Source: a virus. From it: 37,351 nucleotides of DNA. The notes below the pieces were generated by a model. It was not told the DNA's origin, made no database searches, and saw nothing but the letters and a program-made list of their open reading frames with translations. Numbering within the stretch: the first letter of the stretch is position 1; every line of letters begins with the position of its first letter. Where the stretch lies: the IMG/VR virus record IMGVR_UViG_3300008952_000141, positions 1-37,351 of that record, one strand, 5' to 3'. This document shows positions 1-37,351 of the stretch, piece after piece. Made by a program: the position numbers and the translations under genes.

Positions 1-34
1 ATTGAACCAGCCCGCAGCTAGATAAACTTTTTTA

Positions 35-1027
35 TTAAACATTCCATGACTCCTTTTGATCATTATAATGACCTTCAATAAACCTAATTTCTGAAATCAA
101 ACGATTCCACTCTTTCCTAAACTTAGTATTGCCGTTCTCTTCTTCTTCTGGTGGGTTCGTCCCATTTAAATCATAACGATATGCTTGGTAGATCGTATCG
201 TTTGGATGATACTCGATATGCTCATCACTATCATCGTCAGGCCAGTAAAGGTTCGTGCCTGTTCCGGCTCTAACATTCTTGATATAATGCCAAGCCGGAC
301 TCTCAAGCGTCTTTGAACCGATGACTGCAGAGGCTTCGGGTAGTACCTTGATGATTTCCAGTGCCATCTTGGCGGCAATAAGATTGTCAATTGATGGTTG
401 AATCTGCTTATCTGAGCGCTGCTTTATAAAACCAATAATGTCCTTTAGGTTAAATCTCCCGAAGTAAAACGTTGAAAGACACTTGGGTAAAATAGTCCGC
501 GCATCCATCATGGAAATTTGACGTGTGTCGACCATATCGGCGTAAAGTTTCTTTGCGTCTTCGACATGACGCTGCCATCTTCGATATAGCTCTGGACTAT
601 TTTCTACCGAACTGGGTACTAGACACGGCTCGTGATGCAAAAATCTATCTCCAGTGCACTGCGCAGCAAACGAGCCAGCTCGGTGTCGAATAAGATGAGT
701 AACAGTTTGAAGATCAATACCCGCAAACTTAAACGTGAAACTAAAAATTTCCATCGGTGTTGGCAAGGCTCGAAAGCACAACACGTCTTCCAAGTTTTCG
801 CTTAACTCTGATTGATGTACGCCAGTAGGATCAGTATACTCCGGAGTATCAGCCCAAGTTGCCTTGACATAGCGCCAAGCCACTTCTCTCATCTGCTTAG
901 CTGTAGGATGATCTACTAGCTCGATCTTGAGTGCATCAAGATCATTAAGAAATTCAGTAGTAGGTTCTTCATCGAATCGAAGCGTCATCGGAAGATCAAC
1001 AGGTGTTAGATTAGTGTTTTGAGGCAA
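35..1027 (-). CDS. thyX: Flavin-dependent thymidylate synthase ThyX
   Basis: Converts dUMP to dTMP using FAD, NADPH and methylene-tetrahydrofolate. The ThyX signature begins RHR at residues 114-116 inside a hydrophobic helix. The C-terminal half carries ARTILP (Arg177), NLKDIIGF (from Asn193) and KQR (Arg204), matching the family substrate-binding region. At 330 residues it is longer than typical ThyX (about 220-250), with extra sequence at both ends. In the RHRX7S motif the last position is Cys124 instead of Ser; that Ser is reported as not essential in other ThyX enzymes, so activity is plausible. The start is TTG, chosen because a clear AAGGAG lies 5 nt upstream (1033-1038); the next in-frame ATG is inside the protein. 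It is the last gene of the repair and nucleotide-pool block and has its own promoter candidate. Confidence 0.93.
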   Translation of the reverse strand: MPQNTNLTPVDLPMTLRFDEEPTTEFLNDLDALKIELVDHPTAKQMREVAWRYVKATWADTPEYTDPTGVHQSELSENLEDVLCFRALPTPMEIFSFTFKFAGIDLQTVTHLIRHRAGSFAAQCTGDRFLHHEPCLVPSSVENSPELYRRWQRHVEDAKKLYADMVDTRQISMMDARTILPKCLSTFYFGRFNLKDIIGFIKQRSDKQIQPSIDNLIAAKMALEIIKVLPEASAVIGSKTLESPAWHYIKNVRAGTGTNLYWPDDDSDEHIEYHPNDTIYQAYRYDLNGTNPPEEEENGNTKFRKEWNRLISEIRFIEGHYNDQKESWNV

Positions 1028-1052
1028 TTTATCTCCTTAAATTGGTTGTAAG

Positions 1053-1088
1053 ATAGTAGATTTTATTGTGTGAAGTGTCAATGTACAA
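1053..1088 (-). promoter_or_regulatory. Putative thyX promoter (two overlapping sigma70-like options)
   Basis: The 64-nt gap before thyX holds TTGACA (1076-1081), 17 nt, TACTAT (1053-1058), and also TTGTAC (1083-1088), 17 nt, TAAAAT (1060-1065). Both read leftward into thyX. The TTGTAC box recurs before the SSB and polymerase genes. This is sequence matching only. Confidence 0.5.
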
Positions 1089-1091
1089 AAC

Positions 1092-1466
1092 TTAGTAATT
1101 CATCTGAATTCTTTCATGAATGATTTTGTCTTTCTTGCAGTAGGCTTGGTAAAGATCGTCTGCATCGAAGCCTACAAGAATCAGCAATGAAAAAAAGTAA
1201 TTAAATGCATCAACAACTTCTTCAAGAAACTCTTCACTATTGAACTCAGAAATCTCGGTCTTTCTATGAGGCTTCCAGTTCTTTAGGTGCTGGAGCGCTT
1301 CGAACATTTCTTCTACCCCCCTTAACGCGATATCTCGAACATATTGCTGATCTTTTTTGCTTGTCAGATCCAGGGGCCACGGAGGATTCGCAGACTTATT
1401 AGAATTCTGCAGCTCAATCATAAACCGCTCTCTTAGCTCAAAAATTTGTGTCAGACGATCATCCAT
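1092..1466 (-). CDS. All-alpha NTP pyrophosphatase (dimeric dUTPase / MazG-like)
   Basis: A 124-residue helical protein. It shows the two metal-binding acidic motifs of the all-alpha NTP pyrophosphatase superfamily: EMFE (Glu53, Glu56) and EEVVD (Glu83, Asp86). The end, around DADDLYQAYCKKDKIIHER, is typical of phage dimeric-dUTPase-like members. The likely role is hydrolysis of dUTP (or another NTP) to the monophosphate, giving dUMP to the adjacent ThyX and keeping uracil out of DNA. I chose the ATG at 1466, which follows GAGG about 11 nt upstream and starts just after the stop of the preceding gene; a longer in-frame start at 1532 would overlap that gene by about 60 nt. Family membership is fairly clear; substrate (dUTP versus dCTP or others) is inferred from context. 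Confidence 0.75.
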   Translation of the reverse strand: MDDRLTQIFELRERFMIELQNSNKSANPPWPLDLTSKKDQQYVRDIALRGVEEMFEALQHLKNWKPHRKTEISEFNSEEFLEEVVDAFNYFFSLLILVGFDADDLYQAYCKKDKIIHERIQMNY

Positions 1467-1470
1467 AATT

Positions 1471-1824
1471 TTACCAGTCCTCAACATCCACTTCACCTCG
1501 AGTGATAGGGTCGTTCCAAATATCTTCTTCATCTTTTTCGTCAGTTATGACTGACTCTAGCTCTACTTTTTCCATCTCTTCTGCAAACATCTGCTCATAT
1601 GTGGGCATTAATTCTACAGCTTGATCCATTAGATTATCTAAATTCTTGTCAAAATTTACTAAGTACTCTGACGTTGGATCTAGTGTATTTGCATCATTTA
1701 CTTCAAAACAAATCATTCTTAGATTGTCAACGACATCAGTCCCGGTTAGAATTGCTACTTGTAGTGTTTTTGCAATCAACCCTATTGAATCATCACTTAA
1801 TTTAAAAATCTTCATATCAGACAT
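1471..1824 (-). CDS. Small acidic protein of unknown function
   Basis: A 117-residue protein I do not recognise. The N-terminal half is mixed hydrophobic and polar (IAKTLQVAILTGTDVVDNL, about residues 17-35). The C-terminal third is strongly acidic, with many Glu and Asp and few basic residues. No Cys motif, signal peptide or membrane segment is seen. The ATG at 1824 follows TAGGAGA by 5 nt, so translation is well supported. The stop codon of the Fpg/Nei gene overlaps this Shine-Dalgarno, suggesting translational coupling. It sits between a DNA glycosylase and a dUTPase-like gene, which hints at a link to DNA or nucleotide metabolism but proves none. Confidence 0.75.
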   Translation of the reverse strand: MSDMKIFKLSDDSIGLIAKTLQVAILTGTDVVDNLRMICFEVNDANTLDPTSEYLVNFDKNLDNLMDQAVELMPTYEQMFAEEMEKVELESVITDEKDEEDIWNDPITRGEVDVEDW

Positions 1825-1833
1825 TTTCTTCTC

Positions 1834-2637
1834 CTACGTTTGTCTTTTAGGCGACCACCATGTGGTTCGCCCATCTTTGGTTTGCTCAGATGATACGGGA
1901 TTTCCGTCCGGATCAACTTTTTTATTATACACAATAAACTTAGATCCGTATTCACCCGGATTTCCATTAAAATCAGAGTAAGATTGAATCGTTGCGCCGC
2001 CAGACTGAAAACTCTCAACCATTATTTGTCTGATGCTTTTGTTTAAAATTATCAGGTCTTCATCAGAGATTCCTGAAACAATTCTATGAGGAGAAAGCTT
2101 GGACAACCACAAAGCGTCTGCTTTGATATAATTGCCCACACCGGCGACGACCGACTGATCCATAAGTGCCTGGACTATCGTCTTTTTATTTTGAGTCCGC
2201 AATCTACTAATAAACACATCGTTTGGGCACTCTTCACTCAGTAGATCAGGCCCTAGGGATTGTAATTTTTTAATCAAAGCCTCTTTTCCCTTGACAAATT
2301 TTAATGTTCCAAAGTTTCTAATATCATTATAAAACACGGAACCATCGTTTAAAACAAATTCAACTCTTGTGTGCTGCTCTTTTTGATCTGACCATTTCCC
2401 GGTCATACCCAATGTAGACCAAATTGAATTTTGCTGCTCCAAAAGAATGTATAGAAATTTTCCATGAGCACCCGCACCCAAGATATGCATGGGTAAATCA
2501 TCAGAAAATCTTTTAAATTCTACTGGCGTTTTTTTAAGATAACGGCCGGACTTAATTGACACTTCTAACAAAGTCCGCCCAGAAACCCTTTTTGCAAGGT
2601 CAACAGCATATCTTCTTACTTCTGGTCCTTCAGGAAT
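1834..2637 (-). CDS. Fpg/Nei-family DNA glycosylase/AP lyase, zincless finger, probable ATT (AUU) start
   Basis: Base-excision enzyme that removes oxidised bases and nicks the abasic site. Numbering from the ATT codon as Met1, the sequence opens M-PEGPEV: family chemistry needs Pro2 as the N-terminal nucleophile, with Glu3. Other matches are HGKFLY (Lys60), YNDIRNFGTL, and the H2TH segment DQSVVAGVGNY-IKADAL. The C-terminal region keeps DGRTTWW, with the finger Arg, but has no cysteine where Fpg/Nei bind zinc, as in the zincless fingers of NEIL1, plant FPG and mimivirus Nei1. The only other upstream start is GTG at 2649, which would bury the catalytic Pro behind four residues. GAGGTG lies just before the ATT. 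It is divergent from the metallophosphoesterase gene and heads the 3' leftward unit. Confidence 0.9.
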   Translation of the reverse strand: MPEGPEVRRYAVDLAKRVSGRTLLEVSIKSGRYLKKTPVEFKRFSDDLPMHILGAGAHGKFLYILLEQQNSIWSTLGMTGKWSDQKEQHTRVEFVLNDGSVFYNDIRNFGTLKFVKGKEALIKKLQSLGPDLLSEECPNDVFISRLRTQNKKTIVQALMDQSVVAGVGNYIKADALWLSKLSPHRIVSGISDEDLIILNKSIRQIMVESFQSGGATIQSYSDFNGNPGEYGSKFIVYNKKVDPDGNPVSSEQTKDGRTTWWSPKRQT

Positions 2638-2660
2638 AGTACACCTCACTTATGCTAAAT

Positions 2661-2688
2661 AGTATACTTACTATAACAGGATGTTCAA
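2661..2688 (-). promoter_or_regulatory. Putative promoter for the Fpg/Nei gene
   Basis: TTGAAC (2683-2688), 16 nt, TATACT (2661-2666) reads leftward into the glycosylase gene, placing a start about 17 nt before it. A promoter is expected here because the neighbouring gene is on the other strand. I found no convincing plus-strand promoter in the same gap. Confidence 0.45.
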
Positions 2689-3347
2689 TGAAAAGAATCA
2701 TTATCTCAGACACGCACATTGGAACAAAATTCTATAAGTCTGATGAGCTTTTGATATTTCTAAAGAACACGAATTGTGATGAGATCATTCTTGCCGGTGA
2801 CATTATCGACTTTATCAAAATCCCTGTTTTTACAAAGCGGTGCCTTGAAATTATCAAACAAGTTGGAAAATTTAAAAAAATAGTATACGTTGTCGGAAAC
2901 CACGACGAGAGTCTCTTGGGTGTTGTTGGTAAAAAAGTTCTTGGAGTAGAGTTTGTCAAACGTTATGATTTTGAAGAATCAGGTCGAAAGTTTCGTGTAG
3001 AACACGGAGATGCATACGATAAGGGTGCATTGCATAACAGAATTTTTGTCAAGTTTCTCTCAGTTATTCAAAATATGCTTGAATTCACTTTTAATTTTGA
3101 CTTTACAACATGGTGGACAGAAATCCAAATTAAGAAGCACAAGTTAAGATCTATCATTCATATTCTTCGACACCATCCAAAAGTTGATGTCTTTATCATG
3201 GGGCATACCCATATACCTGAGGCGTTGATATGGGTTGATGAGGATCAAAATATCAAGACGTATATCAATGCAGGTGACTGGGTAACTCACCAAACCTATG
3301 TTACTGTAACTGATGGAGTTGCTAGACTCTGCAAATTTGAAAGCTAA
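2688..3347 (+). CDS. Calcineurin-like metallophosphoesterase (LpxH-like)
   Basis: A 219-residue two-metal phosphoesterase. All motifs are present: SDTH (Asp8, His10), AGDIID (Asp38), GNHD (Asn71, His72), EHGD (His106) and GHTH (His173, His175). The EHGDAYD block and overall size are like the LpxH/UDP-2,3-diacylglucosamine hydrolase group, which cleaves a pyrophosphate in lipid A synthesis, but substrate cannot be read from motifs. The start is the ATG at 2688, with AGGA 6 nt upstream; an upstream in-frame start at 2652 lacks such a site. It is the only rightward gene in the window, divergent from Fpg/Nei and convergent on the lipoprotein gene, with overlapping stop codons. Its lone orientation suggests a moron-like insertion, possibly with independent expression. 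Confidence 0.85.
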   Translation: MKRIIISDTHIGTKFYKSDELLIFLKNTNCDEIILAGDIIDFIKIPVFTKRCLEIIKQVGKFKKIVYVVGNHDESLLGVVGKKVLGVEFVKRYDFEESGRKFRVEHGDAYDKGALHNRIFVKFLSVIQNMLEFTFNFDFTTWWTEIQIKKHKLRSIIHILRHHPKVDVFIMGHTHIPEALIWVDEDQNIKTYINAGDWVTHQTYVTVTDGVARLCKFES

Positions 3348-3691
3348 TATGAGCAGTCACAAATTTCAGCTTCCATGCCGTCGTAATTAACTGTGATGCA
3401 TTCTCCCTCCTCTTCTAGGAGTTCAATTGTCGTATCTTCGGATCCTATCTCAAATAAACAGTCATCGCAATGATCAATAACAAACCACTCTCCGGCTGTC
3501 CAGAGCGTTTCCTGCGTTTTTTCTAGAACCATTCCATCTTTTGTCAAAAGATAGCAGTTGTCAAATGATAAAACAGATGATGATAATTCAAACCATCTTT
3601 CTGTAATATCTTCATTTGTTATGCAATCTAAGTCTCTGCTACACGATGCCAACAGTACAGTTAGTAAGGTAAGGAAAGACTTTCGGGACAC
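3344..3691 (-). CDS. Small secreted lipoprotein of unknown function
   Basis: A 115-residue protein with a textbook lipoprotein signal: basic n-region (MSRKS), hydrophobic h-region (FLTLLTVLL) and lipobox LLASC, with Cys17 as the lipidation site. Ser at +2 fits outer-membrane sorting in Gram-negative hosts. The mature part is acidic, has several more cysteines (a C-x2-C pair in DHCDDC and a C-x-C near the end), and could form disulfides in the periplasm. The start is GTG at 3691 without a good Shine-Dalgarno; an upstream stop 6 nt away and the signal peptide support it. Phage lipoproteins can act in superinfection exclusion or, as Rz1-like spanins, in lysis; nothing here decides between these, and no Rz partner is evident. 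Confidence 0.7.
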   Translation of the reverse strand: MSRKSFLTLLTVLLASCSRDLDCITNEDITERWFELSSSVLSFDNCYLLTKDGMVLEKTQETLWTAGEWFVIDHCDDCLFEIGSEDTTIELLEEEGECITVNYDGMEAEICDCSY

Positions 3692-3707
3692 ATGTTAAAT
3701 AGTCAGC

Positions 3708-4142
3708 TTAAGTTTTTTCTTGATACATTCTTTCTAAAAAAGTACGGTAATTTACTAAAGCGCTGTCTTTTGGTGACACATCTCTCCACTGCCCCAGACA
3801 AAAGATTCGATAAGCATCTGAAGCATACTTTCCGATACCGTAGAGTACATCTGGATCTTCTTTCCAGTCTTTGTTTAGGTAATCGTTAGACATCTTAACA
3901 AGCGCAACAGAACGTCTCTCAGACAACCCTAGGGGTTGTATCATTTCCTGTATCTGCTTTGGGTCAGACATCGCCGCGCTTTGAGGATCTGGATACTTGA
4001 TAAAAAAATCCCACATATAGGGCTCCGCATGAACGCGTTTTGTTAGATTACAAAAAATACAAGCAACAAAGATTTTCCACGGATCTTTCCAGAGTTGTTC
4101 TTGTATTAATCCATAAGGTGACTTCGGTGGGATCCACATCAT
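3708..4142 (-). CDS. MBD4-like HhH-GPD mismatch DNA glycosylase
   Basis: A 144-residue helix-hairpin-helix glycosylase domain. From memory of human MBD4, its catalytic domain matches along the whole length: PPKSPYGLIQEQL, DPWKIFVACIF, a KYP turn, IQPLGLSERR, the hairpin LYGIGKYASDAYRIF (about 100-114) and SPKDSAL, with Asp126 at the catalytic position (MBD4 Asp560). MBD4 removes T or U opposite G, the products of 5-methylcytosine or cytosine deamination. There is no Fe-S cluster motif and no methyl-CpG-binding domain. The MBD4 finger position in NRT reads NLT here. The start is ATGATG at 4142/4139, without a clear Shine-Dalgarno. It follows the J-domain gene and lies two genes from a second glycosylase, consistent with a phage base-excision module. 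Confidence 0.85.
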   Translation of the reverse strand: MMWIPPKSPYGLIQEQLWKDPWKIFVACIFCNLTKRVHAEPYMWDFFIKYPDPQSAAMSDPKQIQEMIQPLGLSERRSVALVKMSNDYLNKDWKEDPDVLYGIGKYASDAYRIFCLGQWRDVSPKDSALVNYRTFLERMYQEKT

Positions 4143-4168
4143 TAAGTTATACAGCAGATTGATGAAAA

Positions 4169-4891
4169 TTACATATCTTCTGAGGGCTCAGTTAGCTTTT
4201 TTCTAATCCACGCAATAGACTTCCCTGGGTGATTGATTGGTCGTGACTTCTTCATTGCAGCTCCCGGAACAGTCCACCCTTTTTCTTTAATGAACACTCT
4301 TAAAATTTCCTGCTTTTGTTGAGTACTAGAACAGTGCCACTTCCAGAATAAGGTCGACTTGAGATTTTGTGTATCTTCAGCATATTGAGAACACTTTTGA
4401 TTTAAAATGCTGAAGATCGCATCGATATCAGGTAGTGAGATCTTTAGGTCGATAGCTATCATAATAACTTCTGCATAGTCACCTTCGGTATACGCTGATG
4501 CTGCTTCATTATAAAGATTTCCCTTTCTTTCTCTCTCGTCAGCTTCTTCTGATAGTAGCTTGTCAGGGTGCGCTTTGACTGAGATTTTCCTGTATAGTTT
4601 TTTTGCCCAGAGCGGGTGTTTTAAAACACACGCAGTTTCTGCGTCGATCTCTTCCCTGGTTGCCTCGTTTTCAGATTTTCTAGAGTCTGATGATTTTGTT
4701 TCGTCTCTTGACTTTATGCTATCAAAACTTTCATCTAAGTCAGAATCATATACATTTAATTCTGCTTGAATTGTTTTGATTTGAGACAAAACATCTAATC
4801 TTGCTGCATCGTGAAGTTCTTTTGTTTCAAAAAATTCTTCGCGAAGAAACTCTGTTTTGTGAACAATTTTTTTTGTTCTTCGGCGGGACAC
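4169..4891 (-). CDS. J-domain (DnaJ-like) protein
   Basis: A 240-residue protein. A J-domain spans about residues 95-145: the helix LWAKKLYRKISVKA is followed by the invariant HPDK (His108-Asp110), a loop, and a second helix around RERKGNLYNEAASAYTEGD. The J-domain stimulates ATP hydrolysis by Hsp70/DnaK, so this protein probably recruits the host chaperone. The N-terminal 90 residues are highly charged, and the roughly 95-residue C-terminal part is unlike the Gly/Phe, zinc-finger and client-binding domains of true DnaJ. Phages use J-domain proteins or the host DnaK system in replication-complex remodelling or virion assembly; which applies is unknown. Start ATG at 4891 abuts the stop of the small gene upstream. 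Confidence 0.85.
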   Translation of the reverse strand: MSRRRTKKIVHKTEFLREEFFETKELHDAARLDVLSQIKTIQAELNVYDSDLDESFDSIKSRDETKSSDSRKSENEATREEIDAETACVLKHPLWAKKLYRKISVKAHPDKLLSEEADERERKGNLYNEAASAYTEGDYAEVIMIAIDLKISLPDIDAIFSILNQKCSQYAEDTQNLKSTLFWKWHCSSTQQKQEILRVFIKEKGWTVPGAAMKKSRPINHPGKSIAWIRKKLTEPSEDM

Positions 4892-4892
4892 A

Positions 4893-5114
4893 CTAAAACT
4901 CCGACTTAAAGAGCTCCCAACCTCTTTTTGCTAAGTCAACTGGCCAAAGAATCGACCACGGTATATTAGAAGCGTAATACTCTATCTCTTTGTTGGTAGT
5001 AGCCCGGGTAGATCGATCTCTTGTCACAGAATTTCTCACTCTCAGTGATTCGATATGAAACAAAGCGTTGGCGGCATGCACACATACGCCGCACAAATAA
5101 AGGTTTAAAAGCAT
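4893..5114 (-). CDS. Small protein of unknown function
   Basis: A 73-residue protein fitting exactly between two genes: it starts 1 nt after the upstream stop (TAG-A-ATG) and ends 1 nt before the next gene. GGGAG lies 5 nt upstream of ATG 5114, so it is probably translated. The N-terminus (MLLNLYLCGVCVHAANALFH) has a C-x2-C pair and two His residues, which could bind metal, or be a weak hydrophobic segment. The end is Trp-rich (IPWSILWPVDLAKRGW). I recognise no family. Confidence 0.65.
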   Translation of the reverse strand: MLLNLYLCGVCVHAANALFHIESLRVRNSVTRDRSTRATTNKEIEYYASNIPWSILWPVDLAKRGWELFKSEF

Positions 5115-5115
5115 T

Positions 5116-5616
5116 CTATCTCCCGGTCATCCGATCTAGCTTCTCAAGAAGTTGCTTCATTTCCTTTTTAGAAAGTCCAGTCAAATCAATCTTCTTGTTT
5201 GATTTTACAGATTTTTCACGAGACGTTTCACTAAATATCCGATTTTTAGATGTGGGCGGTTTAGAGATAATAGCAGCTGTAGCCCCTACTTTTGGTTTAA
5301 CTATTCTAGAAACAGACTCTGCTGTCACCTTTAATGACTGCGCAAATTTTGCATTAAATGTCAGCGGCACAAAAATTCTATCATCAACTAACACTTCTAG
5401 TTGTGCAGAATACGTCCCTTCAGAAATTCTCTTCTTTAGCGTGGGAATTAAAACTCGTACAGTTCCTTCAGCGTCAACTGAGCCGTTGAATACATACGAG
5501 AAATCTTCCCTTTCTATCATCAGGCGACATTTTGTGTCGGCATCTCTTGTGCCCTCAACTGTCACTTTAAAAAGTAATTCATTGTCTGAATCTAAAACTA
5601 AGTCAATATTATCCAT
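5116..5616 (-). CDS. Unknown phage protein, beta-rich N-terminus and basic helical tail
   Basis: A 166-residue protein. Residues 1-95 alternate hydrophobic and polar residues in strand-like fashion (DLVLDSDNELLFKVTV, GTVRVLIP, TYSAQLEVLVDDRIFVPL), suggesting an Ig-like or jelly-roll domain. After a Ser/Lys-rich linker, the end is a short helix (GLSKKEMKQLLEKLDRM). No enzyme motif is seen. ATG at 5616 has AAGGA 8 nt upstream, overlapping the end of the preceding gene. It lies in a run of small, apparently virion-related genes, so a structural or assembly role is a guess. Confidence 0.7.
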   Translation of the reverse strand: MDNIDLVLDSDNELLFKVTVEGTRDADTKCRLMIEREDFSYVFNGSVDAEGTVRVLIPTLKKRISEGTYSAQLEVLVDDRIFVPLTFNAKFAQSLKVTAESVSRIVKPKVGATAAIISKPPTSKNRIFSETSREKSVKSNKKIDLTGLSKKEMKQLLEKLDRMTGR

Positions 5617-5620
5617 TCCA

Positions 5621-5974
5621 TCAGTCCTTGAGAATACGAATCTTATCTATAAATATCTGCACAGTAGGCTTCGTTACCTTAATTTCCGCAAAGTCTGTGA
5701 CCTTAACAGCTGTGTCTTTAGTCTCATGAATAGCTTTTGTTACTGTTCGCCACACGGGATTGATAATTTCTTCTCCATTCACAGCTATTAAGGCAGCCCT
5801 CACTATGAATTCATCGTAGGCTTCTTCTATCTTTTTCTTTGCTCTTGCTCCGCCTTGTGCTAAGACCTTTCGAGCAGCTTCCGCAGCTTCGGATATAGTT
5901 TCAGATATAATACTGGCATTAAAGCCACGAGTAATTATTTCTCCGTCTTCACCGAAGCCTCTCGTGACAATCAT
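5621..5974 (-). CDS. Unknown small virion-type protein
   Basis: A 117-residue protein. The N-terminus contains a short duplicated phrase, VTRGFGEDGE followed by ITRGF, a style I associate with phage structural proteins of marine phages. Residues 20-60 form an amphipathic helix rich in Ala, Glu and Lys (ETISEAAEAARKVLAQGG), and the C-terminal half looks beta-rich. No catalytic motif is visible. It lies 3 nt after the upstream gene and 4 nt before the next one, within the same leftward unit. The Shine-Dalgarno is weak. Function unknown. Confidence 0.65.
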   Translation of the reverse strand: MIVTRGFGEDGEIITRGFNASIISETISEAAEAARKVLAQGGARAKKKIEEAYDEFIVRAALIAVNGEEIINPVWRTVTKAIHETKDTAVKVTDFAEIKVTKPTVQIFIDKIRILKD

Positions 5975-5977
5975 CGT

Positions 5978-6409
5978 CTAGTCCAGTCGACGTCTTTCAA
6001 AGACATCGGACACGCTAGGTGTTCCACTGCTCCCGGACATGCCAAATTTGGCGACAACAGTTGTATTGTCATCCTTATAAAAAGTCATTGTTTTATCTGT
6101 GTTATTTAACTTCCAGCGGCCGCCTTCAATACTCTTGATAAATTCTATTTGCTCAGGTTGAGGATTGTACTCTTCTGTCGCATAAACCGGAGAAGAGCCA
6201 CCCGTGTCCCAAAGAATTGACCCACTAAAATTTGCTGAAAAATAAATGCTAGCGCTATAAATTCCTGTTCCTGCTAGTAACTCTCCCACTCCAGATGTTG
6301 TTCTTGAACCGCTGAGGGTTCCCGCAGAATTAAGCAGTCTATAAGCGACTGTTGTTAATCCTGTTTGCCCTGGGCCGAAGTTTACATTTTTTACTAATTT
6401 TATCGGCAC
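5978..6409 (-). CDS. Probable small virion structural protein
   Basis: A 143-residue protein rich in Gly, Ser and Thr with beta-type patterning. The phrases SILWDTGGSSPVYATEEYNPQ and GGRWKLNNTDKTMTFYKDDN are like neck- or tail-associated phage proteins. It ends in an ERRRLD motif. The start is GTG at 6409, which overlaps the TAG stop of the preceding gene (TAGTG), so expression is probably coupled. No clear Shine-Dalgarno is needed in that arrangement. The structural role is inferred from composition and neighbours only. Confidence 0.65.
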   Translation of the reverse strand: MPIKLVKNVNFGPGQTGLTTVAYRLLNSAGTLSGSRTTSGVGELLAGTGIYSASIYFSANFSGSILWDTGGSSPVYATEEYNPQPEQIEFIKSIEGGRWKLNNTDKTMTFYKDDNTTVVAKFGMSGSSGTPSVSDVFERRRLD

Positions 6410-6945
6410 TATTCACTCTCTGGGTCTGAACCGCTATCATTAACTATCTTATCAAATTCTCTTCTATCTTTTAGAGGGATGGGTCTTTCACCTGTTGTCC
6501 TCCTATCTATCGTAGCTCCGCTTTGTGCTTTTTCTAACAATGATTTTTGATTTAGTATCGATGCCTTTTTACTTTGAATCTTTTCATTAAGTGTCTTTGA
6601 CAAATCATTTGATGTATTCATCGCACCATACACGAATCCAAACTCTCGCATAATTCCTAACTCTTCTGTTCGAATTGATCGACGAACCTCAGTCAAGACA
6701 TTAAGCAATTGTTGGGTAAGGGTTTCTGTGTTGCTTACATCTACTTTTAACATCGATGTATCCAACATTGTGCTTATCCTCTCTAGCACTGATAATGTTG
6801 CAGCTGATGTCATCTGAATCCTTGATACATTATTATTAAAGTCGCTGGTTCTTTCTTCGAGGTGGCCAAAAACATCTTCTATTCCTTGAATTTCCCCCTC
6901 ACTTACAGTAATGAAATCTCTAATTTTAACTTCTTGATTGGACAT
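6409..6945 (-). CDS. Unknown helical protein, first gene after the fibre terminator
   Basis: A 178-residue, mostly helical, polar protein with coiled-coil potential in residues 25-140 (for example TLSVLERISTMLDTSM and LNEKIQSKKASILNQKSLLE) and an acidic end. No recognised motif. ATG 6945 has an excellent GGAGG 5 nt upstream. The gene follows a strong terminator, so it should be first in a new unit. The gap contains TATAGT-like and TATTAT-like boxes but no convincing -35, so I do not call a promoter. Confidence 0.7.
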   Translation of the reverse strand: MSNQEVKIRDFITVSEGEIQGIEDVFGHLEERTSDFNNNVSRIQMTSAATLSVLERISTMLDTSMLKVDVSNTETLTQQLLNVLTEVRRSIRTEELGIMREFGFVYGAMNTSNDLSKTLNEKIQSKKASILNQKSLLEKAQSGATIDRRTTGERPIPLKDRREFDKIVNDSGSDPESE

Positions 6946-7001
6946 TTAAGCCTCCATTAATAGTCAAATGCACGACACTATAATAACGCGCTGACTGCAT
7001 T

Positions 7002-7034
7002 AATAAAAAAGGGGTGCCCTTTTCAGGGCACCCC
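7002..7034 (-). terminator. Rho-independent terminator after the 1188-residue fibre gene
   Basis: A perfect 10-bp GC-rich stem, GGGGTGCCCT with AGGGCACCCC and a 4-nt loop (7011-7034), is followed on the minus strand by TTTTTTATT. It begins about 25 nt after the fibre gene's stop and should end that transcript. Confidence 0.92.
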
Positions 7035-7058
7035 AGAGATATAATAATCTAAAAAAGA

Positions 7059-10000
7059 TTACGGCTTAACGACTGTTACCTGGTCACCAGACTCAAGAGC
7101 AAAGAAGAACTGAATGTGATCAGCACTTGTGATGCCGATCTTGTAGTCTCCATCACTGATTGCTGTTCCAGATGTCAAAAGCTGACCATTGACGAAGACG
7201 TCAAGAGTAGCTGGTGTCTCTGATCCTTGATCGTGATTAAGATCTGCGTGGACCAACAGTGGGATATTTGCAGCATGTGATCCCGTGACGGCGACCTGGA
7301 ACTTATTACGAGTTCCGCCCCCAGCAAGAGAGTTCAAAGCACCAACAAGAGATTTGTTGTTAGCAAAGTTGGACACGTAGCTGTTCCACTCTGCGGCACT
7401 GTCAGCAAGATTCCACAACCCGCCATTCATTATATTACCACAGTAAGCATCACCAAACTGGAGCTCAGCGTTGTTAGCAGACGCAGACAATATTAAATTA
7501 CCGCCCCTGTTTGCGATCGAAAGAAGACCATTAACATTGCTTATCTCAGAATTAGTTCCGTTATGCGCCATGTACAAGTCACGACCGGTTCCTGCTCCTA
7601 GTTGAATGTTATCAGGTGTTCCAACAAAACTGTTAGCTGTGTCAACAGTCAAGTAAGTAGCGCCAGAAGCGTTCTTGACTGACAAAGCTAGTGCTTGTGA
7701 ATCAGCAACCCCAATTTCAGAAGAGTCAGCATTCATCTTGATGTTGGCATCGGCCTGGAGTAGCTTGAAAGATCTTACTACTTCTGCGCCGTTAGCTGTG
7801 CTAATTGCAAAGAGATTGTTAGCTCCTTCTTGAAATGCAAATGCAGTTGCAGAGTTATCAGCAACACCAACGCGTGATGATCCTGTCATATGCCAGTTCA
7901 TGCTTCCGCCACCGTCAAATAAGAACGTGCCGTCAGAACGAAGATTAAGAATACCATTTGCAGACTGAGCGATTGTTGTTCCAGAATCACCTAGCTGAAG
8001 TTGCATTGCACCGTTCAAAAGAAGACCAGTGTTGTGAACGTGAGTTAGGTTTACGTCGGAGTTGTCACCGAAGTTAAGCACGGCTGCATCGCTCTTGAGT
8101 GATACGTCATCGCCTACTACAAGATCTGTAGCGATATCGACCTGCTGACTTGCTCCAACAACCGTAATAGCCGGAGTTGTACCATGTGCATCACCTACGC
8201 CTATTTCAAGTGAGTCAGTGCCATCATCAAGACCAATTCGGAAATCGACAGCATTACCATCGAAGACCATCATGGTATCTTCTGCGCCAGCATCACCGAT
8301 AACAAGTTTTGGATTTGTTCCGCCAATTACGACACCAGCTGCAGGAGCGTGGATACGAAGCTGGTCGGTTCCATCCTCATCATATTCGATACCAGCGTCA
8401 CCAGCAGCACCAAACTCAATCTTAACATCGTCATCGATTCTTAAGCTTGCCCCTGTATAGAGAAGAACATCATTACCGTCTTCATCATATTCGAATGAAG
8501 CATCGTTCTCGAGACCGAAATAGAGCTTCTTGTCATCAGAGATCTGAAGACCTGCAGCATCCATGCTCATAACATCTGCGCCACCCGCTTCAAACGTAAT
8601 TACGTCATCAGAAGGAGATCGAATCGATGTATCATCATCTGCATCTAGATCAATACGACCTGTTCCACCCAAACTGATTGAGCCCTGACCATTTAGATCA
8701 ATTGCATCAACGTATAGGTTAGCCCAAGCTGTACCAGAAGCACCGAGTGAGTCAGCTGAATCACTATTTGGAACGACGTTACCGTCGACAACAAGCTCGC
8801 CACCAGCAGGATCGATTAAGACGTCTGCAGCAGCAATGATCTTGATATTTGTATCAAGTTCAATATAGTCAGCAGCTGAGTCTAACTCAAACTTACCGGC
8901 TCTAAGCGCCATTCCTGAAGTAGTCATACCAGCAACTGTCGTCATAGTACCGCTAGTCGGAACAGCAATTTGTCCCAGACCCCACGTGTCATTAGCGACA
9001 CGTCCGAATGCAACACCTGGCTTAGCAGCCACTGAAGAACCTGAAGTGAAGAGAAGTCCACCATTAGCATTGAGTGACTGGCCGCCTTCATTTAAAGTAA
9101 TGACCGGATCTTTGACAGAGAGGTTTGTTGTGTCAACTGTAACCGTAGCACCATTAACGGTGAGATCACCGGTGATTGTGAGGTTGTCGTTAACTGTAAC
9201 TTCTGAAGTCGAGTGACCAATTGAAACTGCAACAGCACTATCATTTGTACCAATGTTAATACCCGATGCACCATCGATCGACACAGTGTTTGCGCCGTCA
9301 ATAAGGAATGCACCCGCAGAAGCAAGTGTAGCACCAGATCCGCCATCATGTGTAAGAGTAACATCTTTTCCAGCACCAACGCTCAGGATTGCACCATCAG
9401 ACAGTAGATCGAGATCATCACCAATAACAGCGCTCTTGGCAACTGAAAGACCGCCGTCAGTTTGAAGTGAACCGTCAGTTGTAGAGGTAGCTTCTGTTGC
9501 ATCATCAGTTACGATTCTGCCGTCAGCTGAAAGAGCACCAGCAGATGTAACAGTGACACCTGATGAACCTAATCCGCCAGCGATCTTGAGAGAAGCATCA
9601 TCCTCAATACCAAGAACTTCAGTTCCATCAAACTGCTGAAAGACCATTCTATCAGAATCGACGCCTGGTTTCATAATAACCGCACCGCCGGTTCCTGCCA
9701 TATCAAAATGAATCTGAGTTGCACCGCCGTCTTTGAACCTGATATCACCACCGTCTGCATCGAGAACGATGTCAGTAGCAGCATCAAGAACTACGTCAGC
9801 AGCAGCACTTTCGATTGTAAGATCGCCAGCAGCAGTTGAAACCTTTCCAGCATCTGTCATCAAGACATCGCCTTCCATGTGTAGATCTTGCCAAGCAAGG
9901 GTTGTTGTTCCTAGATCATAAGTGTCATCAGCGCTTGGGACAAGATCACCTGTCACCTTAACGTCAGCTGAACCTACGAGAAGTAAGTCAGTTCCATCAC

Positions 10001-10625
10001 CAGCGATATAATCACCCGCGTCACCGAAAGCAAGTCTGTGATTAGCAGAAGCAAGCAAAGTATTGCTAGCATTGGCATGCGTCAATGTGAAAGGTTGATC
10101 GCTACCTACTTTGAGAACAGCAGCGTTTGAGAGTAGATCAAGGTCATCACCGATAACCACGCTCTTAGCAACTGAAACACCGCCTGTGACAGTAAGAGCA
10201 CCGTCTGTGGCTGATGTTGCTTCAGTAGATGCAACAACGACAACTTGCTGAGAAGCGTCGACTGTCAAAGCTGTGGTTGTACCGTGAGCAGATCCTACTC
10301 CGAGTTCTAGTTTGTCAGTTCCGTCGTCGAGTCCGATACGATAGTCTTGAGCGTTTCCGTCAAAGACCATCATTGTATCTTCAGCGCCGCCATCACCGAT
10401 TGTTAGTTTGGGAGTTGTGCCGGCAATAACGATATCTGTATCGAATTGTCCTGCAGTTCCCTGGCTGTACGTTCCAGCACCTGTAATTCTCTTGACGGCA
10501 GAAGCAAGCTGATCGAGTACGCCCTGGAGCGACTTATCTGTGATAGCACTTGGATGTGCTGCACTTGCTGTGTCATCAAGCGAACCAGTTAACTGGGCCA
10601 GCCTAATTAGAGTTTTATTAGCCAT
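7059..10625 (-). CDS. Long repetitive tail fibre-like virion protein (1188 aa)
   Basis: A 1188-residue Gly/Ala/Asp-rich protein made of short beta repeats (such as VIGDDLDLLS, GDLTVNGATVTVD, SIRSPSDDVITFEAGG), the style of long fibres in marine phages. Two near-copies of one block occupy residues about 67-128 and 767-829, and another block (SVAKSxVIGDDLDLLS) is also doubled. The last 85 residues hold a globular module with VTGSHAANIP and LDVFVNGQLLTSG that also appears twice in the 421-residue neighbour. The likely role is host attachment or capsid/tail decoration. ATG 10625 has AAAGGA 10 nt upstream, and a strong terminator follows the stop. No enzymatic or chaperone domain is evident. Exact location on the virion is unknown. 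Confidence 0.85.
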   Translation of the reverse strand: MANKTLIRLAQLTGSLDDTASAAHPSAITDKSLQGVLDQLASAVKRITGAGTYSQGTAGQFDTDIVIAGTTPKLTIGDGGAEDTMMVFDGNAQDYRIGLDDGTDKLELGVGSAHGTTTALTVDASQQVVVVASTEATSATDGALTVTGGVSVAKSVVIGDDLDLLSNAAVLKVGSDQPFTLTHANASNTLLASANHRLAFGDAGDYIAGDGTDLLLVGSADVKVTGDLVPSADDTYDLGTTTLAWQDLHMEGDVLMTDAGKVSTAAGDLTIESAAADVVLDAATDIVLDADGGDIRFKDGGATQIHFDMAGTGGAVIMKPGVDSDRMVFQQFDGTEVLGIEDDASLKIAGGLGSSGVTVTSAGALSADGRIVTDDATEATSTTDGSLQTDGGLSVAKSAVIGDDLDLLSDGAILSVGAGKDVTLTHDGGSGATLASAGAFLIDGANTVSIDGASGINIGTNDSAVAVSIGHSTSEVTVNDNLTITGDLTVNGATVTVDTTNLSVKDPVITLNEGGQSLNANGGLLFTSGSSVAAKPGVAFGRVANDTWGLGQIAVPTSGTMTTVAGMTTSGMALRAGKFELDSAADYIELDTNIKIIAAADVLIDPAGGELVVDGNVVPNSDSADSLGASGTAWANLYVDAIDLNGQGSISLGGTGRIDLDADDDTSIRSPSDDVITFEAGGADVMSMDAAGLQISDDKKLYFGLENDASFEYDEDGNDVLLYTGASLRIDDDVKIEFGAAGDAGIEYDEDGTDQLRIHAPAAGVVIGGTNPKLVIGDAGAEDTMMVFDGNAVDFRIGLDDGTDSLEIGVGDAHGTTPAITVVGASQQVDIATDLVVGDDVSLKSDAAVLNFGDNSDVNLTHVHNTGLLLNGAMQLQLGDSGTTIAQSANGILNLRSDGTFLFDGGGSMNWHMTGSSRVGVADNSATAFAFQEGANNLFAISTANGAEVVRSFKLLQADANIKMNADSSEIGVADSQALALSVKNASGATYLTVDTANSFVGTPDNIQLGAGTGRDLYMAHNGTNSEISNVNGLLSIANRGGNLILSASANNAELQFGDAYCGNIMNGGLWNLADSAAEWNSYVSNFANNKSLVGALNSLAGGGTRNKFQVAVTGSHAANIPLLVHADLNHDQGSETPATLDVFVNGQLLTSGTAISDGDYKIGITSADHIQFFFALESGDQVTVVKP
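8139..8327 (-). repeat. Internal coding repeat in the fibre gene, copy B
   Basis: Encodes 63 residues from IGGTNPKLVIGDAGAEDT to GASQQV, nearly the same as copy A at 10242-10427 (shared AEDTMMVFDGNA, RIGLDDGTD, AHGTT, ASQQV). DNA identity is also high around 8238-8300. The pair could serve as a site for within-gene recombination. Confidence 0.8.
10242..10427 (-). repeat. Internal coding repeat in the fibre gene, copy A
   Basis: Encodes residues about 67-128 (IAGTTPKLTIGDGGAEDT to DASQQV), the N-terminal partner of the repeat at 8139-8327, about 2.1 kb away in the same frame. Confidence 0.8.
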
Positions 10626-10663
10626 GTGTTAGTTTTCCTTTGTATAATACATGTTTGTTAAAG

Positions 10664-10731
10664 ACTTAACTAAACGTATTTGAAACTTATCGTGAACCGT
10701 AACTGTCTCAAACTTTGATTAACTTAACTAA
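10664..10731. repeat. Short direct repeat ACTTAACTAA in the gap before the fibre gene
   Basis: The 130-nt gap between the DUF5659-like gene and the 1188-residue fibre gene carries ACTTAACTAA at 10664-10673 and 10722-10731 (58 nt apart). They could be operator half-sites or chance in AT-rich DNA. A TATTAT box (near 10643) with TTAGTT 18 nt upstream is a weak promoter candidate. Confidence 0.35.
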
Positions 10732-10755
10732 CTGAAATTTAACAAGGCCAGGGCC

Positions 10756-10977
10756 TTACGTTTTATATATCATCTTCTTTAGCATTCTTACGTGATTGTC
10801 AAATTTTGCACATTCGCTATTAATGAACACATAGGATAATGCATCACACTGATCACCAGTATTATCAAAAATAAATTTAAATTTTCCTGAATTCGATGCA
10901 TCAGCTTTGACAATGGGAATGCCCTTCATATGAAGATAAGCTGCCAAAGCTAGATCTGATGTTTCAAAAGTAATCAT
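10756..10977 (-). CDS. DUF5659-like small protein
   Basis: A 73-residue protein fitting the small DUF5659-type phage family: an opening strand and helix ETSDLALAAYLHMKGI, a central strand FKFIFDN, and an ending of the form YVFINSE followed by a helix (FDNHVRMLKKMIY). The function of this family is unknown. Start ATG 10977 has only a weak Shine-Dalgarno (AAGAG). It stands alone between two long fibre-like genes and may have its own promoter; a TTGTAC box lies at 11084-11089, but the -10 box is poor. Confidence 0.75.
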   Translation of the reverse strand: MITFETSDLALAAYLHMKGIPIVKADASNSGKFKFIFDNTGDQCDALSYVFINSECAKFDNHVRMLKKMIYKT

Positions 10978-11090
10978 TATATCAATGCTCTTTTACGCGT
11001 TGTTGTCATTGATAAGTATCTTATTTTGAACGAACTAACACGTCCAAAAGATTTCTCATATTTTTGCGCCAGCGTTCTTCTGGGTACAAA

Positions 11091-12356
11091 TTAACCTATA
11101 AGAATCGCTGTAATTATATCATTATTTTCCAAATCAAACGAAAAAGTTGCGCCTGTTTCAGACCCCTCCAATGTGTAGTCATAACTAGACCCGGAGGTCA
11201 TCAACTGTCCGTTAAGAAATACATGAATTTTATCCGGATCGTATGACGCTTTTGAGAAATCGACACTAGTTAACTTTACCGGAATACCCTGTGTATGTGT
11301 TCCAGTCACAGCATACACTACTTTAGACGGGAGACCAGAAGAGAACCCTGTTACTGACGAAGATGTCAGGTACGTAATAGCATCGACTAAATCATTTGTT
11401 ACAAGATCAGAATTTAATTTTATTTGATTATCAGATGTGATTGTATAGTCAGCATCATCTGATGACACCTGAGCGCTGGTACCCGAATGAAGTAATTGAC
11501 CGTTTAAAAACACGTCGATCATATTGGGCCGATATCCGGATTTGTTAAAACTAGTATTAGCAACCCTAAATGCGGAGCCAGCAGCATGGGAACCCGTAAC
11601 AGTATAAACTTTCTTCTCACGTGTATCATCTGTTCCTGAGCCGGAACTAGAACTGGATGAGCTAGAGCTGGATGATCCTGATGCTACTACCTCATCAAGC
11701 ATTTTCCCTACATACAAAAACGCTCTTGCATACAATGGGATCTTTGACGCACTGTAGTCTTGTAAGAACACGATACCATTGTAATAGTCTATGCTCCAAT
11801 CAACTTCGTCGAGCAAAGGAATTTCATTGGCTTCATCTGAAGGGTCGCCTGAATATAGCTTCATTATGTAGGGATTGGGTGAATCATTAGAAAAGTTGGG
11901 CGGGACTATCTGAAGCGCTCCGATTGTTGTATATAAGACTTTGCTGTTATCATAAGTGCCCGCGCCCGCTTTTCCATTAGAAGATGACGCTTGATAACTT
12001 GCAGACAAAGCTAGTTTATATGAGTGGGGCCCAGAAGACTGTGCTTCATCGCCTCCACCGAATCCCGTAGATCCGAAAGATCCTACGTTCGCGTCATAAG
12101 TTGTGCCGGCAATAGACGTCAAATCAAACTGAACATACTCTACAGTTGCGTCTGCACCTGCTGACGCTGACTGCAGAAGATAAAGTGTTCTTGCTGGGCT
12201 CGTAGGGATTGCTTGACCAAAGATCGTCTGAGATGCTACCTGAATATTTGACCCGATCGTCTCTTGCGAGTCGGCCTTTAACGCAGATGTATTGGCTTTC
12301 CCCAGAAGTTTTTTCTGAGCAAATAAGGTTGCTATCTGATTAGTTTTTCCTGCCAT
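11091..12356 (-). CDS. Fibre-tip or adhesin-like virion protein with poly-Ser linker and two repeated modules
   Basis: A 421-residue protein with three parts. Residues 1-220 form a globular region beginning with a helix (MAGKTNQIATLFAQKKLLG) followed by beta-rich sequence. Residues about 222-242 are a low-complexity linker including 11 consecutive Ser. The C-terminus holds two tandem modules of about 85 residues (245-330 and 335-421), each with VTGxH near the start and a DVFLNGQLLxSG-type core; the same module ends the 1188-residue fibre. A virion attachment role is inferred. ATG 12356 comes 5 nt after the stop codon region of the upstream gene, with a modest TAGGT site. It ends 113 nt before the DUF5659-like gene. 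Confidence 0.8.
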   Translation of the reverse strand: MAGKTNQIATLFAQKKLLGKANTSALKADSQETIGSNIQVASQTIFGQAIPTSPARTLYLLQSASAGADATVEYVQFDLTSIAGTTYDANVGSFGSTGFGGGDEAQSSGPHSYKLALSASYQASSSNGKAGAGTYDNSKVLYTTIGALQIVPPNFSNDSPNPYIMKLYSGDPSDEANEIPLLDEVDWSIDYYNGIVFLQDYSASKIPLYARAFLYVGKMLDEVVASGSSSSSSSSSSSGSGTDDTREKKVYTVTGSHAAGSAFRVANTSFNKSGYRPNMIDVFLNGQLLHSGTSAQVSSDDADYTITSDNQIKLNSDLVTNDLVDAITYLTSSSVTGFSSGLPSKVVYAVTGTHTQGIPVKLTSVDFSKASYDPDKIHVFLNGQLMTSGSSYDYTLEGSETGATFSFDLENNDIITAILIG

Positions 12357-12363
12357 TATCTAC

Positions 12364-14126
12364 CTACGCGTATGCCACTGTTATCCTATCTAAGTACCCG
12401 GTCCAGTTCTTGTGTGCTGTGATTCTGATTGCAATATATTCCTCAGAAGAGCCTGTCCCATTTACAGTCTGGCCATTGAACGTACAGATATTCTCCGCGC
12501 CAGATGAAATAACTGCATCGGTCAAGTCTCCACTCAATGCTCCGTCACCGTCAGAAATATTTCCAGCCCCTGCAGAGGCTCTAGCCATATCTAGCCACCC
12601 TGTCTTTCCCGGGACTTTGCACTCGACGTGTATGCTGTCATTTGATCCTAAACTGCCCGAGTTAGGGCCAGCCAGAGCCTTTATCGTTGCATTTCCTCGA
12701 ATTGTAATTGTCACTTGGGCTACATCATTAACAGTGTTATTCTCAAATCCTCTAAAGTATTCTCTTCTACCAACCGTTGGAGAACTATAGTTTACATTCC
12801 CATTAGGCCCCTGAAGCGATCCCCCGTCTGCTACGCTTCGGTAGTCACCTGAGTTTCCACCGGTTAGAGGGGTGACAAGATGACCATCATAAATTATTAA
12901 GCCACTATAATAGTTTGTATTTCCTACATTATTGACAGATTTAGTAGAGTCCCAAGACCCAGTGCCTGCCGAAACTTGGCCTTGAGTTGTATAAGATCCA
13001 GAAATAATACGATACTTTTCTCCACTAAAATACTCTTCTGTGTATAGGTTTGAATTGTCACTCGAACTAAAGACCATAAAGTTCGATTTTGTCTGGGTGG
13101 CTGTTGTTACATTGCTTTTTAGTGGGTGCTTCACCTTCAGGGCACCGCCCGCTGATGCAGCGTTTTCTGGAAGTGAGTCTGCTGAAGAAAATACTAATGA
13201 TGCTGTCAAGTTAAGATTTGTTAATTCTGAACCTGCAGTTGTTGAAAGTACGGGCATTGTTGTACTTGATGCTGCAACTTTCTTATCTGTTAAAAGTGTC
13301 CCTGATGCTATCACGTTCTGAACGCTTACATTTGTCGTGTTGACGACTGATATTGCAGCTGCATCAGAAGAGTATACATCTCTGTACGAATTTACAAACC
13401 TTGCATAAAGGCTGGCTGTACAGTGCGTGTAGTACCTGATTCCGCTCAAGTGAAAAAGATTATTTGAACCTGAGAAATTAGAAACTGATACATTGTCCGC
13501 GGACAGCGTAGATGAGTCATTATCATTTACCCACTCTACATAGTTTGTCGTTCTATCAGAGCCTGCAACAGAGTGAACAACTCTTGCATAGTTCCATCCG
13601 TTCCTCTGATCACTTACTACAACTCGCCATTTTCCTGTTCGATAGATTTCTGTGTAGTCAGGAACACCGTTATTATACTCAGCTGCTTCCCAAGTGCTCA
13701 GACTAAAGAACCCAGACCCGTTTCCATTTACAGTTGTTCCCCCACCAGATCCTGGCGCGCCTGAACCTACTAGGTTGTAAGAGCCTGTAATCTCAACTGT
13801 ATGAACAACTGAGCCGTTTACTTCTAATTTCAAGGAGCCACTGTTCGCATCAGAAAATGAATTTGCTACATGATTAGTGTGCGAGCCGTTACTATCCGCT
13901 GAAACATCTTCGTTTAAGTCTCCCTCGATAATCGTGTCAAGTCCAAATACTGATCTTCTCAAATTATTAGATGACGCGGCTGTCGCATATGAACCGTTTA
14001 TATCTGTTGCAGAGAATCCTGCAGTTGTCCCTACGTTAGTGTAACCTGTTATTGATTTAGAAGATCCAAATGAAAGCTTGCAGTCAGTGCCATCATCATT
14101 ACAGTCAATATCATCTAGATCTGGAA
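12364..14126 (-). repeat. Second large tandem unit of the 1599-residue protein
   Basis: Codes for about residues 1012-1599. It aligns by eye with the unit at 14150-15860 in motif order (LSFGSS, WNYARVVH, TNYVEWVND, WTGYLDRITV), but is diverged at DNA level. Boundaries are approximate. Confidence 0.7.
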
Positions 14127-17100
14127 TGGCTGCTGTTGATCCGGTTCCTCCCCCAAACGATACGGTAATGTCGCTTACGTAACCCGTCCATGCCTCATCA
14201 GCTTCAATCCTCAGACCGATATACTCATTATTCCCAATCCCAACTGTTCCCAACGTCACATAATTTGTAGCATTTAATGAGCTATCAAAGCTTAGTGATC
14301 CATTCGCTGTGTGTGCACCATCATTGTCATCATAAGAATCAAGTACAAATTCTGAAGCTAGGTCTAGCCAGCCCGTCTCACGAGATCCATTAGAGGGGAA
14401 CTTCACAAAAACTCGTATCCTGCTTGAATTCAAAGCAGTTGCAGCTGAAACTATCGTAGATCCAGAACCGTTGATCGCAATTGATAGATCATATTTTGTA
14501 GACCCTGTCTCATTTTTGAACCATCGATAAAAAGTTCTTTGACCTGTCTCCCCAGAGTAGTTTGGGTTTTCAAGAGGTACATTATTTAATGTCCCCCCTT
14601 CACTATCATCTCTAAAATCACCTGAATTTGGTGCGGTTATAGAATACAATCGCGTCCTATAGAACAGCAAGCCGTTACTGTGCCCTCCATTCGAAGCTGT
14701 CATATGCTTCTTTGAATCCCACTGATTTGCTCCACTGTATAGCGACGCCTGCGTATTGTATGCGCCGCTTACTATTCTATAGTCTTCTCTTCTAAATGTC
14801 TCGACAAGAGCTGTGGACGAATTAGAAAGGTTATACATCCATATTCCAGTCGTTGTCGCTTGTCCGGCATTTGATAGATTGGTTTTTAACGGGTGAGTGA
14901 CAGACACCCCTGCTGTAATAGAGCCGCTTAAAAAATAATCTGCTGTTACTGATGATGACCCTGTTAAGTGAAGAATTTTTGCGTGAGTTTCACTATCACC
15001 GGTGTTTATCGTGGGTTTTGACTGAGCTGATATCGAATACGAGACTCCGGACTTTGATGCGGCGCTATTGGACGTAGTAAAAGTAATATTATTTGTATCA
15101 TAAACATTCTTATAAGCGTTTCTAACTCTAACCTTATAAGTTCCTGTGCCGCTTCGAAAGTATTCTATGCCCGACAAGTGGATACTGCCAGATCCGTCGA
15201 AGCTTAAATCGGTGCCTTGGACAACAAGTGTGTTTGGATCATCATCATTCACCCACTCAATATAGTTTGTTGTTGTTGTCGAACCCGTCTTTATATGTTG
15301 AACCCTTGCATAATTCCAGCCTCGCCTTTGAGATCCGGACCCTATAAAATATTTTCCCGTTCGGTGTTTAAAAGAATCAAAAGCATTGCCATTTGATAAT
15401 GTCCCTGTAGAAGCTGCAGAGAAAAACTTGAATCCGGAGCCGTTGGCATCAATATGCGATCCAGATCCTAAACCTGAGGTTCCACTCCCGATTGGATCAG
15501 TTGATAAATCAACAGTTTTTATAGTTGAACCGTTAACTGTCAAACGTACAACGCCAGCGCCACCATCACCAAATGAAAATGCAGGATAATTCTGTATACT
15601 ATTCCCCTGACTGTTGTATGCTACATCACTATTTAAAACGCCTGTGACATGAGTGTCTCCATCAAAGACACCCATTCTAATATTATTGCTAGATGTAACA
15701 ATCGTGTACAGGCTGTTGACATCAACGGCAGATCCTATTCCGGCTGAGCCTGCAACGCTTGTATACGCAGGAGTTGCAGACGAAAGATTATTTGATGAAC
15801 CAAATGAAAGATAAACACCGGAGCCTGAGTGTAGTGAATTTATATTATCTAAATCCGGAGCGGGAGCCGGTGCCAAAGCTTTGAGCACCTCATTGAACCT
15901 GTCAATTGCTGTGCCTATAGGAGTTGTTGGGAGAAAATCTGTAAAGAGCCCATCTGTATAAAGACCGTCTTCGGGTTTACCGATCGAAGATGTAATTGAC
16001 GAAATTCCACTCTGTGAGTCATTGACAACAAAACCGTCTGTTAGGTCTATTCTCGATATGCTTGAAATAGTTGTAGATCCAGAACTTACTGATATCGATC
16101 CTCCTCCTCCGGAAGAAGCTATTGTTACTTGCCCATTAGACGCAGATGTAATTGTAACATTTGATCCTGCTACCAGATATGATACGCCGTCCTTAGTATT
16201 GTTAATTGATCCAGAGATTACTCCGCCAAACGGGCCTTTCGCAGCAAGTGTACCGCTAATAGAGGCACCGCCTGAGAATATTGACTCACTAGCTTTTACT
16301 CTTAGCGATACGCCGCCAGTTAAGTGGAGTTCTCCCTTAGTTGCTATCCGAACCTTTCTAGCGGTGGAAGTAGCCGATCCTGTCACGTATATATTGCCGG
16401 CTGCGGAACTACCCAGATCTATTAGTCGTATCGTCCCAGCATCTGATCCTAATTTTACTTCATCTCGAGCAAATAGCTTTATACTTCCTGATGGATTTTT
16501 AAGTGAGGGCGTTGTCCCGTCAGTCGTATTGAACTCAAAATCATTACCTACCTTCAGCGGTGATCCACCGAATAGAGTTCCGCTAAGGACGACGTCACCA
16601 CTAAAAAGAGCAACACCTGAGCTTGGCGGGGTTACTCCTGCGCCCTTTGTCCCTGAGACAAAAAATGTTACATTAGTACCTGGGAGTGGCGGTAGATGAT
16701 TCGACGTTGCTACAGAAGAGCTTCCGAAGATAGCTGTACCTGTTACAGCCAATGCTACTGAAGATGCACCTGCTACCTTAATCTGAACAGGCTGATTGTC
16801 GACAGTAATGATTGCGCCGGCGCCAGTGGCACCTTCGTCGTAAGCTTGATCAAGTGTATTTCCCAGGTCCGAATCAAACGGATCCATTGCGACGGTCACT
16901 TGACCGTTAGAAGCTGATGTTATCGTTACGCCTGATCCTGCAACTAGATACGACTTGTCATCTTTTGTTCTAGTAATGGATCCAGAGAGCGCGCCTCCTG
17001 ATGGGCCCATAGATTTTATGGTGCCGCTCATAACAGACGTTCCTGTTACAAATAAAGTTGTATCTTTAAACGTAAGCTTGGCATCACCAGCAAACTCATT

Positions 17101-17163
17101 GCTGTCTTTAAACTGTAACGATCCATCAGACCCAGATGGGCTTACAACACGAATAGCTGTCAT
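12364..17163 (-). CDS. Giant fibre-like virion protein with a tandem duplication (1599 aa)
   Basis: The longest protein in the window. The N-terminal 430 residues are Gly/Ser-rich beta repeats; a phrase of the form SYLVAGSxVTITSASNGQV occurs twice (about residues 72-91 and 330-350). The rest is two consecutive, clearly related units of about 570-590 residues, each starting near PDLDxI and LSFGSS, passing through xWNYARVxH, TNYVEWVND, SGIxYxxxGT and a NYSxxTGxR-type stretch, and ending with a WTGYxxxITV phrase. This looks like an elongated fibre or whisker subunit made by duplication. It is probably trimeric and in host contact, but this is inference. ATG 17163 has AAGTGG nearby. Confidence 0.85.
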   Translation of the reverse strand: MTAIRVVSPSGSDGSLQFKDSNEFAGDAKLTFKDTTLFVTGTSVMSGTIKSMGPSGGALSGSITRTKDDKSYLVAGSGVTITSASNGQVTVAMDPFDSDLGNTLDQAYDEGATGAGAIITVDNQPVQIKVAGASSVALAVTGTAIFGSSSVATSNHLPPLPGTNVTFFVSGTKGAGVTPPSSGVALFSGDVVLSGTLFGGSPLKVGNDFEFNTTDGTTPSLKNPSGSIKLFARDEVKLGSDAGTIRLIDLGSSAAGNIYVTGSATSTARKVRIATKGELHLTGGVSLRVKASESIFSGGASISGTLAAKGPFGGVISGSINNTKDGVSYLVAGSNVTITSASNGQVTIASSGGGGSISVSSGSTTISSISRIDLTDGFVVNDSQSGISSITSSIGKPEDGLYTDGLFTDFLPTTPIGTAIDRFNEVLKALAPAPAPDLDNINSLHSGSGVYLSFGSSNNLSSATPAYTSVAGSAGIGSAVDVNSLYTIVTSSNNIRMGVFDGDTHVTGVLNSDVAYNSQGNSIQNYPAFSFGDGGAGVVRLTVNGSTIKTVDLSTDPIGSGTSGLGSGSHIDANGSGFKFFSAASTGTLSNGNAFDSFKHRTGKYFIGSGSQRRGWNYARVQHIKTGSTTTTNYIEWVNDDDPNTLVVQGTDLSFDGSGSIHLSGIEYFRSGTGTYKVRVRNAYKNVYDTNNITFTTSNSAASKSGVSYSISAQSKPTINTGDSETHAKILHLTGSSSVTADYFLSGSITAGVSVTHPLKTNLSNAGQATTTGIWMYNLSNSSTALVETFRREDYRIVSGAYNTQASLYSGANQWDSKKHMTASNGGHSNGLLFYRTRLYSITAPNSGDFRDDSEGGTLNNVPLENPNYSGETGQRTFYRWFKNETGSTKYDLSIAINGSGSTIVSAATALNSSRIRVFVKFPSNGSRETGWLDLASEFVLDSYDDNDGAHTANGSLSFDSSLNATNYVTLGTVGIGNNEYIGLRIEADEAWTGYVSDITVSFGGGTGSTAAIPDLDDIDCNDDGTDCKLSFGSSKSITGYTNVGTTAGFSATDINGSYATAASSNNLRRSVFGLDTIIEGDLNEDVSADSNGSHTNHVANSFSDANSGSLKLEVNGSVVHTVEITGSYNLVGSGAPGSGGGTTVNGNGSGFFSLSTWEAAEYNNGVPDYTEIYRTGKWRVVVSDQRNGWNYARVVHSVAGSDRTTNYVEWVNDNDSSTLSADNVSVSNFSGSNNLFHLSGIRYYTHCTASLYARFVNSYRDVYSSDAAAISVVNTTNVSVQNVIASGTLLTDKKVAASSTTMPVLSTTAGSELTNLNLTASLVFSSADSLPENAASAGGALKVKHPLKSNVTTATQTKSNFMVFSSSDNSNLYTEEYFSGEKYRIISGSYTTQGQVSAGTGSWDSTKSVNNVGNTNYYSGLIIYDGHLVTPLTGGNSGDYRSVADGGSLQGPNGNVNYSSPTVGRREYFRGFENNTVNDVAQVTITIRGNATIKALAGPNSGSLGSNDSIHVECKVPGKTGWLDMARASAGAGNISDGDGALSGDLTDAVISSGAENICTFNGQTVNGTGSSEEYIAIRITAHKNWTGYLDRITVAYA
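14150..15860 (-). repeat. First large tandem unit of the 1599-residue protein
   Basis: Codes for about residues 435-1004 and carries the same motif series as the following unit (LSFGSS, WNYARVQH, TNYIEWVND, WTGYVSDITV). Boundaries are approximate. Confidence 0.7.
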
Positions 17164-17223
17164 TTAACCACTTTGTAATGCTCTTAAACTTAATTATTCT
17201 ATTCAATACAAGAAGAGAGGTAT

Positions 17224-17236
17224 ATAAATATCCTTT
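17224..17236. repeat. 13-nt motif ATAAATATCCTTT, copy 1
   Basis: Lies in the 93-nt gap between the endolysin stop and the giant fibre start. The identical 13-mer lies at 26568-26580, just before another gene start. Read on the minus strand it is AAAGGATATTTAT. Possible shared regulatory or processing site. Confidence 0.4.
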
Positions 17237-17256
17237 CTTAATTAAATGAACAGTCA

Positions 17257-18216
17257 CTACTCATCTAAGCAATACATCGGTGTCTTCTTCACTTCGTCTA
17301 AAAGAGAAGGAAGATCAAGGCCAGCACAATCAATTTTCGTCTTGATAAAGTTGTAATGATTGCAAAATCCGTGAAACTTACCCTTGACACATTCATCGTA
17401 TACACTAGTACACAAACCTAGAGAGAGCTGTCCTGCAGAATTTTTAGGATACTTTAGCGGTATTCCAATTCCAATGTGTATAGCTTTCCACAGTGACTTA
17501 AGTGCTTCAAGCTGAACAGGATAAAAGTCTAAAAATGGGTCCAGCTTTCTACCATGAACGACTCCATTCTCCTGAACTGGTCTCTCACCAAAGCCATTCT
17601 TTACGTACCAGCCTTGATATTTGAGATAGTAAGCATTAGATATTTCTACCCCAATTCCTGCTGTGTTTCCCCCGGCTCCGTTACTAATTCCAGCATGCCA
17701 TGCCTTGTGCTGAGTATCTAAGAGCTGATATATTGTTCCATCATTATCGATGCAAAAATGAACAGAAACACCCCTTCTATTGAGGACTTTTGCACATGAT
17801 TCTGCGCTCAGGCACACATCCCAGTGATTAACAAACATTGTAGGCTTGCGATCTGGCTTTCCAGAATAATCTGTATAGCACCCTTTGTTAGCTTTTAAAC
17901 CATCTTCTTCATCCCAAAGAATTACCTTATCCCACTCAATAGGGATAAAATGACCATTATGAACTATGTGTTTGTCACCATCTCTATACGAATTTCTTGG
18001 TCTTGTAGGTTCGTAATCAGAAATATTTGCTTCTCTTTCAGTCCAAATTCTTCGATATGTCATTGGGCCAACAAGCCCATCTCCAGTTAGTCCTCTAGCA
18101 CGCTGCCATTTTTGAACTGCTTTTACTAAATTGACGTCAAATTCATCACACCCAAACCACGATGGGGTCCACCCTAAGCTATCTGAGCTTGATTTATTAT
18201 AAAAGTCTTTGTCCAT
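17257..18216 (-). CDS. Endolysin: peptidoglycan-binding domain plus Amidase_2
   Basis: A 319-residue cell-wall hydrolase. An N-terminal peptidoglycan-binding domain covers about residues 27-58 (VKAVQKWQRARGLTGDGLVG). The N-acetylmuramoyl-L-alanine amidase domain follows, with His131 (VNHWD), AWHAG (His174), GIGVEI (Glu191), His287 (CNHYNF) and DCAG (Cys297); His131, His287 and Cys297 are the likely zinc ligands as in T7 lysozyme. The enzyme cuts the bond between MurNAc and the stem peptide at lysis. No signal peptide is seen, so a holin or other export route is needed; none is identifiable in the window. ATG 18216 has GGAG 7 nt upstream. It follows the ClpP-like gene by 4 nt and precedes the fibre genes. 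A tail-associated role is possible but less likely. Confidence 0.9.
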   Translation of the reverse strand: MDKDFYNKSSSDSLGWTPSWFGCDEFDVNLVKAVQKWQRARGLTGDGLVGPMTYRRIWTEREANISDYEPTRPRNSYRDGDKHIVHNGHFIPIEWDKVILWDEEDGLKANKGCYTDYSGKPDRKPTMFVNHWDVCLSAESCAKVLNRRGVSVHFCIDNDGTIYQLLDTQHKAWHAGISNGAGGNTAGIGVEISNAYYLKYQGWYVKNGFGERPVQENGVVHGRKLDPFLDFYPVQLEALKSLWKAIHIGIGIPLKYPKNSAGQLSLGLCTSVYDECVKGKFHGFCNHYNFIKTKIDCAGLDLPSLLDEVKKTPMYCLDE

Positions 18217-18220
18217 CCTT

Positions 18221-18823
18221 TTACTCCAAATCTATATTAACATCAACTGAAATGGAAAGCTTAGGAACTCTCAGCTGATTTGCTATCTTATGTTTCTTTG
18301 CTTCGTCAGCATCTAAAAACCAGTCAGCGTGTCCCTTCCGGTGGACGATTTTAAGAAAATAATCATCTTTCTTTCCACAGTTTCGTGCCATCATTGTATA
18401 AATCTTGTTGTTAAGCCTTGCAGTTTCTTCAGCAGACGCTTGAACCTCTTCATTCTTTCCCCGATTCATCGATGACACATCGTGAATCATCAATGTTGCG
18501 TCTGGGTCCATAAATCTAAGGCCTTCTTCTCCAAAAGAAAAAAGTATAGCGCCGCAAGACATGGCTTTCCCCTCAATAACTGTCGCTATCGGCAATTCTG
18601 AGTGTTTAATTGCGCTGATCATCGCCATTAAGCTGTAAACTTGGCCGCCATAAGAGTCAATAATTACAGGAATTACTTTTTGACCTGTGTTGTGTGCTAA
18701 TGCTACTTGCTCTTGAAATTCTTTGGCTGACTTTTCATCAAATTTATTCACCCTGACCATTACAGGATTCTTTCGAAGTTCCACTTCCTTTAAGAGCGGT
18801 GAGACGCTACTTGTCCAATTCAT
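18221..18823 (-). CDS. ClpP-like serine protease (S14 family)
   Basis: A 200-residue protease with a visible catalytic triad: Ser89 in GKAMSCGA, His114 in LMIHDVSS and Asp167 in ADWFLDADEA, placed as in E. coli ClpP. The oxyanion-side SYGG (57-60) is also kept. It has no ATPase domain. In some phages ClpP-fold enzymes act as prohead proteases that mature the capsid scaffold; here it sits between ribonucleotide reductase and endolysin genes, away from any recognisable capsid gene, so it might instead work with a host Clp ATPase or process fibre or lysis proteins. ATG 18823 has AGGAG 7 nt upstream and overlaps the upstream stop (ATGA). Confidence 0.88.
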   Translation of the reverse strand: MNWTSSVSPLLKEVELRKNPVMVRVNKFDEKSAKEFQEQVALAHNTGQKVIPVIIDSYGGQVYSLMAMISAIKHSELPIATVIEGKAMSCGAILFSFGEEGLRFMDPDATLMIHDVSSMNRGKNEEVQASAEETARLNNKIYTMMARNCGKKDDYFLKIVHRKGHADWFLDADEAKKHKIANQLRVPKLSISVDVNIDLE

Positions 18824-19002
18824 TGTTTAACTCCTGATTTCTTTGACACTGTATCCAAAATAGATTGATGCTTTGAACAATAAGTATGCGCTAACTTACA
18901 AGATTGTGCCCTGCACGGTCTAGAAGAATAATAACCACCACACTCTGGGTCTGAGAGAACTTTATTCCACTTCTTGTTTAATTTTGTTGTCAACCGCATT
19001 TG
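18820..19002 (-). CDS. Small Cys-rich protein between NrdJ and the ClpP-like protease
   Basis: A 60-residue basic protein. Its centre has C-x7-C-x4-C-x6-C followed by Ser-Lys-His, compatible with a small zinc-binding or redox site. I chose ATG 19002, which overlaps the end of nrdJ by 13 nt and has GGGATGG upstream; a longer in-frame start at 19068 would overlap nrdJ by 79 nt. The stop overlaps the ClpP-like start (ATGA), so the three genes are tightly coupled. I recognise no family. It might be a redox partner or a regulator; no evidence decides. Confidence 0.6.
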   Translation of the reverse strand, partial: QMRLTTKLNKKWNKVLSDPECGGYYSSRPCRAQSCKLAHTYCSKHQSILDTVSKKSGVKQ

Positions 19003-21512
19003 GCCATCCCACAGTTCGCGCAAGTTGCGCAACCTTCCTGATAGATTATATTCGGATTGTCGCAGCATGCTGAATCAAAGACTCCGTTACTTGCTCTTGT
19101 CCCGTCAGTGATATACTTCTTCAAGCAACGAGAAATGACTTTTGAAAAAGAAAATAGATCTGCGTCTCTATCTTTTTGCAATTGTTCGCAGATATAATGA
19201 ACGGGCGCGCCGTGTCTCAGTGCTAGTGATAATGTTCTTGTAAACGCAGAATGATTAGGATTATCAAATATCTTCACGATATCTTTCACAATCACCTCGT
19301 TTCCTTCTTCTCCAAATTTTAAATCGTATATAGAGTTCATCGTTTTTCTCGGTCTCTTGATTAGAGATCCATTCTTGTACTTTCTAGGAATTTCAACATA
19401 CTCAGATTTTCCACCAAAGATCTCGTAAGGTCTTGATTCGAGTAGCCCAATAATAATTGTCCAGGGTGCTCCAGATATAGAAGCTTGATGAATATCACAA
19501 TCAAGTGCTTTTGGACGCTTAGGTGCAGAATTTGTCTTAAATAAATCATTGCACTCATCGGAGATATCAGCAGTCGTCTGGACCAGAACACCCGCACGGC
19601 TTCCATCCCTGTAAACAGTTATACCCTTGCACCCAAGCTCCCAGCCGGTCATGTATACTTTCTTAACAGTCTCAGTACTGACATCGGCAGGCAAGTTTGT
19701 TGTATTAGAAATTGCATGACACACCCATTTCTGTGCTGCAGCTTGCATCTGGACCTTCGCGACCCAGTCAATCTCACCTGCAGTTGAACCCGCGTATGGG
19801 CTTGTCGAAATTATCTCGTCAATCGTGCGGCCGCTAAAAAGATCTGGGTCTGATTTTTCCATATAATCCATCCAGCGCTTAAACCCGTGATGATAAACAG
19901 CATACTCTTGCCACTTATCACCACTATCATCAATAAAATCAACTCTTGCATTTGCATCTTGACCAGTCAGCTTCTTTCTTCGTGTATAATGAAGCATAAA
20001 TGCCGGCTCAATGCCTGATGTTGTTTGAGTTAATACAGATACAGATCCTGCAGGAGCGGTTGTTGTATTTGCAATATTTCTCCTTCCGTACTTTTGATAG
20101 TCAGAAATTCTACTTGGTAACAGTGATGATATTATTTTACTAATAAACGGATGATCTTTTTCCTTTTCAAAGTCCCACGCATTAAACGGTCCCCGTTCTT
20201 TGGCTAACTGAATTGAAGATTCGTACGAGTTGATCGCTAGCCACTTATAAATCTCTTCAGTGATTTCAATTGATTTGCCTGATCCATATCTAGCGCCCAA
20301 CATTGCTAGCGTGTCGCCCAGACCCGTAATCCCTAGACCGGTTCGTCGCCCTAGCGTCGCTTGATTTTTCACACTCATCCACAGCTCTTTCTCAATTCTT
20401 TTAACTGATGCTGGCTCGGGATCATTTTCAATCTTTGACAAAATCTTATCAACTTGCTCTATTTCTAAATCGACCATGTCGTCCATTAATCGCTGAGCTT
20501 TCTGAGCCACTATTGCAAATTTACCGTAATCAAAAACTGGTGAGCCTACTCTTGAACTAGTTACAAATGAAGTGAGATTGATCAACATCAACCGACAGCT
20601 ATCGTATGGAGATAAAATAATCTCGCCGCATGGATTTGTAGATGTTGACCCAAATCCATCTTGCGCATATATGTCAGAAGGCGTCATACTTGTGGCAGTA
20701 TCCCAGAATAAAACGCCTGGCTCAGCAGACGCATGAGCTGACTCGATGATCTCGTCCCAAATCTTAGAAGCTTCTACTTCATCAACTATTTCTGGATTGT
20801 CTGATTCTACTGGCCAGCGCAACTGAACATTGTTATCATCCTTTACTGCATTCATAAATTCATTCGAAACACGAATTGAAATATTTGCGCCGGTCACTCT
20901 TGTTAGCTCTCGTTTGATTTTTATAAAGTCACGGATCTGCGGATGATGAACAGATATCGTTAGCATGAGAGCACCTCTGCGGCCGCCCTGTGCTACTTCT
21001 CTACATGAATTAGAGAATCTATCCATAAAAACTTCAATCCCATCAGTCGTTCTAGCTGCATTACCAGTTGTCTGGCCTTTTGGGCGTATATTTGATATGT
21101 CAAACCCTACCCCGCCGCGGCGCTTTGCAATCTGAACGAGTTCCTGATCAGTCTTAAGAATTCCCCCGTAAGAGTCATACGGAGATTCAATAACAAAACA
21201 GTTTGATATCGATTGAACCTGATAGCTGTTACCGATACCTGACATGGGTGATCCCTGCGGGACTATATACTTAAAATCTTTTAAGAGCGCAAATATCTCA
21301 TCTTTTGTCATCGAGTTAGGGTATTTTGCTTCAATCCTAGCAAACTCTGTTGCTATTCTTTCATGCATATCGTCAGGCGTTTCTTCAAGAAAGTCCCCGC
21401 GCTTATTTGTCAGAGCATACTTTGTCACAAAAACATTTGCAGCTAATTCGTCATTGTCAAAGTACTCTAATGACTTTGCAAAAGCTTGCTCATACGTAAA
21501 TTTGTCATTCAT
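18990..21512 (-). CDS. nrdJ: Adenosylcobalamin-dependent ribonucleotide reductase (class II)
   Basis: An 840-residue enzyme that reduces ribonucleotides to deoxyribonucleotides with a vitamin B12-derived radical, needing no NrdB partner or oxygen. Key residues: Cys105 (SISNCFVI), the loop NPCGEI with Asn293, thiyl Cys295 and Glu297, and Cys306 (DSCRLMLIN), with the 11-residue spacing known from Thermotoga NrdJ. Other family blocks are RRGGVGFDIS, GRRGALMLTIS and a substrate/phosphate loop near TTTAPAGSVS. The C-terminus has the cysteine cluster EGCATCANCGMAKCG, used for reactivation by thioredoxin. I start at ATG 21512, which has GGGAG 5 nt upstream; a TTG at 21524 would overlap this Shine-Dalgarno. 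It follows the helicase and supplies dNTPs for replication. It implies the host makes or imports B12. Confidence 0.95.
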   Translation of the reverse strand: MNDKFTYEQAFAKSLEYFDNDELAANVFVTKYALTNKRGDFLEETPDDMHERIATEFARIEAKYPNSMTKDEIFALLKDFKYIVPQGSPMSGIGNSYQVQSISNCFVIESPYDSYGGILKTDQELVQIAKRRGGVGFDISNIRPKGQTTGNAARTTDGIEVFMDRFSNSCREVAQGGRRGALMLTISVHHPQIRDFIKIKRELTRVTGANISIRVSNEFMNAVKDDNNVQLRWPVESDNPEIVDEVEASKIWDEIIESAHASAEPGVLFWDTATSMTPSDIYAQDGFGSTSTNPCGEIILSPYDSCRLMLINLTSFVTSSRVGSPVFDYGKFAIVAQKAQRLMDDMVDLEIEQVDKILSKIENDPEPASVKRIEKELWMSVKNQATLGRRTGLGITGLGDTLAMLGARYGSGKSIEITEEIYKWLAINSYESSIQLAKERGPFNAWDFEKEKDHPFISKIISSLLPSRISDYQKYGRRNIANTTTAPAGSVSVLTQTTSGIEPAFMLHYTRRKKLTGQDANARVDFIDDSGDKWQEYAVYHHGFKRWMDYMEKSDPDLFSGRTIDEIISTSPYAGSTAGEIDWVAKVQMQAAAQKWVCHAISNTTNLPADVSTETVKKVYMTGWELGCKGITVYRDGSRAGVLVQTTADISDECNDLFKTNSAPKRPKALDCDIHQASISGAPWTIIIGLLESRPYEIFGGKSEYVEIPRKYKNGSLIKRPRKTMNSIYDLKFGEEGNEVIVKDIVKIFDNPNHSAFTRTLSLALRHGAPVHYICEQLQKDRDADLFSFSKVISRCLKKYITDGTRASNGVFDSACCDNPNIIYQEGCATCANCGMAKCG

Positions 21513-21524
21513 AAGTGCTCCCAA

Positions 21525-22928
21525 CTAATTTTGCTGAACTTCTTTCCACTTAGCTTTTAGTAAGTTTTTCATCGTTCTCGCATCATTTTCTGCAACTTCT
21601 TTGAGATCTAGATCTTCTTCGTCCAAAAATTCAATTATCGACCTAGCTGTATCCATCTTAATCGGAAACAAAAGACCGTCGCGACCTGCACGATTTTTAG
21701 CAATAAAAAGACGACCAACACCTGAGGACTTTTCCATTGGCTTACGCGAAAGAGAAATAACTACATCCGCAACCATAGCTTTTCCGTAAGCCTCTGACAT
21801 ATTCTCAAGTCCAACTATATCAGATTTCGCTGAATCTCTATTTGCTTGGCTAGCTGTCCAAATAGGAATGTTCAACTCCATTGCTAGATTTCTTAATTCT
21901 TCATAAATTAATTTTAGCTCGTGCCGGAGTGAGTCATATTGACGAGATGATCTCATAATATCAGCGTAGTCGATCACAATTAAGTGAGGCATAAACTCTT
22001 TGAATTTTAATTTTTCAATATGGTTTCTAATTGTCTGCACAGTTGCTGTTCCAGTCGGATACTCTTTGATAATCAATCTTCCCAAATCCTTGTCTTCATA
22101 TTTAGACAATACATGGTTCTTGTTATCTTGTACTTCATTGCTCGGAATATTACAGAGATTTGAGTCGTACCTTAAGCCCACAGCTGTTTCTGTAAGCTCG
22201 AACGTGTAGTGAACTACATTTTTTCCATTGCGAAGTGCATTTGCCCCCATTGCAACGAGCCAATGAGATTTGCCAACGCCTGTATTAGCAGTAACAACGC
22301 CTATCTCGCCTCGGCCGAGGCCTCCATTGAGGATGTCCTTCCTGTCTAGCTCTAGCATTCCAGTGGGACAGACTCTTCGATTCACCTTGATAAATCTAGC
22401 TTCAATGTCTTCAAAGAAATCATGACCTGTTGAGGATGGCATGCCGACTGAGACAGCGTTTTTCATGATGGTGAGCACGTTTTCAAATTGACCATCGTGA
22501 ATTAAGTTCACAGATTCTTGAAGTGCTTCTTTGAATGCTTGACGCTTACAAAAATCAAGCGACTTATCCTTTACGTATTGCAAGTCTCCGTGATCCGGAT
22601 TTGTCTTGATCCTATGCAAGTATTCAACTATTTGCTCTCTCAAGACCGCATCATTTCCCTGGCTTAGATCTTCACGGATGATACTAACAAGCAAGCCCAG
22701 TGTTGGAAAACACTTATAGTGCTCGTGATATTTGAAATATTTCTCAGTTAGATAGTGCAAATATTTCAATTCAAAGAATCCTGGGCTCATCACTTCGACC
22801 ATTTGAGAAGCCCACGTATGATCATGTAGAAGACTCTGGAAAATCTTTTCCTGGAATTGTTTTCCGTACTGCTTGAATTGGCCTTGGCTGTTGTGCAAAG
22901 ATTGAACCTTTGCGATCTCTTGGGACAT
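21525..22928 (-). CDS. DnaB-type replicative DNA helicase (T4 gp41-like)
   Basis: A 467-residue hexameric RecA-fold helicase. The N-terminal helical domain (1-180) is followed by PTGMLELDRKDILNGGLGRGE, the linker typical of DnaB. Walker A is TANTGVGKS (213-221), Walker B LIVIDYAD (316-323), and a sensor-like SQANRDS lies near residue 365. It unwinds DNA 5' to 3' ahead of the phage polymerase and usually contacts a primase; no primase is seen in the window. ATG 22928 has AGAGG 5 nt upstream and starts 1 nt after the 5'-nuclease stop region. It belongs to a compact RecA, nuclease, helicase, NrdJ unit. Confidence 0.92.
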   Translation of the reverse strand: MSQEIAKVQSLHNSQGQFKQYGKQFQEKIFQSLLHDHTWASQMVEVMSPGFFELKYLHYLTEKYFKYHEHYKCFPTLGLLVSIIREDLSQGNDAVLREQIVEYLHRIKTNPDHGDLQYVKDKSLDFCKRQAFKEALQESVNLIHDGQFENVLTIMKNAVSVGMPSSTGHDFFEDIEARFIKVNRRVCPTGMLELDRKDILNGGLGRGEIGVVTANTGVGKSHWLVAMGANALRNGKNVVHYTFELTETAVGLRYDSNLCNIPSNEVQDNKNHVLSKYEDKDLGRLIIKEYPTGTATVQTIRNHIEKLKFKEFMPHLIVIDYADIMRSSRQYDSLRHELKLIYEELRNLAMELNIPIWTASQANRDSAKSDIVGLENMSEAYGKAMVADVVISLSRKPMEKSSGVGRLFIAKNRAGRDGLLFPIKMDTARSIIEFLDEEDLDLKEVAENDARTMKNLLKAKWKEVQQN

Positions 22929-22929
22929 T

Positions 22930-23883
22930 CTAACCTCTTAGAGCAAAGTTTAAAGATAAAAACAAAGAATCGATATCAAAAGTATGCAAACCTTCTACAG
23001 ATAAAGCCCTCATCATCGCTATTTTATTACGAGAAGGTACAAAAGTATTAACCGCCCCATCTATTTTTTGAATTTGGGTCGCGGTTAAATTCATTGTATC
23101 TAGGTACATTAACTTCCAATTCCTTCGAGCAACGTCAGCTGACTCTACTATTTTTTTATAAGCTTGAACTTTTGAATCTGATGTTCGTTGTTCGCTCAAT
23201 TTAATTATATCTTCAACACTTACAGATTCTTCTGATGAAAGCTCAGGAAAGCGTTTGGCCAAGACCTTAAAACCGATACCTTTTATTCCTGGGATTCCGT
23301 CTGAGGCATCTCCACAAAATGTTCTTGCTTGACAAAAATTTTCTGGATGTATGTCAAATCTTTCAATTACATCTTCTGTCTGAATATACTTCTTGCTTGT
23401 TGGAGAAAAAACCATAACTCTATCAGAAACAAGCTGATAAAAGTCTTTATCAGAAGAATAAATTACACACTTATCATCAGAAAACGTATATTTTGCTAAA
23501 TAACCTATCACATCATCTGCTTCGCAGTCAGATACATAGACCTGACAAATCGGAGTATTTTTGAGAAGATTGATAAGAAACGTTACTTGATTGTTTCTAT
23601 TGTTTACTGTATCAGGGATTTCTGAATAAAATCTGTTAAGGCGCTGTGGACGTTTGTTCTTTTTGTAGTCTGGGAATATCTTTCTTCTTTTTGAAGATCC
23701 GCCCCCTTCCCAAATAACATACACAGACTTGGGAAAGACCTCAGACACGATGTTTTTTAATCCATTTAAGAAGCCTACAGCACCACCTATAGGTTCTCCA
23801 TGCCTATTAAGCGTTGGGTTTGCACAAAAGTGTCTAGTGAAAACATTGTATGCATCAATTAAAAGAATGGGACGATCGGCCAT
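22930..23883 (-). CDS. FEN/PIN-type 5'-3' exonuclease (T4 RNase H-like)
   Basis: A 317-residue flap nuclease that removes RNA primers and 5' flaps during lagging-strand synthesis. Acidic metal-binding residues are all in place: Asp10 (LLIDAYN), EADD (Glu121 to Asp124), SSDKD (Asp145, Asp147) and GDASDGIPG (Asp192, Asp195). The last block begins the helix-3-turn-helix that binds DNA (GIPGIKGIG). It is separate from the polymerase gene, as in phages whose family A polymerase lacks this domain. The ATG follows immediately on the recA stop (TAA-ATG); GGAG is 11 nt upstream, so coupling to recA is likely. Confidence 0.92.
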   Translation of the reverse strand: MADRPILLIDAYNVFTRHFCANPTLNRHGEPIGGAVGFLNGLKNIVSEVFPKSVYVIWEGGGSSKRRKIFPDYKKNKRPQRLNRFYSEIPDTVNNRNNQVTFLINLLKNTPICQVYVSDCEADDVIGYLAKYTFSDDKCVIYSSDKDFYQLVSDRVMVFSPTSKKYIQTEDVIERFDIHPENFCQARTFCGDASDGIPGIKGIGFKVLAKRFPELSSEESVSVEDIIKLSEQRTSDSKVQAYKKIVESADVARRNWKLMYLDTMNLTATQIQKIDGAVNTFVPSRNKIAMMRALSVEGLHTFDIDSLFLSLNFALRG

Positions 23884-25065
23884 TTATTCAATAGCTCCGT
23901 CCATTGCAATGGCCCTTACTTCTTCATATGATTCTGAGTCGATATCGTATTCTTGTCCGGCCATCTTTTTAACCATTACTACATCAAGTAAGTCATTAAT
24001 ATAACTAGAGTACTCGGGATTTGACATTATCTCATTAAAAGATGGCTTATGAAACTTTTTCTCTACTACTATTTCGCCGGTTGCTGTGTCGACAACAGTA
24101 AACGTCTTCCATGCTCCAGTTCCGGCAACAGTTATCTCTTTTCCTCCAATAACTTCTGGGCCGTGCTTCCTCAGCACATCAAAAACTTGAACGTGTTCTT
24201 TGATTCCGACTCCAAAATGAATCTCAAAGTCTATCTTTCTAAAAGGCGGCGCCACCTTATTTTTAATTGTTTTAGCAGATACATGTATACCAATGACATC
24301 ATCACCTTCTTTTATCTGCTGGCCTGCACCTAACTTGATGCGAGTTGATGCATGAAATGGAATTGCTTTTCCGCCGGGGGTGGTGTCTGGATCTCCGTAC
24401 ATGACGCCAATCTTCGTACGAATCTGATTAAGAATTACAAAAAGAACGTTCTGATTTGCAATGACACCGGTGATCTTTCGCATACCCTTAGAGATCGCTC
24501 TAGCTTGAAGACCTATGGATTCCTTGTCGTAGTCCCCAAGTAGCTCAGCCTTTGGCGAAGACGCCGCAACAGAGTCCCAGACGATGGTCACGGGTATGTC
24601 TTTATCCATCGCCTTTGCTTTCATGATTGTGGCCTCTGCAATAGAGAGAACCTCTTCTGTACAGTGTGTATCAACATACACAAATCGCTTAGAAACATCA
24701 ATACCAAGCATTTTTAAATTATCAACAGATGTAGCGTTCTCTGTATCGATATACACCACGATACCACCCATTCTCTGGGTGCTTCTGGCTATCTGTGTCG
24801 CGATGTGGGACTTACCAATTGAAGGCGGCCCGAAAATCTCAACTATTCTTCCTTCTGGCAAGCCTCCGTTTTGACGATTCGAACAGATGTAATCAAGCAG
24901 CTTTGATCCAGTACTGATCCACCTGTTAACGTGTGTTGGTGATTCATCATAAGCAAGATTATAAGCAACTCTTTCACCCAGCTCCTTGTTAAGGGAGCTG
25001 ATTAAATCAGCTGTAAAATCATCTGTTCGTTTTTCTTTGCTTGTTATAGTCTTTCGTTTTGCCAT
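23884..25065 (-). CDS. RecA/UvsX-family recombinase
   Basis: A 393-residue strand-exchange ATPase. Walker A is GPPSIGKS (79-86), the catalytic Glu lies in DTEN (Glu109), Walker B is VTIVWDS (159-165), and the L2 DNA-binding loop is NQIRTKIGVMYGDPD-TTPGG (213-232). The L2 block looks closer to bacterial RecA than to T4 UvsX. It pairs homologous DNA in recombination-dependent replication and repair, working with the adjacent gp32-like protein. No UvsY-like loader was identified. ATG 25065 has GAGG 7 nt upstream. A strong terminator separates it from the SSB gene, so it depends on read-through or on the weak promoter at 25083-25111. Confidence 0.94.
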   Translation of the reverse strand: MAKRKTITSKEKRTDDFTADLISSLNKELGERVAYNLAYDESPTHVNRWISTGSKLLDYICSNRQNGGLPEGRIVEIFGPPSIGKSHIATQIARSTQRMGGIVVYIDTENATSVDNLKMLGIDVSKRFVYVDTHCTEEVLSIAEATIMKAKAMDKDIPVTIVWDSVAASSPKAELLGDYDKESIGLQARAISKGMRKITGVIANQNVLFVILNQIRTKIGVMYGDPDTTPGGKAIPFHASTRIKLGAGQQIKEGDDVIGIHVSAKTIKNKVAPPFRKIDFEIHFGVGIKEHVQVFDVLRKHGPEVIGGKEITVAGTGAWKTFTVVDTATGEIVVEKKFHKPSFNEIMSNPEYSSYINDLLDVVMVKKMAGQEYDIDSESYEEVRAIAMDGAIE

Positions 25066-25082
25066 TCCTAGTCCTCTTCTGA

Positions 25083-25111
25083 ATACTAATGTGCACTTAG
25101 CAAAGTGTTCA
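25083..25111 (-). promoter_or_regulatory. Weak promoter candidate for recA
   Basis: TGAACA (25106-25111), 17 nt, TAGTAT (25083-25088), each 4 of 6 to consensus. It lies between the SSB terminator and recA, where a promoter would be expected. Weak on its own. Confidence 0.3.
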
Positions 25112-25143
25112 TAATAAAAAAGGACGGCCGGTGGCCGTCCTTT
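25111..25143 (-). terminator. Rho-independent terminator after the SSB gene
   Basis: An 11-bp stem AAAGGACGGCC/GGCCGTCCTTT with a 3-nt loop (25119-25143), followed on the minus strand by TTTTTTATTAT. It lies about 25 nt beyond the SSB stop. It would limit transcription into recA and favour high SSB expression. Confidence 0.92.
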
Positions 25144-25165
25144 ATCTAATCAAAAGATTAGCGAA

Positions 25166-25957
25166 TCACATTGTTTCTAGATCAGCAAAAGCATCATCAA
25201 GAGACTTATAGCTAGCGTCCGCAGACTTGTCTGTAGAACTATTAGACGCAGTGCCCTGAGAAGAAGTATTGTACTCCGTCCCTTCAGAGTCATCCGACCC
25301 ATCATCACCGTTTAGCCAATCGTTGACAATCTTCTCAAGTTCTTCATAAGTCTTGCAAGTGTACATGTCATCTAGATCTGGAATGCTCTGAATCCAACCA
25401 GTAGATTGTGCCTTGTCAGTTGACAGCATTGAATCCTTACCTCTTGGTCGAACTTCAGTCATTGCCCACATCCTACCAGGAGGCTTATTGCAAACAACCT
25501 TGATGTCGCGGCCATCTGTGGGATCAGTAATATCCCCATAGTCCTCATCAAGCATGATGTTAAGCAGCGACTGGTAAACTGTCTTGCCAAAAGCCCAGAG
25601 ACGTACACCTCGATCTTCCTCACCTCGGACGACGACAGGTGCGTAGCTACGCATCTTAGGATAGAGTTTCTTTGCCAGCTCATACGATTCCTTAGAACCA
25701 TCGTCACGGAGCTTTGTGATCAACTCCTGAATCGGATCGGGCTTGCCGAACTGGTACGGGGCCAAAAGACCTGGGTTATTTCCAATGTTATAGTAGAAAT
25801 AACGCTCCTTGAAAGGTTGCCCGTCATTATCTTGAAAAGAAAGCAAACGAACAGTGTGTTCCTCACCTTCTTGTGGGCGCCACATAGTGTTGCGCTTTGA
25901 ACTGTTACCAGAAAGCTGGCTCAGCTTCTTTCGAATTGCATCGAGATCAATTGCCAT
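25166..25957 (-). CDS. gp32-like single-stranded DNA-binding protein
   Basis: A 263-residue ssDNA-binding protein of the T4 gp32 type. The short basic N-terminus (AIRKKLSQLSGNSSKRN) matches the cooperative-binding region, residues about 30-205 form the OB-like core with aromatic and basic residues (RYFYYNIGNN, GVRLWAFGK), and residues 217-263 are a Ser/Asp/Glu tail ending in an acidic DDAFADLETM tip, used to recruit partner proteins. Where T4 gp32 has its zinc-binding Cys cluster, the sequence reads APYQFGKPDPIQELI with no Cys, so zinc is probably absent. ATG 25957 has AAGGAG 6 nt upstream; its own promoter and strong terminator fit a highly expressed single gene. Confidence 0.88.
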   Translation of the reverse strand: MAIDLDAIRKKLSQLSGNSSKRNTMWRPQEGEEHTVRLLSFQDNDGQPFKERYFYYNIGNNPGLLAPYQFGKPDPIQELITKLRDDGSKESYELAKKLYPKMRSYAPVVVRGEEDRGVRLWAFGKTVYQSLLNIMLDEDYGDITDPTDGRDIKVVCNKPPGRMWAMTEVRPRGKDSMLSTDKAQSTGWIQSIPDLDDMYTCKTYEELEKIVNDWLNGDDGSDDSEGTEYNTSSQGTASNSSTDKSADASYKSLDDAFADLETM

Positions 25958-26002
25958 TTTTAACTCCTTAATGTTTAATGTGCAAATGTTTAATTGCTAT
26001 AC

Positions 26003-26031
26003 AGTATATCTTGCTGTGCTTAGTTGTACAA
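26003..26031 (-). promoter_or_regulatory. Putative promoter for the SSB gene
   Basis: TTGTAC (26026-26031), 17 nt, TATACT (26003-26008) in the 78-nt gap before the SSB gene. The -10 matches 5 of 6. The TTGTAC box is shared with the gaps before thyX and the polymerase gene. Confidence 0.55.
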
Positions 26032-26035
26032 ATTT

Positions 26036-26563
26036 TTATTTAGACTTACGTCTTTTCTTTTTGCCCTTTGATTTCTTCTTCCCGGGCATGTAAGGCTTGG
26101 CTCCACCAAACCCACTCCCTGCTGCTTCAGCAGGTGATCTTCTTTTTCTACCGTGTGATGGAGGAGACATCCCCAAGGGAAGGTTAACACCTCTGATAGT
26201 GCCTCTTGAAACGCCTGCTCCCCCGCCCATTCCTATCGCATTGATCTCATCTACCTCACTCTCTTCTTCCTCGGGCAGCTCATCTTCGTCTATTATCTCT
26301 TCTTTTTTCTCCATGAGAAGGACACTTCTAACGAACTCTCTTATCAATGCTTCAGCCATTTCTTCTTCCTCTTCCATTTCTTTGCCCGGGCAGTCGAACA
26401 GCTTATCATCACAATCCGGATCCAGTGCTCCCTTGAGGGATCGCGGGATGGAAGCAGTCGATGAAGCTGGAGCAGAAGGGTCGCCTACAGTACCTACGTA
26501 AATTGGTCTGCGGCCGCCCTTGTATCTCCCGGGCCCTATATGAAATTCTGCTGAACGTGGCAT
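26036..26563 (-). CDS. Highly charged protein of unknown function
   Basis: A 175-residue protein with extreme charge separation. Residues 60-105 are strongly acidic (a run of Glu near 64-68, and DEDELPEEEESEVDE), with an amphipathic helix ALIREFVRSVLLMEKK in between. A Gly-rich stretch follows, then a very basic end (KKKSKGKKKRRKSK). No fold is recognised; the tail could bind nucleic acid. The Shine-Dalgarno (AAAGGA) is 11 nt from ATG 26563, overlapping the 13-nt motif at 26568-26580. It lies between the HD-domain gene and SSB; a scaffold-like or DNA-associated virion protein are both possible. Confidence 0.65.
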   Translation of the reverse strand: MPRSAEFHIGPGRYKGGRRPIYVGTVGDPSAPASSTASIPRSLKGALDPDCDDKLFDCPGKEMEEEEEMAEALIREFVRSVLLMEKKEEIIDEDELPEEEESEVDEINAIGMGGGAGVSRGTIRGVNLPLGMSPPSHGRKRRSPAEAAGSGFGGAKPYMPGKKKSKGKKKRRKSK

Positions 26564-26567
26564 AAAG

Positions 26568-26580
26568 ATAAATATCCTTT
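26568..26580. repeat. 13-nt motif ATAAATATCCTTT, copy 2
   Basis: Identical to 17224-17236. It covers the Shine-Dalgarno region of the charged-protein gene (AAAGGA on the minus strand), which may partly explain the conservation. Confidence 0.4.
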
Positions 26581-26585
26581 AGCTA

Positions 26586-27170
26586 TCAGTCTTTCAGCGC
26601 TAACGTCATTCTTATAGCATTATTTAGCGCGATAGACAGGACCGGTTGAGAACTTAAATAGAACTTACTTTCTTCAGAAAGCGCTCCTGCACTCAAAAGA
26701 ATTGCTAGATACTCCTCTCTTGAAAGTCGTGTGCCAATCTGATTAAGCAGCCAGACTGACCTGTGCTCAACAGTCATCTTTCCAATCTTCTCATTGTACT
26801 TATAAAATTGACCTAGCTTTTCTTGATGCCACTTAGAATCTTCTGGTACAAAGAGGTCGTTCTCAAGATCACCCACCTTTCCAATTGCGTGAAAAAGCGA
26901 CGCCGTGACCATGGAACTTACGGACAGTTCCAAACCATGCGCATCATTTTCCCTTCGTAGTCCATTAAGTACACTCAGAGAATACTCAATAAGACCCCCG
27001 GGGTGGGCCCAACCATACTCCTCGCGGCCACTGTACGGGCACAAAGCTAAACGGTCGCCTAACGTCTCAATAAAGAAAGAGTAGAGCTCTGATCGCTCTT
27101 CATCCTTCTGGCTCAGTTTATAGAAAAGATCAAAATTACTTTGAATCTTTTCCGCATTTACTTGACTCAA
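26586..27170 (-). CDS. HD-domain-like protein with altered metal-binding residues
   Basis: A 194-residue helical protein with the layout of phage HD phosphohydrolases: His56 in HPGGLIEYSLSVL, the SLFHAIGKVGD block where the HD pair should be, His136 in VEHRS, and a late helix EEYLAILLSAGA. The canonical HD reads His94-Ala95, and the late position where I expect a metal-binding Asp (related proteins as I recall have NDG) reads SAG. So it is probably catalytically dead or changed, perhaps retained as a nucleotide-binding or regulatory protein. The start is TTG at 27170, supported by a near-perfect AAGGAGGT 4 nt upstream. HD family members cleave nucleotide phosphates; I do not assign a substrate. 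Confidence 0.75.
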   Translation of the reverse strand: MSQVNAEKIQSNFDLFYKLSQKDEERSELYSFFIETLGDRLALCPYSGREEYGWAHPGGLIEYSLSVLNGLRRENDAHGLELSVSSMVTASLFHAIGKVGDLENDLFVPEDSKWHQEKLGQFYKYNEKIGKMTVEHRSVWLLNQIGTRLSREEYLAILLSAGALSEESKFYLSSQPVLSIALNNAIRMTLALKD

Positions 27171-27172
27171 AA

Positions 27173-27193
27173 TTACCTCCTTTTAAAAGGTAA
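27173..27193 (-). promoter_or_regulatory. Possible hairpin covering the Shine-Dalgarno of the HD-like gene
   Basis: On the minus strand, TTACCT (27188-27193) can pair with AGGTAA (27173-27178) across a 9-nt loop. The right arm is part of the AAGGAGGT ribosome-binding site, so folding could mask it. A 6-bp AU-rich stem is weak. Confidence 0.3.
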
Positions 27194-27216
27194 CAAGCCG
27201 TAGAGAAATTTACAAA

Positions 27217-27447
27217 TTAAGAGAGGTTTTTAAGTTCAGAAAGCACAAAATTTCTAAGCTCTTCTGACGTCATCCCTTCTATTAGATCATCGGTATGATC
27301 CTTGTCCCAGTGGATGTTCTGCCCACCGGCCCAGGTGTCTTCCTGCGCTTTTACATCTGCTGTATCATCATGAGCAATTGCTAAGTCTGTGGTCTTCTTC
27401 ATCTCTTCGGCAATAAGGCTTCTCAGCTGCCGTCTGGTTATCTTCAT
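27217..27447 (-). CDS. Small phage protein with MKITRRQLR-type N-terminus
   Basis: A 76-residue protein. It opens with MKITRRQLRSLIAEEMKK, a helix I associate with many virion-related proteins of marine phages (generic form MKITRRQLRRIIREE). The middle is polar (TWAGGQNIHWDKDH), and it ends with another amphipathic helix (TSEELRNFVLSELKNL). Start ATG 27447 is chosen because AGGAGA lies 6 nt upstream; an ATG at 27465 would place that site inside the coding region. It is the first gene after the polymerase gene and has a promoter candidate of its own. Function unknown. Confidence 0.7.
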   Translation of the reverse strand: MKITRRQLRSLIAEEMKKTTDLAIAHDDTADVKAQEDTWAGGQNIHWDKDHTDDLIEGMTSEELRNFVLSELKNLS

Positions 27448-27483
27448 TTTATTTCTCCTAATCATAGAGATTATCTAGCTGTA

Positions 27484-27511
27484 ATTATCACGACGCAGAG
27501 TAATCTTTCAA
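27484..27511 (-). promoter_or_regulatory. Putative promoter between polymerase and small-protein genes
   Basis: TTGAAA (27506-27511), 16 nt, GATAAT (27484-27489), about 30 nt before the start of the MKITRRQLR-type gene. Good match to sigma70 boxes; both lie between coding regions. Confidence 0.5.
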
Positions 27512-27515
27512 TCAA

Positions 27516-28739
27516 TTAAGCAAAACTTTCGCCCAAAACGTTACTGGCGTTAAGCGGGAATGACACATCGAACCCATCAATTGAAGAACCTGCTGCCTTT
27601 AATAAGTCCAGTTTATCTATCTCATCAGCCGGCATGTCAAGCAGGAGTGCATCATGAATCAGAAAAATTGGAACTGTTTTCATCTTGCCCTGATTGATAA
27701 AGTCAATGATTCGACTAAATCCTGACAAGCACACATCTACTCCTGTAGACTGAATGTAGTGGCTTACAAGCAAGTGACCATCACATCTTGAAAAGTATAG
27801 CGGACGACCAAAGTGATTGATTATTCTTCCGTTGATGGCACACTCTTTTTTTAGTTTGTTGGCCAAAGAGTTGATCCCAAAGGTTCGCCTGATCTGATCA
27901 AGAACCTCTGCTGCATCGATAGAATTGGGAAGCAACCCCTGGAGTTTCAGTGATGAAATCCCGTACAGTGCGCCCATGACGGCCATCTTAAGTTTTGCCC
28001 TATCTAGGTCTAACTTAGCTTTTGACGCTATGTCATCGTAGATATCTCCACTTACTTTCTTTTCTGCTATCGCTAACATGATCCGAGGCTCGAGAGAAGA
28101 GTAATCCAGTTGAACCACCTGACCTCCCTCGTACCTGGACTTGATGATCGCTCGGTACTCCCTTTTTAGCGTTAAAATCTTGGGGCCGCGTTTCACCGTT
28201 GTCCTTCCAGTTGAGCCCTGTTGATAGACAGGCTTTTTTAATCGGCCGGTGTTGTCGGGAGTGAAGCTTTTTAACGTAGAGAGAAGTGTAGGATTGACCT
28301 CACTTGTGGTATAATGGTTAAGAAGGTCTGTGTCTATGTGACTATCACACAATGATGTCAGAGCTCTTCTGTTGCTTAGAAACTTTTCGCAGTATGTTGT
28401 ATCATTGAGCTCATCAAGGGATCTCTGGAGGTCACCCAGAAGGCTAGAAATATACTTTCTGAACTCATCGTGTGGTAGCACAAGATGCCAAGGGGCTGAG
28501 AGGCCTCCGGGCATGCCTACTTCTGTAAATGATCTGACATATTTCTCTGGTGGCGTCACCCTGGGTGTCACATTAAAAAGAAGGCATAGATCGTTTAGTG
28601 ACCTGTCATAGTCAGGTGCGTTACCGTAGAACCAAGCGTTTTCTGGGATCTCGGGTGACCAGCTATACAGGTCCTCAACTTTACTAAAGATCAGATGCTT
28701 GTCAGTACCGAGAATGTACTTTGAGATGCAAACTTCCAT
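27516..28739 (-). CDS. Family A DNA polymerase, polymerase domain only
   Basis: A 407-residue protein. Motif A is LDYSSLEPR (catalytic Asp212, Glu217). Motif B is RAKLKMAVMGALYG (Arg247, Lys251, Tyr259). GRIINHFGRPLYF and QSTGVDV precede motif C, LIHDALL (Asp363). Two changes stand out against E. coli Pol I: the Phe762 position is Met255, and the Glu after the motif C Asp is Ala364. The first 170 residues match no 3'-5' exonuclease motifs, and the length is well under typical phage PolA. A polymerase domain in its own gene is known from Rhodothermus phage RM378, where the exonuclease is a separate gene. No Shine-Dalgarno is evident at ATG 28739. It is likely the replicative polymerase, unless another lies outside the window. 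Confidence 0.88.
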   Translation of the reverse strand: MEVCISKYILGTDKHLIFSKVEDLYSWSPEIPENAWFYGNAPDYDRSLNDLCLLFNVTPRVTPPEKYVRSFTEVGMPGGLSAPWHLVLPHDEFRKYISSLLGDLQRSLDELNDTTYCEKFLSNRRALTSLCDSHIDTDLLNHYTTSEVNPTLLSTLKSFTPDNTGRLKKPVYQQGSTGRTTVKRGPKILTLKREYRAIIKSRYEGGQVVQLDYSSLEPRIMLAIAEKKVSGDIYDDIASKAKLDLDRAKLKMAVMGALYGISSLKLQGLLPNSIDAAEVLDQIRRTFGINSLANKLKKECAINGRIINHFGRPLYFSRCDGHLLVSHYIQSTGVDVCLSGFSRIIDFINQGKMKTVPIFLIHDALLLDMPADEIDKLDLLKAAGSSIDGFDVSFPLNASNVLGESFA

Positions 28740-28744
28740 GCTTA

Positions 28745-28774
28745 TTTATAGGGAACCGGTTAGTCATTGTACAA
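28745..28774 (-). promoter_or_regulatory. Putative promoter for the polymerase gene
   Basis: TTGTAC (28769-28774), 18 nt, TATAAA (28745-28750) in the 43-nt gap. The -10 is only 5 nt from the annotated ATG, so either the start codon lies further in or the message is nearly leaderless; this weakens the call. Confidence 0.35.
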
Positions 28775-28782
28775 TAATTACT

Positions 28783-31700
28783 TTACGACGATTTCCCCGA
28801 GCGACCCTCCTTCCAGAGTTCGACCGCATTGAGGTTGTTCGCGCCGCCATGCTTGTCATTGTACGCTACTACTGCTGGGTCTTTTTCGTCGAGGTCTCTT
28901 AAATGCCACCAGTCGGGTATCCAGTTTGGTTTCCCCATATCGAAGGATCCGTTCTTGGAGCTGGCCCATCCACCGTTCTGATCCATGAGGTGAATCACAT
29001 GCATGATCGGTGACATTGAGGTGTATGAGAGAGTTCGCCAGGCCTCTGCCCAGTGGCCACCAGGGTAACTGTTGGCAGTGGAGCCGGGCATGAGGAAGGC
29101 GCCGGCTGTGACTCTAATAATGGTGTCTGATTTCGTGCTGCCGACAAGAAACTTAATTTGATCCTGCTCTTTCTCAGTAAGCGAATGAAATCCAGCTAAG
29201 GTCAGGGGCTTCAGAAGCGCCATCACCTCGCCTGTAGTATCGTAATACGCTTGCTTTGCGGCGTTCGCGTCTGCTAGTGTCGTCGCACATCGGCCGTTTC
29301 CGCCCTTTGAAATTTGGTGCGCGCACTTGGATCCCTTGATCGCGTGCATTGTGCCTTTTTTGACTAGCATGGATGCACCAACGAGGTTGATGGGATGTGA
29401 TCGCGACTTCGGCTTGCGTCCATTAATGTATGCCTTTCCGCTTGCATACATCCCAGGGCCGCATTGTAGTCTCGCCCAGAAGACATTTATGGGGCCGCCG
29501 CACTCCCAGCCGGCGTTCACGAAGTCTTTATGGTGGTCTTGGGCTGCCCACATCAGATCAGAGTATTTATTCCCTACCTTGACCTTGTGGTCTACGTCCA
29601 CATAGTCACCCACACAATTGGCTTTTCTAACATAGTCGTAACATGCCTGACCATGGATTTCTACTGCCTCCATCCAGCGCCTGTGTTGACCCATGACGTC
29701 CACATGACAGGTCGCTATTTGACCTTTGATGGCTCTGATTTGAGCTCTACGGGCATTGAGATCAGAGAGCTCTTTCATCGCCTTCTCACCATCCGCCCTG
29801 ACAGAATCGTCCCACTTCTTCTGTGCAGCGACTAAATCTTCTTCGAAAGTTTCGTTTAGCTTTTTCCCTTCATCAATTGCTTTCTGATCGCGCTCTTCAA
29901 GAAACTCATCATAGTTTCCGCCTGTTATTTCCATCCCCGGATACTTCGCTTGCAATCTCTTTGCCAGATTATTCATTTTTGAAGCAGCTGCTTGAAATCT
30001 AGAGTAACCGCTGGAGTATAATAGTTCTGCTTGTGTAGTAAATTTTCCAGGTGCTATAGTATGAGCCACTTTAAAAATTGAATATGTGCTGTCTATATCT
30101 GTTCCTGTCCTCATGTCAATAAAAAATTGCTGCATGGGGGCTAATAAGGGGCAACCAAAAAACTCAGCTGTAGCCTTAGAGGGCAGCATTTGCATGGGCA
30201 TCTGAACAGGATTGGGTCTACCAGAGGCATCATTCATCGACCCTCTGAGCATGTTGATCGTTTGAAGCTCTCCACCGCCTTGATTCTGAACTGAAAGACT
30301 TTGGACAGCAGTGTGAGACGAGCCTACATCAATATAGGGAGACATTGACTTTAAAAGCTCTTTCCACTCTCCCGTATTGGGAAATACTATTTGCCCTCCT
30401 TCGACTTTTAGTAGACCCATCTCCTTGAGAAGTGCTACAGATTTTCCTGCTTCAATAAAGTTTCTGGTGCTATTGTACAGACCTATTCTTTCACCAATAT
30501 CGTTAGTGGTTTCTGATTCTCCCGACTCTGGTTCAGATTCCAATAGAACTGCGTCAGGAATAAATTCTTGAAATGCAGTTTGAATCATCGATGCAGTCCC
30601 TGTATAGACATCAGCCTTTGTATCTTCAAAGTACACTCTCAAAATAGAATTCTTCTGATTGTGTGCAGTCATTCCTGCATATCTTGATTGAGAATCAGGA
30701 AGTGTAGCAATCGGTGCTGTTTTCATTGAAAATGTCAAAAGAGGTTGAATGAACGGCCAGTTAGCGTTGTTGTACGCCTTCGCCAAAACTCCCTCTATTG
30801 CATCAGCTGATCGACGTTCGGCTTTATCATCTTTGTACTTTGTCTCAATGAGGCCCGTGTCTTTATCAATTTTCTGAGTTACACCTTTTGTTCTAGAAAA
30901 TCCGTACACGGGGCATAGGTGATTGTCAAAATAATAATTGTTCATCAATCCCATAAAGTCGCCTAGGGTCATGTTATAGCCCGTCGCTTTTGCTGCAGCG
31001 CGCAGTGCATCAGGTAGGTTTCTGTCTCCGGTTAAAGGCAGCGGAAACGAAGCAATGGCACAGCTGCGTGCATATGACGCCTTGTCGTTCAAGCACCCAT
31101 AAAAAAATTGAACTTCAGCATAGTTTCCTTGTGATTTTAGAGGACCTCCGATAAAAATAGAGACTGCCTTAGCAAATGACACAAGCTTCTTTCCCTTCCC
31201 TTTAGAAAGATAGGAGGCCAAATACTGCGGCCCTAACTCAGGGTGGGACTCGATTAACTTGCTTGAAGGCGCACAAAGCCATGGGTCGGGGCCTGAACTG
31301 AGAAGCTTTAGCTTTTTCTCGAATGTTGTTGTTATCTTCTCTTTTGCATCGTTCATCATCATTAATCTATCGAACATTTCTTCAGATATTTTCTGTAGAT
31401 CAGCATCGGGCGACTTCTTCATGATCTTTAATTGCTTTTTAAAAGCACTGACATTCGTGTCAGAGAAAGTCATCGCATATGCGCCAGAGGAAGCATCAGC
31501 TGCTTTTAAGACAGAGATAGACCGTGACTGGAAACCCGGGGTCGGATCATCAGGAATTGTATTTGATGCTTCCATTGCAAGATCTTCAAATTCCTGCATC
31601 AGCTTTATTGAATTTGCACAGACATCATCTAGAATCCCCACATCTGTCGTGAGATCGCCCGCAGCTCGTGAATAAATTTTTAGGGTGAGGTCAACTTCTC

Positions 31701-32997
31701 CAGCAGGTGTAAATGAATATGAAGCATTAGACACAGTAAAATGCTCTGTTGTCTTCATTGAATCGATAAACATCCCGAATGGATTGGCTGACTGGCCTGA
31801 TTCATTCACCCTTTTTCCGTCGGGATGCGACCAACCGTAAGTCAGCATCATAAAAATTTTCCCGAATCCGCCCGGGGAAGTCAATCCAGATATCTCTCCA
31901 ATCCGAGATTTATCATGAAGCTTTAAAACTAGCTGGCCCTCTGTAAAAATTATACTATTTACCCTGGGATACACATTAATAGTAAGGCTCATGAGTGACA
32001 TAAACGGCCTGAACGGGTCGAGAACGCCTGACTGGTTTCCGGTGAGGCCCCCTATCCTCTTCGGACCGTTCGGGCCATGTTCATCAGCGTTCACTAGCGT
32101 CTGTGGTGATGTAAAAACCTCCATTCCGCTTATCCACTTTAAAGACTTTCCCTCTTCTTCGCCTGCCTTTGACGTGCTGTTGAATCTAGATGCTGAAATG
32201 AGATCGCTTCCCTTGTCCGAGTTCATATCTTGACCGAGAAGAAATCTGTAAAGGTTGGGTGCTCTTACTAGTGGATTTTTAAAATCTTCAGAAGTCCCTT
32301 CCTGCAAAAACTGAACGTCTAGGTAGGGTACTGCCCTTGACATCTCAATAGTTGACAGTGCATTGAGAAATACTGTCAGTGTCATATTGTCAGCTGCTGC
32401 ATTTGAAAATGCCCTGTTTTGAGATGAAATATTATACACCTTTGTCTCAAACGACAGTGCTGCAGACTCTTCTGCAAGTTCCGCCTGAGCAGTATCACCC
32501 GACCTGGGTGCTGTCATTCCTTGAAATCCGGAGCATGCATTGATGGGTACTAAATCAGCGCCCGTAAAAATTGGGCTGTTAGGCCAGGGTTTTTCCCCGT
32601 GAAAACATGAGAGGTCTTCTGCATTGTCCAGCGCTGGCTGGATTGCGAGAATGCTCTGTGACTCGGGAGGTAGCATCATGATCATGGCTGTAACGATGTC
32701 GTCAGCTGGAAGACACCCGATTAGATTTGAGAATAAAAGGTCTCTAACAAAATCTAACGTTGTTGCTTCTTCTAAATTCAGGTACTTGGACACAACGCCG
32801 CCTGCAGAGGTTCCTTGTTCTTCGTCCCCCTCAGAGACTGAGGATTCTTTTAAGGCATCTTGAAAAAATGATGATAGTTTATAATACTGCCCGATGCCCC
32901 TCAGCGCTTCGTATAGCGCACCCAGCCGGGAGGTTGTGGTTACCTCCGCGCCGGCCTGATGAGCTGCATCGATTTCTTCTGGTTTTGTTTCTGCCAT
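28783..32997 (-). CDS. Large baseplate/hub-like tail protein (1404 aa)
   Basis: A 1404-residue virion protein. The region around residues 320-450 has the pattern of phage baseplate hub proteins (MLTYGWSHPDG near 385, then a strand-rich TTEHFTVSNASYSFTPAG). Around residue 980, HTIAPGKFTTQAELL matches a phrase common in large tail proteins of marine phages. Residues 1010-1110 are a charged coiled coil (EERDQKAIDEGKKL), and the last 300 residues have scattered Cys, His and Trp (GWECGGPINVFWARLQCG) without a family match; this part could be an enzymatic or receptor-binding domain. The neighbouring genes are LysM/gp53-like and tail proteins, all leftward. ATG 32997 has a weak ribosome site. Family-level function is inferred. 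Confidence 0.7.
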   Translation of the reverse strand: MAETKPEEIDAAHQAGAEVTTTSRLGALYEALRGIGQYYKLSSFFQDALKESSVSEGDEEQGTSAGGVVSKYLNLEEATTLDFVRDLLFSNLIGCLPADDIVTAMIMMLPPESQSILAIQPALDNAEDLSCFHGEKPWPNSPIFTGADLVPINACSGFQGMTAPRSGDTAQAELAEESAALSFETKVYNISSQNRAFSNAAADNMTLTVFLNALSTIEMSRAVPYLDVQFLQEGTSEDFKNPLVRAPNLYRFLLGQDMNSDKGSDLISASRFNSTSKAGEEEGKSLKWISGMEVFTSPQTLVNADEHGPNGPKRIGGLTGNQSGVLDPFRPFMSLMSLTINVYPRVNSIIFTEGQLVLKLHDKSRIGEISGLTSPGGFGKIFMMLTYGWSHPDGKRVNESGQSANPFGMFIDSMKTTEHFTVSNASYSFTPAGEVDLTLKIYSRAAGDLTTDVGILDDVCANSIKLMQEFEDLAMEASNTIPDDPTPGFQSRSISVLKAADASSGAYAMTFSDTNVSAFKKQLKIMKKSPDADLQKISEEMFDRLMMMNDAKEKITTTFEKKLKLLSSGPDPWLCAPSSKLIESHPELGPQYLASYLSKGKGKKLVSFAKAVSIFIGGPLKSQGNYAEVQFFYGCLNDKASYARSCAIASFPLPLTGDRNLPDALRAAAKATGYNMTLGDFMGLMNNYYFDNHLCPVYGFSRTKGVTQKIDKDTGLIETKYKDDKAERRSADAIEGVLAKAYNNANWPFIQPLLTFSMKTAPIATLPDSQSRYAGMTAHNQKNSILRVYFEDTKADVYTGTASMIQTAFQEFIPDAVLLESEPESGESETTNDIGERIGLYNSTRNFIEAGKSVALLKEMGLLKVEGGQIVFPNTGEWKELLKSMSPYIDVGSSHTAVQSLSVQNQGGGELQTINMLRGSMNDASGRPNPVQMPMQMLPSKATAEFFGCPLLAPMQQFFIDMRTGTDIDSTYSIFKVAHTIAPGKFTTQAELLYSSGYSRFQAAASKMNNLAKRLQAKYPGMEITGGNYDEFLEERDQKAIDEGKKLNETFEEDLVAAQKKWDDSVRADGEKAMKELSDLNARRAQIRAIKGQIATCHVDVMGQHRRWMEAVEIHGQACYDYVRKANCVGDYVDVDHKVKVGNKYSDLMWAAQDHHKDFVNAGWECGGPINVFWARLQCGPGMYASGKAYINGRKPKSRSHPINLVGASMLVKKGTMHAIKGSKCAHQISKGGNGRCATTLADANAAKQAYYDTTGEVMALLKPLTLAGFHSLTEKEQDQIKFLVGSTKSDTIIRVTAGAFLMPGSTANSYPGGHWAEAWRTLSYTSMSPIMHVIHLMDQNGGWASSKNGSFDMGKPNWIPDWWHLRDLDEKDPAVVAYNDKHGGANNLNAVELWKEGRSGKSS

Positions 32998-33006
32998 CTG
33001 TCTTGC

Positions 33007-33297
33007 TTACCCTAATGCTGTTATGATTCGACTCACTTCTTTGGGAATGATCAAATGAGTTCCAGCTGGCACCTGAAGACCCCATCCGATGCCAGAAGCA
33101 GCTGCAATCACCCACCAAAGTGAAGAGTCACCATAATGACGCTGAGCCACTATGTCTAGTCGTTCTGACTCCTGTAACGCTACTACATGGTAGCCTATTG
33201 ATTTATTTTTAACTAGTGCACGTACAATCTTACGAGCTTCAGAAGTCCCATAAAATCGTTGCTGTATTCTAGTAGACTGTGGGTATCTAGACGGCAT
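33007..33297 (-). CDS. LysM/gp53-like baseplate wedge protein
   Basis: A 96-residue protein. The C-terminal half fits the LysM-type fold of T4 gp53-like baseplate proteins: ALQESERLDIVAQRHYGD, then LWWVIAAASGI, then a PAGTHLIIP close. Such proteins sit in the baseplate wedge and can hold peptidoglycan or neighbouring subunits. ATG 33297 has a strong AGGAGGG 5 nt upstream. It lies between two very large tail proteins, which supports a baseplate place. It is short for gp53 but typical for the marine-phage version. Confidence 0.85.
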   Translation of the reverse strand: MPSRYPQSTRIQQRFYGTSEARKIVRALVKNKSIGYHVVALQESERLDIVAQRHYGDSSLWWVIAAASGIGWGLQVPAGTHLIIPKEVSRIITALG

Positions 33298-33320
33298 TTA
33301 TTCCCTCCTGTCTGATTTTC

Positions 33321-36300
33321 CTAGTCACCATCATAAGGATCTCCTCCGATCGTACGAGACATGCGGCCGACGTTATAGACAGGGCCTCGATTCATACCGT
33401 GATGATCAATGCCAGGTGCAATGTCGTGCATCGGTGAGAATGAGATAGTTACCTGGCACGACTTCGGAGCTTTGTCACCCGGCGAGTCAGTTGTCCATGT
33501 GGTATCAAACCAGTTGAAATCCATCTGAGTCACTACGCCAGCGAGGCCGCGGCCGCGAGTAGATTCAAATGCTCGTGTAATCGGATTGACATCCGGCTTT
33601 AGAAAGTTAAATCCAAGTTCATCAACAGGCGTAGGCACCTGAAAGAAGGCGTCGGATATCTCACCTTGCCCTGGCGCAAGTTGAAAGTAGTTTTTATTGA
33701 AGAGTAATTCATAGGGTACCTCAAACTCTGTGTCTTCTTCGAGGCCCCCCTTCAGAGCCGCTCGCAGCCAAAAAGAGTTGTATTTAGCTTTTCGGATCTT
33801 GTTCCTTAACTTATGGCCCACACCAGACGTTTCCTCATAATCAATCATCTTAAGCTTGGCTCCACCGTATTTTGCAAGACCCATTATATCACCGCTTTTC
33901 AGTGCGTCGGCGACTGAGTCAAGACTCAGGGACGTCGCATCAACTTCGATAACTATGCCAGCTGGAATTTGAATCTTCTTCTTAATCTCTCCTTTGCCCA
34001 TTTTACCCTTCTTTCTCCCCAAGAAATTCAAGCTGATTTTCTTCATCCACGTGGCTGAGCAAGCTTGTTTTACCTCAAACTTCAGCAACGTAGGCGGCCC
34101 TAAGGGAATCAAAGGCGGTGTTTTGGCCTCTTTTTCCTTCTCGTCAACATCCTTGGGCGGAGGGATGGGATCCGGTGGGGGAGAACCACTAATATTTCCT
34201 TCCTCTCCTAGCCCAAACAATCTAGCCAGCGCAAATCTCGAATAATTAGATTTAATCAGATCGCCCAGGCGAATTCGTATGACAGGAGAAGCAGTTGGTA
34301 TCTGAGAAAATGGAACAGTTATGTTACCGTCTTTGTGTGAAATGCTGGTTCCGGCACTGTACTGAGGATAGATCATAGTTGTTAAAAGATTTATCTTCCA
34401 CCACATTTCATCGAAGTCATTTGGGTTTGTCGAGACGATCCAGAATGACATCCCAATGGTGCGTTGAGTCTTGTTATACGTCATGACAGGATCTGCCCTG
34501 CCGTACCCTTGGGTGGAGTCGTAGGAGACTGAATATGAATCAGTAAGCGACGTTAGAAAAGCATTAAATGCTACTATTTGATTAGTTCTTAGATCATGGA
34601 AGTAAAAGGGTACATACTCTCCCTCCAGCGCGGTCTCGGTGGCCTCGACAGCTTCACTTGACAGTCGATTATTCGGGCTTTCATGAATTTTTTGATAATT
34701 CTCAATCTCCTCAAAGCCTTGAGATGCGAAGTCTCCCTGGGCCCATCTCACCGGAACCCATTCAGCGGGTGGTGATCCCATGCCTGCATTGGCAGCGATA
34801 CCTCGAACTTTTAAACTAAAAAGATAGGAAGACGGTAGCTGTCCGGTTCCCCAAACTAAGGATATGTGATCGGTCGGGTCAGCCAGGTCTCGAGGTGCAT
34901 AAAAGCTCCTTCCCACGCGGACATCCTGATTGCCGTATTGAACTGAATTTGAATCAAGCGATGAGATCTTATTGCCGGCCAGCCAGTCGTCATTTGTGAT
35001 CGCTTCAGAATAGATCTCTCCTAGCCCAGTAAGTAGATTTATATACGCCACTAATTTTGAATTCTTGATAGTGTCAATTACATCCGCGATTGCTCCAAGG
35101 GCTGCAAAGAAATTCCCACTCTTAAAGAGTCTTCCAAATGCAAGCCCTATTTCAATCGTAGACCTAATGATAGACCTGAAAACTATTGAATAGTATCCGG
35201 GCGAATCATTGATATTAGCACCGCCTGGCAAGAAGCTTAACAGCCCGCCCCCTCCATCATCAGAAAATGCGATCTCTCCAAAAAACACCTGAATTCCTGT
35301 GGCCACTGCATCATCAAACGGAAGATGAGCGTTTCCGTTAGCATTGTGCGTTACACCAAAAACTGTGGGTTTCATGAGCACACCCATAGGCGGGTCTCCC
35401 GATGTTCCCAGTTTTAACTTCTTACGAATGGCATTCCCTCTCTCGGATGCTCTCGCGGAGAAGACTGTGTCACCTACGGGGGAAATAAATGCGTTTATGA
35501 TTGCGGCCACTATCTTTATCAGTATCTCAATGACTATCACCAACGCGACTGTGAGTGTCGTCATTCCCATCTTGGGTATTGCTGAGAACGGCTCGAGAGG
35601 GCTATTCATAGTACCCCACGACTTGGTCTCCCACGTATCCGTTTTTGTGGCTACCCGGGGCTGGACCTTCGAGGAGCCTCCGAAACCAGGGTTGGAGCTG
35701 TTCTTCGCGTACATGTCACTTCTGTCGACCTTAGATGAGCCCAGCTGAGCAAGTGATGGGAGTAGGCCCTGGGGTGAAGCCCCGGCGAATCCTTCGCCTC
35801 CTACCTTGTGTCCTGTGGCTAGAATCAACATTTTCTCAGCTATGCCTTTCATCTCCTTGAGCTTCACATCATCAGAGTTTTCATGATACTCGCCTATTGT
35901 CCCCTGCTTACTGGCAAAATTGAGATTATCGACATCCCTAGCAGATTGCACGCCCGGTTCCATGTATGGCGTATTACCGCCCGGGTCGAATCGATTCGCT
36001 GTAGCTAAGACTGGGCTTATGAGATGCTCTTGTGCTGCGCGGGCATTGACATCATGACCTGTCAAGTCCTGGGCCTTTCCAGACTTGTCAATTACAGTGC
36101 CTAACTCTTCTGCAGAGAATGTCCCGCCTTGTCGCTTTCTGGGATCGCCGCCACCTGAGATTGTTGAAAAATAGTTTTTTGCCCCCTCGTGGTCGATCGT
36201 CGCATCGCCGCCTGAGGCGTCCTGAAGATATCTTTTATCCTCGCCTCCGTCACCTGTCGTGGGATGTGATGGTGTTCCGTCATCCTCTCGGAGAGAAAAT

Positions 36301-36524
36301 TCAGAAGTTTCATTGCTGATGGTGTACTGATTATTGTCGGGGACAGTGGAAGTAGCGTAATTAGTGTATCGGCCCAAGGCCTCCTTTAGATCACCGTCGA
36401 GGTCATCTAAGTATGGATCAGATGACAGATCACCGCCCTGATCGACAACGTAGTCTATCCGATCTGTTGCGACATTTCCGTAGCTGTCTTTGCTTAGAAA
36501 ATCTTTGAGCTTTTCTCTGGCCAC
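33321..36524 (-). CDS. Large tail/baseplate-associated virion protein with membrane-like segment (1067 aa)
   Basis: A 1067-residue protein. Residues 1-310 are polar and Gly/Asp-rich. A hydrophobic stretch of about 27 residues (TLTVALVIVIEILIKIV and onward, near residue 325) looks membrane-spanning, followed by another hydrophobic region near 465. From about residue 635, VPFYFHDLRTNQIVAFNAFL and DFDEMWWKINLLTTMIYPQ are phrases I associate with tail proteins of marine phages. A Pro-rich linker lies near 778-811, and the end holds SFSPMHDIAPG and HGMNRGPVYNVG. The start is GTG at 36524 with AGGAGA 8 nt upstream. A role in the tail tip or DNA ejection is inferred from position and the membrane segment. 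Confidence 0.72.
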   Translation of the reverse strand: MAREKLKDFLSKDSYGNVATDRIDYVVDQGGDLSSDPYLDDLDGDLKEALGRYTNYATSTVPDNNQYTISNETSEFSLREDDGTPSHPTTGDGGEDKRYLQDASGGDATIDHEGAKNYFSTISGGGDPRKRQGGTFSAEELGTVIDKSGKAQDLTGHDVNARAAQEHLISPVLATANRFDPGGNTPYMEPGVQSARDVDNLNFASKQGTIGEYHENSDDVKLKEMKGIAEKMLILATGHKVGGEGFAGASPQGLLPSLAQLGSSKVDRSDMYAKNSSNPGFGGSSKVQPRVATKTDTWETKSWGTMNSPLEPFSAIPKMGMTTLTVALVIVIEILIKIVAAIINAFISPVGDTVFSARASERGNAIRKKLKLGTSGDPPMGVLMKPTVFGVTHNANGNAHLPFDDAVATGIQVFFGEIAFSDDGGGGLLSFLPGGANINDSPGYYSIVFRSIIRSTIEIGLAFGRLFKSGNFFAALGAIADVIDTIKNSKLVAYINLLTGLGEIYSEAITNDDWLAGNKISSLDSNSVQYGNQDVRVGRSFYAPRDLADPTDHISLVWGTGQLPSSYLFSLKVRGIAANAGMGSPPAEWVPVRWAQGDFASQGFEEIENYQKIHESPNNRLSSEAVEATETALEGEYVPFYFHDLRTNQIVAFNAFLTSLTDSYSVSYDSTQGYGRADPVMTYNKTQRTIGMSFWIVSTNPNDFDEMWWKINLLTTMIYPQYSAGTSISHKDGNITVPFSQIPTASPVIRIRLGDLIKSNYSRFALARLFGLGEEGNISGSPPPDPIPPPKDVDEKEKEAKTPPLIPLGPPTLLKFEVKQACSATWMKKISLNFLGRKKGKMGKGEIKKKIQIPAGIVIEVDATSLSLDSVADALKSGDIMGLAKYGGAKLKMIDYEETSGVGHKLRNKIRKAKYNSFWLRAALKGGLEEDTEFEVPYELLFNKNYFQLAPGQGEISDAFFQVPTPVDELGFNFLKPDVNPITRAFESTRGRGLAGVVTQMDFNWFDTTWTTDSPGDKAPKSCQVTISFSPMHDIAPGIDHHGMNRGPVYNVGRMSRTIGGDPYDGD

Positions 36525-36545
36525 GCTTTACTTCTCCTGCTTAAA

Positions 36546-36791
36546 TTAACTATCAAGACTCTTAAGTTTCTCTCTAAACTCTTCGCGCTGCTCATCAGTC
36601 ATCTCGTTCATCGCTTCACCAAAGGAAGCAACACTGGGCATAAAAACAGACTTTATGTCCTCGATGAACTCCTCTACAAAGCCTTGCTGGCCGTCGTCAA
36701 GCTGCTCAAACAGCTGCTTGAATCGCTCATCTTCTTTCACCATCTTTTTCACATCTATGTTCATCAAGTCACTTATGTTTAATTTAGACAT
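36546..36791 (-). CDS. Small acidic helical protein in the tail block
   Basis: An 81-residue, mostly helical, acidic protein (KMVKEDERFKQLFEQLDD, MTDEQREEFREKLKSL). No motif is recognised. ATG 36791 has GAGGTG upstream, so translation is likely. It sits between a possible tape-measure-related protein and the 1067-residue tail protein, so a tail assembly chaperone or minor tail part is possible. Confidence 0.65.
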   Translation of the reverse strand: MSKLNISDLMNIDVKKMVKEDERFKQLFEQLDDGQQGFVEEFIEDIKSVFMPSVASFGEAMNEMTDEQREEFREKLKSLDS

Positions 36792-36811
36792 CTTTCACCT
36801 CTTTTATAATC

Positions 36812-37351
36812 TTAAACCTTTGCAACAACTTGCATCGCGTCGGTATTTAGTAGTTCTGTTGCAATTTGCTCTGCATTCATCTTTATGTTTAGCGTAACTG
36901 TTAATGCCAGCGGCTTATCTTTTATCTTACTAAAGTCTTTAACCACTTGTGTACCCTTTGCGATCGAATCGATTGTTTTGTCAATCTTTATCTCTGGGAT
37001 TCCTTCGACTGTTTCTTTTATTGTCTCGAGAACGGTAATTAGTTGATTTGCGTTAGCAAGGATCCCGTCTGCTTGGGATATCATACCTTCGAGTAGCTCC
37101 GGAGTTACATTCCCGAAGAGGCCGCCTTCGGGTGAAAACACTTTGAACATTTCTTTAAATGACCCCAGACCGAAGGTTTCGAGACCCCCGAAACCCGAAA
37201 GCAGATCGCCCATGGATCCTAGCTCTTCTTCTAAGCCTCCTGTCAGTGATACACCCAGTCCTCCGAACATCCCGCCGAGGTCAGGCATATATGATTCTGT
37301 AGCACCTAACAATGACTTGCCTAAGCCCATGATAGAGTCCAGGGCTGAGCC
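36812..37351 (-). CDS. Partial tail protein (C-terminal part; 5' end outside window)
   Basis: At least 179 residues; the frame stays open to the window edge (codons before the Met at 37330 read GSALDSI), so the true start is probably outside. The visible part starts Gly-rich (repeated MGG, GGL and SGFGG phrases), continues as a helical region (ADGILANANQLITVLETIKE), and ends with a strand-like LALTVTLNIKM and helix. Such ends occur in tail tape-measure or tail-tip proteins, but this piece is too short to decide. Confidence 0.6.
   Translation of the reverse strand, partial: GSALDSIMGLGKSLLGATESYMPDLGGMFGGLGVSLTGGLEEELGSMGDLLSGFGGLETFGLGSFKEMFKVFSPEGGLFGNVTPELLEGMISQADGILANANQLITVLETIKETVEGIPEIKIDKTIDSIAKGTQVVKDFSKIKDKPLALTVTLNIKMNAEQIATELLNTDAMQVVAKV

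Follow-up and report, generated by a model that had tools for sequence, protein, structure and literature searches.

An MBD4-clade DNA glycosylase in a virus fragment and its phage family lacking the arginine finger

The stretch of DNA analysed here in full (37,351 nucleotides, referred to as the window) is a linear fragment of 37 kb from a virus, with genes for a class II ribonucleotide reductase, RecA-like and DnaB-like proteins and a DNA polymerase, and we are almost certain that one of its open reading frames, 4142..3708, encodes an HhH-GPD glycosylase of the MBD4 clade. Two features become visible only beyond the single window: the protein belongs to a large phage family that is without the Arg finger of MBD4 and, in this lineage, its gene heads a cassette with base-excision and nucleotide-modifying partners. 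Translation of 3708..4142 on the plus strand meets many stops and the frame lies on the minus strand, which the initial annotation had not given. The features to which we refer below are as follows.

3708..4142, minus strand: MBD4-like glycosylase, 144 aa, with its ATG at 4142 and a stop codon ending at 3708
1834..2649, minus strand: Fpg/Nei-type glycosylase-lyase (Pfam H2TH 1.4e-17, Fapy_DNA_glyco 2.1e-17), zinc-finger cysteines absent
1471..1824, minus strand: small conserved ORF, no Pfam family, found downstream more constantly than any other neighbour (in 17 of 45 representative loci)
1092..1532, minus strand: MazG-type nucleotide pyrophosphohydrolase (phrog_12184 1.7e-16; dUTPase_2 just under the cut-off), kept in the cassette
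35..1027, minus strand: divergent ThyX paralogue, 330 aa (Pfam Thy1 1.2e-17), with the motif RHRAGSFAAQCTGDR
4169..4891, minus strand: 240-aa protein, weakly DnaJ-like, kept in the cassettes of relatives
2652..3347, plus strand: metallophosphoesterase (Pfam Metallophos_2 1.7e-12), common to close relatives only

The MBD4 motifs occur along the full length of the protein in the order that had been listed for it, namely PPKSPYGLIQEQLW, DPWK, CNLT, PLGLSERR, GIGKYASDAYRIFC and SPKDSALVNY. In a phmmer search of PDB chains residues 1-138 match mouse/human MBD4 with E=1.4e-39, and all strong matches are to MBD4 (15 distinct sequences, E between 1e-39 and 2e-38), the next families being MIG (E=0.0018) and MutY (0.02). 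Because of these E-values, and because copies 70-76% identical to the window protein are found on independent contigs, a chance resemblance is excluded. A profile of the phage family, made from 45 diverse members, gives 185 bits for MBD4, as against 51 for MIG, 47 for Nth and 34 for MutY. The AlphaFold2 model of the 144-aa protein (pLDDT 96.9) superposes on MBD4 with Z 25.3 and 1.1 Å over 143 residues (0.8-1.3 Å and Z about 25 over the range of MBD4 structures), while MIG, MutY and Nth reach a Z of 13.5 or less with an rmsd of 4 Å or more. The label 'MBD4-like' in the initial annotation, which had proposed just such a profile and structure comparison, is thus borne out by sequence, profile and fold, MBD4 being the best match by far. 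Equally accurate was its description of a protein with neither a methyl-CpG-binding domain nor Fe-S cysteines, since the 144-aa frame comprises the glycosylase domain only and the C-terminal four-Cys Fe-S cluster is absent. It is true that relatives are annotated as ENDO3c or endonuclease III, and that the window protein matches Pfam HhH-GPD weakly (21 bits, cut-off 26) and NCBIfam nth far below threshold (21 bits, cut-off 212), so that automatic annotation is apt to leave the gene unnamed. The profile scores, the Z values and the missing cysteines nevertheless rule out an endonuclease III, MutY or MIG relative mistaken for MBD4, an error to which we attach a negligible probability.

Asp126, Tyr106, Gln14 and Leu33 of the window protein are the equivalents of Asp560, Tyr540, Gln449 and Arg468 of human MBD4, so that the catalytic Asp had correctly been described as kept. 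The equivalents of Asp560, Tyr540, Asp543 and Tyr566 are invariant in 87 of 87 sequences, the window included, and so, in all 85 sequences extending over them, are those of Gln449 and Asn467, and the window protein also keeps the intercalating Leu506/Leu508 positions. The change from NRT to NLT noted earlier is real and family-wide; the residue at the Arg468 position, in the 85 sequences covering it, is Leu in 49, Gln in 33, Met in 2, Cys in 1 and Arg in none. It does not follow the type of modification, as both Leu and Gln are found with dCMP-type enzymes. In human MBD4 the Arg468 finger pinches phosphates and recognises the orphan guanine, and its replacement by Gln or Leu abolishes activity or nearly so while Lys is tolerated (PMC12073362). 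The absence of Arg affects specificity, not the assignment to the clade, and since it extends over the whole family the phage enzymes must either detect the lesion in another way or act on another lesion. The second half of the earlier name, 'T/G mismatch glycosylase', stays a proposal: the T:G-sensing finger is missing throughout the family, and the residues found in its place inactivate human MBD4.

These very facts would also fit a glycosylase that has been retargeted through its Leu or Gln finger to another base, such as an oxidised or modified pyrimidine, or that only binds mismatches, and that is not a T:G enzyme. We consider this improbable, as the catalytic Asp, the Tyr and the base-reading Gln are invariant and as Leu and Gln are the natural finger residues of TDG and MutY (PMC12073362), so that a loss of activity is not implied. 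Human MBD4 acts on T, U and hmU opposite G (PMC12073362). For the phage protein the gene context suggests T or 5hmU opposite G as substrates, and going by its conserved residues it would flip a G-mispaired pyrimidine into an MBD4-type pocket where Asp126 would hydrolyse the glycosidic bond.

The family is widespread, with hundreds of copies in phages of oceans and fresh waters; among 600 candidates listed, alignment confirmed at least 577 IMG/VR stretches. Few phage relatives have names, these being Xanthomonas and Stenotrophomonas phages (Bosavirus and a relative), Janthinobacterium phage Donnerlittchen and cyanophage S-TIM54, and their proteins bear the annotations hypothetical, ENDO3c or endonuclease III. 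The 45 diverse members are all without a match to any PHROG, no informative family came from PHROGs, NCBIfam or PADLOC, and the open-access literature yielded no previous account of an MBD4 in phages. The gene can be lost, given that two phages with divergent ThyX carry degenerate or partial copies with stops nearby (G476:C1:15166-15414 and G455:C1:4745-4939). A search of GTDB with one narrow DNA pattern returned a single match, in a Candidatus Actinomarina MAG, where an intact gene with Met at the finger position (L087:5986-6375, plus strand), the only bacterial case found, is flanked by apparently bacterial genes; its product scores 179 bits and the other HhH-GPD proteins of the same genome 46 or less. 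A profile search of 396 Actinomycetota genomes gave no other match above 58 bits, and as other phyla were reached only by the one DNA pattern the claim is of rarity in bacteria and not of absence. Among predicted viral structures the only close match is an HhH-GPD protein of an insect baculovirus, Clostera anastomosis granulovirus A (BFVD U5KBB0), a eukaryotic virus that may have captured MBD4 independently.

Read in the direction of the gene, the window has the order MBD4-like, Fpg, small conserved ORF, MazG-type pyrophosphohydrolase and divergent ThyX. Inserted are a small ORF and the opposite-strand metallophosphoesterase, the latter probably no component of the repair module. The order from MBD4-like to divergent ThyX is repeated in L001, L018, L022, L026 and others, while L031, L037, L035/L509, L504-L508 and L510-L512 have a cassette, in some cases without Fpg, that closes with DnaE and a thymidylate-synthase homologue, not ThyX. 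In relatives the gene for the weakly DnaJ-like protein either precedes the MBD4-like gene or separates MazG from DnaE. The Fpg-type frame, whose TIGR00577 score of 164 bits lies below the cut-off of 203, is next to the MBD4-like gene in relatives as well, in unchanged order, and the two open frames overlap slightly in L022, L031 and L035. Fpg enzymes require a free N-terminal Pro. In L024 (8001-9236, plus strand) the MBD4-like and Fpg parts form one uninterrupted frame of 412 aa, which, given this requirement, points to an internal start or an altered lyase, unless the contig is in error. The Fpg frame of the window opens with GTG at 2649 on the minus strand and PEGPE follows an ATT codon (2637-2635), not ATG, with GAGGTG just upstream; translation may start, as is rare, at ATT, or the N-terminus may be longer, which would hide the catalytic Pro.

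The ThyX of the window (65 bits, Pfam Thy1) is about 100 residues longer than ordinary ThyX and has RHRAGSFAAQCTGDR in place of the usual RHRxxSxNExSxR. Divergent ThyX occurs in at least 168 viral stretches, with relatives in L001, L008, L018, L022 and L025 and a 48% identical protein in Geobacillus phage GR1. Four phages with divergent ThyX have a canonical ThyX too, so that in these it is not simply the thymidylate synthase. As an enzyme of the dCMP hydroxymethylase type fills its slot in sister cassettes, dCMP suggests itself as the substrate, and the window protein is a candidate dCMP-directed enzyme. An MBD4-like gene was present in 42 of 80 divergent-ThyX records, in 34 within 10 kb and in 8 elsewhere on the contig, with degenerate copies in 2 more. 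For records with canonical ThyX, retrieved with queries from MBD4-positive phages, the figure was 8 of 33 (7 intact); six of these eight also have a dCMP-type enzyme or divergent ThyX (Asp177 enzymes in G493 and G494, divergent ThyX in G476 and G587, matches to the dCMP-type profile in G593 and G588), and G594 and G596 lie outside this comparison.

The thymidylate-synthase homologues (TRANSFERASES) have Asp177, the residue of dCMP-type enzymes, in the MBD4-positive phages S-TIM54, YB23, G019, G021, G023, G028 and G033, as well as in AXL1, Donnerlittchen, G018 and thirteen further records. Among the homologues read in MBD4-positive phages, a set that leaves aside the TS-like genes of G022, the exception is G032, with Asn177 but also with a C5-methyltransferase. 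In marine homologues an Asp stands three residues before the catalytic Cys (19 of 19), which is the published mark of dCMP hydroxymethylases (PMC6400193), and for the one marine homologue compared the closest solved relative is T4 dCMP hydroxymethylase. At this C-3 position S-TIM54 has Cys and the Bradleyvirinae homologues have Asn, in line with the latter being methylases. AXL1 DNA shares with that of the 5mC phage Xp12 a resistance to restriction at sites containing G/C, and the AXL1 authors found gp65, which is the MBD4-like protein, otherwise only in Xp12 (PMC9206674). An MBD4-like gene was present in 14 of 42 Asp177 records (above 26 kb, query records removed), in ten of them within 4-8 kb, and in 0 of 50 Asn177 records, a set retrieved with E. 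coli ThyA; the resulting Fisher p of about 4e-6 calls for caution, given lineages that lack independence and an unmatched control set. The gene is missing from two-thirds of the Asp177 and half of the divergent-ThyX records, which are partly fragments, and the 37-kb window itself contains neither an Asp177 homologue nor a C5-methyltransferase. A C5-methyltransferase was rejected as a general partner, PF00145 being found in only 3 of 49 MBD4-positive records, and a reading in terms of 5mC only fails as a general one since the marine relatives carry the hydroxymethylase signature.

In a second branch, made up of cyanophage-type and freshwater contigs, the MBD4-like gene lies beside QueD-like, QueE-like and FolE genes. 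Such genes (QueD-like, QueE-like, GTP cyclohydrolase I) near the MBD4-like gene in the cyanophage-type loci L047-L086 hint at 7-deazaguanine chemistry. Neither a dCMP-type TS nor a divergent ThyX was found in four large cyanophage-type contigs read almost completely (G025, G034, G037, G039), which rules out a universal link to dCMP-type enzymes and caps our confidence in an account based on modified cytosine; in this branch either genes for modification have escaped recognition or the enzyme has a different task, for example U:G repair. The latter could be extended to the whole family, as a general U:G glycosylase standing in for UNG and unrelated to modified cytosine, the dCMP-type link then reflecting no more than nucleotide-metabolism cassettes shared in some lineages. 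Consistent with this, MBD4 accepts U:G (PMC12073362) and a UDG exceeds the cut-off in only 1 of 49 MBD4-positive records, whereby UDG is also dismissed as a phage partner. The association and adjacency with dCMP-type enzymes are, however, non-random, and hosts usually have a UDG of their own (13 of 14 control genomes above cut-off), so that we regard general U:G repair as rather unlikely.

We lean, with some reserve, toward repair of deaminated 5-modified cytosine in phage DNA as the function of the MBD4-like enzyme, a probable role because in this lineage the gene adjoins genes expected to make modified cytosine. Judging from gene context and specificity residues, the cytosine of the phage DNA is probably C5-modified, the modified nucleotides being supplied by divergent ThyX in the window or by a dCMP hydroxymethylase or methylase in sister phages. 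Deamination of 5-methyl- or 5-hydroxymethylcytosine would leave T or 5hmU opposite G, which the MBD4-like enzyme would remove from the phage's own DNA. With Leu or Gln in place of the guanine-sensing Arg finger, its way of discovering the mismatch must be unlike that of human MBD4. The adjacent Fpg-type glycosylase-lyase would then cut the abasic site and would also remove oxidised purines. Fpg enzymes possess AP-lyase activity. As MBD4 is monofunctional (PMC12073362), the two proteins could between them carry out the first two steps of base excision repair. Bacterial glycosylases that attack modified phage DNA do exist (PMC11078745, PMC13160076), and by analogy the phage enzyme might be a weapon of offence or counter-defence that excises modified bases from the DNA of host or competitor. 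This is very improbable, since Brig1 and Brig3 belong to the UDG superfamily and not to HhH-GPD, the putative target base would sit in the phage's own DNA and the cassette partners are genes of repair and nucleotide synthesis.

In a maximum-likelihood tree with HhH-GPD outgroups mammalian MBD4 falls inside the phage diversity, next to the window clade. The phylogeny of phage and eukaryotic copies that had been proposed thus yields a nesting in one tree, with phage monophyly still compatible: the constraint costs only 2.2 log units (p-AU 0.36) and is not rejected, and as eukaryotic MBD4 was sampled by two mammalian sequences only we leave the direction of transfer undecided. A more far-reaching proposal, which we put forward tentatively and think doubtful as a whole, is that divergent ThyX is a flavin-dependent dCMP methylase or hydroxymethylase interchangeable with the T4-type dCMP hydroxymethylase, that the MBD4-like and Fpg proteins form a dedicated repair module, with a non-Arg finger, for a genome of 5-modified cytosine, and that MBD4-type repair may have diversified first in phages, from whose family eukaryotic MBD4 may derive.

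Phages with 5mC or 5hmC in place of cytosine face a deamination problem at nearly every C, as vertebrate genomes do at 5mC. For such phages a widespread MBD4 of their own would point to a means of keeping mutation low, and it would provide a genomic marker of hidden cytosine modification in the virosphere. The family also supplies naturally occurring MBD4 enzymes whose finger is Leu or Gln, residues with which human MBD4 loses its activity. Its cassette makes the ThyX paralogue a candidate for a new way of producing modified cytosine, and it bears on the origin of eukaryotic MBD4.

Of the known systems the closest is the C-terminal domain of eukaryotic MBD4 (PDB 7kz1, 4e9g, 6vjw), to which the window protein is homologous over its full length with 45% identity and a fold within 1.1 Å, and whose Asp560, Tyr540, Gln449 and Leu506/Leu508 positions it keeps. 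It differs in lacking the methyl-CpG-binding domain, in having Leu for Arg468 (Gln, Met or Cys in relatives) and in being a stand-alone enzyme of 144 aa encoded beside Fpg and nucleotide-modifying genes. AXL1 gp65 and its reported Xp12 homologue (Bradleyvirinae, PMC9206674) belong to the same family. The authors who described the former saw in it no more than an ENDO3c protein whose active site was doubtful (PMC9206674); it shares the NLT finger and adjoins a nucleotide pyrophosphohydrolase and an Asp177 thymidylate-synthase homologue, but is 34% identical to the window protein, has a partner of the ThyA and not the ThyX type and is without an Fpg neighbour. The archaeal thymine-DNA glycosylase MIG (1kea), MutY and Nth share the HhH-GPD superfamily fold (Z 12.7-13.5), yet at 4-5 Å rmsd and at most 20% identity, and their Fe-S domain is missing in the phage protein. 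With regard to T4, homologues in sister cassettes carry the specificity Asp and hydroxylation signature of its dCMP hydroxymethylase and the MazG protein of the cassette could match the role of its dCTPase, whereas the window has a divergent flavin-type ThyX in the slot of the hydroxymethylase. Brig1 and Brig3, finally, are likewise glycosylases found where phages meet modified cytosine, but they are members of the UDG superfamily that act in bacterial defence (PMC11078745, PMC13160076).
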